From contig CACJRK010000006.1 in NCBI GenBank assembly GCA_902595795.1, forward strand, positions 1 to 60,259: DNA of 60,259 bases, written 5' to 3'. The notes under the pieces are model-generated. The model saw nothing but the letters and a program-made list of their open reading frames with translations, made no database searches and had not been told where the DNA came from. The position numbers and the translations under genes were made by a program. The stretch comes from an uncultured Pelagibacteraceae bacterium (GTDB lineage: Bacteria; Pseudomonadota; Alphaproteobacteria; Pelagibacterales; Pelagibacteraceae). Below, in pieces: positions 1 through 60,259 of the stretch (the first letter of the stretch is position 1; the number at the start of each line of letters is the position of its first letter).

Positions 1-544
<544 letters not shown>

Positions 545-546
545 TT

Positions 547-1521
547 TTAACCAACCCAATTTATATCTCCTATATTTTCACCAATCGAATTAGGTATGGG
601 TTTGTTTAAAAATATTTCTAATTTAGTTTTATCAATTACATTTATCTCAGAGATCATTCCAGCTATCGCTGTAGATGATGCTCTTGCATTTCCATCTAAA
701 ATTTTAACTACAACTGATATTTTTTGATCAGGGATAATGGCTACAAAAACTCCCTCAGCTCCATTTTTAAAGAAAACTTTTTTATCCAAAAGTTTTATTA
801 GTTTTGAATTGTCGCTTTCTTTTCCACCAGCATAATCAGGTTGATTTACACAAGAATTATAAATTTTGTTGGCAACTTCACCTAAATTACTGAGTTTTTT
901 AAAATCAGAAAAATTAGCCATTAAGTATCCAAACTTGTTCAAAGGCATCAGTGGATTAGGCAGTGTACATCCATCAACACCTATTTGATCTAATTTAGTT
1001 TCACTTAAATTTTCTATTAAATTAAATAATTCTTTTTGAATTAAATGATCTTTAGAATTATAATTTTCACTATCTAAATCCCTATCAATCGCTACAGCTA
1101 GATGTGCACAATGTTTACCTGAACAATTGTGAAAAATTTTTCTTTTTTTTTTATATTTACCAAAAGCTTTGAATTTATTATCCAACATCCATGGCCAATC
1201 TTCACCACAAGCGAGTTTACTTTCATTTATATTTAATTTTTTTAACCAATCTTCGATTAATTCTTGATGTATGTCTTCTGCGAAATGTGAAGATGTAGAA
1301 AAAGCAATCTGTTTTTCTGAAAGTTTCTCTTTTTCAATATATCCATCTTTAAATAAATTTAATGACTGTATTGGTTTTAAAGAAGATCTTGGATAAATTA
1401 ATTGTGAGCTATCACCCCACTCTTTTAAAATTTTTCCATCAGAATTAACTATAGCACCGACACCATAATGTTCACTCTCTATTGAACCACTTCTGGTAAC
1501 AGTTACTAATTTTTTTAGCAT
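547..1521 (-). CDS. L-asparaginase II family protein
   Basis: This 324-residue protein has the family opening VTRSGSIES.HYG.GAIV, the YPRSSLKPIQ segment with its conserved Ser/Lys, and HNCSGKH plus DGC(T)LPNPLMPL blocks typical of the thermolabile asparaginase family of Rhizobium etli type (PF06089). It would hydrolyse asparagine to aspartate and ammonia, probably in the cytoplasm, since no signal peptide is seen. Length matches the family. It is divergent from the zinc-ribbon gene that follows, with a 49-nt shared upstream region. The exact amide substrate is inferred. Confidence 0.85.
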   Translation of the reverse strand: MLKKLVTVTRSGSIESEHYGVGAIVNSDGKILKEWGDSSQLIYPRSSLKPIQSLNLFKDGYIEKEKLSEKQIAFSTSSHFAEDIHQELIEDWLKKLNINESKLACGEDWPWMLDNKFKAFGKYKKKRKIFHNCSGKHCAHLAVAIDRDLDSENYNSKDHLIQKELFNLIENLSETKLDQIGVDGCTLPNPLMPLNKFGYLMANFSDFKKLSNLGEVANKIYNSCVNQPDYAGGKESDNSKLIKLLDKKVFFKNGAEGVFVAIIPDQKISVVVKILDGNARASSTAIAGMISEINVIDKTKLEIFLNKPIPNSIGENIGDINWVG

Positions 1522-1570
1522 TTTAATTTATTAACATTTTTGTTAATATTATATAAGAGGAGAATAAATC

Positions 1571-1762
1571 ATGGCAACTTACGAATGTTCTAAATGCGGA
1601 ATGTCAGTCAATGCAACATGTGGAAAATGTGATAAGCCTTTAGTGGACGATATGCTTAAATTAGATGATGGTAGTGAAGTACAAATATCTAAATGTCCAG
1701 ACGATCATGGAAAAATAAAATCACCACTATGTTGTGGACAAGATATGTCTTGTTCTGTCTAA
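1571..1762 (+). CDS. Small zinc-ribbon protein (63 aa)
   Basis: Two CxxC pairs (CSKCG, CGKC), a later single Cys (SKCPD) and a CCGQDM motif predict one or two structural zinc sites. An AGAGGAG Shine-Dalgarno sequence lies just before the ATG. No catalytic motif is visible and the role is unknown; small proteins of this type can be metal-binding or protein-interaction modules. It precedes an alpha/beta hydrolase by 20 nt and is probably co-transcribed with it. Confidence 0.75.
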   Translation: MATYECSKCGMSVNATCGKCDKPLVDDMLKLDDGSEVQISKCPDDHGKIKSPLCCGQDMSCSV

Positions 1763-1782
1763 ATTAAAGAATAAGATAATAA

Positions 1783-2538
1783 ATGAATGATATCTTTGTG
1801 GATGATCTTGGAGCAGGTCATGCATTTATTTTTGTACATGGTTTCCTTGGTTCATCGGAAATGTGGTCTTTACAAAAAGATTATTTCAAATCAAAATTTA
1901 GAATAGTTTCACCGGCTTTACCTGGTTTTGGTGAAAGTCATAAAGCTCCTTCATTAAATTCAATTAATGATATGGCTAAATTCGTTCTGGAAGTAATAGA
2001 AGAAAAGAAAATAAATAAGTTTCATTTAATTGGACATTCCATGGGTGGAATGATTGTTCAAGAAATAGCAAGAATTGCAGGCGATAAAATTGAAAAGCTG
2101 ATTTGTTTTGCAACGAGTTCTATTGGAGAAATACCAGGTAGATTTGAAACAATGGACGAGACTATCAGAAGATTAAAGGAAGAAGGTATTAATGAATTGA
2201 AGACTAGAATTCCTCCAAAGTGGTTTGTTAAAGGTAATAAAGATAAAAATTATTTCTTTTGTGAAAATGCTGTAACAAATATTTCAGAAGAAACAGCATC
2301 AAATGCGCTTCATGCAATGAAACAATGGAATGGATTTGAAAATCTTAAAAATATAAAAAATAAAACATTAATTATTTGGGGAGATAAAGATACTGCATAT
2401 AATATTGAGCAAGTGAAAACATTGAATAAAAACATCCCTCACAGCGAACTTAGAATTATTAATGGATGCAGTCATAATGCTCACTTAGAAGAGCCAAATA
2501 AAATTAATCAAATAATTGATGAGTTTTTGTCAAATTAA
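1783..2538 (+). CDS. Alpha/beta hydrolase
   Basis: The 251-residue protein has the alpha/beta-hydrolase pattern: an oxyanion-hole HGFLGS near residue 19, the nucleophile elbow GHSMGG near residue 86, an acid in WGDKDTAY, and a catalytic His in GCSHNAHLEEP near the C-terminus. No signal peptide is present. The family includes esterases, C-C hydrolases and thioesterases; neither substrate nor neighbours narrow it down. Its end overlaps the convergent LysE gene by 4 nt. Confidence 0.85.
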   Translation: MNDIFVDDLGAGHAFIFVHGFLGSSEMWSLQKDYFKSKFRIVSPALPGFGESHKAPSLNSINDMAKFVLEVIEEKKINKFHLIGHSMGGMIVQEIARIAGDKIEKLICFATSSIGEIPGRFETMDETIRRLKEEGINELKTRIPPKWFVKGNKDKNYFFCENAVTNISEETASNALHAMKQWNGFENLKNIKNKTLIIWGDKDTAYNIEQVKTLNKNIPHSELRIINGCSHNAHLEEPNKINQIIDEFLSN

Positions 2539-3149
2539 ATTGAATTTATAACTTCTTTAAGAACATATAAACTTATGACTGTCATAATTGTAATAATTAT
2601 CCAATTTATTATTTTCCAGATTTTCTGATCATTTAAATATTTAGAAAAATAATTTGAAGCATATCCAATTGAAAAAAAGAATAATAAAGATGCTAGGGAA
2701 GCTCCAATACCAAACATAATTTTTTGAGATAAAATAAAATTTTTTGAAAAATTTCCTAAAAAGAAGACTGTATCTGAATAAACATGAGGGTTTAAATAAG
2801 TAAAACCAAGAGTTTTCAAAAATATTTTTAACGCAGAAATGCTATTGGTTTGTTCATTTAAATTTACGTTTTTGTTTCTTGATTTAATTTTTGAATAAAT
2901 AAAATGAATTAAAAATAATAATAATAAAATATTAAAAATTAATTCAATTAATGAATTAAAGTATTGACTAAAATAGTGAAACAAAAATATACCTGTAAAA
3001 ATTAATAAACAATCTGATATTGAGCAAACTACGCAGACAAGAAACACATGTTGGTTTTTTAAACCTTGCTCAATTACAAAAATATTTTGGGCACCAATAG
3101 CTAAAATAAGACTTAAGCTGGTTAAAAAACCTAATAAAGCATATTCCAT
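2535..3149 (-). CDS. LysE/ArgO-family amino-acid exporter
   Basis: This 204-residue integral membrane protein has about six hydrophobic helices. Its N-terminus (LILAIGAQNIFVIEQGL) matches the LysE family signature GPqnlfvi.qgl, and TLGFTYLNPHVYSDT corresponds to the conserved second-half motif with its Asn-Pro. Members export basic amino acids such as lysine or arginine across the inner membrane. Its stop lies 9 nt upstream of nothing obvious; it is followed on the same strand by the ProW-type permease region. The actual substrate is not determinable here. Confidence 0.85.
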   Translation of the reverse strand: MEYALLGFLTSLSLILAIGAQNIFVIEQGLKNQHVFLVCVVCSISDCLLIFTGIFLFHYFSQYFNSLIELIFNILLLLFLIHFIYSKIKSRNKNVNLNEQTNSISALKIFLKTLGFTYLNPHVYSDTVFFLGNFSKNFILSQKIMFGIGASLASLLFFFSIGYASNYFSKYLNDQKIWKIINWIIITIMTVISLYVLKEVINSI

Positions 3150-3158
3150 GAAGTTTTA

Positions 3159-4664
3159 TTAAACTCTTTTTTTTCCTTGAACAACCCTATCAAGAATAAG
3201 AGCTACAAATAATATAGCTACACCTGCTAAAATTCCTTGTCCAACATTAGCATACTGAAGCGCTTCTAAAACATCTTGTCCAAGACCTTTTGCACCAATT
3301 AGAGATGCAACTACTACCATTGCTAAACTTAACATTACTGTTTGGTTTACACCTGCCAATATAGAAGGTGTTGCTAATGGTAAATCTACTTTTCTAAGTA
3401 AATACCATTTTGATGCTCCGTAAGCGATTGCAGCTTCTCTAATTGTTTCAGGTACACCTCTTAATCCAAGAACTGTTAATCTAACTACAGGTGTTCCTCC
3501 AAAAATCATTGTAATAATTACTGCAGCGACCTTCCCTGTTCCAAAAAAAGCAATTACTGGAATCATAAATACAAATGCAGGCATTGTTTGCATAAAATCC
3601 ATTATTGGTCTTATCATTGAATAAAATCTTTGACGTCTTGCACAGAAAATTCCAAGTGGAATTCCAATAACTATACTTAACACAGCAGCCGTTCCAAGCA
3701 GAGCCAAAGTAGTCATAGCTTTCACCCAAAAACCTAAAAATCCCATGTAACATAAAAATCCTGCTGAATAAATTGCAGCTCTTGGGCCTGCTGCTAGGCC
3801 TGTTAAAGTTACTATAGTTGTAATGATCACTATCCATGGAGTTTTTACAAATAATAGTTCTAAGAAATCTAATACTGATCTAATACCAATTGTGATTGCT
3901 GTAAATAAAGCATCTCCTTTCAAAACAGCATAATCAAAAATAGTTTCCACCCATTTAATTGAAGTTAATCTGATATCTGGATGAGTAGGAAAGTCATCCA
4001 TTATAGTAATAACTCCAGGAAAACTATAATGCACAACTGAGAAAAATATTATCACTGCTGCAAAAATTGTACTAGAAATAAAGTTCTTAGTTTGCATTCC
4101 AGGTCTTATTGTTTTGTCTGATAGCCACTCTGAGTATCTTTTTTCTAATACAGAGTTAGCTAAAATTCCTTGAACAATTTTAATTAAAATTAATAAAGCA
4201 ATACCAAAAATTGTTATCCAAATTGCTGATGCTTCAATCCTAGCAACTTCATCGATATATCCCTGCATTGCATCTTCTAAAGATTTAATGTTACGTTTAT
4301 AAACATCAACTTTATCTGGATTATTTGTTATAGCTGCTTCTAATTGTTTATTTCTAAATGCAATTGTAGATTCAACTTGTTTTATTTTTTCAACCGCCTC
4401 TTTAGTTATATTTCCAAATAATCCTCTTATAATTTGAACAACTGAAAATGTTTCAATTATCAAAAAAGCTAGTGCCCAATTCCATATGTTTCTCATTCCA
4501 AACCAAATTGGCCCTAGGATGCCTGCGTATAAATTAAAAGAAAAAGAAAACGTTGGTTTGCTTCCAATTTTTTGGAACTCTTTAATGTAATATTCTGGAT
4601 TTGATTTAACAAAGTCAGTTATTAATTCTGATCTAGTTGGGTTATTTATTTGCTTATTCTCCAT
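3159..4664 (-). CDS. proW: Glycine betaine/proline-type ABC permease, long form with N-terminal extension
   Basis: The C-terminal half (about residues 300-500) is a standard ProW/OpuAB permease with the EAA-like loop ETIREAAIAYGASKWYLL. The protein is 501 residues against about 280-350 for ordinary ProW. The extra N-terminal part has a hydrophobic segment (residues ~45-85; LYAGILGPIWFGMRN resembles DUF2628-type membrane modules), then a charged, probably coiled-coil helix (~87-145), then another membrane helix. It overlaps proV by 11 nt, so translation is coupled. It imports betaine-type osmolytes with the ProV and ProX products. Confidence 0.92.
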   Translation of the reverse strand: MENKQINNPTRSELITDFVKSNPEYYIKEFQKIGSKPTFSFSFNLYAGILGPIWFGMRNIWNWALAFLIIETFSVVQIIRGLFGNITKEAVEKIKQVESTIAFRNKQLEAAITNNPDKVDVYKRNIKSLEDAMQGYIDEVARIEASAIWITIFGIALLILIKIVQGILANSVLEKRYSEWLSDKTIRPGMQTKNFISSTIFAAVIIFFSVVHYSFPGVITIMDDFPTHPDIRLTSIKWVETIFDYAVLKGDALFTAITIGIRSVLDFLELLFVKTPWIVIITTIVTLTGLAAGPRAAIYSAGFLCYMGFLGFWVKAMTTLALLGTAAVLSIVIGIPLGIFCARRQRFYSMIRPIMDFMQTMPAFVFMIPVIAFFGTGKVAAVIITMIFGGTPVVRLTVLGLRGVPETIREAAIAYGASKWYLLRKVDLPLATPSILAGVNQTVMLSLAMVVVASLIGAKGLGQDVLEALQYANVGQGILAGVAILFVALILDRVVQGKKRV

Positions 4665-5715
4665 CCCCGCCCTCTATTACTGCTTTTAAAAGATCTGATT
4701 GCGTAATCACTCCGACATTTTTTTTGTCACTATTTTTAACAATTAATGGTTTTTGTTTTGATTTAGAAACCTCAATTAATTTACTTAACAATTCATGTTC
4801 ATTTACACTTTGTAAATTTTCTTCTAGCTTTCCATTATTACTTTCATATTTCTCAATTTTTTGCATGATTGTTTTTGCTTGAACAACTTTAAGTCTAGAA
4901 ATTCCTTTAACAAAGTCTGCAACATACTCATCAGCAGGACTAACTACAATTTGCTCCGGAGTTCCTATTTGAATCACTTTTCCATCTCTCATAATAGCAA
5001 TCCTATGTCCTACTCTTACTGCCTCATCTAAATCATGAGTAATAAATACAGTTGTCTTCTTCATTTGTTTTGAAAGCTTTATAAATTCTGATTGGAGCTG
5101 TCTTCTAATTAATGGATCTAATGCGCTAAAAGGTTCATCCATTAAAAGAAATTCTGGATCTGCTGCTAATGCTCTTGCAAGTCCGACTCTTTGTTGCATT
5201 CCTCCTGATAATTCATGGGCAAATTTGTTACCCCAACCTTGTAGCTCTACAATTTCTAATATTTTATTCGCTGCATCTAAACGATCATTTTTACTAACTC
5301 CTCTAATCTCAAGTGGCATTGCAATGTTATCTACAACCGACCTATGAGGCATTAAGGCAAAGTTTTGAAAAACCATGCCTATTTTTTTATTTCTTAATTC
5401 TTGCAAATGATCTCTATCAAGCTGCATTACATCTTGATTATTGATTAAAATTTTCCCAGATGTAGGTTCTAATAGCCTATTTATATGTCTGACTAGTGTA
5501 GATTTTCCGCTGCCTGAAAGACCCATTACACAAAATATTTCACCTTGATTAACATCAAATGAAACATCTGAAACACCAATTACTGAATTATATTCTTCTA
5601 ATGCCTCTGTTTTAGAAATACCTTTGTTTTGGATTGCATCTAACGCTTCAGGAGAAGTATTACCAAACACTTTCCAAACATTTTGAATTTTTATAGCTGA
5701 ACTAGATGAAACCAT
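4654..5715 (-). CDS. proV: Glycine betaine/proline-type ABC transporter ATPase
   Basis: Walker A GLSGSGKST, Q-loop FQNFALMPHR, signature LSGGMQQRVGLARAL, Walker B FLLMDEPFSALDP and the switch His (THDLDEA) are all present. It is 353 residues long. After the ATPase domain a degenerate CBS-type tail (KPLIVKNSDKKNVGVITQSDLL) remains, a known regulatory module of ProV/OpuAA that senses ionic strength in characterised members. It is the only osmolyte-type ATPase in the window, so it might also serve the ATPase-less transporter at 46.2-48.2 kb (inference). Confidence 0.95.
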   Translation of the reverse strand: MVSSSSAIKIQNVWKVFGNTSPEALDAIQNKGISKTEALEEYNSVIGVSDVSFDVNQGEIFCVMGLSGSGKSTLVRHINRLLEPTSGKILINNQDVMQLDRDHLQELRNKKIGMVFQNFALMPHRSVVDNIAMPLEIRGVSKNDRLDAANKILEIVELQGWGNKFAHELSGGMQQRVGLARALAADPEFLLMDEPFSALDPLIRRQLQSEFIKLSKQMKKTTVFITHDLDEAVRVGHRIAIMRDGKVIQIGTPEQIVVSPADEYVADFVKGISRLKVVQAKTIMQKIEKYESNNGKLEENLQSVNEHELLSKLIEVSKSKQKPLIVKNSDKKNVGVITQSDLLKAVIEGGDGE

Positions 5716-5737
5716 TTTGTCTTTTATTATAGGAAAA

Positions 5738-5768
5738 TATACTCGGCAATCTTAAATTGCCGAGTATA
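5738..5768 (-). terminator. Strong intercistronic stem-loop between proX and proV
   Basis: A perfect 13-bp inverted repeat (arms 5738-5750 and 5756-5768) closes a 5-nt loop. On the minus strand it lies 14 nt after the proX stop and 22 nt before the proV start, and is followed by a short weak T run (ATTTTCC). It can act as a partial terminator or as an RNA-stabilising hairpin that raises binding-protein levels over the membrane components. The structure is seen directly; the role is inferred. Confidence 0.8.
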
Positions 5769-5782
5769 AAATTTAATTTAGG

Positions 5783-6745
5783 TTATAATCCTAACCAACC
5801 GTCAACAGTTGATTTATTTGCTTCCATCCAAGCTCTTGCTACATCAGCTGGATCTTTTTTCTCAACTGAAACTGCATAAGCCATCGCAGAAACATCATCA
5901 GCTGTTAATTGAAAATTCTTAAAGAATTCTACAATCGCTGGTGATTGACTCTCCAAAGAAGTAGCCCAACCGATTTGGATTTGCTTAAGAGCATCTTTAG
6001 ATGCAACATAAGATTTTTTATACCAGTCTGCATCAGCTTTAGGCTGTATCATTTTGTATTTTGCAGGATCATATTTTGGTTCTGTTAACATAACTACGTC
6101 AGCCATTCCCCAAATTGCATGCGGCTTGTAACAATAAAATGCATAACCTTCACCTTTTTTAATTGAGTCAAGTACTCTTGCATTTTTAACTGCTTCAGCA
6201 GCTCTAACAGCTTCGATACCAGCATCATATAAACCATAGTCTCTTAATTTAACTTGGTTCACATTTGCAGAAGCCCAACCATCAGCGCCAATCCAAAACT
6301 CGCCTTTACCGTTTCCATCGCTGTCCATTGCTTTAACAACTTCAGGTCTTGCTAGGTCTTCAATTGCCGTAATATTCATTTTTTTAGCAAACTGTTGTGA
6401 AACACAATAACCTTGGTTTCCTTCATAAGGTTTGCTACTTAATTTTAAAGTTCCTTTAGGAACTAAATCATTTGTGTAAGCTTCTTGGTTTGGTAACCAA
6501 ATGTCAGGGTGCACATCTATTTCACCTTTTCCTCTATCAATTGCTGCATAAATTGCAGTATTGTTTCCTGGAACAAGCTCAGCTTCTCCACCCATTTTAT
6601 CTGTAACAACTGCAGCTAATAAATTTGCAATAGCTGTAGCACCTGTCCAACCTGGATCTCCAATTTTAACTTTTTCTGCTTGTGCAGAGAACATTGTTAA
6701 AATTGAGATTAATCCAGCTACAAGTATAGTTTTAATTATTCTCAT
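5783..6745 (-). CDS. proX: Glycine betaine/proline-type ABC substrate-binding protein
   Basis: The 320-residue protein begins with a Sec signal peptide ending at SAQA|EKV. The mature part has the OpuAC fold pattern: KIGDPGWTGATA at the start, then LVPGNNTAIYAAIDRGKGEIDVHPDIWLPN. The family binds quaternary ammonium or sulfonium osmolytes in an aromatic cage. An AGGAGATAAT Shine-Dalgarno sequence precedes the ATG. It is the first gene of a proX-proV-proW operon and is separated from proV by a strong hairpin. The ligand could be betaine, proline betaine or DMSP. Confidence 0.93.
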   Translation of the reverse strand: MRIIKTILVAGLISILTMFSAQAEKVKIGDPGWTGATAIANLLAAVVTDKMGGEAELVPGNNTAIYAAIDRGKGEIDVHPDIWLPNQEAYTNDLVPKGTLKLSSKPYEGNQGYCVSQQFAKKMNITAIEDLARPEVVKAMDSDGNGKGEFWIGADGWASANVNQVKLRDYGLYDAGIEAVRAAEAVKNARVLDSIKKGEGYAFYCYKPHAIWGMADVVMLTEPKYDPAKYKMIQPKADADWYKKSYVASKDALKQIQIGWATSLESQSPAIVEFFKNFQLTADDVSAMAYAVSVEKKDPADVARAWMEANKSTVDGWLGL

Positions 6746-6853
6746 ATTATCTCCTATTAAATTTAAAAATTGAGCTTAACGCGAATTAAGTTAACGTGTC
6801 AAAGAAAATTGATATGTGTTTATTACTATATATATTAGAATTATTATAAAGAA

Positions 6854-7264
6854 TTAATCTGGGTTTGAGGTAAGAGTTTTAATTTCTAAAATATTTTCGT
6901 TTGGATCTTTTACAAAAAAAGTCTCTTGCTCATACTTAGTTCCTTTAAATCTCAAATAAGGTTCATCATAATATTTAGTTCCACTATCTTTCAACCTTTG
7001 TTTTAAAGCATCAAAATCTTTTCTAGATAGATGAACTCCAAAGTGTGGAACTGAAACATTTCCCATATCCACATCGTGTCTTTCACTATCTAATTTATGT
7101 TCACTTTTATGAAGTGTTAATTCGTTTCCCCAAAAATCAACATCTGCCCATTCTTGAGCAGAATTATCTAATCTACAGCCTAAAGTTTCGCTATAAAATT
7201 TTTTGGCCAATTCTAAATCGCCACATGGTATTGCTAAATGAAAACAATTTGTATTTTTGTACAT
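6854..7264 (-). CDS. VOC (glyoxalase/bleomycin-resistance) superfamily protein
   Basis: A single 136-residue VOC unit: CFHLAIPCGDLELAKKFYSETLG at the start with the first metal-ligand His, HFGVHLS in the middle, and FFVKDPNENILEIK near the end carrying the final Glu ligand. Such proteins form paired beta-alpha-beta-beta-beta modules and bind a divalent metal; activities range from lyases to extradiol dioxygenases. No substrate can be assigned. It is upstream of and co-oriented with the proX operon, 108 nt away. Confidence 0.85.
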   Translation of the reverse strand: MYKNTNCFHLAIPCGDLELAKKFYSETLGCRLDNSAQEWADVDFWGNELTLHKSEHKLDSERHDVDMGNVSVPHFGVHLSRKDFDALKQRLKDSGTKYYDEPYLRFKGTKYEQETFFVKDPNENILEIKTLTSNPD

Positions 7265-7339
7265 AATTAAAGACTTTAATATATGAATTTAGTAACTATA
7301 TAAAGCATGTTTTCAAAATTTTAAATTAAAAAACAAAAT

Positions 7340-7924
7340 ATGAATAGCTTTTTACAATCAATAATTGATAGAGACCCTGCGGCAAAATCTAAACTTAGTT
7401 TGATTTTAACCTATCCAGGTGTAAAGGCAGTTTTTTTTCATCGAATAGCTAATTTTTTTAGCACTGCGAAATTTTATTTAATTGCAAGAATCATTTCTCA
7501 ATTATCAAGATTCTTTACAGGAATTGAAATTCATCCAAATGCAAAAATAGGAAAAAATTTATTTATTGACCATGGAATGGGAGTTGTAATTGGAGAAACG
7601 TCTGAGATTGGTGATAATGTAACTATTTACCATATGGTTACATTAGGTGGAATTGCTCCTAGTATAAATTCAAATGATCAACGTAACACGAAAAGACATC
7701 CCACTATTAAAGAAGATGTCGTAATTGGATCGGGTGCACAAGTATTAGGCCCAGTCATAGTTGGTAAAGGTGCAAGAATTGGAGCTAATGCAGTAATCAC
7801 TAAAGATGTTGCAGAAAATGCTGTGATGGTTGGAATTCCAGCAAGAAGTGTTGGAGTAGCTGATAGTGAATTTAAACCTTATGGTATTACACCTGATAGT
7901 GATAAAAAATCAGACAATGAATAA
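7340..7924 (+). CDS. cysE: Serine O-acetyltransferase
   Basis: The 194-residue protein has the left-handed beta-helix hexapeptide repeats of the CysE family, with [22 protein letters not shown] and the catalytic-region blocks YHMVTLGG and [20 protein letters not shown]. It is the short form, lacking most of the N-terminal helical domain of the E. coli enzyme. It makes O-acetylserine from serine and acetyl-CoA. It overlaps the cysteine synthase start by 8 nt (ATGAATAA), so the two steps of cysteine synthesis are translationally coupled. Confidence 0.95.
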
Positions 7925-8918
7925 TACTCAGAGCGATTTTATTTCAGGAATAGGAAATACCCCACTAATCAAATTAAGAGCCGCATCAGAAATTACAGGA
8001 TGTAACATTTATGGAAAAGCAGAATTTTTAAATCCAGGAGGATCTGTTAAAGATAGAGCGGCACTTGCATTAATAAAAGATGCTCAAGAAAAAAAATTAA
8101 TTGCTAAAGGTGGAACAGTTGTTGAAGGAACAGCTGGTAACACTGGAATTGGTTTGGGTTTATTAGGAAATTCTTTAGGTTATAAAACAATCATCGTAAT
8201 GAATGATAATCAAACACAAGAAAAAAAAGATTTACTAAGAAATCTTGGAGCTGAACTAAGATTAGTTCCAGCTAAACCTTATAAGGATGATAACAATTTT
8301 GTAAAAGTAGCTGCTAGGCTTGCAGATGAATTAAGACCAACAAATAATAATGGCGTCATATGGGCTAACCAGTTTGATAATACTGCAAATGCTAAAGGTC
8401 ATTATGAAGGGACGGGTCAAGAAATTTGGGAACAAACTGAAGGTAAAGTAGATGGTTTTGTTTGTTCTTCAGGAACAGGAGGAACTATTTCAGGTGTTAG
8501 TAATGCTCTTAAAGAAAAGAACAAAGATATTAAAATTTATTTATCTGACCCAAAAGGTTCGGCTCTTTATAATTATATAAAGAATGGTGAACTAAAATCT
8601 GAAGGTGGGTCAATTACTGAAGGAATTGGGTCAAGTAGAGTAACTGCTAACTTTAGTGAAGCTAAAATTGATGATGCTTATTCAATAGATGATCATGAAG
8701 CATTACCTATACTGTATGATTTAATTCAAAATGAAGGCTTAAGCTTGGGTACCAGTTGTGGAATAAATATAGCAGGAGCAATAAGAATGGGTAAAGAATT
8801 GGGGCCTGGTAAAACTATTGTAACAATTCTTTGTGATAGAAGTGATAAATACGCAACTAAAATGTTCAATAAAAAATTCTTAGAAGAAAAAGGTCTACCA
8901 GTACCTAATTGGTTTTAG
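7917..8918 (+). CDS. cysK: Cysteine synthase A (O-acetylserine sulfhydrylase)
   Basis: The start at 7917 (MNNTQ) is preferred over an upstream in-frame ATG because the upstream 17 residues lie inside cysE and have no family counterpart. PLP-fold type II motifs: [20 protein letters not shown] with the Schiff-base Lys, [21 protein letters not shown] for phosphate binding, and [11 protein letters not shown] late. It is 333 residues long, as usual. It converts O-acetylserine plus sulfide to cysteine. Its end overlaps the convergent membrane gene by 4 nt. Confidence 0.95.
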
Positions 8919-9331
8919 ATATAAATTTTATCTGCTAGTCCAAAGCAAAGTATTGCACTTAATAAAGTTAAAATACCTGGTGCAATGATTCCTTCATTAG
9001 ATGTTTGTGGAGTATGACCTAGTTTGTTAATTTTAATTGTATATATTCCCACAAAAAAGGCTGAAAGATTTTGTAAAAATACTAAATTAAAAAATGCCCA
9101 TGTACCTTGAAGCCCATCAGGTCTTAAAAATCCAACCCAAATAGCCATTGCTACGGCTCCAATGAATAATGATCCAAAGAACCTAGTCATTCCAGCACCA
9201 GTGTCATCGATACCAAATTTATCTAAAAATTTCTTTGTAGCAAAAACTGTTTGATAAGCATATGCAGCAAAAATTATAAAGTGAACTAAAAATACAACTA
9301 AATAAAAAATTCCATTAAATTTTTCGATCAT
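8915..9331 (-). CDS. Four-helix membrane protein, unknown function
   Basis: The 138-residue protein has about four hydrophobic helices (residues ~8-30, 48-66, 78-98, 115-135) with the loop RPDGLQGTWAF. It has no catalytic motif I recognise and superficially resembles small DUF4345-type membrane proteins. It stands alone, convergent with cysK. Confidence 0.7.
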   Translation of the reverse strand: MIEKFNGIFYLVVFLVHFIIFAAYAYQTVFATKKFLDKFGIDDTGAGMTRFFGSLFIGAVAMAIWVGFLRPDGLQGTWAFFNLVFLQNLSAFFVGIYTIKINKLGHTPQTSNEGIIAPGILTLLSAILCFGLADKIYI

Positions 9332-9493
9332 TGTTAAATTTTACCAAAATTAATAAAAAATTAATAGCTTAAATCAACGCTTTTATTACTCAAAATATGC
9401 ATAACTGTTACGTGATATAATCACAAGAATAAGTATACTTAATAGATAAAAATCTGACCCTATAGTTAAAAAATAAATAACAATAGGAGAAGT

Positions 9494-9970
9494 ATGAGAA
9501 AAATAATATTAGCATTAATTTTTACATTAATGTCTTCAACAACATTTGCAGAATCAGGAAAATTTAATGCTGCTGGAGCAGGATCATGGTCATTAAATGC
9601 GATGGATGCTGGGAATGGAAACATGAGTATTACATATGATGGTAATGCTGGGCTCATGGATAAAGAGCCTGGAAGTATTTTTGACAAATCTACTATGCAT
9701 TGTATTGGTGGTCTAACATTAGTATCTGGAAAATTTGATGACGAAACAGGTATGTGTACCTTTTATTTGATGGATGGAGAAAAAGTTTACATAAATTACA
9801 AAGGTAAAGGAACTGGTGGCCAAGGTGGAACTGGTACTTTTATTATTATTGGTGGAACTGGAAAATATGAAAATATCTCTGGTAGCGGATTTTCAAGTAG
9901 ACAAAATATTAGAGGTAAAGCTGGAATGGCACACTCAATGAATCAAATGAGTGGTGAGTATACTTATTAA
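9494..9970 (+). CDS. Exported protein of unknown function, beta-rich
   Basis: A signal peptide (residues 1-19, ending TTFAES) precedes a Gly/Ser/Thr-rich domain. GTGTFIIIGGTGKYENISGSG resembles the conserved strand pairs of allene-oxide-cyclase-like or dirigent-like small barrels. Two Cys (CIGG and CTFY) may form a disulfide. An ATAGGAGAAG ribosome-binding site precedes the ATG. It is the first of a run of five small genes and the function is not known. Confidence 0.75.
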   Translation: MRKIILALIFTLMSSTTFAESGKFNAAGAGSWSLNAMDAGNGNMSITYDGNAGLMDKEPGSIFDKSTMHCIGGLTLVSGKFDDETGMCTFYLMDGEKVYINYKGKGTGGQGGTGTFIIIGGTGKYENISGSGFSSRQNIRGKAGMAHSMNQMSGEYTY

Positions 9971-9981
9971 TAAAGGAGCTT

Positions 9982-10362
9982 ATGAAAAAAATACTTTTTT
10001 ATTTACTGATTTTGTTTAGTCCAGCTGTTTGTTTTGCTGATGGACATTTAACTGAAGATCAAAAAAAGAAAACAATTGAATGTGCAGGAATTTACTACGC
10101 AAATAGTATGATTCCGCAAGCTGAACTAGAATTAGATAAGATTGTGCATTCTTTCGCTGCTAAGAAATTTTTAAGCTCTTACTTAGTAAAAGAAGGAGTA
10201 AATGAAGACAATCTTAATAATGAACTAATAAAGATTGTTGATGTGAGGTATGGAAAACCATACGAGGAAAATACTACAAAAGAATGTGATAGTTTTATCT
10301 ATAAATTAATACCTAATTCAAAAAGTGAGATTGATAAATTAATTAAATCAGGAATATATTAA
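9982..10362 (+). CDS. Small exported protein, unknown function
   Basis: A clear Sec signal peptide (MKKILFYLLILFSPAVCFA) is followed by a charged helical mature domain of about 105 residues with two Cys (TIECAG and TKECDS). It starts 11 nt after the previous gene with a TAAAGGAGC Shine-Dalgarno sequence, so it is probably co-transcribed. I recognise no domain. Confidence 0.7.
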   Translation: MKKILFYLLILFSPAVCFADGHLTEDQKKKTIECAGIYYANSMIPQAELELDKIVHSFAAKKFLSSYLVKEGVNEDNLNNELIKIVDVRYGKPYEENTTKECDSFIYKLIPNSKSEIDKLIKSGIY

Positions 10363-10380
10363 AAAAAAAAGGAGGAAAAA

Positions 10381-10662
10381 ATGAAAGATATATTGGTAGT
10401 GGGAAAGCTAAAAGAAGGAACCTTTGAAAAGTTCATGGGTTTCATGCAGTCAGATGAAGGTATGGCTGAAAGAAAAAAAGTTGCAGATGTTACAAAAACG
10501 ATAGCTAGTGTTTCACCTGATAAATCAACAGTAATGTTTAAAATTGTAGTTCATGACATGGCGGCACTTCATTCATTTATGGATGGATCAAATCCAGTTT
10601 CAAAACCTGTATTTGATGAAGTAATGGCTGGTTATGAAATTTATGAGTTAGCTAAAGTATAA
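10381..10662 (+). CDS. Small cytoplasmic protein, possible DUF3764-like ferredoxin-fold domain
   Basis: The 93-residue protein has no signal peptide and is preceded by a very strong AAAAGGAGGAAAAA ribosome-binding site. The sequence alternates strand and helix (DILVVGKLKEGTFEKFMGFM, TVMFKIVVHDMAALHSFM), consistent with a dimeric alpha-beta barrel like the antibiotic-monooxygenase or DUF3764 families. The strong Shine-Dalgarno sequence, unusual in this window, suggests high expression. The family assignment is tentative. Confidence 0.65.
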   Translation: MKDILVVGKLKEGTFEKFMGFMQSDEGMAERKKVADVTKTIASVSPDKSTVMFKIVVHDMAALHSFMDGSNPVSKPVFDEVMAGYEIYELAKV

Positions 10663-10734
10663 GTAAAGAGAGACTCCACATGTTGGATTAACTCTGCTAG
10701 ACTTTAATTATTAAATTAAGCAACAGGAGAAAAT

Positions 10735-11055
10735 ATGTCTATATTAGAAAAATATAGTGCTGCTTTAAAAAATAAAGATGAGGCAGTAATGAATGAACTT
10801 TTGCATGATGATTTTCAATTCACTATGCATAAATCAGGAAATGTTTTAAGAAAAAGTGATGTTATCAAATGGGCAATGAGTGGTGATATTAATCAAGATA
10901 AGGCTAGAATTGTTTATGAAAATGACGAAGTTGGTATTCATCATGCATTTGTAACTTTTAATGATGGAAATGTTGAGGCGGTAATGGCAGTTTATAAATA
11001 TAATAATGGAAAAATTGTTAGTTTAGAAACTGGTGCTACACCTATGCCAAAGTAA
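10735..11055 (+). CDS. SnoaL-like / NTF2-fold protein
   Basis: The 106-residue sequence follows the NTF2/SnoaL pattern: an N-terminal helix (ILEKYSAALKNKDEAVMNELL), HDDFQFTMHKSG, a VIKWAM helix and a C-terminal strand pair (VEAVMAVYKYNNGKIVSLE). Members are small-molecule isomerases, hydratases or binding proteins. The next gene starts directly after the stop, pointing to coupled expression. Confidence 0.75.
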   Translation: MSILEKYSAALKNKDEAVMNELLHDDFQFTMHKSGNVLRKSDVIKWAMSGDINQDKARIVYENDEVGIHHAFVTFNDGNVEAVMAVYKYNNGKIVSLETGATPMPK

Positions 11056-11646
11056 GTGAGTAATATTGATTTCTATTTTTCGATAGGAAGCACTTACACT
11101 TATCTGTCCGTAACTAGAATACTTGATGTTGAAAAACAACATCAAGTAAAATTTAATTGGAAACCTTTTTCAGTTAGGGCAATCATGAAAGAAATGAATA
11201 ATATTCCATTTCCAAAGGATAAAATGAATAAAGTTGATTATATGTGGAGAGATATTGAAAGAAGATCTGAAGGTTATGGTTTTTTTGCTAAAACGCCAGT
11301 ACCCTATCCATTATCAGAATTTGATTTAGCTAACCAAATTGCAATCCTTGGTTTCGAAAAAGGTTGGGGAGAAAAATTTGTAATTCTAACTTACAAAAAA
11401 TGGTTTCAAGAAGGCAAAGAACCAGCAATCGAACCAAGTATTTCTGAAGTTTGTTCAGAATTAAATTTAAAAAAAGATGAAATCTTCTCTGAAGCAAAAT
11501 CCTCAGATATAGAAATAAAATACAAAGAAAATACAAACTCGGCTCGTGAAAAAAAAATATTTGGTAGCCCATCTTTTGTAGTGAAAAATGAACTCTTTTG
11601 GGGAGATGATAGAATGGAAGATGCTATCAAATGGTCACTTAAATAA
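11056..11646 (+). CDS. DsbA-fold protein, 2-hydroxychromene-2-carboxylate isomerase family
   Basis: It starts with GTG immediately after the preceding stop (TAAGTG). The 196-residue protein opens with IDFYFSIGSTYTYLS, the thioredoxin-fold segment of the HCCA isomerase/kappa-GST family in which the catalytic residue is Ser rather than a CxxC pair, and ends with FGSPSFVVKNELFWGDDRM, the family's cis-Pro and C-terminal block. It is a likely glutathione-dependent isomerase; the substrate is unknown, and no aromatic-degradation genes are nearby. Confidence 0.8.
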   Translation: MSNIDFYFSIGSTYTYLSVTRILDVEKQHQVKFNWKPFSVRAIMKEMNNIPFPKDKMNKVDYMWRDIERRSEGYGFFAKTPVPYPLSEFDLANQIAILGFEKGWGEKFVILTYKKWFQEGKEPAIEPSISEVCSELNLKKDEIFSEAKSSDIEIKYKENTNSAREKKIFGSPSFVVKNELFWGDDRMEDAIKWSLK

Positions 11647-11684
11647 TTCTATATATTTTATTAAAATTCATTTAAAGTGATAAA

Positions 11685-12017
11685 ATGAGTCTCGCTACTT
11701 CATATTTATTTTTAGGAATTGCAGTATTTTTGGGTGTCACCTCTAATAGTTTTGCAAAAAGTGCAGAAGGTTTTACTCTTCTTATTCCAAGTATAATTAC
11801 GGCAATCACAATTGTACTGTGTATGTATGCTCTTTCTTTGGTAATGAAAAATATTCCAATGGGCATTACTTATGCTTCTTTTGCAGGTTTAACTATTATA
11901 GCAACTGTTGTTGTGGGTGTGATAAGATTTAATCAAGTGCCTAATTTATATTCATTAATTGGTTTGGCTTTTATCATTGTTGGTGTTTTAATGGTCAACC
12001 TTTTAGGTAAGAATTAA
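11685..12017 (+). CDS. Small multidrug resistance (SMR) family protein, first copy
   Basis: The 110-residue protein has four membrane helices. The essential membrane Glu of SMR proteins is present in AKSAEGFT, and GITYASFAGLTIIATVVVG matches the helix 3 motif. SMR proteins work as antiparallel dimers exporting quaternary cations, guanidinium or polyamines. It is 2 nt upstream of a DUF2798 gene, which is 2 nt upstream of a second SMR gene, suggesting an obligate SMR pair. Confidence 0.85.
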   Translation: MSLATSYLFLGIAVFLGVTSNSFAKSAEGFTLLIPSIITAITIVLCMYALSLVMKNIPMGITYASFAGLTIIATVVVGVIRFNQVPNLYSLIGLAFIIVGVLMVNLLGKN

Positions 12018-12019
12018 TT

Positions 12020-12247
12020 ATGATTAATAAAAAATATGCTCAGCCCTTATTTATGATTTTAATGTCCTTAGGTATGAGTGTTATTATGAGCGGTGTTGTT
12101 GTGGCAGTAAATACCGGTATTTCAGATGGTTTCTTTTTTAGATGGGGATATTCTATAATATTTGCATATCCTATTGCTTTAATAGCTGCTTTTACTCTAG
12201 CTCCTTTAATGAGACCATTAGTTAATAAAATTGCTTCAAAAGAATAA
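12020..12247 (+). CDS. DUF2798 membrane protein
   Basis: The 75-residue protein has two membrane helices with the pattern FMILMSLGMSVIMSG and RWGYSIIFAYPIALIAAF, typical of DUF2798. The function of the family is unknown. It lies between two SMR subunit genes with 2-nt spacers on both sides, so a role in their assembly or transport is plausible but unproven. Confidence 0.8.
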   Translation: MINKKYAQPLFMILMSLGMSVIMSGVVVAVNTGISDGFFFRWGYSIIFAYPIALIAAFTLAPLMRPLVNKIASKE

Positions 12248-12249
12248 TT

Positions 12250-12585
12250 ATGAAACCATTATTTGGATATTTGTTTTTAGCTAACGGTATAATTTTTGGA
12301 ATTGCTTCAAATAGCTTGGCTAAAATTTCTGAAGGATTTACAAAACTAACTCCGTCTGTTTTATGTATTTTGTTTATGTGCATCACTATGTTTTCAATTG
12401 CAAAAGCAATGTCAGCTCTTCCAGTAGGATTTGCCTACTCTACATATAGTGGCTTAACAGTAACTGGGGTTGTCCTTTTTGCGGTATTAAAGTTTAATCA
12501 AATACCTAATATTTATGGAATAATTGGAATTATTCTTATTATTATTGGCGTGGTAATGGTTAATTATCTTGGGCGACTAAACTGA
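12250..12585 (+). CDS. Small multidrug resistance (SMR) family protein, second copy
   Basis: The 111-residue, four-helix protein retains the essential Glu in AKISEGFT and the motif FAYSTYSGLTVTGVVLF. It is diverged from the first copy (for example the charged N-terminus MKPLFG and extra Lys in the first loop), as expected of heterodimeric SMR pairs in which the two subunits insert in opposite orientations. Its end overlaps the convergent DUF952 gene by 22 nt. Confidence 0.85.
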   Translation: MKPLFGYLFLANGIIFGIASNSLAKISEGFTKLTPSVLCILFMCITMFSIAKAMSALPVGFAYSTYSGLTVTGVVLFAVLKFNQIPNIYGIIGIILIIIGVVMVNYLGRLN

Positions 12586-12935
12586 TATTTTTTTAAAATC
12601 TCTGGAAGCTTATGAACACCATGTTCGTCTAAAAGTAAGTCAAATTCCTCCACAACATTTCTAATATTTAAAGATGAATACAAATGAGGATACATGTCTC
12701 CATTTGAAGCCTGTTCCCAAAGCAAATGCTCAAGTTGAAATGCATTTACTTTCAATAAAATTAAGTTTTCTTTATTTGGATAATATTTTTTAAGAGTTTC
12801 TTCCACCTGGTCTTCCTCAGAAAAATGAATGTATCCATCTTTTTTGTCTAAATCTGATCCATTATAGACCCCAGTTTGCTTAGCTTTTTGCCACTCCTCT
12901 TTATCCATAATTTTAAAAATAAATTCTAAATTCAT
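12564..12935 (-). CDS. DUF952 family protein
   Basis: The 123-residue protein begins FIFKIMDKEEWQKAKQTGVY and has GYIHFSEEDQVEETLKKYY and HLYSSLNIRNVVE blocks characteristic of DUF952, a small fold related to ADP-ribosyltransferase-like proteins. No biochemical role is established. It is 1 nt downstream of the DUF924 gene, with likely operonic coupling. Confidence 0.85.
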   Translation of the reverse strand: MNLEFIFKIMDKEEWQKAKQTGVYNGSDLDKKDGYIHFSEEDQVEETLKKYYPNKENLILLKVNAFQLEHLLWEQASNGDMYPHLYSSLNIRNVVEEFDLLLDEHGVHKLPEILKKYQFSRPR

Positions 12936-12936
12936 T

Positions 12937-13500
12937 TTACCAAGACGAATCTGGACCTTTTAAGAATTCTATTTCTTCCTCAGTTGACTCTCTTCCTAAT
13001 ATTTTATTTCTATGTGGATACCTATGAAATTTTCTAATTGCTTTAGTATGATCTTGCCAAAATTTTTTAATTTGATTATACCCTTCATGTTCTTTTAAAT
13101 ATTTATTTAGTAAATAATAAGCCATTTCATGATCACTAATTTCCTCACTATGAATTAATGGCAACAACATAAAAAATCTTTGATCAACATTCATAGCTTC
13201 CAAGTAACCAGAATAGACTGCATCATTTACAATTAATCTAGTTTTTTGATCTTGAGCGAAAGCTTTTTTATCATTTCTAAACATATTTCTTGAAAACTGA
13301 TCGAAAAGTATAACTAGAGCTAAACAGCTCATTGGATTATCTTGCCAATCATCATATTCATTTTCACAAGAAAGTTCATAATCATTTAAAAAGTTGTCTC
13401 TTATTTTTTGATCAAATTTTTCATCTTTTTTAAAGCGTATTTCAGAAGGAGTTTCTTTAAACCAGAAATCTAAAATTGCTTGTGCTCTTTCAGGTATCAT
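12937..13500 (-). CDS. DUF924 family protein
   Basis: The 187-residue protein has the DUF924 signature ILDFWFKETP near the start, LVILFDQFSRNMFRNDKKAFAQD in the middle and KFHRYPHRNKILGRES.EE towards the end. The family is helical and TPR-like, with unknown function. It overlaps the start-distal end of the HisN-like gene by 4 nt (ATGA), so both are in one operon with DUF952. Confidence 0.88.
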   Translation of the reverse strand: MIPERAQAILDFWFKETPSEIRFKKDEKFDQKIRDNFLNDYELSCENEYDDWQDNPMSCLALVILFDQFSRNMFRNDKKAFAQDQKTRLIVNDAVYSGYLEAMNVDQRFFMLLPLIHSEEISDHEMAYYLLNKYLKEHEGYNQIKKFWQDHTKAIRKFHRYPHRNKILGRESTEEEIEFLKGPDSSW

Positions 13501-14303
13501 TTGGCAACTGGTTTTAATAAATTTAAAACTTTTTTATGATTTTGTTTGTTGTTAGAAACAAGTATATTTCCACCTAATACTGGATTTTTATTATCCCATG
13601 TCGTTATGATACCTCCTGCGGCTCTTACAATTGGTATCAATGGATGAATATCCCAAATTTGATTTGCACATTGTGCAACTATTTCAATTCTACCTTCAGC
13701 TAACTGACAGTATGTTAAAGCATCAAAACAAGGAAATTGCATTCGTTTTATAAACTTAGTAATTTTTAATTGCTGCTTCAAAGATAAATGATGATGAAAT
13801 GCTGCTGCCAATTTCGCGTTTGCAAAACTTATTTTACTATTAATTTTTAATTTTCTTTTTTTATTATTCTCAAAAACGTAGGCTAAATTTTTATTTATGT
13901 TTAAATAATATTTTTTCATTTTTGGAAAGTTGGCTAACCCTAAAATAGGTTCACCATGATAATTAAGTGAAATAAGATTGCTCCAACTAGAATTACCTAC
14001 TACATATGATCTGGTTCCATCAATTGGGTCAATTACCCATGAAAATTCACTCTTTGTGTTTTTATGACCGTACTCTTCACCTATAATTTGATGATTTGGA
14101 AATTTTTGAGAAATTCTAAATCTGATAAATTTTTCAAATGCTTTGTCAGATGTTGTTACTGGGTCGTAACCTTTCCCTTTCATCTTATTAGTTACCTTGA
14201 AGGGTTTATCTAACTTAGTGTAATAAAACTTAGTTAAATCTTTTGCTAATTGATTTAAAAAGCTTGCATATATTGGATATTTTTTTGTATCAAAATTTTT
14301 CAC
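13497..14303 (-). CDS. Inositol monophosphatase-family protein, likely histidinol-phosphatase
   Basis: IMPase metal-site motifs are complete: GEEYGHK, WVIDPIDGTRSYVVG and WDIHPLIPIVRAAGG. The 268-residue length and TSDKAFEKFIRFRI region resemble the HisN-type histidinol-phosphatases of alphaproteobacteria. The reaction would be histidinol phosphate to histidinol, or dephosphorylation of another sugar or polyol phosphate. It starts the three-gene DUF924/DUF952 transcript. Confidence 0.82.
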   Translation of the reverse strand: MKNFDTKKYPIYASFLNQLAKDLTKFYYTKLDKPFKVTNKMKGKGYDPVTTSDKAFEKFIRFRISQKFPNHQIIGEEYGHKNTKSEFSWVIDPIDGTRSYVVGNSSWSNLISLNYHGEPILGLANFPKMKKYYLNINKNLAYVFENNKKRKLKINSKISFANAKLAAAFHHHLSLKQQLKITKFIKRMQFPCFDALTYCQLAEGRIEIVAQCANQIWDIHPLIPIVRAAGGIITTWDNKNPVLGGNILVSNNKQNHKKVLNLLKPVAK

Positions 14304-14370
14304 AAAGAATTCTTACTATTTAATTTATGTTGATTAAAGTTAAATTTTAAATAATTCTTAGTTTATAACT

Positions 14371-15474
14371 ATGAAAATAGAGCTAATTCAAAACAAAGTT
14401 TATTTTAATAATGGGTCAGAAAAAAAAGAAATTCATCCGTTCTGGTTAAGGGAAAGAGTAAATGGTGAACAATTTTTAGATAAAGGAACTCAGCAAAGAC
14501 TTTTTGATCCGACTTTTTTGAATAGTGATATTTCAATAAATAAAGTCAATATAAATGAAAAATATTTAGAAGTTGATTTTAATGATGGTGTTAACTCAAG
14601 AATAGAAATTGATAAAATTGCTTTAGAATTTTCAAAAGAAGATATTGTAATTAAATCTATAGAAAAAACTAAATGGGACTCTAGCTTAAAAAAAATTAAA
14701 AACTTTGAATACCAAGAAAATTTTTATGAAAGCAAAGAGATGCATGATTTACTTGTTTCTTTTTATAAATATGGATTTGTTGTAATTAAAAATATTCCGA
14801 CTTCTAAAAATTATATTGTAGAATTTGCAAATTCTATAGGAAGTGTTAGAAGAACAAATTTTGGTGAATATTTTGATGTAAAATCTAAACCTGATCCTAA
14901 TGATCTTGCATATACTTCTTTAGCTTTAGCTCCTCATACAGATAATCCATATAGAAATCCTGTGCCTTGTATTCAACTTTTACATTGTATTGAAAGTAAA
15001 GTTTCAGGTGGATTATCAACTTTGGTAGATGGTTATACAGTTACTGAGGATTTAAAAAATCAATATCCAGAATTTTATAAAATTTTAACTGAAGTAAAAG
15101 TAAGATTTAGATTTATTGATAAAGAAGTTGTTTTAGAGACAATTTCTCCCTTAATTGAGCTCTATGATGATAAAAACTTTAAACAGGTAAGGTTTAGTCC
15201 TAGATTGGATTATGTTCCAATTTTAGATAAAAAAAAATTAGAACTTTACTATCAAGCAAGAAAAAAACTATCTGAAATGTATAATTCAGATAAATATAGA
15301 ATAGAATTTAAGTTAGCTCCTAAAGATTTAATGATGATGGATAATCATAGGCTACTTCATGGTAGAACAGTTTATGATGTTAATGAGGGAGAGAGATTTT
15401 TACAAGGTTGTTATATCGACTACGATAGTACTGAAGGAAAATTAAGACATCTGAAAAGAAAATATAATTTATAA
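14371..15474 (+). CDS. Gamma-butyrobetaine hydroxylase-type 2OG-Fe(II) dioxygenase
   Basis: The 367-residue protein has an N-terminal DUF971/GBBH-N domain (IHPFWLRERV) and a TauD-type catalytic domain. The iron triad is visible: HTD near residue 190 (LAPHTDNPYRNP) and a distal His in LLHGRTVY near residue 329, followed by the 2OG-binding Arg region (GERFLQG). Characterised relatives hydroxylate gamma-butyrobetaine to carnitine or act on trimethyllysine. A methylated-amine substrate fits the rest of the window, but the exact substrate is inferred. Confidence 0.82.
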   Translation: MKIELIQNKVYFNNGSEKKEIHPFWLRERVNGEQFLDKGTQQRLFDPTFLNSDISINKVNINEKYLEVDFNDGVNSRIEIDKIALEFSKEDIVIKSIEKTKWDSSLKKIKNFEYQENFYESKEMHDLLVSFYKYGFVVIKNIPTSKNYIVEFANSIGSVRRTNFGEYFDVKSKPDPNDLAYTSLALAPHTDNPYRNPVPCIQLLHCIESKVSGGLSTLVDGYTVTEDLKNQYPEFYKILTEVKVRFRFIDKEVVLETISPLIELYDDKNFKQVRFSPRLDYVPILDKKKLELYYQARKKLSEMYNSDKYRIEFKLAPKDLMMMDNHRLLHGRTVYDVNEGERFLQGCYIDYDSTEGKLRHLKRKYNL

Positions 15475-15476
15475 AT

Positions 15477-16346
15477 TTATTTAGATTTATTTATCCTTTC
15501 GATTTCTTTATAAAGAGCACTATGATCGTCATTAGAATTTCCATTACCTACCAATGATTCAAACATTGAATAAATTAAATTTGAAATAGGTAATTTAGTA
15601 TTTAAATCACCAGCACACTCCAAAATATTAATCATATCTTTATAATGTGTAGAAACTTTTCCTTTGGGTGAAAAATCTTTTAAAATCATTCTTTTTCCAT
15701 GATTTTGAAGAATTTTTCCATCAGCAAATCCACCTGACAAAGCATTAATAAATTTATTTGCATCTACTCCTGCTTTTTCACACAAAGTTATAGCTTCAGC
15801 TACAGCTCCAATTGTAACACCAACTATGATTTGATTTGCAAGTTTAGAAATTTGCCCACTTCCAATTGGACCTACTAAAGTTGGGTTACCCATCAACTTC
15901 AAAACATCAAATACGTTATTAAAAATTTTTTGTTCTCCTCCAACCATAATAGCCAGATTTGCCTGCTCTGCGCCAATAGTTCCTCCTGATACAGGAGCAT
16001 CTAAAAAATTAATATCTTTTTCTTTTAATAATTTTCCCCACTTTATTGCAGTTTTAGGTTTTACAGATGACATGTCTATAACTGTTGAATTAGTTTTAAG
16101 ATTATTCAAAAATTCTGTACTTCCTAAAACTTTATCTACAGCATCATCATCCGTTAACATTGTAAAAACAAAATCTACATCTTTTATAGCTTTGCCTAAT
16201 GATGATTTTACTTTGCCACCAAACATTTCAAGTGGTTTTGCTTTTTTTAATGTTCTGCTAAAAATTTTAATGTCTAGTTTTTTTTTTAATAAATTTTTAA
16301 CCATGGGTAAGCCCATAAGTCCAGTACCAATAAAACTAATTTTCAT
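15477..16346 (-). CDS. Beta-hydroxyacid dehydrogenase (3-hydroxyisobutyrate dehydrogenase family)
   Basis: A Rossmann start (FIGTGLMGLPMVKNLLK), the substrate-binding DAPVSGGTIGAEQANL and the catalytic Lys helix GQISKLANQIIVG define the family. It is 289 residues long. Members oxidise 3-hydroxyisobutyrate, tartronate semialdehyde, glyoxylate/succinic semialdehyde or similar short hydroxy/oxo acids with NAD(P). It is convergent with the dioxygenase gene (2-nt gap) and has a 337-nt gene-free region upstream. Confidence 0.87.
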   Translation of the reverse strand: MKISFIGTGLMGLPMVKNLLKKKLDIKIFSRTLKKAKPLEMFGGKVKSSLGKAIKDVDFVFTMLTDDDAVDKVLGSTEFLNNLKTNSTVIDMSSVKPKTAIKWGKLLKEKDINFLDAPVSGGTIGAEQANLAIMVGGEQKIFNNVFDVLKLMGNPTLVGPIGSGQISKLANQIIVGVTIGAVAEAITLCEKAGVDANKFINALSGGFADGKILQNHGKRMILKDFSPKGKVSTHYKDMINILECAGDLNTKLPISNLIYSMFESLVGNGNSNDDHSALYKEIERINKSK

Positions 16347-16683
16347 AATTTTTTAATATTTTTTAATTTATTTTTATGATGTTAATTTAAAAATAACTTT
16401 GATCAAGAATTCAATTGTCGAGAATCTACTAAAGGGTAAGGTTGTATTCAATAAATATATTTGCATAAAATAAAAATAAATTTATTGAAATTGTATTAAT
16501 TATAATTACCTTTTTTTATAAGGAGGTTTATGTTAATACTTTCACCACCTGATACTTAGCTGAACAATTTAAAATATCAAAAAACTTAACAAACATAATA
16601 AATCCACTTGGATTTAAATGCCAGAGAGGCAATATAAGGGAGCTCTTTAGGTATAATCTTAAAGAGCAAACCCTTAAAAAAAA
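16347..16683. other. Gene-free 337-nt stretch
   Basis: The left part (to about 16520) is A/T-rich and holds the upstream region of the hydroxyacid dehydrogenase. At 16520-16530 a perfect-looking AAGGAGG lies 3 nt before an ATG that opens a 9-codon frame ending in TAG (16530-16559). The right part (16599-16676) contains three consecutive hairpins, listed separately. No larger ORF is credible here. It is the longest gene-free stretch in the window. Confidence 0.7.
16599..16676 (+). ncRNA. Candidate structured RNA: three consecutive hairpins
   Basis: Hairpin 1: arms 16599-16605 and 16610-16616, 7 bp, 4-nt loop. Hairpin 2: 16619-16622 and 16628-16631, 4 bp, 5-nt loop. Hairpin 3: outer arms 16635-16640 and 16671-16676, inner arms 16642-16651 and 16658-16667, loop TATAAT. 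One inner pair (16650 with 16659) is G-U only when transcribed on the plus strand and would be C-A on the minus strand, favouring plus-strand RNA. An A run, not a T run, follows, so it is not an ordinary terminator. No known RNA family was recognised. Confidence 0.4.
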
Positions 16684-17211
16684 TTAATTTACAGATTTTA
16701 ATATTTCTAGTGGAAGTGGAGCTTCTGGGTATTTTTTTTGACACAACTTTTCGTAGTATTCACAAAAACTAATGATAGTTTTTTGAACTTCTTTTATATT
16801 TTTATTTGAAAGATTAAGCTTTTTAATTAATTCACCACAATTTTTTTCTAACTCTTTTATTTGTTCTCCTGAAAAAAACTCTCCTGTTTCTATTTCCCAA
16901 TAAGTGTCTTCAAGCTCATCATCACTTAAATCATTTAATTTTTTTTGTAATAATTTTATAGTCTCATCATTGGTTTCCTTATCTCTCATAGGAGAATTCT
17001 TAAGTTTTCCAAGGCATTTGTCTCTTAATCCATCAATGAAATGAAAATAAGGTTTACCTTCTGAAAAATCTCTAAAGTGGTTTGTATTGAAATATTTATC
17101 TATAGCTGCATCTGTTGAAACTTTTTCTTTACCCTTAATTATAGCTACTTGAACATAAACTTCCTGGCTAATATATTCTTGAATGTGATCTTTAACTTTT
17201 TGAGGTATCAT
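16684..17211 (-). CDS. Hypothetical helical protein (175 aa)
   Basis: The start is placed at 17211 (MIPQKV) because a longer reading would run back into the cytochrome gene. The protein is charged and mostly helical, with a DEL-rich central region (LNDLSDDELEDTYWEIETGEFFSGEQIKELEKN) and three scattered Cys. No signal peptide or known domain is seen. It follows the cytochrome c gene by 14 nt and could be co-transcribed. Confidence 0.6.
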   Translation of the reverse strand: MIPQKVKDHIQEYISQEVYVQVAIIKGKEKVSTDAAIDKYFNTNHFRDFSEGKPYFHFIDGLRDKCLGKLKNSPMRDKETNDETIKLLQKKLNDLSDDELEDTYWEIETGEFFSGEQIKELEKNCGELIKKLNLSNKNIKEVQKTIISFCEYYEKLCQKKYPEAPLPLEILKSVN

Positions 17212-17225
17212 CTTTATTTTAGTAA

Positions 17226-17693
17226 CTAATGTTCTTCTCTGTACCTGTTGTGGCAAGCCTTACAATTACTCCACATAAATTTAGTTAATATACTACGTGT
17301 ATCATCTGCATCCTCGATTACTGAGACAAGTTTTATCATATCATCAGAGGCTTTCTGCATTAATGCATTGAAGTCGTCTTTTTCATCCCAAATTGTTAGT
17401 AAAGCTTCAGTGTCAAAACCCTCTTGTGAATTTTCGGGAAATAGATCTATCAAAACTTTATAATTTTCACTCATTTCATTCATCAATAATATAGCGTCTT
17501 CAAAATCAAGATTTGAGGCTAGCGATTGAACTTTTTTAGCAGTTCTATAATTTTTACTGAATAACGCTTGTCTACTTTTAATAATTTCTTCAACTGTTAA
17601 CTCAGCATTACTAGATGAGACGAAAAATACGCTTAAAACTGATAATAAAATAATTTTAATAAATTTAGTAATGTGGTTTAATAAATAATGCAT
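17226..17693 (-). CDS. Class II cytochrome c (c'/c556 type), exported
   Basis: A hydrophobic signal peptide (IKIILLSVLSVFFVSSSNA) precedes a helical mature domain of about 125 residues. A single heme motif CKACHNRY sits at the extreme C-terminus, as in the four-helix-bundle class II cytochromes c. It is periplasmic and a likely electron carrier for the adjacent cytochrome b561. The ATG shares the palindrome ATGCAT with the divergent b561 start, so neither gene has its own 5' leader. Confidence 0.85.
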   Translation of the reverse strand: MHYLLNHITKFIKIILLSVLSVFFVSSSNAELTVEEIIKSRQALFSKNYRTAKKVQSLASNLDFEDAILLMNEMSENYKVLIDLFPENSQEGFDTEALLTIWDEKDDFNALMQKASDDMIKLVSVIEDADDTRSILTKFMWSNCKACHNRYREEH

Positions 17694-18215
17694 GTAACAA
17701 ATACTATAACGGAGTATGGCATTATCTCAAAGGTGTTACATTGGCTCAGCGCAATTATTCTTTTTATACAAATACCTTTGGGGTTTTATCTAGTTGATTT
17801 AGATTTTGGTGAACAACGAATAACTATTGAAGATATACACGTTACTCTAGGTTTAACTGTTTTTTATATAATAATAATAAGGTTAATAAATAACATACTT
17901 AATCCAACTCCAAAATTAGATGCAAGTATTTTTAAAGGACAAAGGTTTCTTGCAAAGATGAACCATGTTCTTTTATATATTGCAATTTTAGCAATAACAA
18001 TTTCAGGAATATTAAAAAAATTATTTAACGGAGAAGTGCTAACAATATTGTTTAGTGAAATTCAAATTAATGAAAATTTTGATTTAGCAGATCAATTTTA
18101 TGAAATTCATATTCTTTCAAATTATACTCTTATAGTTTTAATTGTAATTCACATAACTGCTGTGATTATTCACAAACTATTTTTTAGTGACAATTTATTA
18201 AAGAGAATTCTTTAA
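17688..18215 (+). CDS. Cytochrome b561 family membrane protein
   Basis: The 175-residue, four-helix protein has a heme-ligand His in SKVLHWLSAIILFIQIPLGF, a second in IHVTLGLTVF, and others in MNHVLLYIAILAITISG and LIVIHITAVIIHKLFF, the pattern of bacterial cytochrome b561. These transfer electrons between quinone and periplasmic acceptors. It is divergent from the cytochrome c gene with abutting start codons, implying a functional pair. Confidence 0.85.
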   Translation: MHVTNTITEYGIISKVLHWLSAIILFIQIPLGFYLVDLDFGEQRITIEDIHVTLGLTVFYIIIIRLINNILNPTPKLDASIFKGQRFLAKMNHVLLYIAILAITISGILKKLFNGEVLTILFSEIQINENFDLADQFYEIHILSNYTLIVLIVIHITAVIIHKLFFSDNLLKRIL

Positions 18216-18217
18216 TC

Positions 18218-18655
18218 TTAATGACAAGCAATTCCAAATTTTTTTAATCTCCAATAATTATAAGGCCAAGGAGTTAAAAAACCTACAATCAGCATTATTG
18301 GCACCACCCACCATGTTAAAATTGCGCCTCCAGTTAAAACATAGTCAGTTAAATTCATCATAATTTCCATACTGATCATAGAAATCAAACTCATTCCACA
18401 AGCAGTTCTGAATGCGTTAGCAAAATTAAAATTTTGTGTCATTAAAATTATTGTTTCTAAAATGATGCTTGTGACCAAACCGTTGATTATTGCTAAAATC
18501 ATTATTCCTAGAACTGGGAAAGGAATTTGGGTTAATTGAAAAAATAATATTGTTCCAAAGTCTCCAATGGCGCAACCAAGTACACACCAAGCTGTATTTT
18601 TTGCGCTTATTTTCCAAGTATGCTTACAAGACCAATGAAATGTAGAGGTATTCAT
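18218..18655 (-). CDS. DUF4396 membrane protein
   Basis: The 145-residue protein has about four helices with the DUF4396 pattern: TWKISAKNTAWCVLGCAIGDFG near the N-terminus and GMSLISMISMEIMMN in helix 3, ending GFLTPWPYNYWRLKKFG. CxxxC and Met/His-rich positions hint at metal binding, but no function is established. It is convergent with the b561 gene (2-nt gap) and divergent from the MBL gene. Confidence 0.82.
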   Translation of the reverse strand: MNTSTFHWSCKHTWKISAKNTAWCVLGCAIGDFGTILFFQLTQIPFPVLGIMILAIINGLVTSIILETIILMTQNFNFANAFRTACGMSLISMISMEIMMNLTDYVLTGGAILTWWVVPIMLIVGFLTPWPYNYWRLKKFGIACH

Positions 18656-18677
18656 TATAATTTGATATTAATGATAA

Positions 18678-19361
18678 ATGATTTTTAGACAAGTTTTCGA
18701 TAACAAATCATCAACTTATACTTATTTAATTGCATCGGCAAAAGGTCGCGAGGCGGTGATAATAGATCCAGTAATAGACAATGTTGAAAGCTATGTAAGC
18801 TTACTAAATGAATTAGATTTAAAACTAGTTAAAGTAATAGATACACATATTCATGCTGACCATGTTACTGGCGCATCAAAATTAAAACAATCTACAAATT
18901 GTTCTACAATTATGGGAGAGCATACTCCCGCTGATGCTGTAGAAATTAAAGTAAAAGATGATGAAATAATAAAAATTGATCAAATAAAAATCAAAGCAAT
19001 GTATACTCCAGGACACACATCTGACAGTTATAGTTTCTTAATGAATAATTATTTATTTTCAGGAGATACTCTTTTAATAAATGGAACTGGTAGAACTGAT
19101 TTTCAAAATGGTAGTTCAAAAGATGCTTATAATTCAATCTTTAATAAATTGTTAAAATTACCTGAGGATACTATTTTGTATCCTGGTCATGATTATAACG
19201 GCAGAGAATCTAGTACTATTGGTAATGAAAAAAAATTTAATCCAAGATTACAGGTTAAAAATGTTGATGAGTATATAGAGCTCATGTCAAATCTAAATTT
19301 AGCAAAACCAAAATTAATAGATATTAATGTAAGCAGAAATATAAAATTAGGTGCTAATTAA
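18678..19361 (+). CDS. MBL-fold persulfide dioxygenase-like protein (ETHE1 type)
   Basis: The 227-residue protein has the metal-binding motif THIHADHVTG, a second His in TPGHTSDS, the bridging Asp in LFSGDTLLINGTGRTDF, and a third His in YPGHDYNG. The GRTDFQNGS region is typical of ETHE1/persulfide dioxygenases rather than glyoxalase II. The reaction would be glutathione persulfide plus O2 to sulfite. It may help to handle sulfur from organosulfur catabolism (inference). Confidence 0.85.
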   Translation: MIFRQVFDNKSSTYTYLIASAKGREAVIIDPVIDNVESYVSLLNELDLKLVKVIDTHIHADHVTGASKLKQSTNCSTIMGEHTPADAVEIKVKDDEIIKIDQIKIKAMYTPGHTSDSYSFLMNNYLFSGDTLLINGTGRTDFQNGSSKDAYNSIFNKLLKLPEDTILYPGHDYNGRESSTIGNEKKFNPRLQVKNVDEYIELMSNLNLAKPKLIDINVSRNIKLGAN

Positions 19362-19671
19362 ATACTACAAATATTAAAAACCAATAAGAAGCTAATCCAG
19401 CAGAAATTGTTGCAATAATATTTTTAGAAAAATAACCTACAATCACAGCAACTAATGCTCCAAAAAGTTTAGGGTCATTCATTTCTATAAATGTTCCATA
19501 ATCGTTTATAAATATTGCTGGAAATATTATTGCAGGGAATACTGCAGAAGGTACATATTCTAATACTGCTTTAATTTTATCACCCAACATATCTCTGCTA
19601 ATTAAAGCAATCATAGTCATTCTAGTAAAGTAAGTTAAAATTCCAGCAAAAATAATTGAAGCCAAGGTCAT
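19354..19671 (-). CDS. azlD: AzlD-family branched-chain amino acid export subunit
   Basis: The 105-residue, three- to four-helix protein has AGILTYFTRMTMIALISRD and the motif VPSAVFPAIIFPAIF characteristic of AzlD. It overlaps azlC by 4 nt and forms the small subunit of the AzlCD exporter for branched-chain amino acids or analogues. The last bases overlap the convergent MBL gene by 8 nt. Confidence 0.88.
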   Translation of the reverse strand: MTLASIIFAGILTYFTRMTMIALISRDMLGDKIKAVLEYVPSAVFPAIIFPAIFINDYGTFIEMNDPKLFGALVAVIVGYFSKNIIATISAGLASYWFLIFVVFN

Positions 19672-20354
19672 TTTTTCAACCTCAGCAGTAGTGCAGCAAC
19701 AAATAAAGCAATTAATGGTGAAATAATTATATAGGACTTAAACGGAGCATCAAAAAATAACAAAGAACTTAAACCACAAGTAATCATAACAATTACATGA
19801 TCTATTTTTTTTAAATCTTGAACAATAATTGCTATAAACGTTAAAGGAATTGCAAATTTTAAACCTAGTTCTTCTGGCACAAATGATCCCAAAATAATTC
19901 CTGATAATGTTGCAATTTGCCAACAAACCCAAAGAGTACCTCCTGTACCAATTAAATGATAATATAAAAATTCTTCACCTTTGTTTTTTTTGAAAAATTT
20001 ATTAGACTCAGCAAAGCCTTGGTCTACAACAATATATGAAATTAATAATTTTTTAATAAAAGATAATTTTTCTAAATACTCAGATAAAACTGCTCCATAT
20101 AATAAATGTCGAGAATTTATAATACCAACAGATGCAACGGCAACTAAGCTAGATGCACCTCCTGATAACAACTGTAAAAAAACTATTTGTGAAGCTCCTC
20201 CAAAAATTATGAAAGACATTGCGTAAACTAAATATGGGTGAAATCCAAGTTCAACACCGATTGCTCCACAAATTATTCCAAATGGAATTACTGAAAGCAT
20301 ATGCGGAGAAATATCCAGCATCCCTCGTGTAAATAATTGTTTTTTAGTAAGCAT
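19668..20354 (-). CDS. azlC: AzlC-family branched-chain amino acid exporter
   Basis: The 228-residue polytopic protein has the AzlC signature IPFGIICGAIGVELGFHP, FGGASQIVFLQL, NSRHLLYGAVLSEYL and the helix YIVVDQGFAES. Together with AzlD it forms an inner-membrane exporter. It starts 12 nt after the iron transporter ATPase gene ends, so it may be read from the same transcript. Confidence 0.9.
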   Translation of the reverse strand: MLTKKQLFTRGMLDISPHMLSVIPFGIICGAIGVELGFHPYLVYAMSFIIFGGASQIVFLQLLSGGASSLVAVASVGIINSRHLLYGAVLSEYLEKLSFIKKLLISYIVVDQGFAESNKFFKKNKGEEFLYYHLIGTGGTLWVCWQIATLSGIILGSFVPEELGLKFAIPLTFIAIIVQDLKKIDHVIVMITCGLSSLLFFDAPFKSYIIISPLIALFVAALLLRLKK

Positions 20355-20366
20355 TTGCTTGTTTTA

Positions 20367-21428
20367 TTAAAAACAAACTATGTGATCAATATTAATCGGT
20401 CTTTTAATTCCAAACTTTTCGTCAGCTTCATGTTGATGTTCGTGATGAGAATGAACAAAAACTGGTATTAATAAATCGCTATTAGTTTTTAAAGTATAAA
20501 TAAAGTTTGTTCCTCTAAATTTTCGATCTACTACTTCTAGCTTTAAATTGCTTTTATCGTCATGCTCAAGATCTTCTGGTTGTAATAATAATTGTACATT
20601 TGAACCTTTTGCATAATGCTTAATAAAATTACCTTTAATTGTACCAAGATCCTCATTTTCTAATGAATTTTCACCTGTTACTTTTGCTGGAATTAAAATT
20701 CCACGATTTAAAAAATTAACCACTTCGATTGAATTTGGAAAATGATAGACATTATAAGGATCGTCAAACTGTTTTATTTGACCGTCTAATACAATTGCAC
20801 ACTTGTTTCCTAAATAAAAAGCTTCATAAGAGTCATGTGTTACAATTATTGTTGTAATTTTTAAATTACTTAAAATCTTTTTCAATCTTACTTGTATTTC
20901 TTCTTTAAAACTTTGATCAACATTTGATAACGGCTCATCTAGTAACAAAAGATCAGGTTGTGTTAGTAGAGATCTTGCAAGAGAAGCTCTTTGTGCTTCT
21001 CCAGCACTAATTTCATGAGGATATTTTTTAAGTATTTTTGAAATATCCAGCATATGTATAATTTTTTTAAAACTTAGCTTTTTTTTCTTTTTTGTTTTAT
21101 TTCTTTGAGAACCCAAAAGTATATTCTTTTCGACAGTGTAGTGTGGAAATAGGCTGTTATCTTGAAAAGCGAGAGATATATTTCTATCTTCGGGTTCAAC
21201 ATGTTTATCTTTGGAGGATATTAATTTGCCATTTAATTTAATATAACCTTTTTCAATTTCTTCTAAACCTGCAATTGTTCTTAGTATCGTTGTTTTTCCA
21301 ATTCCCGAAGGACCTAAAATGCATAAAGTATCACCTTCGTTTTCAATTAAAAATGAAGCATTTTTAACTTTTATTTTTCCTCCAATTTTGAAATCAACAT
21401 TTTTTATTTCTAAAAAATTATTTTTCAT
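20367..21428 (-). CDS. fbpC: Ferric-iron ABC transporter ATPase (FbpC/SfuC type)
   Basis: The 353-residue protein has Walker A GPSGIGKTT, Q-loop AFQDNSLFPHY, Walker B LLLLDEPLSNVD and the switch His (VTHDSYEA). The signature motif reads SAGEAQRASLARSL, a variant of LSGGQQQR common in FbpC/PotA-like proteins. A C-terminal TOBE-like regulatory domain follows residue 240. It ends with a His-rich stretch (HSHHEHQHEADE) that could bind metal. It overlaps fbpB by 4 nt and energises Fe(III) uptake. Confidence 0.9.
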   Translation of the reverse strand: MKNNFLEIKNVDFKIGGKIKVKNASFLIENEGDTLCILGPSGIGKTTILRTIAGLEEIEKGYIKLNGKLISSKDKHVEPEDRNISLAFQDNSLFPHYTVEKNILLGSQRNKTKKKKKLSFKKIIHMLDISKILKKYPHEISAGEAQRASLARSLLTQPDLLLLDEPLSNVDQSFKEEIQVRLKKILSNLKITTIIVTHDSYEAFYLGNKCAIVLDGQIKQFDDPYNVYHFPNSIEVVNFLNRGILIPAKVTGENSLENEDLGTIKGNFIKHYAKGSNVQLLLQPEDLEHDDKSNLKLEVVDRKFRGTNFIYTLKTNSDLLIPVFVHSHHEHQHEADEKFGIKRPINIDHIVCF

Positions 21429-23044
21429 TTTTCTCTCAAAATATATTTAGATGTAAACATAATAAATAAAGTTGCAATTAAAATTAAAAATAATGATGGA
21501 ACTGCTGCCGCTTCTAGCAAATCCTCAGAAGCAGATATATAAGCAGTTGTTGCAAAAGTTTCAAAATTAAATGGTCTTAAAATAAGAGTTATTGGCAGCT
21601 CTCTTATAATTTCTAATGAAATGAGTATAGCCACAAATAAAAGTGAATTTCTTAAAAAAGGAATGTGAATATTCAAGAAAGTTTTTTTCTTTGAATAACC
21701 AAGTAAATATGAACTTTCATCAACTGAAATATTAATTTTTTCATAACCTGATTTTATTCCATTAAATGCTAACGAATAGAATCTGACAAAATAAACTAAA
21801 ACCAGTCCAAGAACAGAGCCAATAAAAAATTTTTTTATAGATATAAATCCTAAAGTCTTAACAACATTATCATCAAACCAAGCTACAAATGTAATAAATG
21901 CTACTGCTAAAATAACACCTGGAATAGCATAACCTGAGATAGATATTGTAGATAAAAAATTTAAAATCTTGTTTTTTGAAACTCTATTTCCATAATTTGA
22001 AATTAAAGAAAATAAAATCAATACTAAGCTAGATAAAACAACTAAATAAATTGTATTTAATGTAAGTGAAATTGCATCAATATCAAAAAAATTTTCTGGA
22101 AATTTAATTGTCCAATATAACATTTGGCTTAAAGGAAATAAAAAACTTAAAAAGAATATAGTAAAGCAAAATATAAATGCGAAAATAGATTTTTTTCCAG
22201 ATAATGTAATTTTTTCTTTTTGTTTAAATCCACCCTTTGAATTGAAATGGTATTTAGCTTTTTTTCTAGAAAAATTTTCAATTATAAAACATGCAAATAT
22301 AAATATTAATAAGAAAAATGACAATCTATTTGAAAAAGCTAAATCATCAAAAGTGATCCATGAATTATAAATTCCTGTTGTTAAAGTGTTTATTGAAAAA
22401 AAATCAACTGCACCAAATTCTGCTAATGTCTCCATCGCTACAAGAGACAAGCCAGCAACTATAGCTGGTCTTGCAGCTGGCAATATCAAAGAGTATAAAG
22501 ATTTAAATTTAGAAAAACCTAAGCTTCTCCCTAAATCAATTAGGTTTTGAGATTGATATAAAAATGATGCTCTAGAAAGAATGTACACATAGGCAAATAA
22601 TGAGAATGAAAGCGAAAGTACCGCTCCAAGAAGACCATCAAACTTCGGAATATGTTTGTTGTATTCCCCTTCTCCAAATAAGTTCGACAAGATTGTAAAA
22701 GCTGTCCCATAATTTTCAAAAAAAGCTGTCAAAGAATATGCATAAATGTATGGCGGAACAGCAAAAGAAAGTATAAGACCCCACTTAAAAAAATCACTTA
22801 AAGGAAATTTGTAAAAAGAAACCAAGTATGCAGTTGTGGTACCTATTATAAATGTGAGGATTAAGACACAAAATAGTAATGTGAAAGAATTAAAAATATA
22901 TTCAAATAAAAAAGTCTCTTTTAATATTTTATAATAATTTGAAGTTTCCTCAAAAAAACTAAAGAAAACAGTTATGATTGGAATTAATACTCCTATAGAA
23001 ACCAATAAAGAGGATAGAAACCATATATTTAAATTTTTTAACAT
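21425..23044 (-). CDS. fbpB: Ferric-iron ABC transporter permease (two fused permease domains)
   Basis: The 539-residue protein has about twelve helices in two halves, each with an EAA loop: LIDLGRSLGFSKFKSLYSLILP near residue 170 and SVDESSYLLGYSKKKTFLNIHIP in the second half. Fused permeases of this kind are typical of FbpB/SfuB. It is 40 nt downstream of the peroxiredoxin gene on the same strand, so the transporter operon is interrupted rather than contiguous. Confidence 0.9.
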   Translation of the reverse strand: MLKNLNIWFLSSLLVSIGVLIPIITVFFSFFEETSNYYKILKETFLFEYIFNSFTLLFCVLILTFIIGTTTAYLVSFYKFPLSDFFKWGLILSFAVPPYIYAYSLTAFFENYGTAFTILSNLFGEGEYNKHIPKFDGLLGAVLSLSFSLFAYVYILSRASFLYQSQNLIDLGRSLGFSKFKSLYSLILPAARPAIVAGLSLVAMETLAEFGAVDFFSINTLTTGIYNSWITFDDLAFSNRLSFFLLIFIFACFIIENFSRKKAKYHFNSKGGFKQKEKITLSGKKSIFAFIFCFTIFFLSFLFPLSQMLYWTIKFPENFFDIDAISLTLNTIYLVVLSSLVLILFSLISNYGNRVSKNKILNFLSTISISGYAIPGVILAVAFITFVAWFDDNVVKTLGFISIKKFFIGSVLGLVLVYFVRFYSLAFNGIKSGYEKINISVDESSYLLGYSKKKTFLNIHIPFLRNSLLFVAILISLEIIRELPITLILRPFNFETFATTAYISASEDLLEAAAVPSLFLILIATLFIMFTSKYILREK

Positions 23045-23084
23045 TAAGGGTCTTATAGTATAAAAAAACCTTTTTAATATAATT

Positions 23085-23630
23085 TTACTTTGATGCAGAA
23101 AGATATTTTATTGTGTTTTCAGGTGTTGTCTCTATATATGGATCATCATCTGAGCCTGAATTATTAATTCCTGGCTCTTGCCACCATTTTTCAACAATAC
23201 CATCATTGATAACGGCCATATATCTCCAACTTCTTTGACCAAATCCATCATGGTCTTTTGAAATTAGCATTCCCATATATTTTGTAAAAAGTCCTGATCC
23301 ATCTGGTATTACTTTTACGTTAGAAATTTTCATCTTTTTTGCCCATGCATTCATCACATATGAATCATTTACTGAACAACAATAAATTTCGTCAATGCCA
23401 AGTTTTTTTAATTCATCAGCATTTTTTTCAAATCCAGGTAATTGTTGAGAGGAACATGTTGGCGTAAAAGCTCCAGGCAAACTAAATAAAATTACTCTTT
23501 TGTTTTTAAAAAAATCATCAGTAGACTTGTTTGTCCACTTTCCACCAATTGCACATGCAATTTCATTATCAGAAGTATCACCTTCTCTAATTCTAAAAGT
23601 TACTTGTGGTATTTTAAATCCTTCAATCAT
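23085..23630 (-). CDS. Peroxiredoxin (Prx5/AhpC-TSA superfamily)
   Basis: The 181-residue protein has the peroxidatic site PGAFTPTCSSQQLPGFEK, with Pro, Thr and Cys in the conserved spacing, and the later Arg region GFGQRSWRYMAVI. This is the Prx5-like branch that reduces H2O2 or alkyl hydroperoxides with glutathione/glutaredoxin or thioredoxin. It lies inside the ferric-iron transporter gene order and is preceded by a foldable leader (23640-23697), with no obvious Shine-Dalgarno sequence in front of the ATG. Confidence 0.9.
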   Translation of the reverse strand: MIEGFKIPQVTFRIREGDTSDNEIACAIGGKWTNKSTDDFFKNKRVILFSLPGAFTPTCSSQQLPGFEKNADELKKLGIDEIYCCSVNDSYVMNAWAKKMKISNVKVIPDGSGLFTKYMGMLISKDHDGFGQRSWRYMAVINDGIVEKWWQEPGINNSGSDDDPYIETTPENTIKYLSASK

Positions 23631-23639
23631 ATTTTTTTA

Positions 23640-23697
23640 GTACCCACGACAATTTCTAGGAAAGGGTAAAGATCCTAGAGGAGAGTGCCGTGGGCAC
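23640..23697 (-). ncRNA. Candidate structured leader upstream of peroxiredoxin
   Basis: Outer arms 23640-23648 and 23689-23697 form a 9-bp stem; inner arms 23655-23661 and 23673-23679 form a 7-bp stem with an 11-nt loop. Read on the minus strand the outer stem has a G-U pair (23695 with 23642) that would be an A-C mismatch on the plus strand, so it fits transcription towards the peroxiredoxin. It ends 9 nt before that ATG. No T run follows, so it is not a classical terminator. No known riboswitch family was recognised. Confidence 0.5.
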
Positions 23698-23718
23698 CGT
23701 CTAAAAAGAAATATATCA

Positions 23719-23904
23719 TTATTTAAAAGGAGTGAGGATGTCTAGAGCCTCGTCTTTTTCAATCTCTGATAATTTTCTATTATTTATTTTTCTCTGTATT
23801 TTTTCAACTTCTAATGAGCAAGGCCCACATGTTATCTGACCCTCAAGTGAGCCACTCGTATCAGAAGAATTATTCAAAACGGAGTTAAATAAATTCTTTT
23901 TCAC
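23719..23904 (-). CDS. Small CGPC-containing protein (61 aa), unknown
   Basis: It starts with GTG, 6 nt after the iron-binding protein's stop, and reads on the same strand. The second half is charged and helical (SLEVEKIQRKINNRKLSEIEKDEALDIL) after an ITCGPCSLE motif that resembles a thioredoxin-type or zinc CxxC site. It lacks a Shine-Dalgarno sequence and any recognised family. The absence of stops and its position between fbpA and the peroxiredoxin favour a real gene, but this is uncertain. Confidence 0.5.
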   Translation of the reverse strand: MKKNLFNSVLNNSSDTSGSLEGQITCGPCSLEVEKIQRKINNRKLSEIEKDEALDILTPFK

Positions 23905-23910
23905 TAGATG

Positions 23911-24939
23911 TTATTTCCAACCTGCTGCAGTCATTACTTCTAAAGCTGCTGCTTGATTTTTTCCATAACTAGAAACTTTAGTAGCTAGATCTTGTTTAAA
24001 ATCTAAACCTAAATTGTTTACTACCAATGGGCTTGGAGAAACACCACCTATCATTGGAAACTCAAACGTATTATTCGTAAAGTGTTCCTGTGATTCTGGT
24101 GATAATAAAAAGTCAACAAGTGCAATTGCATTTGCTTTGTTAGGCGCTCCTTTAACTAAAGCAGCACAACTGATGTTCATGTGTGTTCCTCTGCCTTGTT
24201 GGTTAGGGAAAAAAGCCTTAACTTTTTTTGCTGCTGCTTGTTGTTCTGCACCTTTTTTACCTGATAGCATAAGTGCTAGATAATAAGTATTTGCTACTGC
24301 TATATCTGCTTCTCCTGCTGCAACAGCCATGATTTGAGCTCTATCGTTACCTTTAGAGTCTCGAGCCATATTTGCAACAACACCTTTTGCCCATTCAGCT
24401 GTAGCTTTTTTTCCATTATTTTCAATTAATGAAGCTACTAATGATTTGTTATAAATGTTGCTTGATTTTCTTATTACGATTCTACCTTTCCATTTTGGAT
24501 CAGCTAAACCTTCATAAGTTAAACCAGATAGTTCTGCACCACTTACTCTTTCAGGTGAGTAATAAATAATTCTTGCTCTTTTTGCTACTCCAACCCATTT
24601 AGTAGTTCTGAAATTTTTCGGAACAGATGATTTTATTGTTGGAGAAGTTAAACCACTTTGAAGCAAGCCTTTAGCATCCATTGCGCCACATCTTCCAGCA
24701 TCCGCTGTAATATAAAGATCAGCTGAAGAATCTGCTCCTTCTTCGGCTATTCTTTTTTCTAATGCTCCTGATTTACCATTAATTAAATTTACTTTAATTC
24801 CTGTTGCTGCTGTAAATTTTCCATACATTTCAGCATCAGCCTTATAGTGTCTTGCATTAAATACATTAACTTCATTTGCAATTGCAAAAGTTGCTACAAA
24901 TAAAGATGTAATTAACGCTATAATTGATAATTTTCTCAT
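23911..24939 (-). CDS. fbpA: Ferric-iron ABC transporter substrate-binding protein
   Basis: The 342-residue protein has a Sec signal peptide (ending ATFAIA|NEV), the FbpA opening VNVFNARHYKADAEMYGKF with a conserved His-Tyr, and the twin Tyr iron-ligand motif NTYYLALM near residue 220. It binds Fe(III) in the periplasm. An AAGGAGTTTA Shine-Dalgarno sequence precedes the ATG, and two Fur-like palindromes lie 34-64 nt upstream. It heads a transcript including a small ORF, a peroxiredoxin, the permease and the ATPase. Confidence 0.93.
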   Translation of the reverse strand: MRKLSIIALITSLFVATFAIANEVNVFNARHYKADAEMYGKFTAATGIKVNLINGKSGALEKRIAEEGADSSADLYITADAGRCGAMDAKGLLQSGLTSPTIKSSVPKNFRTTKWVGVAKRARIIYYSPERVSGAELSGLTYEGLADPKWKGRIVIRKSSNIYNKSLVASLIENNGKKATAEWAKGVVANMARDSKGNDRAQIMAVAAGEADIAVANTYYLALMLSGKKGAEQQAAAKKVKAFFPNQQGRGTHMNISCAALVKGAPNKANAIALVDFLLSPESQEHFTNNTFEFPMIGGVSPSPLVVNNLGLDFKQDLATKVSSYGKNQAAALEVMTAAGWK

Positions 24940-24972
24940 TAAACTCCTTAATTATTACGTTATTTTCCAGAA

Positions 24973-24987
24973 TGAGAATTATTCTCA
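24973..24987. promoter_or_regulatory. Fur-like box 1 upstream of fbpA
   Basis: A perfect 7-1-7 inverted repeat, TGAGAATTATTCTCA, close to the Fur core TGATAATNATTATCA. It lies 34 nt upstream of the fbpA start and 1 nt from box 2. Iron-dependent repression is the expected role. Confidence 0.75.
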
Positions 24988-24988
24988 A

Positions 24989-25003
24989 TGAGAATGATTA
25001 TCA
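24989..25003. promoter_or_regulatory. Fur-like box 2 upstream of fbpA
   Basis: TGAGAATGATTATCA matches the Fur 7-1-7 core TGATAATNATTATCA at all but one of the 14 defined positions. The tandem arrangement with box 1 (16-nt centre-to-centre) suggests cooperative binding of Fur dimers over the fbpA promoter. Confidence 0.8.
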
Positions 25004-25061
25004 ATCGCAATAGTGTCGCAGATTAAACTTTATCAGTAATTCAGCAGTTTTTTGCAATTAT

Positions 25062-25949
25062 CTATTTCCAGTCACCTATTTTGCTGAATAAGAAATTTCT
25101 GAACGCCTGGACTCTGGCCGTGTTTTTTAAGGATTGCGGATACACAAAATGCGCTTCTGTTATAGGTCCTTCTACTTTTGGTAGTACTTTAATTACATTG
25201 TTTGAATTTGAGACTAAATATTCTGGAAGCGCAGCTAAACCTACACCAGACTCAACTGCCAACAACAATCCCATAACACTATTCACTTTCATGATTGTTT
25301 TTCTTTTCTTTCCATCATGCATTGCAATTTTTAACGCCCAATCAGGATTATAAACTGGAGAAGGAGCGCCTTTTCCAAAAGAAATAAATTTATGTTTATT
25401 TAAATCACCTATTGTTTTTGGCATTCCATTTTTTTCTAAATATTTATTTGACCCATAAATATAGTATTTAATATCAACTAATTTTTTCTGAATATAATTA
25501 AGCTGTTTAGGTCTTCTCATGAAAATTCCAATATCAGCTTGCCGAGTGCTTAAATCTAATTCTTTGTCATCAAATACTAATTCAATCTCAATCTCTGGAT
25601 TAAGTCTCATGAATTCTTGAATTCTTGGCGTTAACCAGTGAGTTCCAAAACTTCTTACTGTTGTAATAGTCAATTTACCTGTCGGCTTGTTTTTTTGATC
25701 TCCTAAAGAAGTTTCCACTTCTTTAAGTTTACTAATTACTTCATGTGCAGTTTTAAATACATACTCACCATTTTCTGTAAGAGTTAAACCCCTAGCATGT
25801 CTTTCAAACAGTTGTACTTTTAAATCTTGTTCTAATGATTGTATTTGCCTACTGATAGCTGATTGGCTAAGATTTAAATTAATAGTAGCATTTGTAAAAC
25901 TACCAGCTTCCGCTACCGCATGAAAAATTTTTAATTTATCCCAATCCAT
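25062..25949 (-). CDS. LysR-family transcriptional regulator
   Basis: The 295-residue protein has an N-terminal winged helix (LKIFHAVAEAGSFTNATINLNLSQSAISRQIQSLEQ) and a C-terminal periplasmic-binding-like effector domain. It starts at the acuI stop (TAATG), so it is translated from the folE-acuI message. By position it may regulate acuI and respond to a metabolite such as acrylate or acrylyl-CoA, but LysR genes usually sit divergent from targets, so its target is open. It could also influence fbpA, 122 nt downstream. Confidence 0.9.
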   Translation of the reverse strand: MDWDKLKIFHAVAEAGSFTNATINLNLSQSAISRQIQSLEQDLKVQLFERHARGLTLTENGEYVFKTAHEVISKLKEVETSLGDQKNKPTGKLTITTVRSFGTHWLTPRIQEFMRLNPEIEIELVFDDKELDLSTRQADIGIFMRRPKQLNYIQKKLVDIKYYIYGSNKYLEKNGMPKTIGDLNKHKFISFGKGAPSPVYNPDWALKIAMHDGKKRKTIMKVNSVMGLLLAVESGVGLAALPEYLVSNSNNVIKVLPKVEGPITEAHFVYPQSLKNTARVQAFRNFLFSKIGDWK

Positions 25950-26953
25950 TATTTATTTAGATTTATAATATACCTTCCTGATGTTTCACCTTTTAGCATT
26001 TTTGAGTAAACTTCTATTAATTCCTCTAAGTTAATTTCTTTCACAGATTTTTTTAGTAACTCAAAATTTATTAATTTTGAGGCTTCTCCCCATAAAAAAT
26101 TTCTCCTAGGTGTTGAAGCTGTAACAGAATTGATTCCCCAAAGTTTTACACCTCGAATAATAAATGGCATTACAGTTGTATTTAATTTTATATCTGCAGC
26201 ATTTCCACATGCAGAAACTATGCCGCCATCTTTTGTTTGAGATAATATATTTTCCAATACTTTTCCACCAACTGTATCAACGGCACCATCCCATAATCCT
26301 TTGTCTAATGGTCTTGCATCTTTCATCATTTCACTAGTATTTACAACATTTTTAGCACCAATAGATTTTAAAAAGTCCTTATTACTATCTTTACCAGTAA
26401 GAGCAGTAACATCGCACCCAAGACTATTAAGTATCATTACGGCCATACTTCCAACACCGCCAGATGCACCACTAACAATAACGTTTTGAACTTTCTCTCC
26501 TAATAATAATTCCTCTCTAGTTGTTTTTGTTGTAAATGAACATTGTAAAGCTGTAAATCCAGCAGTACCCATTATCATGGCCTCTTTAAGAGAAAGACCT
26601 TTTGGTTTTTTAACCAAAAATTCTCCATTTACTTTTGCGTATTGAGAGTATCCTCCAAAATAAATTTCACCAACTCTCCATCCTGTTAAAATAACTTCAT
26701 CACCTTTTTTGAATTTGTCATTATTGCTATCTTCTACAATTCCAGAAAAATCTATGCCAGGTATATGGGGGAACTCTTTTACAAGTCTAGCACCATTTTT
26801 TAAAATCAAAGCATCTTTATAATTAAGACCTGAGTAATGAACTTTTACTGTTACATCACCATGTTTTAAGAAACTTTTATCAATTGATTTGATATCACGT
26901 GTGAAATTTTCACCATCTTGATTAAGAATTAATGCTTTGAATTGGTCAGACAC
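25949..26953 (-). CDS. acuI: Acrylyl-CoA reductase-like MDR oxidoreductase (AcuI/YhdH family)
   Basis: The 334-residue protein has YhdH/AcuI hallmarks: VHYSGLNYKDALI near residue 40, FPHIPGIDFSGIV, and the cofactor loop VIVSGASGGVGSMAV. No structural-zinc Cys cluster is present, as in the family. AcuI reduces acryloyl-CoA to propionyl-CoA with NADPH, detoxifying acrylate formed from DMSP cleavage. The link to the DddP-like gene at 39.5-40.7 kb is inferred. It lies 1 nt downstream of folE. Confidence 0.85.
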   Translation of the reverse strand: MSDQFKALILNQDGENFTRDIKSIDKSFLKHGDVTVKVHYSGLNYKDALILKNGARLVKEFPHIPGIDFSGIVEDSNNDKFKKGDEVILTGWRVGEIYFGGYSQYAKVNGEFLVKKPKGLSLKEAMIMGTAGFTALQCSFTTKTTREELLLGEKVQNVIVSGASGGVGSMAVMILNSLGCDVTALTGKDSNKDFLKSIGAKNVVNTSEMMKDARPLDKGLWDGAVDTVGGKVLENILSQTKDGGIVSACGNAADIKLNTTVMPFIIRGVKLWGINSVTASTPRRNFLWGEASKLINFELLKKSVKEINLEELIEVYSKMLKGETSGRYIINLNK

Positions 26954-26954
26954 A

Positions 26955-27575
26955 CTAGTCTTTTAACGTAGTGCTGATAAATCGTAAATATCTATTTTGA
27001 TAACTTAGATCCTCTTTAAATTGACCTAGATAAAAATTAGTTACTGTTGTTGCTTGTTCTTTTTTAATACCTCTCATAGTCATACACTGATGAGTTGAAT
27101 CTATTGTAACAGCCACACCTTTTGCATCCAAAGCTTCCATTAAAGTATTTGCTATCTGAACTGTTAATCTTTCTTGCGTTTGTAATCTTTTTGAAAATAT
27201 TTCAACTACTCTTGCAATTTTGCTTAATCCTACAACTCTTTCATTAGGTATGTAAGCAACATGAGCTTTTCCTATTATTGGAGCCATATGATGTTCACAG
27301 TGACTTTGTACTGAAATATTTTTTTGAACAACCATGTCACTATAACCTTCAACATCACCAAAAGTTTTATCTAATACTTTTTTTGCATCTTCATTGTAAC
27401 CTTGAAAATATTCTTTAAATGCTTTTACAACTCTTTTAGGAGTCTCTAACAATCCTTCTCTTTTAGGATCTTCACCCATCCAAGATAAAATGGTTCTGAT
27501 AGCCTCTTCAGCCTCTTTATCTGAGACCTTTTTGATATCTAAATTTTTGTCGTCTGTGTTTTTTACTAATTTCAT
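26955..27575 (-). CDS. folE: GTP cyclohydrolase I
   Basis: The 206-residue protein carries complete family motifs: SHCEHHMAPIIGKAHVAYIP with zinc Cys/His, GLSKIARVVEIFSKRLQTQERLT, and HQCMTMRGIKK with the second zinc Cys. It catalyses the first step of folate/pterin synthesis, GTP to dihydroneopterin triphosphate. Being operonic with acuI is unusual, although folate is the C1 acceptor for the demethylases in this window. It is divergent from hisI, with a 77-nt shared upstream region. Confidence 0.95.
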   Translation of the reverse strand: MKLVKNTDDKNLDIKKVSDKEAEEAIRTILSWMGEDPKREGLLETPKRVVKAFKEYFQGYNEDAKKVLDKTFGDVEGYSDMVVQKNISVQSHCEHHMAPIIGKAHVAYIPNERVVGLSKIARVVEIFSKRLQTQERLTVQIANTLMEALDAKGVAVTIDSTHQCMTMRGIKKEQATTVTNFYLGQFKEDLSYQNRYLRFISTTLKD

Positions 27576-27652
27576 AGCGCCTTTTTATACAGTAAATACC
27601 TTAATTTAAAAATATTTAATATATTTAGATATGTGCTACATAATCACCCCTT

Positions 27653-28120
27653 ATGTTCAAAAAAAGAGAAAATATCTATGAAATTGAAGAAGGAAATCTT
27701 CTATCACCAAAATTTGATAATGATGGGTTAATCCCGGTTATTACTATGTGTTCAAAAACAAAGGATATTTTGATGCATGGATATATGAATGTAGAAGCTC
27801 TTAAAAAGACAATTGAAACTAAAGAGGCACACTATTTTAGTAGATCGAGAAAAGCTATCTGGCACAAAGGTAAAACAAGTGGTTTTACACAAAAGGTTAC
27901 TGAAATAAGAATTGATGATGATCAAGACTCAATATGGTTAACAGTTGATATCGGTGATGGAGCTAGTTGTCATGTTGGTTATAGATCATGTTTTTATAGA
28001 TCTGTTCCTATGGGACCAATAGAAAACGGAAGAAAAGTTAAAATGGAATTTCTTGAGAAAGAAAAAAAATTCGACCCTGAAGAAGTTTATAAAGGTCAAC
28101 CAAATCCTACTAAAATTTAA
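27653..28120 (+). CDS. hisI: Phosphoribosyl-AMP cyclohydrolase
   Basis: The 155-residue protein has the HisI motifs MHGYMNVEALKKTIETKEAHYFSRSRKAIWHKG and SCHVGYRSCFYR with two zinc Cys. The usual D-C-D-x-D element reads DDDQD, so the third zinc Cys of the family seems replaced by Asp. The Mg-binding acids remain. It opens the ring of phosphoribosyl-AMP in histidine synthesis. It is preceded by an N-terminal extension of about 20 residues and its stop overlaps the DUF2237 start by 1 nt (TAATG). Confidence 0.93.
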   Translation: MFKKRENIYEIEEGNLLSPKFDNDGLIPVITMCSKTKDILMHGYMNVEALKKTIETKEAHYFSRSRKAIWHKGKTSGFTQKVTEIRIDDDQDSIWLTVDIGDGASCHVGYRSCFYRSVPMGPIENGRKVKMEFLEKEKKFDPEEVYKGQPNPTKI

Positions 28121-28494
28121 TGAGTGAAAAACAAAAAAATGTTCTAGGTGAAGACCTGGAAGAATGTTCAAGCGATCCTTTAACAGGTTGGTTTCGCGAT
28201 GGTTGTTGTAATACTGACGAGAATGATCATGGACTTCATACAGTTTGTGCTAAAGTTACTACCGAATGCTTAGAGTGGATGAAAGAAGCGGGTAACGATT
28301 TAATTACTCCACATCCTGAATTTGGGTTTCCAGGTTTAAAAGATGGAGATGGATGGTGTTTATGTGCTAGTTGGTATGCAAAAGCAGTTGAAGCCGGTAA
28401 AGGATGTCCAATATTTTTGAAAAGAACCCACGAAAACACTCTTAAATATGTACCTATTGAAACTTTAAAAAAGTTTGCAATAGATTTATCTTAA
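28120..28494 (+). CDS. DUF2237 family protein
   Basis: The 124-residue protein has the DUF2237 pattern: NVLGEDLEECSSDPLTGWFRDGCCNT at the N-terminus, HTVCAKVT, then FGFPGLKDGDGWCLCASWYAKAVEAG. Seven conserved Cys suggest metal binding or disulfides. No function is established. It is coupled to hisI by a 1-nt overlap and abuts the convergent ETF-QO gene. Confidence 0.88.
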   Translation: MSEKQKNVLGEDLEECSSDPLTGWFRDGCCNTDENDHGLHTVCAKVTTECLEWMKEAGNDLITPHPEFGFPGLKDGDGWCLCASWYAKAVEAGKGCPIFLKRTHENTLKYVPIETLKKFAIDLS

Positions 28495-30114
28495 TTACAT
28501 ATTTCCATATCTTGGACCACCACTTCCTTCTGGTGTAACCCAAGTTATATTTTGAGAAGGTTCTTTAATATCACATGTTTTACAATGTATACAATTTTGA
28601 GAATTAATTACAAATTTGTTTACATCATTTTCTTTTTGAATTTCATAAACGCCTGCAGGACAATATCTTTGAGCAGGTTCATCAAATTTTTCTAAAGTAT
28701 AATTGATTGGTAAATCAGGATCTTTAAGTTTTAAATGTACCGGCTGATTATCAGCATGATTAGTTCCTGTTAAATACACTGAACTTGTTTTGTCAAAAGT
28801 AATTACGTTATCATATTTTGGATAGTCTATTTTAGGCATTTGGTTTGCAGGTTTTAATGTTTCATGATCAGCATGTTTATGTTTAAGGGTAAAAGGAAGT
28901 TTTCCTCTAAATAAAATTTGATCTATCCCTGTAAAAATAATTCCTAAAATTAACCCCCAACTAAAACTAGGTTTTACATTTCTTGCTTCGTAAAGCTCTT
29001 TATATAACCAGCTATTTTTAAATTTGTTTTCATAAATTGATAAATCTTTGTTTTCTTTTAAATGTTCATTGATAGTTTCAGCTGCAATCATCCCACTTTT
29101 CATCGCTGTATGAGAACCTTTAATTTTTGGCATATTTAAAGTTCCAGCATCACAACCAACTAATAAAGCTCCGGGCATAAACATTTTTGGTAAACTTTGA
29201 AATCCACCTTCAATTAAAGCTCTTGCACCGTAAGAAATTCTTTTTCCACCTTCTATAATTTTTTTAATTGCTGGATGAGTTTTAAACCTTTGAAATTCAT
29301 CATAAGGTGATAAATGAGGATTTTTGTAATCTAAACCAATTACATAGCCTAAGAAAACTTGTTTATTTTCTGCGTGATACATAAAACTACCACCATATGT
29401 ATTATTATCTAACGGCCATCCAGCTGTATGCATAACTAAGCCTTCTTCGTGATTTTTATCCTCTATTTCCCAAATTTCTTTGAAACCAATTCCGTATTGT
29501 TGAGGATCTTTACCCTTATTTAATTCAAATTTTTCAATCAATTGTTTTCCTAAATGACCTCTGCACCCTTCTGCAAAAACAGTTACTTTACCTAAAAGCT
29601 CAATACCTGGTTCAAAACTATCTTTTTTATTACCATCTTTATCTATACCCATATCTTGAGTTGCAACACCTTTAACAGACCCATCTTCGTTATATAAAAT
29701 TTCACTTGCTGGAAATCCTGGAAAGATTTCTACACCTAAATTCTCAGCTTGTTCAGCAAGCCATCTACAAAGATTTGCTAAACTGATAATATAATTTTTA
29801 TGATTTTGTTGTACCGCAGGTAGTAGCCAAGTTGGCCAACTTAAAGATTTGGTTTTTCCTAAAAATAAAAATTTTTCTTTAGTTACTTTTGTTTTAATTG
29901 GAGAATTTAATTCTCTCCAATTTGGTAATAATTCATCTAGTGCGCGAGTTTCAAATACATTTCCACTTAAAATATGAGCTCCAATTTCTGAAGCTTTTTC
30001 TAATAAACAAACATTTAAATTTGGATCTAAATGTTTTAACTTTATTGCAGTTGATAACCCGGAGGGACCTCCACCAATGATTACAACATCATATTCCATT
30101 GATTCTCTAGACAT
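28495..30114 (-). CDS. etfD: Electron transfer flavoprotein-ubiquinone oxidoreductase
   Basis: The 539-residue protein has an N-terminal FAD site (VVIIGGGPSGLSTAIKLK), the central LVGCDAGTLNMPKIKGSHTAMKSGM, and a C-terminal 4Fe-4S ferredoxin domain (CPAGVYE and CIHCKTCDIKEP). It passes electrons from reduced ETF to ubiquinone at the membrane. It is the last gene of the long minus-strand run, 23 nt after etfA, so the whole electron path from dimethylglycine/sarcosine oxidation to quinone is encoded in order. Confidence 0.95.
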   Translation of the reverse strand: MSRESMEYDVVIIGGGPSGLSTAIKLKHLDPNLNVCLLEKASEIGAHILSGNVFETRALDELLPNWRELNSPIKTKVTKEKFLFLGKTKSLSWPTWLLPAVQQNHKNYIISLANLCRWLAEQAENLGVEIFPGFPASEILYNEDGSVKGVATQDMGIDKDGNKKDSFEPGIELLGKVTVFAEGCRGHLGKQLIEKFELNKGKDPQQYGIGFKEIWEIEDKNHEEGLVMHTAGWPLDNNTYGGSFMYHAENKQVFLGYVIGLDYKNPHLSPYDEFQRFKTHPAIKKIIEGGKRISYGARALIEGGFQSLPKMFMPGALLVGCDAGTLNMPKIKGSHTAMKSGMIAAETINEHLKENKDLSIYENKFKNSWLYKELYEARNVKPSFSWGLILGIIFTGIDQILFRGKLPFTLKHKHADHETLKPANQMPKIDYPKYDNVITFDKTSSVYLTGTNHADNQPVHLKLKDPDLPINYTLEKFDEPAQRYCPAGVYEIQKENDVNKFVINSQNCIHCKTCDIKEPSQNITWVTPEGSGGPRYGNM

Positions 30115-30137
30115 TACCTAGTTTTTAACTGTAAGGA

Positions 30138-31091
30138 TTATTTTTGTATAGTGTTTAATTTGTTCAGCTCTTCCATGAACTGTGGCAATGCCTCAAATAA
30201 ATCAGCCTCAAGTCCATAATCTGCAACACTAAAAATTGGAGCTTCACCATCTTTATTAATTGCAACGATAACTTTACTTTCTTTCATGCCTGCTAAATGT
30301 TGAATAGCACCTGAAATTCCAACCGCGATATATAGATCTGGTACTACCACTTTTCCTGTTTGCCCCACTTGATGATCATTACTTATATATCCAGCGTCTA
30401 CTGCCGCTCTTGATGCTCCAATCGCAGCACCTAATTTGTCAGCAATTTCTGTAATTAATTTAAAATTATCTCCACTTTGCATTCCTCTACCACCTGATAC
30501 AACAATTCTTGCTGTTCCAAGTTCAGGTCGATCAGATTTAATTTCTTCTCTTTTGATAAATTTTGTATTTGAGAACTCTTCACTAGCATCCACTTTTTCA
30601 ATTGCGGCTGATCCACCTGTGCTTTCACATGGATCGAATGAAGTTGGCCTGATCGTTACACACTTTTTAGCATCATTACTCTTAATTGTTGCAAAAGCGT
30701 TACCTGCATAAATTGGTCTTAAAAAAGTATCTGGTGATATTACTTTAATAATGTCGCTTACTTGCGATGTGTCAAGATGAGCTGCAATTCTGGGCATCAA
30801 ATTTTTTCCAAATGTATTTGCTGAACAAACAATATGAGAATAATTCTCTGCAAGTTTAACAATAACTGGAGCAAAATTTTCTGCTGTAAAGTTTTCATAG
30901 TGAGCTCCCTCCACACTCAATACTTTTTTAACTACTGGAAGTTCAGATAATTGTTTTGCAGCTTCTGCAAAGTTTTGACCAATAATTACAGCATGAACAT
31001 CTGAATCAATTTGAGATGCCGCTGTAGCTGCATTAAGAGTAAATGGTCTTAACTCTTTATTGTTATGTTCTGCTATAAGTAAGACTGCCAT
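30138..31091 (-). CDS. etfA: Electron transfer flavoprotein, alpha subunit
   Basis: The 317-residue protein has the C-terminal FAD-binding domain: VVSGGRGMQSGDNFKLI, ASRAAVDAGYISNDHQVGQTGK, and AVGISGAIQHLAGM. It binds FAD and shuttles electrons from several dehydrogenases to ETF-QO. It overlaps etfB by 1 nt (TAATG). Confidence 0.96.
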   Translation of the reverse strand: MAVLLIAEHNNKELRPFTLNAATAASQIDSDVHAVIIGQNFAEAAKQLSELPVVKKVLSVEGAHYENFTAENFAPVIVKLAENYSHIVCSANTFGKNLMPRIAAHLDTSQVSDIIKVISPDTFLRPIYAGNAFATIKSNDAKKCVTIRPTSFDPCESTGGSAAIEKVDASEEFSNTKFIKREEIKSDRPELGTARIVVSGGRGMQSGDNFKLITEIADKLGAAIGASRAAVDAGYISNDHQVGQTGKVVVPDLYIAVGISGAIQHLAGMKESKVIVAINKDGEAPIFSVADYGLEADLFEALPQFMEELNKLNTIQK

Positions 31092-31840
31092 TAGATTACC
31101 TTCGCCTCATTTTTTAATTTTTGAACTAATTCAGCAACATTTGCTACTTTTATACCTGCTTTTCTTTTTGGAGGCTCCTCTACTTTTAATTGTTCTAATC
31201 TTGGTGATACATCTACGCCTAAATCAGAAGCAGCAATTTCCTCTATAGGTTTTTTCTTAGCCTTCATGATATTTGGTAGTGATGCATATCTTGGTTCATT
31301 TAACCTAAGATCACAAGTTACAATAGCTGGAACATTTATTTCGATTGTTTCAAGACCTTCATCTATTTCTCTAGTGACTTCTAATTTATTATCTTTTACA
31401 TCAATCTTAGAGGCAAATGTTGCTTGTGGCCAATTTAATAAAGCGCTCAACATTTGGCCTGTTTGATTACAATCATCATCAATTGCTTGTTTGCCCATAA
31501 ATACTAAATCTGGTTTTTCTTTATCTACTATCTTTTGTAAAATTTTTGAAACAGCTAGTGGTTCTAGTGTTCCATCCACTTTTACATGAATGCCTCTGTC
31601 CGCTCCAACAGCTAAGGCTTTCCTAACTGTCTCTTGAGCTTTTTCTTCTCCAACTGTTATTGCAACTACTTCTTTAGCTTTACCTGCCTCTTTAATTTTT
31701 ACAGCTTCTTCTATTGCATTGTCATCAGGAGGATTAGTTGACATTTTGACATTATCTGTGACTACACCAGTTCCATCTTCTTTAACTCTGATTTGCACGT
31801 TGTAATCAATAACCCTTTTTACAGCTACTAAAATTTTCAT
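31091..31840 (-). CDS. etfB: Electron transfer flavoprotein, beta subunit
   Basis: The 249-residue protein begins [18 protein letters not shown] and has the ETF-beta signature [44 protein letters not shown] (spread over residues ~155-200). It binds AMP and pairs with the alpha subunit. It starts at the stop of the upstream dimethylglycine-dehydrogenase-like gene (TAATG), indicating coupled synthesis of donor and acceptor. Confidence 0.96.
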
Positions 31841-34272
31841 TAAGCTCTCAATAAATTATTTTCTGAATCGTAAGGACTTTCATCTAAGACGGTAGCGTCG
31901 TACATTTCACCTAATATATCAACTTGTAATTTGTCGCCCACATTTGAACAATCTGGCTTAACCATTGCAAGTGCTATTGATTTATCTAATCTAAATCCAA
32001 ATTCGCCTCCAGTTGCTCTTCCAACAACTTTTCCATCTTTAAAAATTGGGTTATTTCCTAATACATCAGCTTCTTTAGTGTTATGTATCTCTAATGTAAC
32101 TAATTTATTGTCAAAACCCTTTTCTCTCCATTTATTAAGTGCATCTAACCCTATGAAGTTTCCTTTATTTGGATGAATAAATCTATCAAGACCAGATTCA
32201 TAAGGTGAATATTCAATTGATAATTCTGTACCAACCAGTTTATAAGATTTTTCGACTCTTAAACTATTCATAGCTCTAATTCCAAAAGGTTTTATTCCTA
32301 AATCTTTACCTGCTTCCATCAGTTTATCAAAAATATGGTTTTGATACTCTATTGGATGATGCAGCTCCCAACCAAGCTCGCCTACAAAGTTTACTCTCAT
32401 TGCATTCACCGGTGCATATCCAACATTTACATTTTTAGCAGTTAGCCATTTAAAGTTCTCATTAGAAAAATCATCTGTTGAAACCTTTTGCATTAATTGT
32501 CTAGCTTTAGGACCTGCTACCACTAAAACTCCAGTGCTGTTAGTAAGATCTTCAAATATCACAGATCCATCATCTGGCATCCATTTTTGTATCCAGTCAT
32601 GATCTAATCTTAAATTTGCTCCTGCAGAGACTAGGTAATAACTATTCTCTGCTTCTTTCATTATTGTAAATTCAGAATGTACTCCACCTTTGGTATTTAA
32701 AGCATGACAAAGATTTATCCTTCCAATTTTTTTTGGAAGTTTATTTGCAACTAAGTAATCTAAAAATTCCTCTGCTTTAGGTCCTCTAATTCTACATTTT
32801 GCAAACGCTGTCATATCTAAAAGACCCACATTTTCTTTTACGTTTTGACATTCTTTTTTAATTGCATCGAACCATTTTGATCTTCTGAATGACCAATCAT
32901 CTTTTTGTTCCATACCATCAGTTGCAAAAAAATTAGGTCTTTCCCATCCAAATTTCTGACCGAAAACTGCACCTAGATTTTTCATTCTTTCATAACAAGG
33001 AGCAGTTCTTAATGGTCTTGCTGCTGGTCTCTCCTCGTCTGGATAGTGGACTATAAATACATGACTGTATGCTTCTTCATTTTTTGCTTTCAAATAAGAT
33101 TTCGTTGCATAATTTCCATAACGTCTAGGCTCAACTCCTAACATATCTATTGTAGGCTCGCCATCAACAATCCATTCCGCTAATTGCCAACCTGCACCAC
33201 CCGCCGCTGTTATTCCAAAACTATGTCCTTCATTAATCCAGAAATTTTTAAGACCCCAAGCAGGTCCTACAATTGGATTGCCATCAGGAGTATAACATAT
33301 CGCACCGTTATAAACTTTTTTTACTCCAACTTCTCCAAAAGCTGGAACTCTATGAATAGCTCCTTCGATATGTGGAGCCAATCTATCTAGGTCTTCTTGA
33401 AATAATTCGTACTCAGAATCTTTTGATGGTCCTTCTACATAACAAGCTGGTGCACCATCTTCATAAGGACCTAAAATCAATCCTCCAGCTTCTTCTCTCA
33501 TGTACCATCTACTGTCACTATCTCTTAATACACCCATCTCCGGCAATCCATCTTTTTTTCTTTTTTGAATTGCAGGGTGAGGTTCAGTAACAATATATTG
33601 ATGTTCAACAGGTATTACTGGAATATCTAATCCTACCATTTCTCCAGTTTGACGTGCAAAATTTCCTGAACATGAAATAACATGTTCACATTCTATTGAT
33701 CCTTTATCAGTTTCAACAACCCATCCACCTTTAGTTTGTCTCATCGATAAAACAGTTGTGTTTCTATAAATTTCAGCTCCTCTATTCCTAGCACCTGTTG
33801 CTAATGCTTGTGTTAAATCTGCGGGTTGAATATATCCATCCTCTGGGTGCTGTATTGCACCAACTAAATCATCTGTATGACATAACGGCCATATTTCTTT
33901 TACTTGTTGTGGGGTTAAAAATTTTACATCAACGCCAATAGTTCGAGCAACCCCTGCATATTGGTGATACTCATCCATTCTATCTTTTGTACTAGCTAAA
34001 CGAATATTTGAAACAACACTAAAACCAACATTTTTTCCAGTTTCTTCCTCTAATTTTTTATAAAGATCAACTGCATATTTATGAAGTTGTCCAACTGAAT
34101 AACTCATATTAAACAAAGGCAATAAACCTGCTGCATGCCAAGTAGATCCAGAAGTTAATTCTTTTCTTTCAATCAGAACAACATCTGACCATCCTTTTTT
34201 TGCTAAATGGTAAAGTGCACTAACACCTACAACTCCACCTCCAACTACTACAACTTTAGTTTTTGTTTTCAT
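31840..34272 (-). CDS. Dimethylglycine/sarcosine dehydrogenase-like flavoprotein, copy 1
   Basis: The 810-residue protein has an N-terminal DAO-type FAD domain ([20 protein letters not shown]) with the flavinylation motif [10 protein letters not shown] (His46), a central FAO-M linker, and a C-terminal GcvT-like folate domain including [18 protein letters not shown]. Relatives oxidatively demethylate dimethylglycine or sarcosine, passing electrons to ETF and the C1 unit to tetrahydrofolate. Direct coupling to etfB fits that role. Which methylamine it prefers cannot be read from the sequence. Confidence 0.93.
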
Positions 34273-34329
34273 TCAGCGATTTCTACTAAATTTTTAATTG
34301 TAGTGAAACAAAAATGTAACTGTGGATAA

Positions 34330-34791
34330 TCAAATTGCGCTTCCAAGAGCTATTGGGCTTGATACCATAGTTGTCAGCCAGCAGTTTTTTAAACTTCCAT
34401 CCATCGTATACTTTTCAACCTGCCAATTAAATTTATGATAAATCTTATTTTTATCTAGAATAATTACCTCAAATTGAGCCCATTTATCACTGCTTCCAAG
34501 CTCTGTTATTGTGTGATTTAAATGATTAATCATCATTTGATAGGACTCACTTTTAATCATTCTTTTAAAGTTATCTAAAGGTCCAGTAACCCTCTTGTTA
34601 TTTGGGTGGGCAAAATTCCAAGTTTGCTCGATCCCACTATCTTTATATACTAGGTCATTATCTTTAAGACCGGAAAGTTGAATACTTATAACTTCTTTTG
34701 GACTAATGGAGTTATTTGGTTTCAACAATTCAGCATATGAAAACGAAATAGTCATCAATAGCAAAAAAAGTATTTTAAAAACAATTTTCAT
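34330..34791 (-). CDS. DUF4864 exported protein
   Basis: The 153-residue protein has a signal peptide (FKILFLLLMTISFSYA) and the DUF4864 pattern: SPKEVISIQLSGLKDND, GIEQTWNFAHPNNKRVTGPLDNF, and a C-terminal WQVEKYTMDGSLKNCW. It has an NTF2-like/cystatin-like fold and unknown function. It lies in the long co-oriented run, 10 nt after the BT1-like gene and 57 nt before the dehydrogenase gene. Confidence 0.8.
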   Translation of the reverse strand: MKIVFKILFLLLMTISFSYAELLKPNNSISPKEVISIQLSGLKDNDLVYKDSGIEQTWNFAHPNNKRVTGPLDNFKRMIKSESYQMMINHLNHTITELGSSDKWAQFEVIILDKNKIYHKFNWQVEKYTMDGSLKNCWLTTMVSSPIALGSAI

Positions 34792-34801
34792 TTAACAATA
34801 T

Positions 34802-36412
34802 TTATTCTGATGTTTTGTATTTACTATTATTAATAATAAATACAAAAAATATAGGAAGAATTAATGTCAAAAGTGTCACAACAATCAATAAAATTCCAAG
34901 CTCAGAATAATCTGCTGTTGTTTGAATTTCACCAGAAACTTTATCTTTTACCTCTCTTGTTACTGTAAATATTTCATTTAAATATTTTGTTCCAAGCGAA
35001 CTTGCAGATAATGCAAGATTAGTAAAGGAAGCAAAAACTGCAAAAAAAGTTGCTTTTAAATGTGCTGGAGCATTTTTCGCTATCCAAGCTAGTAAAGGTA
35101 TCATTGATACTTGACCAAGAGGAGACTCTAGCGCGGTATTAATTAGTGCAATAAACTTAGCATCAACCACTCCACCTGTTAACGAAGCTGTCCAATTATG
35201 AAAACCATAATACATTCCAACACTTGGTAAAAATAAAATTGCACCAGCAATACTTAAAACAACTATTATTTTAGCAATTGAATTTTTAGCCATAAATGGT
35301 CTTAGTAAAACAATACCAGCTAATGTTAAAATTGATGCTAGCAATGATAGAATAGAAAAAAATTGCTCATTAAATCCTAGTTCATCAATTTCGAACCATG
35401 TTAAACCAGGACCAGGGCCTGGCATGGCTCTAAATATAAAAATAATTACTGCTGTACCTACAATTGTTAATCGTAATTCCTCAGGTAATTCCTTAATAAG
35501 TTTAAACATCAAAAATAGAATGATTATTACTGACCCAATGAATACAATTTCTTGTGCAAAAGGTACTTTGAATGAACCTACTGATAACGTAAAAATTACA
35601 AAAACTAAACTTCCTCCTAAAATCCACCAATTAATTTTTGTTTTTTCGTCATCTCTTTCCTCTTTAAATTCTAAACCTTTAGATTTTAAGTTCTGTATTT
35701 TTTTATGTCTTAAATAATTTGCTAAAATTACCCCTAAAATTGAAACCAAAGGTATTACAAGAGCATAAATATAAATGGTTCCATATAAATTTATCTTATC
35801 AGCTTGCTCTAAGCTTTCTACATCTCTAAATAAAATTACGTTAACTAATGCAACAAGTACCGTACCGCCAATTATTGCAAATCGCCCTAACGTTTGCATT
35901 GTTGTGTGCATTATTTTTATCTGATCTCTAGAATACTCATTTCCTGATTCATCAATTAAAGGAACTGCTTCTACTGTCATTGCGTCTGCAACTACGTCCT
36001 GTACCACATAACCAACAGGGGCTAAAATCACACTAATAACGAACCAAGTTTCTACTGAAAAAATTTGAGCCATATCTTCAGTGTGAATAATTAACCCATA
36101 CATAATTAATAAGCTTACAGCTATTAACGATGCTCCAAAATAAACCATGTAATTTTTTCTTTCCCAAATAAGATCAACTAAATGGCCTAATGGCATTTTT
36201 AATGCCCAAGGAATTCCTGCCCAAAAACCCAATCCTGCTAAAAAGGCAGCTGATAAATTTAAATAATCCTTAACAAAAAATGTTCCTACTATTCCAGTTA
36301 ATCCAGAAATTCCAGCAGCCATATAAACCATCAATGGTGGTAAATAAGTCCATTTAAACTGACGCCCTAAATCTAAAAAAGTATTATCTAAAAATTTAAT
36401 AATTTTATTCAT
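34802..36412 (-). CDS. BT1-like major facilitator transporter (folate/biopterin-type)
   Basis: The 536-residue protein has about twelve helices and a charged central loop (KGLEFKEERDDEKTKI). The first-half motif AGLGFWAGIPWALKMPLGHLVDLIWERKN resembles the BT1 folate-biopterin transporter signature (lPW.lKp.yG..sD). YVVQDVVADAMTVEAVPL is also BT1-like (D-x-x-AD). It is in the operon of folate-dependent dehydrogenases, so pterin/folate transport is an attractive but unproven idea; another small-molecule substrate is possible. Confidence 0.75.
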   Translation of the reverse strand: MNKIIKFLDNTFLDLGRQFKWTYLPPLMVYMAAGISGLTGIVGTFFVKDYLNLSAAFLAGLGFWAGIPWALKMPLGHLVDLIWERKNYMVYFGASLIAVSLLIMYGLIIHTEDMAQIFSVETWFVISVILAPVGYVVQDVVADAMTVEAVPLIDESGNEYSRDQIKIMHTTMQTLGRFAIIGGTVLVALVNVILFRDVESLEQADKINLYGTIYIYALVIPLVSILGVILANYLRHKKIQNLKSKGLEFKEERDDEKTKINWWILGGSLVFVIFTLSVGSFKVPFAQEIVFIGSVIIILFLMFKLIKELPEELRLTIVGTAVIIFIFRAMPGPGPGLTWFEIDELGFNEQFFSILSLLASILTLAGIVLLRPFMAKNSIAKIIVVLSIAGAILFLPSVGMYYGFHNWTASLTGGVVDAKFIALINTALESPLGQVSMIPLLAWIAKNAPAHLKATFFAVFASFTNLALSASSLGTKYLNEIFTVTREVKDKVSGEIQTTADYSELGILLIVVTLLTLILPIFFVFIINNSKYKTSE

Positions 36413-36847
36413 TTAATCACTAAGGACAGGAAATGCTTGTCTTACTTTTAAAAAATATTTTTGATATTCCATTTTAGTACATTTGTTTTCGATATATTCC
36501 ATTTTATTTTCTTCAACTAATTTTTTTGCCTTTTCATCTCGAATTCCCAGTTGAAGCCATAAGACTTTTGCGCCTATCTTCACAGCATCTTCTGCAATCC
36601 CGTATGCCTCACTAGATGGTCTAAATACATCTACTATTTCTACATTTTTGTTAATATCTGTAATTTTAGCATAAACTTCTTCACCTAAAATTTTTTCTCC
36701 TTTTGCGCTTGGGTTTACTGGGTAAACTTTAAAGCCATAATCTTGCATATATTTCATAACAATAGTTGATGTTTTTTTAAGATCTTTGCTAACTCCTACC
36801 ATTGCAATAGATTTATATTTAGAGAGAATATTTTTTATTTCACTCAT
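36413..36847 (-). CDS. CoA-binding domain protein
   Basis: The 144-residue protein has the Rossmann-type CoA_binding domain: KSIAMVGVSKDLKKTSTIVMKYMQDYGFKVYPVNP, KITDINKNVEIVDVFRPS and AKVLWLQLGIRDEKA. It resembles the stand-alone YccU/succinyl-CoA-synthetase-alpha N-domain family. Its role is unknown but consistent with acyl-CoA metabolism. It abuts the BT1-like gene with no gap. Confidence 0.88.
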   Translation of the reverse strand: MSEIKNILSKYKSIAMVGVSKDLKKTSTIVMKYMQDYGFKVYPVNPSAKGEKILGEEVYAKITDINKNVEIVDVFRPSSEAYGIAEDAVKIGAKVLWLQLGIRDEKAKKLVEENKMEYIENKCTKMEYQKYFLKVRQAFPVLSD

Positions 36848-36852
36848 ACAAT

Positions 36853-37044
36853 TTATTTGTTTTTTAATAAAATTTTTTTCTTACAAAATTCTTTGGCTTC
36901 TTCAATAGTCATTGGTTTTTCTAATTTTTGACTGCCTGCTACACACGCGTCTATAGCTCTTTGAGAATTATGATCTCTAAAATCCAGAACAATATAAAGT
37001 CCCACAATAATAAAAATTATTATTAAAATATTTTTAATTCTCAT
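36853..37044 (-). CDS. Small membrane-anchored protein (63 aa)
   Basis: It has one N-terminal membrane helix (IKNILIIIFIIVGLYIVLDF) followed by a soluble tail with two Cys (AIDACVAGSQK and AKEFCKKKI). It starts inside the stop of the crotonase gene (4-nt ATGA overlap). It has no recognised family. The coupling and lack of stops support a real gene. Confidence 0.7.
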   Translation of the reverse strand: MRIKNILIIIFIIVGLYIVLDFRDHNSQRAIDACVAGSQKLEKPMTIEEAKEFCKKKILLKNK

Positions 37045-37820
37045 TTATTTTTCCAATTAGGTTTTCTTTTTTCTAGAAAAGCAGATATTCCTTCTTTTGC
37101 ATCCATTGCCATCATATTAAGCGTCATCATTTTACTTGTATAATTATAAGCTTTCCTTAATGGCATTTCTAATTGTTTGTAAAAAGCTTGTTTTCCAATT
37201 TTTATTGTTAAATTAGATTTTGAAGCAATTTTATTTGCTACTTTTAATACTTCACTGTCTAATTTAAATTTTGAAAAATTATCATTTATTAAACCGATTT
37301 CTTTTGCATAATTTGCATTGATAGGCTCTCCAGTTAACAGCATTTTCATCATTGGTTTTCGATTTATCTTTCTGCTTACAGCGACCATAGGTGTACTGCA
37401 AAATAAACCAATATTTACACCAGGAGTGGCAAACAACGCGTCTTTAGTACTGTAAGCTAAATCACAACTTGCAACTAATTGGCAGCCAGCTGCAAATGCT
37501 GCGCCTTGAACTTTAGCTATTACTGGCTTTCTACCTTCAACAATTTGAAGCATTACTTTTGAACAAAGATTAAATAATTTTAAATATTTATCTCTCTTTT
37601 TTAAACCTCTCACTTCTTTTAAATTGTGTCCTGCACTAAATCCTTTTCCAGCACCCTCTAATATGATGACTTTCACTTTTTTATCAGAATCTAGTTTCTT
37701 AAATGCTTTCAATAGATCAGAAAGATTTTTGAATGATAAAGAGTTATAAGTTTTTGGTTCATCAATAATAATTGATGAGATTTCTTTGTTAATTTTTTTA
37801 ATTTTTATATTGCTTTTCAT
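37041..37820 (-). CDS. Enoyl-CoA hydratase/isomerase-family protein (ECHDC3-like)
   Basis: The 259-residue protein has a crotonase fold with oxyanion-hole elements GKGFSAGHNLKE and AAFAAGCQLVASCDLAY. The two catalytic Glu of true hydratases are absent: the first is Gln in GCQLV, and the second lies at Gly in ATPGVNIGLFCSTP. This pattern is shared with ECHDC3-like proteins. It is therefore unlikely to be a simple hydratase; it may bind an acyl-CoA or act as another crotonase activity. It abuts the preceding gene with no gap. Confidence 0.85.
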   Translation of the reverse strand: MKSNIKIKKINKEISSIIIDEPKTYNSLSFKNLSDLLKAFKKLDSDKKVKVIILEGAGKGFSAGHNLKEVRGLKKRDKYLKLFNLCSKVMLQIVEGRKPVIAKVQGAAFAAGCQLVASCDLAYSTKDALFATPGVNIGLFCSTPMVAVSRKINRKPMMKMLLTGEPINANYAKEIGLINDNFSKFKLDSEVLKVANKIASKSNLTIKIGKQAFYKQLEMPLRKAYNYTSKMMTLNMMAMDAKEGISAFLEKRKPNWKNK

Positions 37821-38672
37821 TTAATCAGTTAATCCATCGGATCTAGCCTGATTTCTTTCTATATGAATTGGTAAAACTTTGCCATAAATAGCTTTTGAGT
37901 GCTCTGGGGTATTAACTCTCCACGGATCTAAAACATAAGCTGGAATACACATATATCTAGATTTCTGGCCTTCCACCTTTGTTACTCTATGTAAAGTAAA
38001 TCTTCCTTTAAAAATTTGCAAATCTCCAGGCTCTAACTTCAATTGTCTTACTCTAGTTTTGTCTCCTGCAATAACTTTTTGAACTTCTTTGAAATTTTCA
38101 TTTCCAGGTTCTCTGATATTCGGACAATACTCAAATATACCTCCCTTCTCAGGTTTTTGTATCATTAAGCTAAGAGTAAATTCACAACTATCAAAATGCC
38201 ATGGCAGTACTCCATCAGGTTTCATAACATTATATGCATGACATGCTAAAGGGTCTGCCCATCTATAAATAGGAGAAACGCCTAAACAAGCAGATACAAA
38301 TTTTAAAAGTTCTTCAGTTTCGTAAAGATATTTCATCTCAGAAGCTTTTGGGAAACAATCTGAATTTAAATATCCATTATATCTATTCATAAAAGTTCTT
38401 TTTGGATGATCTTTTGGTAACGAAGGGTCGTCCTTTGCATACAAGTAAGCATTAATACTTTCTTTAGACATGTAAACTTCATCTAATTGTTTTTCTAACT
38501 CAGAATTCATTACCTTTAGTGATTTTGGTAAAATAAAATTTGGAATTGTTGAACAACTATATTGATCAAGTTCTTCTTTACATTTTTTAATTAAATTTTT
38601 AATACTTGGTGAATTTAAATGGTGTATTGGATATTTTTCTAAATCTACAATAGTCTTAAGTCTATCGTTCAT
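37821..38672 (-). CDS. 2-oxoglutarate/Fe(II)-dependent oxygenase (ArpA/HalD-like)
   Basis: The 283-residue protein carries WHFDSCEF (HxD iron site) near residue 178 and a distal His in FTLHRVT near residue 240, with a nearby Arg (SRYM) for 2OG. The HxD Asp is retained, so it should hydroxylate rather than halogenate. The overall pattern resembles proteins annotated ArpA/HalD in marine bacteria. The substrate is unknown. It is in the same operon as a nucleotidyltransferase (6-nt gap) and a P-loop kinase, suggesting a three-step modification of a small molecule. Confidence 0.8.
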   Translation of the reverse strand: MNDRLKTIVDLEKYPIHHLNSPSIKNLIKKCKEELDQYSCSTIPNFILPKSLKVMNSELEKQLDEVYMSKESINAYLYAKDDPSLPKDHPKRTFMNRYNGYLNSDCFPKASEMKYLYETEELLKFVSACLGVSPIYRWADPLACHAYNVMKPDGVLPWHFDSCEFTLSLMIQKPEKGGIFEYCPNIREPGNENFKEVQKVIAGDKTRVRQLKLEPGDLQIFKGRFTLHRVTKVEGQKSRYMCIPAYVLDPWRVNTPEHSKAIYGKVLPIHIERNQARSDGLTD

Positions 38673-38678
38673 TTAAGT

Positions 38679-39053
38679 TTATTTTAACTTTCCCTCTTCT
38701 CTCATTTTTGCTCTTATCTTGGTAGCTGATATTTTTTGAGTTTCTTCATCCAAAACTATCTCCTCAATCTTATATCCAACTCCCCTACCATAACAAATAT
38801 TTGTAATATTAGGTACTAACATTATTTTAAATTGTCCCTCAAATTCAGGATTTAATCTGTCCTCAATGTTTTTTTTTACTGTTTCAAAATCAAAAGGATT
38901 ATCATCTACACCTTGTACATCTCTTATTTGAATACAAACTTGTCCAGTTTTTTTAATAATTTCTTTAAATAAAGTATAATGTCCATCGTGAAAAGGTTGC
39001 CATCTTCCTAGCATTTGTGCTGTTGGTTTTTTGTTATCCCATTGGTATGTCAT
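38679..39053 (-). CDS. Small HxGH nucleotidyltransferase
   Basis: The start is placed at 39053 (MTYQWDN), which overlaps the kinase stop by 4 nt (ATGA); the longer frame runs into the kinase gene. The 124-residue protein has GRWQPFHDGHYTLF with the HxGH nucleotidyl-transfer motif and a C-terminal KISATKIR (ISSTxxR-like). Relatives add AMP or CMP to phosphorylated metabolites (NMN, phosphopantetheine, glycerol phosphate). The partner substrate is unknown, but the upstream kinase could make it. Confidence 0.82.
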   Translation of the reverse strand: MTYQWDNKKPTAQMLGRWQPFHDGHYTLFKEIIKKTGQVCIQIRDVQGVDDNPFDFETVKKNIEDRLNPEFEGQFKIMLVPNITNICYGRGVGYKIEEIVLDEETQKISATKIRAKMREEGKLK

Positions 39054-39460
39054 TTTTTTATCTCCTCTACTATTTTTGGCGCCCAATTTTTTGCATCCTG
39101 TGTTGTTACATGAAAATCAAAATTCTTAGGATTAACAAACATTTGATTAGTATCTTCAAATCTTCCTTCTTTAATTGTATCCACCCACACTCTAAAATCT
39201 GCTGGAAACAAGCTTCTTGCTTTGGGAGTTGGCGCAATAAAATCTGCAATCACATAATGTCCTTCTGCTTTCAATTTTAAAGCTGCTTCAGCCATTCTTT
39301 TGGCCTGTCTTATTCTTCCTTCTTCAGAAAAATCCCAATCGTTTGCAGCTTTTCTTACTTCATCTGCATTTAATCTTTTTGCATTTAAAAGTGGTGCCAT
39401 TTCATCTGCTAGAGTTGTTTTACCTGCTCCGGGCAAACCCATTACTAAAATAATTTTCAT
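39050..39460 (-). CDS. P-loop kinase, adenylylsulfate-kinase-like
   Basis: The 136-residue protein has Walker A GLPGAGKTT, then LNADEVRKAANDWDFSEEGRIRQAKRMAEAA and YVIADFIAPTPKAR, both reminiscent of APS kinase (CysC). It is shorter than usual CysC (~200), and no sulfurylase gene is adjacent. It may phosphorylate a small molecule that is then nucleotidylated by the next gene. It is coupled on both sides: 1-nt overlap with the DddP-like gene, 4-nt with the nucleotidyltransferase. Confidence 0.82.
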   Translation of the reverse strand: MKIILVMGLPGAGKTTLADEMAPLLNAKRLNADEVRKAANDWDFSEEGRIRQAKRMAEAALKLKAEGHYVIADFIAPTPKARSLFPADFRVWVDTIKEGRFEDTNQMFVNPKNFDFHVTTQDAKNWAPKIVEEIKK

Positions 39461-40695
39461 TAAATATCTTCTAACGGATGATGGGACATTAATTCAAGTC
39501 CATTTTCACTAATTAAATACTGTTGTTCAAGTTTTACACCTTCTTTGCCACCAACTTTACCTATATAGCTTTCAACAGTAATAGTCATATTTTTTTGAAA
39601 AGTACCACTTCTTTCTCCGCCATCAGTTGGATATCTAATTGCTGGCCACTCATCACATAAACCAATTCCATGGACCATCACTGAATATCTGTTTGGATAA
39701 TATTCTTCAGGCAAAACCCACGATTTTTCTGTAAATTCTTTAAAAGTCACTCCATCTTTTATTAATCTCGAATTAAAATCTATTTGCTCCATTGCCATTA
39801 AATATAAATTCTTTTGATCATCATTAAATTTATTGCCTACAACAAAGGCTCTTGATATGTCAGCACAATATCCATAGGGACCAACCATATCAGTATCAAA
39901 GGCAACAATTTCTCCTTTTTGCATTACTTTATTGCTACTCTCTTGCATCCATGGATTTGTTCTTTCACCAGAAGATAAAATCCTACACTCAATCCATTCA
40001 CCCCCATTTTCAATATTTGTTTTATGCAAAATTGACCATAATTCATCCTCTGTCATTCCTGGTTTAAGATCTGATCTCATCTTAGATACACCTTTTTCTG
40101 CAACTTCTATTGCTGCTTTCATGCAAAGTAATTCATCAGATGATTTTATTACTCTTGCTTGTTCTAAAATCAATTTTGCATCTACAACTTCAATACCTTC
40201 CTTATTTAAAGCTGCAACCGCAGGACCATTTAGAACATCGATTGCAATTTTTTTTGATTTAAAATAACTCTTTGATAAATCTTTAACTTCATTTATCCAT
40301 TTTGATAATTGTTGATTTGCTTGGTCTCCATTACTAAAATAATCCCATGTAATTGCAGGTCTTATTTCGTCAATTAAATTTAAATGCTTTGATAATATTT
40401 CACAATTAAAATACTCATAAAGAATAGTTGGTCCATTAACCGGAACAAAACAATATCTTGTTAAATTATGCATATTATAAACGCTCATGTTCACGGTATC
40501 TAAAGCATAACGAACATTTACTGGATCAAATAAGATGCAAGCTTCTAAATTATTTTTTACTAATTCTTTTCTAACCCTATTTAAACGATATGATCTTAAA
40601 TTATCAAAATCAATCTCATCTTCTCTTAATCTTTTTTTAGAAATAAAATTTTGTCTTGTTTTTATCTCTGGAGCTATTTTTCTACTAAACCTCAT
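39460..40695 (-). CDS. dddP: M24-family protein, DddP-like DMSP lyase
   Basis: The 411-residue protein has the creatinase/aminopeptidase-P fold. Putative metal ligands are D267, D269, D279, H342, E375 and E390. Spacing around the site matches DddP: a D-T-D pair, 10 residues to the next Asp, and 15 residues between the two Glu. Y337 and D348 lie at -5 and +6 of H342, as in DddP (Y366, H371, D377). HGIGLCDEWP is also DddP-like. DddP cleaves DMSP to DMS plus acrylate. An ordinary prolidase-like role is the alternative. Confidence 0.78.
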   Translation of the reverse strand: MRFSRKIAPEIKTRQNFISKKRLREDEIDFDNLRSYRLNRVRKELVKNNLEACILFDPVNVRYALDTVNMSVYNMHNLTRYCFVPVNGPTILYEYFNCEILSKHLNLIDEIRPAITWDYFSNGDQANQQLSKWINEVKDLSKSYFKSKKIAIDVLNGPAVAALNKEGIEVVDAKLILEQARVIKSSDELLCMKAAIEVAEKGVSKMRSDLKPGMTEDELWSILHKTNIENGGEWIECRILSSGERTNPWMQESSNKVMQKGEIVAFDTDMVGPYGYCADISRAFVVGNKFNDDQKNLYLMAMEQIDFNSRLIKDGVTFKEFTEKSWVLPEEYYPNRYSVMVHGIGLCDEWPAIRYPTDGGERSGTFQKNMTITVESYIGKVGGKEGVKLEQQYLISENGLELMSHHPLEDI

Positions 40696-41318
40696 AATAC
40701 CCTATACAACCCTAACCATGCATTCACATCTTTGCTTGCAATATAGTCAGATTTAAAAAATTCTACTTCTTTCCACTTCTTACTATCTTTCAATATATCA
40801 ATTTTTTTATCAAAACCATACTCTTCATGAATTCCTTCATTTATTGTAAAACAAATTAATCCTCCTGGTTTTGTTATTCTTATAAATTCATCTAATGCAT
40901 TTGGTTTTACATGACCAAAAGTAAATGTTCCAACGCACATAACTCCCCCATAAAAATTATCCTCAACTTCTATTTGCTGATTTAGATCTACCTTTACCAA
41001 TTTTTGATAAAGATTTTTTGGCACAGTATCTAATAAAGTTTGAGATAAATCAGCTCCATGGAAGTTTTTAAAACTATATTTTTTAAGCTCCAATCCAACT
41101 AAACCTGTTCCACATCCAGCATCAAAAATTAAAGTATCTTTATTTTTCTCATATTTGTTAAATGTTTCTGCGGTTTCTCTAGGTCCTGTATAATTCCAAT
41201 CAACCATGTCTTTATTATATTTATCTTTGTCTCCCCACTCATCGTAATATTTCATAACTTCATCAGTGGTTTTAAGCTTATAAATTGGGATTTTGTTTCC
41301 TACGTCTTTTTGAGCCAT
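40692..41318 (-). CDS. Class I SAM-dependent methyltransferase
   Basis: The 208-residue protein has a SAM-binding motif FDAGCGTGLVGLELK near residue 68, motif II HGADLS, and FTFGHVKPNALDEFIRITKPGG downstream. The fold is class I; the substrate is unknown. It is TAATG-coupled to the dehydrogenase upstream and overlaps the DddP-like gene by 4 nt. A methyltransferase among demethylases is notable: it could recycle methyl groups or modify an osmolyte. Confidence 0.85.
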   Translation of the reverse strand: MAQKDVGNKIPIYKLKTTDEVMKYYDEWGDKDKYNKDMVDWNYTGPRETAETFNKYEKNKDTLIFDAGCGTGLVGLELKKYSFKNFHGADLSQTLLDTVPKNLYQKLVKVDLNQQIEVEDNFYGGVMCVGTFTFGHVKPNALDEFIRITKPGGLICFTINEGIHEEYGFDKKIDILKDSKKWKEVEFFKSDYIASKDVNAWLGLYRVL

Positions 41319-43723
41319 TAACTTCTCATTTTTTGACCACTTGGATCGTAAAGTGGTTCTTTAATAATTGAACAATTAAATAAATCTCCATTTATCTCTA
41401 CTTGAATTTTATTTTCAGATTTAATGTTTTTTTGATCAACAAAAGTAAACGCTACACTTTTATTTACAAAATGAGCAAACCCACCTGAAGTTACATAACC
41501 AATACTTTGATCTCCATTCGTAACAGCTTCATTATTTGTTACATCAATATCATTGGTTTCAATAATTAATGGTATGAGTTTATTTGAAGAATTTTCCTTT
41601 CGTGCACTTTCTTTACCGATAAAGTCTTTGTCCCAATTAATAAAAACATCTAGGCCTGTCTCTTTTGCTGTAAAATCTGGTCTATAATCTAACGTCCAAG
41701 CACCCCAATTTTTCTCCAACCTCATTGACATTAATGCTCTTCCACCAAAAGGTTTAATATTAAATTCATTTCCAGCTTCCATTAATTCTTCATATAGTTT
41801 TAATTGATAATGGGGTGCTACATAAATTTCATAACCAAGTTCGCCTGTAAATGAAATTCTATTTATTATTGCTGGAACTCCTCCAACAAACATTCTCCTT
41901 GAGTCTCTAAATTTAAATTTTTCATTTGAAACATCTTCTCTTACAATTTTTTCCAAAACCTTTCTTGAGTTAGGTCCTGCAATAGATAATCCATGATACT
42001 CATCAGATTTATTAGAATAACTTAAATTAAATTTATCTAAGTGACTTTCAAACCAACGTCTATGCATTTCTTGAGCAGCTCCAGATCCAAATACCATGAA
42101 TTCATTTTCATCTAAACAAGCAACCGTTAAATCTCCACATAATTTTCCTCTATATGACAACATTGGAGATAAAGATATTCTTCCTGGTTTTGGAAGTCTT
42201 CCAGCCATTATGTGATCTAAAAATTTTCTAGCATCAGGTCCTTTAAATTCATGTTTTGAAAAGTTAGCAACTTCAATTAAACCAACATTCTCTCTTACAT
42301 TAATAACTTCTTTTGATACATAATCATGAGATCTTGATCTTTTAATAGTGGGCTCTTCATGAGCATCTTCTTTATTGTTTGCAAACCACAAAACATTTTC
42401 TAATCCAAAACTATCTCCCATAACAGCACCTTGATTTACAAAACGATCATATAGTGCAGTGGTTTTTTGTTTTCTTCCTTTTGGTAAAGTTTCATTTGGA
42501 AAAGTCATTATAAATCTTCGCTCATAATTTTCTGAAGATTTTATTGTTCCATATTGAGGTGATGCGTAATCTCCAAATCTTGCAACATCCATAGCCCAAA
42601 CATCAATTGAAGGTTCTCCATCAATAATCCATTCGGCAATACATTTTCCAACCCCTCCACCTTGACAGAAACCAGCCATAACACCAACTGCAACCCAATA
42701 ATTTTTCATACCTGGGACAGGTCCAATCAATGGACTTCCGTCTGGACCAAAAGTAAAAGGACCATTAACTATATTCTTAATACCTGCACGCTCTAATGCT
42801 GGCATTCTCTCAAAACCAATTGCTAATCTATCTTGAATGTTATCTAACTTTGGTTCAAGCAACTCATGTCCAAAATTCATTGGTGTACCTTCTACTTTCC
42901 AAGGAGTTGATTTTGGCTCATAAGTTCCAAGCAACAATCCTTTTCCCTCTTGTCTAAAGTAAATATTTCCCTCAAAATCTGTTCCAATAGGCAGTCTTTG
43001 ATCACCCATCGCTTCAATTTCTGGAATAGGTTCGGTGATCAAATAATGATGTTCCATTGGTTGAACTGGAAGATTAAGTCCAGCTAATTGTCCAACTTCT
43101 CTTGCCCACAAACCACCCGCATTAATTACTATTTCAGCATTGATGTTTCCTTTTTCAGTAAAGACATCCCAAGTTCCATCCTCTTTTTGTTTCGTATCCT
43201 TAACAACTGTGTGAGTGTAATATTTTCCACCATGAACTTTTGCTGCTTTTGCAAAAGCGTAAGTAACTCCCGATGGATCAACTTCACCATCAATAGGATC
43301 CCATAAAGCTAGCAAATATCTAGAGGGATCAATTAATGGATGTTTCTTTTTTACTTCTTCTAAAGAAATAAATTCTTGATCAAGCCCCATATACCTTGCT
43401 TTTGATCTTTCTCTTTTTAAATAATCAGCCCAGACTTCATTTGATGCTAAGTAAAAGCCTCCACTTGGTTTAAAGCCTGTTGAATGACCAGATTCTTTTT
43501 CAATTTCCTTATATAAACCTATTGTGTAAGCCATCATCCTAGAAATATTAGGGTCAGATGAAATTACATGAACATTACCTGCAGCATGCCAAGAAGAACC
43601 TGAGGTTAGTTCGTTTCTCTCAAGTAAAATACAATCCTTTAATCCAAATTTAGATAAATGGTAAAGGATAGAACATCCTACTACACCACCACCTATGATT
43701 ACTACTTTGGCATGCTTTTCCAT
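41318..43723 (-). CDS. Dimethylglycine/sarcosine dehydrogenase-like flavoprotein, copy 2
   Basis: The 801-residue protein has an N-terminal FAD domain (VVIIGGGVVGCSILYHLSKFG), the flavinylation motif SGSSWHAAGN (His46), and a C-terminal GcvT-like folate domain (NRISFTGELGYEIYVAP). It is diverged from copy 1, especially in the substrate region (for example GNVHVISSDPNISR). A division of labour such as dimethylglycine versus sarcosine is likely. It is TAATG-coupled to the BHMT-like gene. Confidence 0.92.
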   Translation of the reverse strand: MEKHAKVVIIGGGVVGCSILYHLSKFGLKDCILLERNELTSGSSWHAAGNVHVISSDPNISRMMAYTIGLYKEIEKESGHSTGFKPSGGFYLASNEVWADYLKRERSKARYMGLDQEFISLEEVKKKHPLIDPSRYLLALWDPIDGEVDPSGVTYAFAKAAKVHGGKYYTHTVVKDTKQKEDGTWDVFTEKGNINAEIVINAGGLWAREVGQLAGLNLPVQPMEHHYLITEPIPEIEAMGDQRLPIGTDFEGNIYFRQEGKGLLLGTYEPKSTPWKVEGTPMNFGHELLEPKLDNIQDRLAIGFERMPALERAGIKNIVNGPFTFGPDGSPLIGPVPGMKNYWVAVGVMAGFCQGGGVGKCIAEWIIDGEPSIDVWAMDVARFGDYASPQYGTIKSSENYERRFIMTFPNETLPKGRKQKTTALYDRFVNQGAVMGDSFGLENVLWFANNKEDAHEEPTIKRSRSHDYVSKEVINVRENVGLIEVANFSKHEFKGPDARKFLDHIMAGRLPKPGRISLSPMLSYRGKLCGDLTVACLDENEFMVFGSGAAQEMHRRWFESHLDKFNLSYSNKSDEYHGLSIAGPNSRKVLEKIVREDVSNEKFKFRDSRRMFVGGVPAIINRISFTGELGYEIYVAPHYQLKLYEELMEAGNEFNIKPFGGRALMSMRLEKNWGAWTLDYRPDFTAKETGLDVFINWDKDFIGKESARKENSSNKLIPLIIETNDIDVTNNEAVTNGDQSIGYVTSGGFAHFVNKSVAFTFVDQKNIKSENKIQVEINGDLFNCSIIKEPLYDPSGQKMRS

Positions 43724-44763
43724 TAATATTTAATTTCCTTATTCACTTTTTTTAAAGATTTATCTGTACCATGATGGAAATGTTTGCTCATGTCTGGCAT
43801 ATATTTCATTGAAATTGGCTTCTTTCCAATTGCAACTGACATTTCTCTAACATGATGAGCTTCAGCTCCACAACAAATACCAATAAAATTTATTTTATTT
43901 TGAACACAATCTTTGGCAAACTCTGCCATTTCAAATCTGTTACAAAACAAGTTATCTAAAGCAACAGGGAAGGCATTACCTCCTGGGATACAGTTACAAC
44001 CATGATCACTAATATTTAAAAAACCAGGTTCTTCCTCAGTAGTTCTATAAGGAACTGGGAGTCCAGCAACATGACATGATACCTTTTCTCTAACTTTTTT
44101 TAATAATTTCATAGTCATGTCTGGGCCTCGATAGCAATTTAAACCAACTACATCTGCACCTAAATCTTCCATCATTTTGCAAGCATCTTCAGCAGTATGA
44201 CCTTCTCTAGTTTTGTCTCCTCTAGGAATAGCAAAATTACAAACTGCAATAAGACCTGCATCCTTGATAGCTTTTAATGCTATCTTCATTTCTTCTGTCC
44301 AATTTATGGTTTCTGCAATTACAAAATCAACACCAGCTTCTTTCGCCCAAGCTATCTGTTCTTCATACATTTGTTGACATTGTTTATGAGTATTAGCATC
44401 GCCAGGATCAAATACGTTTGTATTAGCTACATCTCCACAAACCATTAAATCTAAATCTTTAAATTCATTCGCAGCATCTTTCGCTATCTTAAGAGCATTT
44501 TTTTGGAGTGGCTCTAACATATCTTCTTTGCCAATAATTCTCAGTTTTTCTCTATGACCATAATAAGTAAATGCTTGAACAACATCTGATCCAGCTCTAA
44601 TAAATTCTCTATGTAACTGAGTCACTACCTCAGGATGTTCCAAAACTACTTCTGGAACAAATGGACCTGCTGAAAGATAACCTCTTCTTTCCATTGCAAA
44701 AAGGTATCCTTCTGCACACATAATAGGTCCTTCATTTAATCTAGTAATAAGATCTTTTTTCAT
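43723..44763 (-). CDS. bhmT: Betaine-homocysteine S-methyltransferase
   Basis: The 346-residue protein has the homocysteine-methyltransferase barrel with a zinc site: the first Cys in GLNCYRGP and the pair in GICCGAEAHHVREMS, closely matching the GGCCGFEPYHIRAI motif of BHMT. It would transfer a methyl group from glycine betaine (or DMSP) to homocysteine, giving methionine and dimethylglycine. It lies between the Rieske oxygenase (11-nt gap) and the dehydrogenase copy 2, so its dimethylglycine product can be consumed by the next gene. Confidence 0.9.
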   Translation of the reverse strand: MKKDLITRLNEGPIMCAEGYLFAMERRGYLSAGPFVPEVVLEHPEVVTQLHREFIRAGSDVVQAFTYYGHREKLRIIGKEDMLEPLQKNALKIAKDAANEFKDLDLMVCGDVANTNVFDPGDANTHKQCQQMYEEQIAWAKEAGVDFVIAETINWTEEMKIALKAIKDAGLIAVCNFAIPRGDKTREGHTAEDACKMMEDLGADVVGLNCYRGPDMTMKLLKKVREKVSCHVAGLPVPYRTTEEEPGFLNISDHGCNCIPGGNAFPVALDNLFCNRFEMAEFAKDCVQNKINFIGICCGAEAHHVREMSVAIGKKPISMKYMPDMSKHFHHGTDKSLKKVNKEIKY

Positions 44764-44774
44764 AATTTATCCTT

Positions 44775-45953
44775 TCATTTCATTATATTGTTTGCAACCC
44801 ATTTGTGGAAATGATGGGTGGGATTATCCATCACAGGTGAAAAGTTTCCCCCATTATAAGATGGTGATTTTCTCCCATCTTGCATTCCCTCAATTATATT
44901 TAAATCTTCACTTTGAACTCCTTTCCAAAGTTCAAAGTTTTGTTTTCTAAGTGATTTAAATTTTTTCGAATTTGCCGCTTCGTTACTAACATAAAAAATT
45001 TCCATATGTTCTTTTGTATATTCATTATTTACTGGTTCTAACCAGTAGGCGTAAAAATGGTCTTTATGAATCCCAAGCATTACATTTGGGAAAAGAGCAA
45101 CGTATTCAGCAATATGCTCTTGATCTTTTGGCCAGTTTGGAAATGTTGGAAATTTTAAGTTACTTTTAAACCTTGGATTATAAACCATAGTGCCTTGCCC
45201 AGCAAAACGATTAGGTAATCCTTGAATATGATAATGATCATCAATTTTTGAGTAAGAGTTTAAACCAGGATGAACCCAGGGTAGATGATAACTTTCACAA
45301 TAATTTTCTATTGCAAATTTCCAATTACATTTAGCATTTAAATTAAAATAACCATAATCTTTTGAATAAACAATTAAGTCTCTATCTTTTATCGGCCAGA
45401 ATTTTTTCCATCTATCACTTAAAGGTTTAATATATTTTTCAAAATCAATTTCATTATTATTTATATTTACAAAAATTAAATCTAACCAAACATAAGATCT
45501 AACTTCCTTAAGTCCACTTTTTGATTTGCTAAATTTATTACAATTATGTTTATTCATTCCGCCAATATGAGGCGTGGCTATTAACTTGCCGCTCAAATCA
45601 TAGGACCAAGAGTGATAAGGACATCTTATTACATTTTTAATTTTACATTTTTCTTGAAGAATTTTGTATCCTCTATGACTACAAACATTATGAAAAACTT
45701 TTACTTTTTTATTTTTGTCTCTTAAAATAATTAATGGTATTCCTAAAAGATCAAATGGTTTTGCGTCTCCAACATTAGGAATTGAACTTCCAACACCAAT
45801 TACAACCCATTTATTTTCAAATATTTTTTTTCTTTCAACAGATAAATACTCATTATTTGTATAGCACTCATTAGGTAGACCATGAGCTTTATCTATATTT
45901 TTATTTACTACTTTTATTTTTTTTAAATCGACTATTTGTGATAACTTTTTCAT
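44775..45953 (-). CDS. Rieske non-heme iron oxygenase, quaternary-amine type (GbcA-like)
   Basis: The 392-residue protein has a Rieske motif C-x-H (CSHRG) with a second CPYH 17 residues on, and a mononuclear iron site NWKFAIENYCESYHLPWVHPG. The Asp/Glu-x4-His-x4-His pattern fits GbcA/CntA-type monooxygenases that remove methyl groups from betaine or split carnitine. No matching reductase gene was seen in the window. It is the first gene of the 17-gene run. A 10-bp bulged hairpin presents its AAGGAG in a loop. Confidence 0.88.
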   Translation of the reverse strand: MKKLSQIVDLKKIKVVNKNIDKAHGLPNECYTNNEYLSVERKKIFENKWVVIGVGSSIPNVGDAKPFDLLGIPLIILRDKNKKVKVFHNVCSHRGYKILQEKCKIKNVIRCPYHSWSYDLSGKLIATPHIGGMNKHNCNKFSKSKSGLKEVRSYVWLDLIFVNINNNEIDFEKYIKPLSDRWKKFWPIKDRDLIVYSKDYGYFNLNAKCNWKFAIENYCESYHLPWVHPGLNSYSKIDDHYHIQGLPNRFAGQGTMVYNPRFKSNLKFPTFPNWPKDQEHIAEYVALFPNVMLGIHKDHFYAYWLEPVNNEYTKEHMEIFYVSNEAANSKKFKSLRKQNFELWKGVQSEDLNIIEGMQDGRKSPSYNGGNFSPVMDNPTHHFHKWVANNIMK

Positions 45954-45955
45954 TT

Positions 45956-45986
45956 CAACTTTTATTAAACCTCCTTGTTTAAGTTG
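45956..45986 (-). promoter_or_regulatory. Hairpin presenting the Shine-Dalgarno of the Rieske oxygenase gene
   Basis: On the minus strand CAACUU-AAAC pairs with GUUU-(AAUAA bulge)-AAGUUG: arms 45981-45986 and 45956-45961, then 45977-45980 and 45967-45970. The AAGGAG core is the 6-nt loop (45971-45976). Linear spacing to the ATG is about 17 nt, longer than usual. It may regulate translation of the first gene of the operon. The structure is seen; the role is inferred. Confidence 0.5.
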
Positions 45987-46144
45987 GAATTAATTAAGCT
46001 AAATTTTACGATTCTCTTATTATGATTTGTTGAAATACAGTTTTACAATTTAAAATATAAACAAATTCTTTGAAAAAAAAATTTGCAGAAAATTTCATTA
46101 AAAAACACTATCCCTTTATAAATCTTATTTAAAGACAATTTGGC

Positions 46145-46161
46145 TTCAACTAATAGTTGAA
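46145..46161. promoter_or_regulatory. Perfect 7-3-7 inverted repeat in the divergent promoter region
   Basis: TTCAACTAATAGTTGAA lies in the 274-nt region between the Rieske oxygenase operon (minus strand) and the osmolyte-binding protein gene (plus strand), 66 nt upstream of the latter ATG. It could be an operator for a dimeric repressor or activator controlling one or both operons. Chance cannot be excluded in such AT-rich DNA. Confidence 0.4.
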
Positions 46162-46227
46162 AGTTATTTGCAATCTTTTGATTGTTATGTTCTATTAGTG
46201 CATCGAAAATTAACTGATGGAGATATA

Positions 46228-47238
46228 ATGAAAAAATTAAAAACAATACTATTTTCTGTGATTTTAGCATTTGGTATGACTTCCTTTGCTAATGCTTGTG
46301 GAAAATTAGTTATTGCAGAACAAAACTGGGCATCTGCCGAGTTAATGGCAAACGTTGATAAAATTATCCTAGAGGAAGGATATGGATGTGACGTAGAATT
46401 AGTGCCTGGTGCTACTATGCCTACATTTACATCAATGAATGATAAAGGAACTCCTGACATGAACCCTGAGCAATGGGCGAATGCAGTATACACTCCTTTA
46501 AAAAAAGCAGTAAGTGAAAAAAGATTAATTATTGCTAATAAAGCTCCAATTACAGGTCTTGGTGAAGGTTGGTGGTTAAATCCTGCAGCTTTAAAAAAAC
46601 ATCCAGAGCTTAAGGGAATGACAGCAATGCAAATCTTAGAACGTCCTGATTTATTTCCAGACAAAGAGGATCCATCAAAAGGAGCTTTCATGGGATGTCC
46701 AGCTGGTTGGGGATGTCAATTGGCTAATGCAAATTTATACAGAGCTTTTGATATGGAAAAAAAAGGTTGGAAATTAATTGATCCAGGTTCTGCTGCAGGT
46801 TTAGATGGTTCTATCGCTAAAGCTTCAGACTCTGGTGAGCCATGGTTTGGTTATTATTGGAATCCAACTTCAATGGTTGGTAAATATAATTTACAACCAG
46901 TTGACTTTGGTGTTCCTTTTGCAGGAAGAGATAACTGGGATAATTGTATTACACTTGCAGAGCAAGATTGTGCAAATCCAAAACCAACTGCATGGACAAA
47001 ATCTGAGGTTAACTCAATTGTAAGTGCTAACTTTGCAAAAACTGGTGGAAAAGATGTTCTTAGTTATGTTGAAAATAGAACTTACCCGGGTACAGTAATG
47101 AACGGAATGTTAGTTTACATGGCTGATAACCAAGCAAAAGGTTCAGATGCTGCCATTGAGTTTTTAATTAAGCATGAAGATATTTGGACTAAGTGGGTAT
47201 CTTCAGATGTTGCAAAAAAAATCAAAAAAAGTTTATAA
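46228..47238 (+). CDS. Glycine betaine-type ABC substrate-binding protein, second system
   Basis: The start at 46228 (MKKLKTI) is chosen because it gives a standard signal peptide (ending FANA|CGK) and follows GGAGAT; an upstream in-frame ATG lacks a Shine-Dalgarno sequence. The 336-residue protein has the OpuAC-type fold (LVIAEQNWASAELMANV, LVPGATMPTFTS). Trp-rich segments such as GEGWWLNPA and EPWFGYYWNPTSM could form the aromatic cage. Multiple Cys (CGK, YGCD, CPAGWGC, DNCITLAEQDC) suggest disulfides. The ligand may be betaine, TMAO, DMSP or another onium compound. Confidence 0.9.
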   Translation: MKKLKTILFSVILAFGMTSFANACGKLVIAEQNWASAELMANVDKIILEEGYGCDVELVPGATMPTFTSMNDKGTPDMNPEQWANAVYTPLKKAVSEKRLIIANKAPITGLGEGWWLNPAALKKHPELKGMTAMQILERPDLFPDKEDPSKGAFMGCPAGWGCQLANANLYRAFDMEKKGWKLIDPGSAAGLDGSIAKASDSGEPWFGYYWNPTSMVGKYNLQPVDFGVPFAGRDNWDNCITLAEQDCANPKPTAWTKSEVNSIVSANFAKTGGKDVLSYVENRTYPGTVMNGMLVYMADNQAKGSDAAIEFLIKHEDIWTKWVSSDVAKKIKKSL

Positions 47239-47250
47239 TTAACTTTTAAT

Positions 47251-47277
47251 TACGAGCCTATTTAATATAGGCTCGTA
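47251..47277 (+). terminator. Strong intercistronic stem-loop after the binding-protein gene
   Basis: A perfect 11-bp inverted repeat (arms 47251-47261 and 47267-47277, loop TTAAT) starts 12 nt after the binding-protein stop and 14 nt before the permease ATG. An A run, not a T run, follows on the plus strand, so it is more likely an RNA-stabilising or weak attenuating hairpin than a classical terminator. The other transporter has a very similar element in the same place. Confidence 0.75.
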
Positions 47278-47291
47278 AAAAAATTGTATTT

Positions 47292-48176
47292 ATGGAATTT
47301 TTTACTGAATTTCCAGAGATGGGAAGAAGATCCCAAATGGAGTTAAGAAAAGGTATAGACTTAGCTTTTAGAAATTTTTCAAGAGAATATGGTGATAATA
47401 TAGAAGCATTTTTTGATCCATTATTATTTTTTTTAGTATCATTAGAAAAACTATTATTATCCACACCATGGATAATGATTATTGCAATAATTTGTGGATT
47501 AGCTTGGTTGGGTTCAAAAAGTTGGAAATTAGTTACAGGTAGTGCAATTGCATTCTTGTTAATTGGCTATTTTGGAATGTGGGAAGATTGTATGGCAACA
47601 GTTGCTATTATTACAGTTTGTACAATTATCTGCATTGTTGTTGGAATTCCAATAGGAATTATCATGTCAAGATCTGCTAGAGCAGAAAAAACAATACTTC
47701 CTGTATTAGATATGATGCAAACAATTCCTAGTTTTGTTTATTTGATACCAATTTTGATGTTGTTAGGAATTGGGAAAGTCCCAGGATTAATTGCTGTTTG
47801 TGTTTATGCAGTTCCTCCAATTATCAGATTAACTAATCTAGGCATAAGAGAAGTGGACAAAGAAACTTTAGAGGCTAGTGAGGCTTTTGGAGCAACCACA
47901 ACTCAAAAATTAAAATCTGTTCAAATTCCACTTGCTTTACCAACTGTTTTTGCTGGAGTAAACCAAACTATAATGATGGCTTTAGCTATGGTAGTTATTG
48001 CCTCTATGATAGGCGTAAAAGGTCTCGGTGTACCAATATTAAGGGCTGTTTCTAACCAATATTTAGCTCTTGGTATGATGAATGGATTGGCAATAGTAGC
48101 TCTCGCAATTGTCTTTGATAGAGTCACTCAAGAATATGGAAGAAGAATTCAGAAGCATAGAGGTCAGATAAAATAG
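47292..48176 (+). CDS. Glycine betaine-type ABC permease, second system
   Basis: The 294-residue protein has about six or seven helices and a ProW-type EAA loop (KETLEASEAFGATTTQKLKSVQIPLALP). GMWEDCMATVAIITV and QTIPSFVYLIPILMLLGIG are typical ProW blocks. It belongs with the binding protein upstream, but no ATPase gene follows; a MetF-like gene comes next, 62 nt on. The partner ATPase must be elsewhere, possibly proV at 4.7-5.7 kb. Confidence 0.92.
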   Translation: MEFFTEFPEMGRRSQMELRKGIDLAFRNFSREYGDNIEAFFDPLLFFLVSLEKLLLSTPWIMIIAIICGLAWLGSKSWKLVTGSAIAFLLIGYFGMWEDCMATVAIITVCTIICIVVGIPIGIIMSRSARAEKTILPVLDMMQTIPSFVYLIPILMLLGIGKVPGLIAVCVYAVPPIIRLTNLGIREVDKETLEASEAFGATTTQKLKSVQIPLALPTVFAGVNQTIMMALAMVVIASMIGVKGLGVPILRAVSNQYLALGMMNGLAIVALAIVFDRVTQEYGRRIQKHRGQIK

Positions 48177-48238
48177 TTGATACTTTGCAGCATCGAATTT
48201 TCTAGACACATATTTTAAAATAAATAAAAATCTCCACT

Positions 48239-48967
48239 ATGAATTTTTCATTGGAAATAGGACCCAAAACAGAAGTTGATACGGTTCCAGCATTGTCTGA
48301 CATTTATATTACTATGCTACCTGGAGGTGATTATAGAGAAACTGCCGATAAAGCTGTGGAACTTGTAAAAAAAGGATTTAATCCAGTACCTCATTTTCCA
48401 GCTAGATCAATGCATGATGAAAAAGAACTTAAAGATTATGTTTCTAGATGCAAAGATGGAGGGGTAAAGCAAGCATTGATTATTGGAGGTGGAAGAGAGC
48501 CAACAGGTAAATTTGATAGCTCATTTCAACTTTTAGAGACAGGTTATTTTGAAAAAATGAAAATAGGAATTGCTGGACATCCAGAGGGGAGTCCTGATAT
48601 ATCCGACTCAGATTTAGAAAAAGCTATGATAGATAAAAAGCCTTACGCTGATTATATTGTAACACAGTGGTTACTAGATCCTCAGCCTATTGTAGATTTT
48701 ATTTCTAAACAAAGCGTACCAGTGCATGTGGGAATTACTGGGCCATTAAAAATATCTAGCTTAATTAAATTTGCTAATATTGTTGGGGCAAAAAATTCCT
48801 TAAACTTTCTTAAATCTAATTTTACTAAGGCATTAGATTTATTGAAACCTAAAGACCCTAATGATTTAATTGGGAAAGTTAAATCGCATACTGATAACTT
48901 CCACATTTATACATTCGGCGGCTTGAAGGAAACTAACAAGTGGTTGAAGGAGAATAGTTATGTCTAA
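48239..48967 (+). CDS. MetF-like methylenetetrahydrofolate reductase-family protein
   Basis: The 242-residue protein has a TIM-barrel pattern of the MTHFR family: MNFSLEIGPKTE, FNPVPHFPARSM (barrel His), QALIIGGGREPTG, and GIAGHPEGSPDI. It is shorter than classical MetF (~290 residues). It overlaps the DmdA-like gene by 8 nt, so it probably processes the methyl- or methylene-tetrahydrofolate made by that enzyme. Confidence 0.85.
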   Translation: MNFSLEIGPKTEVDTVPALSDIYITMLPGGDYRETADKAVELVKKGFNPVPHFPARSMHDEKELKDYVSRCKDGGVKQALIIGGGREPTGKFDSSFQLLETGYFEKMKIGIAGHPEGSPDISDSDLEKAMIDKKPYADYIVTQWLLDPQPIVDFISKQSVPVHVGITGPLKISSLIKFANIVGAKNSLNFLKSNFTKALDLLKPKDPNDLIGKVKSHTDNFHIYTFGGLKETNKWLKENSYV

Positions 48968-50318
48968 AGAATTTGACTATACTAAAGTACAACATGTTAC
49001 TTCTGTTGATCAGTCTGATAGAGAAGTACCATACAATTTAAGACAGAGTGGGCCAACTAAAGTTGAATTATTAATTTCAACAAGGGTAAGAAAATCACCT
49101 TATTGGCATTTATCAATGCAGGCAGGTTGTTGGAGAGCAACTGTATACAATCGAATTTATCATCCACGAGGGTATGTAAAACCTGAAGATGGTGGAGCAA
49201 TGGTTGAGTACGATGCTATCGTAAACCATGTAACAATGTGGAACGTGGCTGTTGAAAGACAAATAAGAGTTAAAGGTCCGGATGCAGAAAAGTTTACAGA
49301 TTATGTAATCACAAGAGATGCAAAAAAAATTTCTCCTATGAGGGCAAGATATGTAATCTTGTGTAATGCTTATGGAGGAGTTTTAAATGATCCAATTCTT
49401 TTAAGAATTTCAGAAGATGAATTTTGGTTTTCGTTATCAGACTCTGATATTGGAATGTATTTACAAGGTGTAAATGCAGATGGACGATTTAATTGTACAA
49501 TTGAAGAAATTGATGCATGTCCAGTACAAATTCAAGGTCCTAAATCAAAAGCTTTAATGAAAGACCTTTGTGGAGATCAAGTTGACTTTGATAATATGCC
49601 TTTCTATGGATTAGCAGAAGCAACAATTGGTGGAAGAAGTTGTGTAATTTCTCAATCTGGTTTTTCAGGAGAGGCTGGTTATGAGATATACTTAAGAAAT
49701 GCAACTTTATATGCTGAAGATATGTGGAATGCAGTATTAGATGCAGGAAAAAAACATAACTTGATGGTTATTGCGCCTGCGCACCATAGAAGAATACAAG
49801 CAGGTATTCTTTCTTGGGGACAAGACATGGATCAACAACATAATCCTTTCCAATGTAATTTAGGTTATCAAGTTTCATTATCCGGTAAAGGTGAATGGAA
49901 TAAAAAAGCTGATTATGTTGGTAAAGCTGCTTTAGAGAAAATGGGAGCAGATATAAAAGCTGGAAAAAAACCTTATAAACTTCAATTAGTTGGAATGGAA
50001 TTGGGTGGTAAACCTATTGATGATTATGCACCTGACTTTTGGTTGGTATCACCAGAAAAGGGTGGAGATCCAGTTGGATTTATTACCTCACCATGGTGGC
50101 ATCCAGAAAAGAAAACAAACATTGCTATGGGATATGTTCCGTTTGACGGAACTTTAAACCCTAATGGATTTCCAAAAGGTAAAGTTGGAACTAAGTTTAA
50201 AGTTCATCTTCCAGAAAAATACTCAGACACCGCAGGAACACCTGTAGATGCTGTAGTTGTGGATATTCCATTCAAAGAGTCTTTCAACGCAAATACTAGA
50301 GAAGTTGTAAAAGGCTAA
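48960..50318 (+). CDS. DmdA-like folate-dependent demethylase (GcvT superfamily)
   Basis: The 452-residue protein has a GcvT fold with MWNVAVERQIRVKGPDAEKF, GGVLNDPILLRI, SDSDIGMYLQG and SQSGFSGEAGYEIYL, the closest pattern being DMSP demethylase DmdA. It is longer than DmdA (~369 residues), with about 40 extra N-terminal and 40-50 C-terminal residues, and the DmdA block ending in YGNDM reads HRRIQAGILSWGQDMD here. It may demethylate DMSP, betaine or another onium substrate to tetrahydrofolate. The substrate is unproven. Confidence 0.82.
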   Translation: MSKEFDYTKVQHVTSVDQSDREVPYNLRQSGPTKVELLISTRVRKSPYWHLSMQAGCWRATVYNRIYHPRGYVKPEDGGAMVEYDAIVNHVTMWNVAVERQIRVKGPDAEKFTDYVITRDAKKISPMRARYVILCNAYGGVLNDPILLRISEDEFWFSLSDSDIGMYLQGVNADGRFNCTIEEIDACPVQIQGPKSKALMKDLCGDQVDFDNMPFYGLAEATIGGRSCVISQSGFSGEAGYEIYLRNATLYAEDMWNAVLDAGKKHNLMVIAPAHHRRIQAGILSWGQDMDQQHNPFQCNLGYQVSLSGKGEWNKKADYVGKAALEKMGADIKAGKKPYKLQLVGMELGGKPIDDYAPDFWLVSPEKGGDPVGFITSPWWHPEKKTNIAMGYVPFDGTLNPNGFPKGKVGTKFKVHLPEKYSDTAGTPVDAVVVDIPFKESFNANTREVVKG

Positions 50319-50326
50319 AATTTACT

Positions 50327-50354
50327 AAGGGGGAGCCAATTTCAGCTCCCCTTT
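50327..50354 (+). terminator. Rho-independent terminator after the DmdA-like gene
   Basis: Arms 50327-50336 and 50345-50354 form a 10-bp stem (seven Watson-Crick pairs GGGGAGC/GCTCCCC extended by one G-U and two A-T), with an 8-nt loop and a TTTT tail overlapping the right arm. It starts 9 nt after the stop and is the clearest terminator in the window. It ends the transporter-metF-dmdA transcript. Confidence 0.85.
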
Positions 50355-50363
50355 TCAATTCTA

Positions 50364-50474
50364 ATGACCAAAAGTTTTCTAATAGCAGTTTGCATTATCA
50401 TTGCTATTGCTTTAATAATATTTCCATTAATTGTTTCTTATAAGGCTCAAAAAAATAAAAATAAAAAAAATTAA
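50364..50474 (+). CDS. 36-residue membrane peptide
   Basis: ATG at 50364 opens a 36-codon frame ending with TAA at 50472-50474. It is one membrane helix (AVCIIIAIALIIFPLIVSY) with a strongly basic tail (KAQKNKNKKN). The stop overlaps the YIP1 gene start by 1 nt (TAATG), the coupling style used throughout this window. There is no clear Shine-Dalgarno sequence and it directly follows the terminator. It is plausible but short. Confidence 0.5.
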   Translation: MTKSFLIAVCIIIAIALIIFPLIVSYKAQKNKNKKN

Positions 50475-51019
50475 TGTTTGCTGAATTTTTAAATATAATT
50501 TTTAAGTCAATAAAATTAGATAAAACTCTTTATTCAGATAATAAAAATTTTGGAGAAGCATCAATATACTTTGCTGGAATAATAATGATCCTAGATGGTA
50601 TTGCTGGAGCAGTAGCTGCAAATACTATTATTAAAACAGCTGTAGCAATGTCAGGCCTAACTGCAATAGTTACTTGGCTTATATGGGCAATTTTTATTTT
50701 TGTAATTGGAGTTAAATTATTTCCCGATAAGCAAACCAAAGTTTCTTTCAAAAAAGTATTAACAGCTGTTGGTTTTGCACATGCTCCTGGTTTATTAAGA
50801 TTTTTCGCTGTCACACCAGATTTAATGATACCAATAATTTTTCTTACCCAGTTTTGGATTTTTGCAGGTTTAATAATTTCAACAAAACAAATATTAAGTT
50901 TAAAATCTAATTTTAAATCTTTTGGAATTGTACTTTTATCATTTTTAATTATTGCATTTTTATCTATCTCATTTGTGATGAGTAAAATGAATATGCTCCC
51001 AGTTAGTCAAATTAGTTAA
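50474..51019 (+). CDS. YIP1-family membrane protein
   Basis: The 181-residue protein has five hydrophobic helices with the Yip1 pattern: IIMILDGIAGAVAAN, TAIVTWLIWAIFIFVIGVKLFP, VLTAVGFAHAPGLLRFFA, and QFWIFAGLIISTKQIL. Bacterial members have unknown function. It is TAATG-coupled to the 36-residue peptide upstream and convergent, overlapping by 4 nt, with the small zinc-ribbon gene. Confidence 0.8.
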   Translation: MFAEFLNIIFKSIKLDKTLYSDNKNFGEASIYFAGIIMILDGIAGAVAANTIIKTAVAMSGLTAIVTWLIWAIFIFVIGVKLFPDKQTKVSFKKVLTAVGFAHAPGLLRFFAVTPDLMIPIIFLTQFWIFAGLIISTKQILSLKSNFKSFGIVLLSFLIIAFLSISFVMSKMNMLPVSQIS

Positions 51020-51183
51020 ATTGGAAAAATAGTCTTAGATACTCTACAAGATTTACATAATTTAAATCCAGTAAGAATTAAATTTTGAGTAACACTCTCG
51101 TCCTCTTCTTTGCATTCATCGCAAATATTATTTAATTCTTCAGTATCTATCTTAAGATTTTTATCGTCAATTTTATCAATCAT
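51016..51183 (-). CDS. Small zinc-ribbon protein (55 aa)
   Basis: ATG at 51183 (minus strand) overlaps the DUF3726 stop by 8 nt. The 55-residue frame has two CxxC pairs, NNICDECKEE and FKLCKSCRVSK, about 18 residues apart, as in rubredoxin- or zinc-ribbon-type proteins. The C-terminus TIFPI ends at TAA 51016-51018. It is the last gene of the DUF3726 operon. The motif spacing and coupling make it convincing despite its size; the role is unknown. Confidence 0.7.
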   Translation of the reverse strand: MIDKIDDKNLKIDTEELNNICDECKEEDESVTQNLILTGFKLCKSCRVSKTIFPI

Positions 51184-51787
51184 TATCAGTTAAACCAGCA
51201 CCTGCCGCACCTTCTTTTAAACTGTCACTCTCTTCAACAAAAGTTTCTTCAGATAACTTGTATAAATTATTCCATTCATCATCTGTAAAGTTGTCTTCAT
51301 TTTCAAGTAGATTGACCTCAATTGTATTCGCTATCTTCGGAAATTCTTGATCAATAAAATTTGAACTAATATTTACATTTAAGTTTAATAAAATTTTTTT
51401 TTCATCTATTTTTAAATAGATTTTCTTTCCAATTATTTCTGATGAACGACTTATGAAAGAGATAAAAATTATTGGATAAGCAACATTTTTGAATTCAATT
51501 TTTTTTAAATTTTCTAAAATATTTATTTGATCTAAAAAACTAACACCTAAAGTAATTGGACAGCAAGGATTGTTTGAGGAAGAATTATTTTCATTAATTA
51601 AATTTAAATTTTCAAATTTTCTTTTATTTTTTTCATTAAAATATTCATTAAGATGCTTAATACCTGGTAAACTAAATAACTCTAATAACCTTATACTTTT
51701 CCCTGTTTCCTCAGAAACACCCCAAGAATATCCTGCTGCTTTTGAAGCTCTTTTTACGGTAGTTTCAATTTCACTCAATGATTTCAT
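51176..51787 (-). CDS. DUF3726 family protein
   Basis: The 203-residue protein has the DUF3726 pattern: SLSEIETTVKRASKAAGYSWGVSEETGK at the N-terminus (residues ~3-30), then a CCPITLGVSFLD block and a C-terminal acidic helix with LYKLSEETFVEESDSLKEGAAGAGLTDND. The function is unknown. It abuts the 553-residue gene upstream by 2 nt and overlaps the small zinc-ribbon gene downstream. Confidence 0.78.
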   Translation of the reverse strand: MKSLSEIETTVKRASKAAGYSWGVSEETGKSIRLLELFSLPGIKHLNEYFNEKNKRKFENLNLINENNSSSNNPCCPITLGVSFLDQINILENLKKIEFKNVAYPIIFISFISRSSEIIGKKIYLKIDEKKILLNLNVNISSNFIDQEFPKIANTIEVNLLENEDNFTDDEWNNLYKLSEETFVEESDSLKEGAAGAGLTDND

Positions 51788-51789
51788 TA

Positions 51790-53451
51790 TTAAATATTAA
51801 TTTTATATACCCATTGCTCGTCATAACTTTTTAGCTCATTTGGAAGTGGAGCTCCTTGGAACATACAAATCCTTAACCATTTGTCAGATCTTGGATCAAA
51901 TTTTAATGCCCCAAAAAAAGATAATTTTAGTCTCAACATATCAATTGGCATTAAATCTTTACCAATTATATTATCTTGTATTTCTGAATAAGGAAATTTT
52001 TCTACGATGAACGCTCTCCTTACAACATGTCTTAACTCAGAATTTAATGTTAAAAACTCAGCAATAGTTAAACTATTTTTTGAGACTAATAATTTGTCAT
52101 AAAGTTTTTTTATATCTCTCGCAATTGCTAAAGGCTGTTCTAATTCTGATCCATGCTCTTCAAAACGATCCGCCAATCTAGGTTCTTCTTTATTTTTTGA
52201 AATAAACCAAAAGTTTTTATTATTTTCTTTTTCTTCAAAATTAATTTCTAAAATATTAGGATACTTTGCTTCAATAATATTCCGCAATTCTTCAACTTTT
52301 CTATGCGCTGGAATATTAAAATATTTTTCTTCATCTGAACTCATTTGTTTTACCAAAGGATTTACAATATTGTTATAGGGTTCCATCATTATTGATACAA
52401 TGTATTCAATACATTCCTCACAAGTATTATCCTCTAACCATTGATATATTTTGTTAAAAGGATATTCGCTCTCAAAATTAAAATCTTTATTTATAAAGTT
52501 TAAAAATTTTTCAACATCCTTTAATAATGAAGAAATTTTTTTTTGTTGATATTCGCTATCAGTATTCCAGCTTGTAATATTTATTAATGATTTTTTTACA
52601 CAATCTATAAATAAATCACCATCTTGACTTTCTACATTTTTGATTTCTCTAATTTTTTTAAGTGCCTTTTCTCTACTTAAAATCCAATTATTTAATAGAG
52701 TTGGGTGATTGACTATAAATGGAGCCATACCCAAGCCTGTAGAATTACCAATTCCCAAGTTTTTACAAATATTATCATCTAGCTTAACAGCTTTTTTTGG
52801 ATTTTTATGATAAGCAACATGATTAACTTGATCAAAAGTAAATTGTCTTACCAAATAAACCAACATCATTTCTAATCTAAATGGACCGTTAATTTCTTCA
52901 CGATTTTTAATTCTAAATCGATCTGCAAGGCCAAATTTACCTGAGCCATATACTGCCGTAGTTCTATATAAATAACCTACTTTTGATAATAAGTTTAAAT
53001 CTGGCTGCTGACCTTTGCTCAAACTTTCAACTACGTGATTATAAATTCTTACTGATTTGTTTGCTCTCGATAAAGTTAATTCTTTATAAGAAAGTCTACC
53101 AACTTCTTGTTTTGGAACTTCATTTTTTAATCTTTCAATATCTTTTTTTGCAGGAACCCCATCATGTAGTGTAAAAGCTGCATCCCATTTTGTAGCAATA
53201 ACTCTATCTGATCTTTCTTCATCTTTGATTTCATTTGCAAAGCAAACTAAAGAATAAACTCTTTTATTTTTTTTAAATGAATAAACGGCTTCTCCAAAAC
53301 CATTTTCATTTAAATTAAATAAATCTCTTTTATATTCCCACTCTTTAAATTCGTTAAGGAAACTTCTTAAAAAAGATAATTTTGATTGATGAAAAGATCC
53401 TAGCCTTGATAATTTCATTATCTTATTTGGGTCTCTTAATTCAACTTTCAT
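51790..53451 (-). CDS. Uncharacterised 553-residue protein
   Basis: It is a large soluble protein with no signal peptide or membrane segment. Distinct blocks are LYRTTAVYGSGKFGLADRFRI near residue 160 and RLEMMLVYLVRQFTFDQVNHVAYH, then GIGNSTGLGMAPFIVNHPTLLNNWI, EDNTCEECIEYI, and the C-terminal LRLKLSFFGALKFDPRSDKWLRICMFQGAPLP. I recognise no domain. The SGKFG and GNSTGLGMAP segments suggest a ligand-binding enzyme. It is flanked by an M19 dipeptidase and DUF3726, an arrangement that suggests one pathway. Confidence 0.75.
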   Translation of the reverse strand: MKVELRDPNKIMKLSRLGSFHQSKLSFLRSFLNEFKEWEYKRDLFNLNENGFGEAVYSFKKNKRVYSLVCFANEIKDEERSDRVIATKWDAAFTLHDGVPAKKDIERLKNEVPKQEVGRLSYKELTLSRANKSVRIYNHVVESLSKGQQPDLNLLSKVGYLYRTTAVYGSGKFGLADRFRIKNREEINGPFRLEMMLVYLVRQFTFDQVNHVAYHKNPKKAVKLDDNICKNLGIGNSTGLGMAPFIVNHPTLLNNWILSREKALKKIREIKNVESQDGDLFIDCVKKSLINITSWNTDSEYQQKKISSLLKDVEKFLNFINKDFNFESEYPFNKIYQWLEDNTCEECIEYIVSIMMEPYNNIVNPLVKQMSSDEEKYFNIPAHRKVEELRNIIEAKYPNILEINFEEKENNKNFWFISKNKEEPRLADRFEEHGSELEQPLAIARDIKKLYDKLLVSKNSLTIAEFLTLNSELRHVVRRAFIVEKFPYSEIQDNIIGKDLMPIDMLRLKLSFFGALKFDPRSDKWLRICMFQGAPLPNELKSYDEQWVYKINI

Positions 53452-53453
53452 AA

Positions 53454-54440
53454 TTAAATAGATTTATAAAAATTGTACCAATTATTTCCAAGTATTCCAT
53501 GTGTCTCGGTATCTGAAAAACCTACTTTTTTTAGACCTTTTTCAATATTTGAGAACCCTCTGGAGTCAAGAAACCAGTCAGGTTGCTTAGGGAAACCAGG
53601 TTTATTTTTTGTTCCTTCTCCATAATTTTTACTTTTAGACCAAGAACCATTTCTCATCCATTCAACAACAGTATCTGGATGATCTAAACAAAGATCAGAA
53701 CCTATTCCAATTTTATTCACATTCATTATTTCAGCTGTTTTTGCAACCATTTCACAAAAACTTTCCAAAGTACAATTTGTATTATCTTTTAAATGATGAG
53801 GGTATAATGACAAACCCAACATTCCGCCACTATCACTTAAAATTTTTAATAAATCAGAGGATTTGTTTCTTTTAGCAGGATGCCAAAAAGAAGGATTGGC
53901 ATGAGTAATTGCAATTGGTTTTTCACTCAACTCAATTGCATCTATAGTACTTTTTTCTGCAGAATGTGACATGTCAACAACAAGACCAACACTGTTCATT
54001 TCTCTTATAACCTCGCGTCCAAAATTTGTAACTCCACTATCTACTTTTTCATAACAGCCTGTTGCAAGTAAAGATTGGTTATTATAAGTAAGTTGCATAA
54101 ATCTACATCCTAATTGATGAACCTTTTCAACAAGCTTTATATCATCCTCAATAGGAGAACAATTTTGAAAACCAAAGAATATCGCAGTCTTATTTTCTTT
54201 ATTAGCTTTATCAATATCTTTAAAGTTCTTACCAGGAAAAATTAAATCAGAGTTTTCATTAAATAATTTTTCCCATTTTTTTATTTCAAGTTGTAATTCA
54301 TCAAAATCTTCATGGTAAACAATAGTAACATGGACAGCATCTAAACCAGCAGACCTGTTAATCTCAAAGATTTTTCTAGACCAATTACAGTATTGAAGAT
54401 TGTCGATTTTATAATTCATAGTAAACTTAACTCTAATCAA
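53454..54440 (-). CDS. M19 renal-dipeptidase-family protein
   Basis: The 328-residue protein has M19 metal-site blocks: VVDMSHSAEKSTIDAIE, KPIAITHANPSFWHPAKRN and NKIGIGSDLCLDHP, in family order, with GCRFMQLTYNNQS earlier. The N-terminal HxD site reads LDAVHVTIVYHEDF, not the usual DGHND. Pseudomonas glycine-betaine loci also carry an M19 gene beside dgcAB, so an osmolyte-related role is plausible. It leads the DUF3726 operon. Confidence 0.85.
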   Translation of the reverse strand: MIRVKFTMNYKIDNLQYCNWSRKIFEINRSAGLDAVHVTIVYHEDFDELQLEIKKWEKLFNENSDLIFPGKNFKDIDKANKENKTAIFFGFQNCSPIEDDIKLVEKVHQLGCRFMQLTYNNQSLLATGCYEKVDSGVTNFGREVIREMNSVGLVVDMSHSAEKSTIDAIELSEKPIAITHANPSFWHPAKRNKSSDLLKILSDSGGMLGLSLYPHHLKDNTNCTLESFCEMVAKTAEIMNVNKIGIGSDLCLDHPDTVVEWMRNGSWSKSKNYGEGTKNKPGFPKQPDWFLDSRGFSNIEKGLKKVGFSDTETHGILGNNWYNFYKSI

Positions 54441-54513
54441 TATGTATTTTAAATACTATTAATTTTATTGAAATTTTAAGTTAATTTTGAAATAAACAGA
54501 TTGATCAATTTTC

Positions 54514-55005
54514 ATGAAAAAAAATAGTAAATTAAAAGTTTCAATCATAATGGGAAGTCAATCTGACTACAAAGTAATGAAACTAGCCGAAAAAACCCTA
54601 AAAAAAATTGGAGTTTTATTTGAGATGAAAATTATATCTGCTCACCGAACACCACAAAGAATGTATGAATATGCTGCAAAAGTAGAGAAGAATCATATCG
54701 GGGTAATAATTGCAGGTGCTGGAGGATCTGCTCATCTTCCAGGAATGATATCAGCACTTACCCATATACCAGTTCTTGGTGTTCCTGTTGAAAGTAAAAA
54801 ACTTAAAGGTTTAGATAGTTTGTTATCAATTGCACAAATGCCTAAAGGAATACCTGTGGGAACACTTGCCATAGGAGAAGATGGTGCCATTAATGCTGCT
54901 ATATTAGCTGCGGCAATAATTGCAAATAACAATCCAAATGTTCGAAAAAAACTTAAATATTTTAGAATGTTACAAACTAAATCTGTGAAAAAAACCCCAA
55001 AATAA
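54514..55005 (+). CDS. purE: N5-carboxyaminoimidazole ribonucleotide mutase
   Basis: The 163-residue protein has the PurE class I motifs IIMGSQSDYKVM, ISAHRTPQRMYEYA and IIAGAGGSAHLPGMISALT. It converts N5-CAIR to CAIR in purine synthesis. It is 1 nt upstream of purK, giving the canonical purEK operon. Confidence 0.95.
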   Translation: MKKNSKLKVSIIMGSQSDYKVMKLAEKTLKKIGVLFEMKIISAHRTPQRMYEYAAKVEKNHIGVIIAGAGGSAHLPGMISALTHIPVLGVPVESKKLKGLDSLLSIAQMPKGIPVGTLAIGEDGAINAAILAAAIIANNNPNVRKKLKYFRMLQTKSVKKTPK

Positions 55006-55006
55006 A

Positions 55007-56053
55007 ATGACTGACATTACTCTTGGTATCATTGGGGGCGGTCAACTTGGAAGTATGCTTGCAATAGCAGCAAAAAAATTAAATATTAAAACTGTTATTT
55101 TTTGTGATGATATAGATGCACCAGCACAATATTTTTGTAACCAATTTATTACTGGAAGTTATGATAACAAAGAAAAAATATCAGAATTTATAAATCAAGT
55201 TGATTTAGTCACTTATGAATTTGAAAACATACCATTTGAGACATTAAATGAAATTAATAAATTAAAGACTGTTCAACCAAAGCCTTCTGTTAATAGATTA
55301 ATTCAACATCGATTAGCTGAAAAAGATTTTGTTAATAAATTGAATATTAGAACAACCAGATATGTTTCAATTGAAAAAAAAAATGATATTGATGCTTTAG
55401 AAGATTTTTTACCAGGCATTTTAAAAACAACTACATTAGGTTATGATGGTAAAGGTCAATATCCAATAAATTCTAGTGATGCAATTCATTCATTAAATAT
55501 TGATTTTTCAAAAGGTTATATTCTTGAAAAACTTGTAAAATTAAAAAAAGAAATTTCAATCATAATTACAAGATTTAGTAATAATAGATATGAAATATAT
55601 GAACCAATCGAAAACATTCACGAAGATCAAATTTTAAAATATTCAAAAATTCCTGCTGAAATTAATGAAAATATTTTTAATCAATCTAAAGATTGGGCTA
55701 TGCTAATTGCAGAAGAACTAAAATATATTGGAACTTTGTGTGTAGAATTTTTTATTGATAGAAATGACAATTTATATGTAAATGAAATAGCTCCACGAGT
55801 ACATAACTCGGGACATTTGACGATAAATGCATTCAATATAAGTCAATTTGAAAATCATGTTAGAGCTGTATGTGGATTAGAACAAATTCCATTAAAAAAA
55901 ATATCTAATGCTAAAATGATAAATCTTCTTGGAGAGCAAATTACACATTACAGAAATATTCAAAAGTTTAATGAAAATGAATTTTTCTTTGATTATTTGA
56001 AAAAAGAGATAAAAGAAAAAAGAAAAATGGGCCATATCACAACTTTAGTATAA
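55007..56053 (+). CDS. purK: N5-carboxyaminoimidazole ribonucleotide synthase
   Basis: The 348-residue protein has an ATP-grasp fold: GIIGGGQLGSMLAIAAKKL at the start, LKTTTLGYDGKGQYP (ATP loop), and VNEIAPRVHNSGHLTINAF at the active site. It makes N5-CAIR from AIR, bicarbonate and ATP. It is adjacent to purE and the GNAT gene starts directly after its stop. Confidence 0.95.
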   Translation: MTDITLGIIGGGQLGSMLAIAAKKLNIKTVIFCDDIDAPAQYFCNQFITGSYDNKEKISEFINQVDLVTYEFENIPFETLNEINKLKTVQPKPSVNRLIQHRLAEKDFVNKLNIRTTRYVSIEKKNDIDALEDFLPGILKTTTLGYDGKGQYPINSSDAIHSLNIDFSKGYILEKLVKLKKEISIIITRFSNNRYEIYEPIENIHEDQILKYSKIPAEINENIFNQSKDWAMLIAEELKYIGTLCVEFFIDRNDNLYVNEIAPRVHNSGHLTINAFNISQFENHVRAVCGLEQIPLKKISNAKMINLLGEQITHYRNIQKFNENEFFFDYLKKEIKEKRKMGHITTLV

Positions 56054-56521
56054 ATGTTAAAATCAGTAGAAGGTAATTTTGATAATCCAGAAGTTAATGA
56101 GCTTCTATTAAAACATTTTATTGAGCTTAGAGCTGCCTCACCAGAGGGGAGTGCTCATGTTTTAGATATTCCTGGTTTAAAAGTACCCTCAATTAAATTT
56201 TGGAGTTTGTGGAATGAAGGAAGACTAATCGGTTGTGGCGCTTTAAAATTTCTTGATAAAGAGCATGGAGAATTTAAATCTATAAGAATCCATGATAATT
56301 TCAGAAATCAAGGACAAGGAATTAATGTAATTAATCATTTAATAAACGAAGCTAAAAAACTTAAGATAAAAAGATTAAGTATTGAAACGGGTGCTGGTAA
56401 TTTTTTTATTCCAGCAAGAAAACTTTTCAAAAAAACTGGATTTACTGTATGCGAGCCTTTTGCGCACTACAAAGAAGACATTAATTCTGTTTATTTAACT
56501 ATGCTTATTGATAACACTTAA
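56054..56521 (+). CDS. GNAT-family N-acetyltransferase
   Basis: The 155-residue protein has the GNAT acetyl-CoA motif with RNQGQGINVINHLI (residues ~88-102), IGCGALKFL before it and FFIPARKLFKKTGFTVCEPFA after it. Substrate unknown. It is directly coupled to purK (no gap). Confidence 0.88.
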   Translation: MLKSVEGNFDNPEVNELLLKHFIELRAASPEGSAHVLDIPGLKVPSIKFWSLWNEGRLIGCGALKFLDKEHGEFKSIRIHDNFRNQGQGINVINHLINEAKKLKIKRLSIETGAGNFFIPARKLFKKTGFTVCEPFAHYKEDINSVYLTMLIDNT

Positions 56522-56638
56522 TAAATTATTTTTAATAATTGATCAATTTTGTTGACAAAACCCAATAAAATCTAAAGAAATCCATAATTACTTAATTATA
56601 AGTAATAATTTAACATAACAAAAAATAAGAAGATAAAT

Positions 56639-56845
56639 ATGAGTCTACAAGGAAAAGTAAAGTGGTTCAATCCAACCAAAGGTTTTGGTTTTATTGAAAG
56701 AGAAGATAAAGAAAAAGATGTGTTTGTACATGTTTCAGCAGTAAGAGATGCTGGTATGAACGGTTTAGATGAGGGTCAAGCTTTGACTTTCGATGTTGAA
56801 GATGGTCCTAAAGGTCCTTCAGCAGTTAACTTAAAAACTGCATAA
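56639..56845 (+). CDS. Cold shock protein, CspA family
   Basis: The 68-residue protein has RNP1-like [10 protein letters not shown] and RNP2-like [10 protein letters not shown] motifs of the cold-shock fold. It binds single-stranded RNA and DNA. The 117-nt leader upstream may carry regulatory structure, but none clearly stands out. A long hairpin follows its stop. Confidence 0.95.
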
Positions 56846-56857
56846 TTTCACACTTCC

Positions 56858-56910
56858 TATTGGCTGAAAAATTTTATTAAAGTATTAATAAATATATTAT
56901 TCAGCCAATA
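56858..56910 (+). terminator. Long-looped hairpin downstream of cspA
   Basis: A perfect 11-bp stem (56858-56868 with 56900-56910) encloses a 31-nt AT-rich loop that can itself form a further stem of about 8 bp (TTTATTAA with TTAATAAA). It begins 12 nt after the cspA stop. A T-rich run occurs about 15-25 nt further on. It may be a terminator or an RNA-stability element. Confidence 0.55.
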
Positions 56911-56986
56911 CCTAATTTAATAACAATTTTTTAACACAGTTATTAATTATAGAATTAAATTAAAAAATTAATAAGTTAAGTAACAT

Positions 56987-57733
56987 ATGATTGGAATTTT
57001 AGGTGGGATGGGAACTCAAGCTGGTCTAGATTTCTGTAATAAGCTTGCAGTTCTAAATAGAGGAAAAATCGATCAAGAGTATCCATTATTTTTACTTTAT
57101 AACAAATCAAATATTCCTGGAAGACCTGAGTCTATAGGCTCTCAAACTAAAAATCTTTCAAACAAATCTACTAATAAATCAAGTAAAGAAAAATATAATA
57201 GAGTTTTAAAAAGTTTGGTCAAAGGTTGTAAACTATTAGAAAAAAATAAATGTAAATTTATAGTTATACCTTGTAATACAGCTCATTATTGGTTTGATGA
57301 TTTGCAAAAAAAAATAAATATTCCAATAATTAATATGCCCAAAGAAGTTTTTAAATTTACAAAAAAAAAATGCCAAAAAAAATCAAAAATTGGATTATTA
57401 GCAACTGAAGGAACTCTAAAAACTGGAGTTTATAAAAAAATTTTTGAAAAAGATTATCAATTAATTGAGCCTTCTCAAAAACTTCAAAAGTCATCCGTTA
57501 ATAAATCAATTAAATTTGTTAAAATGGGAAATGTAAAAGCTGCTGCGAAAGCAATAAAACCTGCAATTCATTCATTGATTAAAATGAAATGTAAAAAAAT
57601 AATTTTAGGTTGTACAGAGCTCCCAATTGCAATTTTTGCTTTTAAATCTTTTAAAAATGTAAAATCTTCTAAAATATTTTTAGATCCCAATTTAATTTTA
57701 GCTCATTCAGCTATGATTAAGCATAAAAATTAA
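56987..57733 (+). CDS. Aspartate/glutamate racemase-family protein
   Basis: The 248-residue protein has both catalytic Cys blocks of the family, VIPCNTAHYWFDDLQ near residue 95 and IILGCTELPIAIF near residue 205, after IGILGGMGTQAGLDF. It would interconvert D- and L-forms of aspartate or related amino acids without a cofactor. A stretch of many Lys codons (FTKKKCQKKSK) reflects the AT bias. It starts 141 nt after cspA. Confidence 0.88.
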   Translation: MIGILGGMGTQAGLDFCNKLAVLNRGKIDQEYPLFLLYNKSNIPGRPESIGSQTKNLSNKSTNKSSKEKYNRVLKSLVKGCKLLEKNKCKFIVIPCNTAHYWFDDLQKKINIPIINMPKEVFKFTKKKCQKKSKIGLLATEGTLKTGVYKKIFEKDYQLIEPSQKLQKSSVNKSIKFVKMGNVKAAAKAIKPAIHSLIKMKCKKIILGCTELPIAIFAFKSFKNVKSSKIFLDPNLILAHSAMIKHKN

Positions 57734-57735
57734 AT

Positions 57736-58176
57736 ATGTCTGATAAAAACGAAAAACCATATGTTTTAAGAGCTGCTGAATTTGTTTATTCAAATCTGAT
57801 TAAAATTAAAAAACAAAATCCTGAAGTTAACAATATACAGGCATTTGAAATTTTTATGACCACTAAAGAATATGATTTATTAAGTTCAGGAGAATTTCAT
57901 GATCAATGGTTTTTACAATTAAAGAATAATGAATTTATCGATCAAATTAGTAAAAAAAAAATAAATCAAGAAACTTTGAGACTTTTAGAACTTCAAAAAG
58001 ATTCTATGGTAAAATTTTTAATGAAAATACCTAAACTTTATTATACAAAAAGTCATTTTCCATTAGAGATTTCTCAACGAGCTTTTGATCATCTATGGAG
58101 AGTTTGTGAAAGCTATGAAATGTGGTGTAAAGAAACTAATCAAGAAAATCTTATATATCTAAATATTATTGAGTAA
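57736..58176 (+). CDS. Hypothetical protein (146 aa)
   Basis: This mostly helical, charged protein has no signal peptide. LLELQKDSMVKFLMKIPKLYY and AFDHLWRVCESYEMWCKETNQ are its most distinct segments. No recognised domain. It starts 2 nt after the racemase stop, so it is probably coupled to it. It overlaps the convergent repeat-containing gene by 11 nt. Confidence 0.65.
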   Translation: MSDKNEKPYVLRAAEFVYSNLIKIKKQNPEVNNIQAFEIFMTTKEYDLLSSGEFHDQWFLQLKNNEFIDQISKKKINQETLRLLELQKDSMVKFLMKIPKLYYTKSHFPLEISQRAFDHLWRVCESYEMWCKETNQENLIYLNIIE

Positions 58177-58558
58177 TATTATTTAAATTAAGTTTTGATC
58201 TAGTGACCATTATTCGTTTTTTAACTAATTTTTGTAAATTTTGATTTTCTAATTTTTGTCTAGTAATTTTTATTCTTTTTTCAACTAATTGTCGTAAATC
58301 CTCATTTAATGAAATTTTTTTATTTATTTCCTCTTTAATTAAATTTTTATTTATTTCTTCTTTAATTAAAGTTAAAGAATCTTTTCCAGTTTCTTTTTCT
58401 ATGCTTTGATTAATTATAAATTGTGCTCCTGCTTTATACAAATTGCCTGAAGTAAGTGCTGTCACGCCTGGACCAAGAATTGAAAAAACAGAAACAAAAC
58501 CTGTTAAAAAGAAAAAGGAAAGAATAATTGTAAAAATTCTTAATACTTTTAAGATCAT
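58166..58558 (-). CDS. Membrane-anchored helical protein with internal repeats (130 aa)
   Basis: An N-terminal hydrophobic segment (IFTIILSFFFLTGFVSVF) precedes GPGVTALTSGNLYKAGAQFIINQSIEKETGKDSL, a pattern seen in other small SAR11-type proteins. The C-terminal half is built from repeats: a 9-residue unit (LIKEEINKN/LIKEEINKK) and a 20-residue unit (LVEKRIKITRQKLENQN and LVKKRIMVTRSKLNLNN). The DNA-level repeats are listed separately. Function unknown. Confidence 0.6.
   Translation of the reverse strand: MILKVLRIFTIILSFFFLTGFVSVFSILGPGVTALTSGNLYKAGAQFIINQSIEKETGKDSLTLIKEEINKNLIKEEINKKISLNEDLRQLVEKRIKITRQKLENQNLQKLVKKRIMVTRSKLNLNNITQ
58199..58298. repeat. Imperfect tandem 60-nt repeat (20 codons)
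   Basis: Units begin at 58199 (TCTAGTGACC) and 58259 (TCTAGTAATT), 60 nt apart, each with TTATTC, TTTT(T)AACTAATT and GTAAAT. The second copy is only partly conserved beyond about 40 nt. It encodes two 20-residue copies in the hypothetical protein. Confidence 0.6.
58317..58370. repeat. 27-nt tandem duplication, 26/27 identical
   Basis: Units 58317-58343 and 58344-58370 differ at one position (C331 versus T358). In frame, they duplicate a 9-residue segment, so the event did not disrupt the gene. It looks like a recent slippage duplication. Confidence 0.85.
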
Positions 58559-58657
58559 ACTAAAAGTTTAAGTGATTTGTTATTTTATTACTACATTTAA
58601 TTTGTTCATTATAGGTATTTATTTGATTTTGATTAATTTATTTGTTTATTGAGTATA

Positions 58658-59506
58658 ATGATTAAAATATTCCCTTTCATATTTATAGTTTTATGGTCTT
58701 CTGCATTCATAACAACTAAGCCAATTATAGATAATAGTGATCCATTTGCTGCTTTAGCATTTAGATTTGCTTTAGTTGCCCTAGGTTTTTTTTTATTTTC
58801 TATTTATTCAAAACAAAAAGTATTAGTTAGTAAAAAAAACTTTTTTGAATCTTTTTTTAGTGGGATATTATTTCATGGTTTTTATCTTGGGGGTGTCTTT
58901 TACTCAATTTCAATTGGTATGCCTACAGCAATTGCTGCTTTAATTGTGACCTTGCAACCAGTTCTTACAAATGCATTGAGTGGTCCAATCTTAAATGAAA
59001 AAGTATCTACTAAACAGTGGATAGGTGTATTATTAGGATTCGCTGGCGCAGGTCTTGTGTTGGGTTTTGATGTTGGCTCTAAAATACCAGCTATGGGATT
59101 GATCGCAACTATAATAGCTTTATTGGCAATTACATTTTCTACTTTATGGCAAAAAAAATTAAGTAATAATCTTCCTTTATCTGTAAGCAATATGAATCAA
59201 GCTATTGGTGGTTGTTTGTTTCATCTATTAATAATAATTTTATTTGTTGACCCTTATATCGATTTATCGCCAACATTTATTATTTCAATGAGTCATCAAA
59301 TTTTTTTGGTATCATTTGGTGCATTTACAATTTTGATGTATTTAATAAAAAATAACTCGGCTAGCAAAACTGTTTCTATTTTTTTTTTAATCCCCGCAAC
59401 ATCTGCATTTATGGCATGGCTTTTCTTAAATGAAAGCTTAACTAACCTAGACCTAATTGGATTTCTAATTACCTCTATTGGTGTTTATATTGCTACGCGA
59501 GATTAA
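58658..59506 (+). CDS. EamA (DMT) family transporter
   Basis: The start at 58658 (MIKIFPF) is chosen over an upstream TTG nine bases earlier. The 282-residue protein has about ten helices in two EamA repeats: IVLWSSAFITTKPIID and FALVALGFFLFSIYS in the first, AFMAWLFLNESLTNLDLIGFLITSIGVYIA in the second. Members export metabolites such as amino acids or thiols. No specific substrate can be assigned. Confidence 0.88.
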   Translation: MIKIFPFIFIVLWSSAFITTKPIIDNSDPFAALAFRFALVALGFFLFSIYSKQKVLVSKKNFFESFFSGILFHGFYLGGVFYSISIGMPTAIAALIVTLQPVLTNALSGPILNEKVSTKQWIGVLLGFAGAGLVLGFDVGSKIPAMGLIATIIALLAITFSTLWQKKLSNNLPLSVSNMNQAIGGCLFHLLIIILFVDPYIDLSPTFIISMSHQIFLVSFGAFTILMYLIKNNSASKTVSIFFLIPATSAFMAWLFLNESLTNLDLIGFLITSIGVYIATRD

Positions 59507-59514
59507 ATTAATTT

Positions 59515-60102
59515 CTACAAACCTTTAAAACCATACTCTAGGGATGCATCTGTAATAGAATGATACAAAGATTCTCCAAAGCTTCTTAAAGCGAACAATC
59601 TTACTTTATTTGGATTGTCATCTAACTTATCAATAATAAAAGCTATTCCATTATAAGTTGAATTTATTGAATTATTTTTTTCCATTGAATTAAAATTAAA
59701 TGGACATCCTTTTTTTAAAACTTCAATTGTTTCTCGTCCTTCAATCTCAATAATAGCCCTTGAATGAGATAAATCTGTTACAGCAAAATCTGTATCTTTA
59801 AATTCATCTACTACATTTTTTATTAAATCTTTTTTTGTTGAAACTAAAAGCCAGTTTTTTGGTCCATTCCACATAATCCTTGTATTTTCATTAAATGCTA
59901 CTGTTAAAGGTTCATTTTTTAATTTTAAACCATCAATATCAATACCCTCAAATGAAACTGAAGAATTTTTGTACTGAACTATTTGAACAATTAATAAATT
60001 TTTGATTTCAGATATTTTAAGTATATCATTTTCATTTTTACCTTCATAATCTCCGAATTGACCTTTTGAATGAACATTTGATAAAGCTGAAATTAATGTC
60101 AT
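59515..60102 (-). CDS. soxG: Sarcosine oxidase gamma subunit
   Basis: The 195-residue protein has the SoxG/GcvT-related pattern: [20 protein letters not shown] near the middle, [30 protein letters not shown], and a C-terminal [23 protein letters not shown]. It is part of heterotetrameric sarcosine oxidase, which oxidises sarcosine to glycine with transfer of the C1 unit to folate. It overlaps the soxA stop by 4 nt (ATGA), in the usual soxBDAG order. Confidence 0.9.
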
Positions 60103-60259
60103 GATCTAACTCTTTCACCTTTTGGGTCTACATAATGTGATGACACTATCTCAACAGGTATTACTTTATTTTTAAGTGGCGACATGGCAAAAAGCTTTTG
60201 ACCAATCATTTTTTTTCCATCTTTCAAAATTGCTAAAGAAAAAGGATTATCATATTCAA
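60099..60259 (-). CDS. soxA: Sarcosine oxidase alpha subunit, C-terminal end (partial)
   Basis: Only the last 53 codons lie in the window. The segment [19 protein letters not shown] and the final [12 protein letters not shown] match the C-terminal GcvT-like domain of SoxA. It is coupled to soxG by an ATGA overlap. It probably continues in the same operon as soxB and soxD beyond the right edge. Confidence 0.85.

Follow-up and report, generated by a model that had tools for sequence, protein, structure and literature searches.

The hairpin that lies just before a peroxiredoxin gene in 60,259 nucleotides of Pelagibacteraceae DNA (the whole of which is called here the window) is the potC RNA, Rfam RF01751, an orphan family that is already known, and in the iron operon of SAR11 bacteria it is intercistronic, the order there being sfuC - orf61 - RNA - (prx) - sfuB - sfuA. 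New here are the iron-operon context, the independence of the RNA from the peroxiredoxin, the co-placed orf61, and a complementarity, present in relatives that include the probable HTCC1062 locus, between the loop of the hairpin and the ribosome-binding site (RBS) of the next gene.

Identity and structure of the RNA

The match to RF01751 lies at positions 23634-23703 on the minus strand and scores 86.5 bits (E 2.5e-17), well above the gathering cut-off of the family, which is 44 bits. It runs the full length of the model (positions 1-70 of 70), and no non-standard pair is marked in the alignment. The preliminary description of this DNA had considered that the element might be new, an idea that the match disposes of. 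The potC RNA is one of 104 candidates that were published in 2010, with no function assigned to it; the ratings given there are 'y' (probably) for its being an RNA, 'y' for a cis-regulatory role, and '?' for a switch, and the taxa are 'Marine only' (Weinberg et al. 2010, PMC2864571). The copy in the window is like the published family in its full-length match above the cut-off, in its structure, and in its marine SAR11-type host. It is unlike what the name implies, a polyamine permease, since here the RNA stands between two genes of one operon, in the company of an iron(III)-type binding protein.

The two stems described earlier within 23640-23697 are both present on the minus strand, in one hairpin that is interrupted by a single internal loop region and has no junction. 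The outer stem (9 bp), supported by folding and covariation, joins the 5' arm GUGCCCACG (23689-23697) to the 3' arm CGUGGGUAC (23640-23648), which ends 9 nt before the ATG of the peroxiredoxin gene. The inner stem (7 bp), supported by folding, joins UCUAGGA (23673-23679) to UCCUAGA (23655-23661), and between these arms is the apical loop UCUUUACCCUU (23662-23672), with its UUUACCC core at 23664-23670. Other details of the preliminary description hold as well: one pair of the outer stem is G-U on the minus strand and A-C on the other, and the 9 nt between the stem and the peroxiredoxin ATG at 23630 (positions 23631-23639, rich in A) contain no Shine-Dalgarno sequence. The minus strand folds with an energy of -30.1 kcal/mol (z -5.17), which none of 200 dinucleotide shuffles equals, as compared to -20.3 kcal/mol (z -1.68) for the plus strand, equalled by 15 of 200. 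The 70-nt potC RNA has one dominant fold, with a frequency of 0.65. The heptamer UUUACCC occurs 7 times across the whole window, where 7.7 occurrences are expected.

Covariation was assessed mainly in 23 of the 27 sequences from the genus (22 of them distinct). In this set 91.0% of the cells are paired and 12 of the 19 pairs have changed on both sides, and neither value is reached by any of 500 shuffles. When partners are slid against one another, pairing in the same set falls to 37-48%. A larger set of 58 matches (46 distinct) gives two-sided changes in 15 of the 19 pairs and 93.9% pairing, from an alignment that was fitted to the model and so leans towards structure. The outer helix is rich in G-U cells, which cannot pair on the other strand, and the sense strand is therefore the RNA. 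The structured RNA is real, conserved, and covarying, and it lies on the strand that the preliminary description had predicted. The finding by which that description would have been refuted, stems that neither covary nor are conserved in relatives, was therefore not obtained.

The RNA is present in a single copy in the source genome assembly, which is 84% complete. Of 397 Pelagibacterales genomes, 28 have matches to RF01751 (26 above the cut-off), 27 of these in the genus of the window. The one match elsewhere, from another family (L028), was dropped, as it is below the cut-off and inside coding frames. Beyond the order, a sample of 385 genomes from the class gave only the window's own genome (1/385). 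A wider covariance model built for this study (R1) found 34 matches when run over the 397 genomes, 27 of them at the places of RF01751 matches and seven of them weak (26.5-28.3 bits). The weak ones were taken as chance: five are away from the sfuC gene of their genome, and for the genomes of the other two (G387 and G089) the place of sfuC is not listed. The loci compared below were collected by means of SfuC, 80 of them named and further ones unnamed, and with E up to 0.001 R1 recovers 47 of the 80. L027 and the L089 group, relatives whose hairpin occupies the same gap and has the same loop, score 28-43 bits with R1; with RF01751 itself L027 scores 34.2 bits, below the Rfam cut-off. Twelve exact matches to the hairpin core in viral contigs were also taken as chance, since R1 aligns the core only (model positions 23-52 at most); sfuC, prx, and sfuB were sought on the stretches around them and not found. 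In the literature searched, RF01751 is named in two papers, and neither expression or probing data for the potC RNA nor any paper on the RNA together with peroxiredoxin was found.

The iron operon and the place of the RNA within it

All of the features of the operon are on the minus strand. The first gene, sfuC (23911-24939), encodes an iron(III)-binding periplasmic protein, as judged by matches to Pfam families of substrate-binding proteins (SBP) and to solved iron(III)-binding proteins in PDB (e.g., 2pt1, E 1.9e-87). It is followed by orf61 (23719-23904), a gene for a small Cys-containing protein, whose stop is just before the RNA. Beyond the RNA come the peroxiredoxin gene, prx (23085-23630), whose product is Prx5-like (Redoxin in Pfam, with PDB matches that include HI0572 and human Prx5), and sfuB (21425-23044), an ABC permease (BPD_transp_1). 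The permease scores far below the cut-offs of the NCBIfam models for PotB and PotC (31.3 of 348 bits and 20.4 of 326 bits), and this weak resemblance may be the source of the name potC. The original description of the family is said to mention both transporter and peroxiredoxin genes. Upstream of sfuC is a motif resembling a Fur box (24971-25006), a type of box that presumably binds Fur; of 152 loci, from which duplicates were not removed, 140 have GATAATNATT in the 160 nt before sfuC. Through the promoter of the operon potC would be tied to iron status, and one common transcript probably extends across sfuC and sfuB.

The last gene, sfuA (20367-21428), is an ORF overlapping the end of sfuB that was assigned by eye as the ABC ATPase, from its sequence and from the operon order given for P. 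ubique (PMC2864753). The order sfuC-sfuB-sfuA around potC agrees with that of the P. ubique iron operon, SAR11_1238-1236, whose transcripts are reported to rise under iron limitation 16.0-fold (sfuC), 10.4-fold (sfuB), and 5.0-fold (sfuA) (PMC2864753).

In all 27 loci from the genus of the window, the RNA is 3' of sfuC and of the small Cys-containing ORF, and the gene next after it is prx in 13 cases and sfuB in 14. The class of hairpins with an ACCC loop, defined by UACCC in the apical loop, takes in 73 distinct sfuC loci, in which prx is the next gene 31 times and sfuB 42 times. Copies that lack prx score close to the best that have it (91.6, 91.4, and 89.9 bits in L007, L008, and L009, as compared to 93.8). 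The preliminary description had regarded the hairpin as a leader of the peroxiredoxin gene. The RNA is not bound to that gene, and the idea of a leader specific to it was rejected on account of the patchy occurrence of prx while the hairpin persists.

Of the 80 named loci, 78 have both the hairpin and orf61 after sfuC (for L064, L080, and L088 the hairpin was identified by reading the sequence, the automatic pick having chosen a different one); L042 and L078 have neither. In 133 of 139 distinct loci, considered with no filter for distance, the hairpin starts 8-26 nt past the preceding stop, six outliers being at 39-75 nt, and the distance to the next start ranges from 0 to 456 nt, with a median of 31 (these unfiltered distances are 3 nt too small for loci without orf61). 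A filter that keeps only hairpins at most 40 nt past the start of the stop codon and at most 160 nt before the next start leaves 122 unique hairpins, for which the distance from the preceding stop is 5-26 nt (sd 4.5) and that to the next start is 5-150 nt (sd 27.7). Since the distance is tight on the one side and loose on the other, the anchor of potC is the end of the unit formed by sfuC and orf61.

Among 158 distinct sfuC genes, 127 are followed by both orf61 and a hairpin, 12 by a hairpin only, 8 by orf61 only, and 11 by neither, where a hairpin is counted if it passes a cut of -10 kcal/mol (L182 is counted as having none, though one is visible). Of the 42 ACCC loci with sfuB next, 20 have 46-150 nt between the hairpin and the sfuB start, too great a distance for a direct block. 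Within the sfuC-sfuB gaps of L001-L196, cassettes of hairpin, prx, and RBS are scattered over the tree of sfuC, a pattern that suggests, so far as sequence comparison goes, exchange by recombination.

In L042 and L078 orf61, the hairpin, and prx are absent together, and L042 keeps the first codons of orf61 before sfuB. A second hairpin is seen in L064, L076, and L080, about 65-82 nt past the stop of orf61 and before prx, with a loop around UUGUCUC and an outer stem AGUGUUC; L080 retains it although its next gene is sfuB.

The relatives of orf61 carry the motif CxPCxxECxK; a script called the gene in 165 loci, with 125 distinct proteins among them. Changes at the three codon positions number 377, 366, and 605, which favours coding. 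A comparison of orf61 with Pfam and NCBIfam found no family at E 0.001, and at E 10 the single match in Pfam is well below its cut-off. Many loci of L058-L083 and similar ones have a conserved stretch like UUCCGCAUAUCC at the 3' end of orf61, and in loci of this type the RBS of sfuB is in many cases GCGGAA, which complements UUCCGC in full, or GCGGAU, which does so in part.

The apical loop and the start of the next gene

The loop contains UUACCC in all 73 of the distinct ACCC-loop loci and UUUACCC in 66 of them. This UUACCC core is the main conserved unpaired part of potC, and the apical loop is conserved against a divergent background. Hairpins with other, unrelated loops occupy the same sfuC-sfuB gap in other lineages.

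In a number of relatives the loop is complementary to sequence around the start of the next gene, over 7-10 nt in L027, the L089 group, L179-L181, and L184. The loop sequence UUUACCC in L027 and the L089 group complements GGGUAAA just before the AUG, AUUACCC or a longer stretch in L179-L181 complements GGGUAAU(AAA) at the first codons, and CUCCUCC in L184 complements GGAGGAG. A loop of the form UUAUUACCC would pair with AUGGGUAAUAA over the start codon. The complement reaches 6 nt in L183, and in L140, which falls outside the distance filter (its orf61 having been called short), the match of loop and RBS was read by eye. Single loci are weak in this respect: mononucleotide shuffles reach complements of at least 7 nt in 0-92 of 1000 per locus, and of the 17 loci with at least 7 nt, L087 and L182 match by A and U only, the hairpin of L087 being 150 nt away.

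Considered together, true pairs of loop and RBS bind better than re-paired ones. In 40 cassette groups with the hairpin no more than 60 nt from the start, 103 of 20,000 permutations equal the true pairing (the score of the window's copy, L001, is left out of account, as stem bases enter into it). The sequence GGGTAA is found at the start of the next gene in 14 of 127 loci, all with ACCC loops (14/55, as compared to 0/72 for other loops, counts that are not independent because the loci are related and the cassettes recombine). It is found at 8 of 384 other ORF starts and at none of the 66 ORF starts in the window.

The genome of L179 has sfuC at 1180955-1181971, which abuts the gap at 1181972-1182071 that adjoins sfuC of HTCC1062 according to Meyer (2009), and for this reason the L179 genome is taken as that of HTCC1062. 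L179 is thus probably the HTCC1062 locus, with a loop that matches the start of sfuB. A structured region upstream of sfuC has been described in P. ubique HTCC1062, with a proposal of post-transcriptional control (Meyer 2009, Smith 2010). That candidate is in the same operon as potC but in a different place, the gap before sfuC (1181972-1182071), whereas potC is in the gap between sfuC and sfuB. SAR11_1237 (sfuB) is absent from the main text of Meyer (2009).

For the copy in the window, the best complement of the loop at the peroxiredoxin start is 5 nt, which 495 of 1000 shuffles equal and which is not significant. A partner in cis was sought in the window's clade, as GGGTAA and four similar words in the 4-8 kb around 40 ACCC loci, and no place was common to more than four loci, when counted in 10-nt bins (indels could hide one). 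A cis partner of the loop shared by the clade was rejected on this basis. In some ACCC-loop lineages (L089, L179, L180), GGGUAA also occurs between the Fur-like box and the start of sfuC. To judge by such matches, the sfuC message would offer the ACCC loop a possible partner at each of its ends.

Possible roles of potC

The role that I propose, and to which I would give no better than an even chance, is that of a post-transcriptional element that sets the output of the operon, sfuC as against (prx-)sfuB-sfuA. Most likely potC would act after transcription and in cis, tuning prx and/or sfuB-sfuA relative to the SfuC encoded upstream. In the window, the stem is 9 nt from a peroxiredoxin start that has no Shine-Dalgarno sequence and would be within the footprint of the 30S subunit, thereby hindering initiation, and in some sister lineages the apical loop would base-pair with the RBS or start codon of sfuB; the presumed effect in either case is on translation. 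The fixed place just past the preceding stop suggests that the 3' end of the sfuC message may be protected too.

Two kinds of known system invite comparison. The long-range pseudoknot of the E. coli infC-rpmI-rplT operon is a repressor in which a loop pairs with an RBS. The potC loops of some sister lineages are similar in that they complement the next RBS or start, and the copy in the window differs in having no such complement. In malE-malF, an intercistronic hairpin of a transporter operon is stabilising. Like it, potC lies between genes for a binding protein and a permease, close past a stop codon; unlike hairpins of that type, it retains a specific loop sequence, and its stabilising effect is putative. 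Since UUUACCC is kept even where the hairpin is 46-150 nt off, and in the window's clade with no match, the constant loop needs another explanation: a partner in trans, a protein, a ligand, or a role in 3' protection that constrains the loop. A more elaborate proposal, tentative and on balance not favoured, would place potC as a single branch within a family of intercistronic hairpins that changes fast in the SAR11 iron operon. In that family the apical loop would control translation of the permease through base pairs with its RBS, loop and RBS changing together, Orf61 would be part of the circuit, and in the window's clade the loop would have been re-used for a partner in trans.

It is also conceivable, though I think it unlikely, that potC is purely a stabiliser or processing site at the 3' end of an mRNA, making SfuC exceed SfuB and SfuA. 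The spacing of the hairpin (tight to the preceding stop, loose to the next start) and its great stability are in accord with this, as is the rise of transcripts in iron-limited P. ubique, which declines from sfuC to sfuA (PMC2864753), but stability alone leaves unexplained both the constant UUACCC loop and the matches of loop and RBS in sister lineages. The UUUACCC loop might instead be a docking site for a partner in trans, whether an sRNA, a cold-shock protein (CspE/CspL), or the Orf61 protein. I consider this doubtful, as orf61 and the hairpin are found apart in 20 of 158 loci (8 with orf61 only, 12 with the hairpin only), even though the loop is kept in a clade that shows no recurrent partner in cis, L042 and L078 lose orf61 and the hairpin together, and CspE/CspL are reported to track iron in P. 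ubique (PMC2864753).

With one hairpin, a single internal loop region, and no junction, and with the UUACCC core as its main conserved unpaired part, potC makes an improbable ligand-binding riboswitch (for iron, another metal, or a metabolite) in control of prx or sfuB. Conservation of the apical loop in a divergent background and a place before transporter genes would suit a riboswitch, and the entry for potC under 'switch?' is '?' (Weinberg et al. 2010, PMC2864571), but the loops of relatives in the same gap are unrelated, and the next start in ACCC loci is anywhere from 5 to 150 nt away. There is very little likelihood that the hairpin is a transcription attenuator or terminator: U-rich stretches come after hairpins in some other lineages, but directly 3' of the window's stem is UAAAAAAAU, where a U-run was sought and is absent, and a scan of the window for terminator-like sites lists none at the hairpin. 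An RNA thermometer or redox-sensing leader of the peroxiredoxin, suggested in the preliminary description and by the nearness of prx and its start codon to the stem, is scarcely credible, given that sfuB is the next gene in 42 of the 73 ACCC-loop loci and that a stem of -30.1 kcal/mol, with no Shine-Dalgarno sequence in it, is an unlikely thermosensor in a marine SAR11 bacterium.

The placement of potC between sfuC and sfuB ties an orphan RNA to iron uptake in one of the most abundant bacterial groups of the ocean. The probable HTCC1062 locus has a hairpin in the same gap, with a loop that matches the start of sfuB, and so the matter is testable in a cultured strain. SfuC has been proposed as a marker of iron limitation in the field (PMC2864753), and if it is true that SfuC is set apart from SfuB and SfuA after transcription, then the reading of such field-marker data would be affected.
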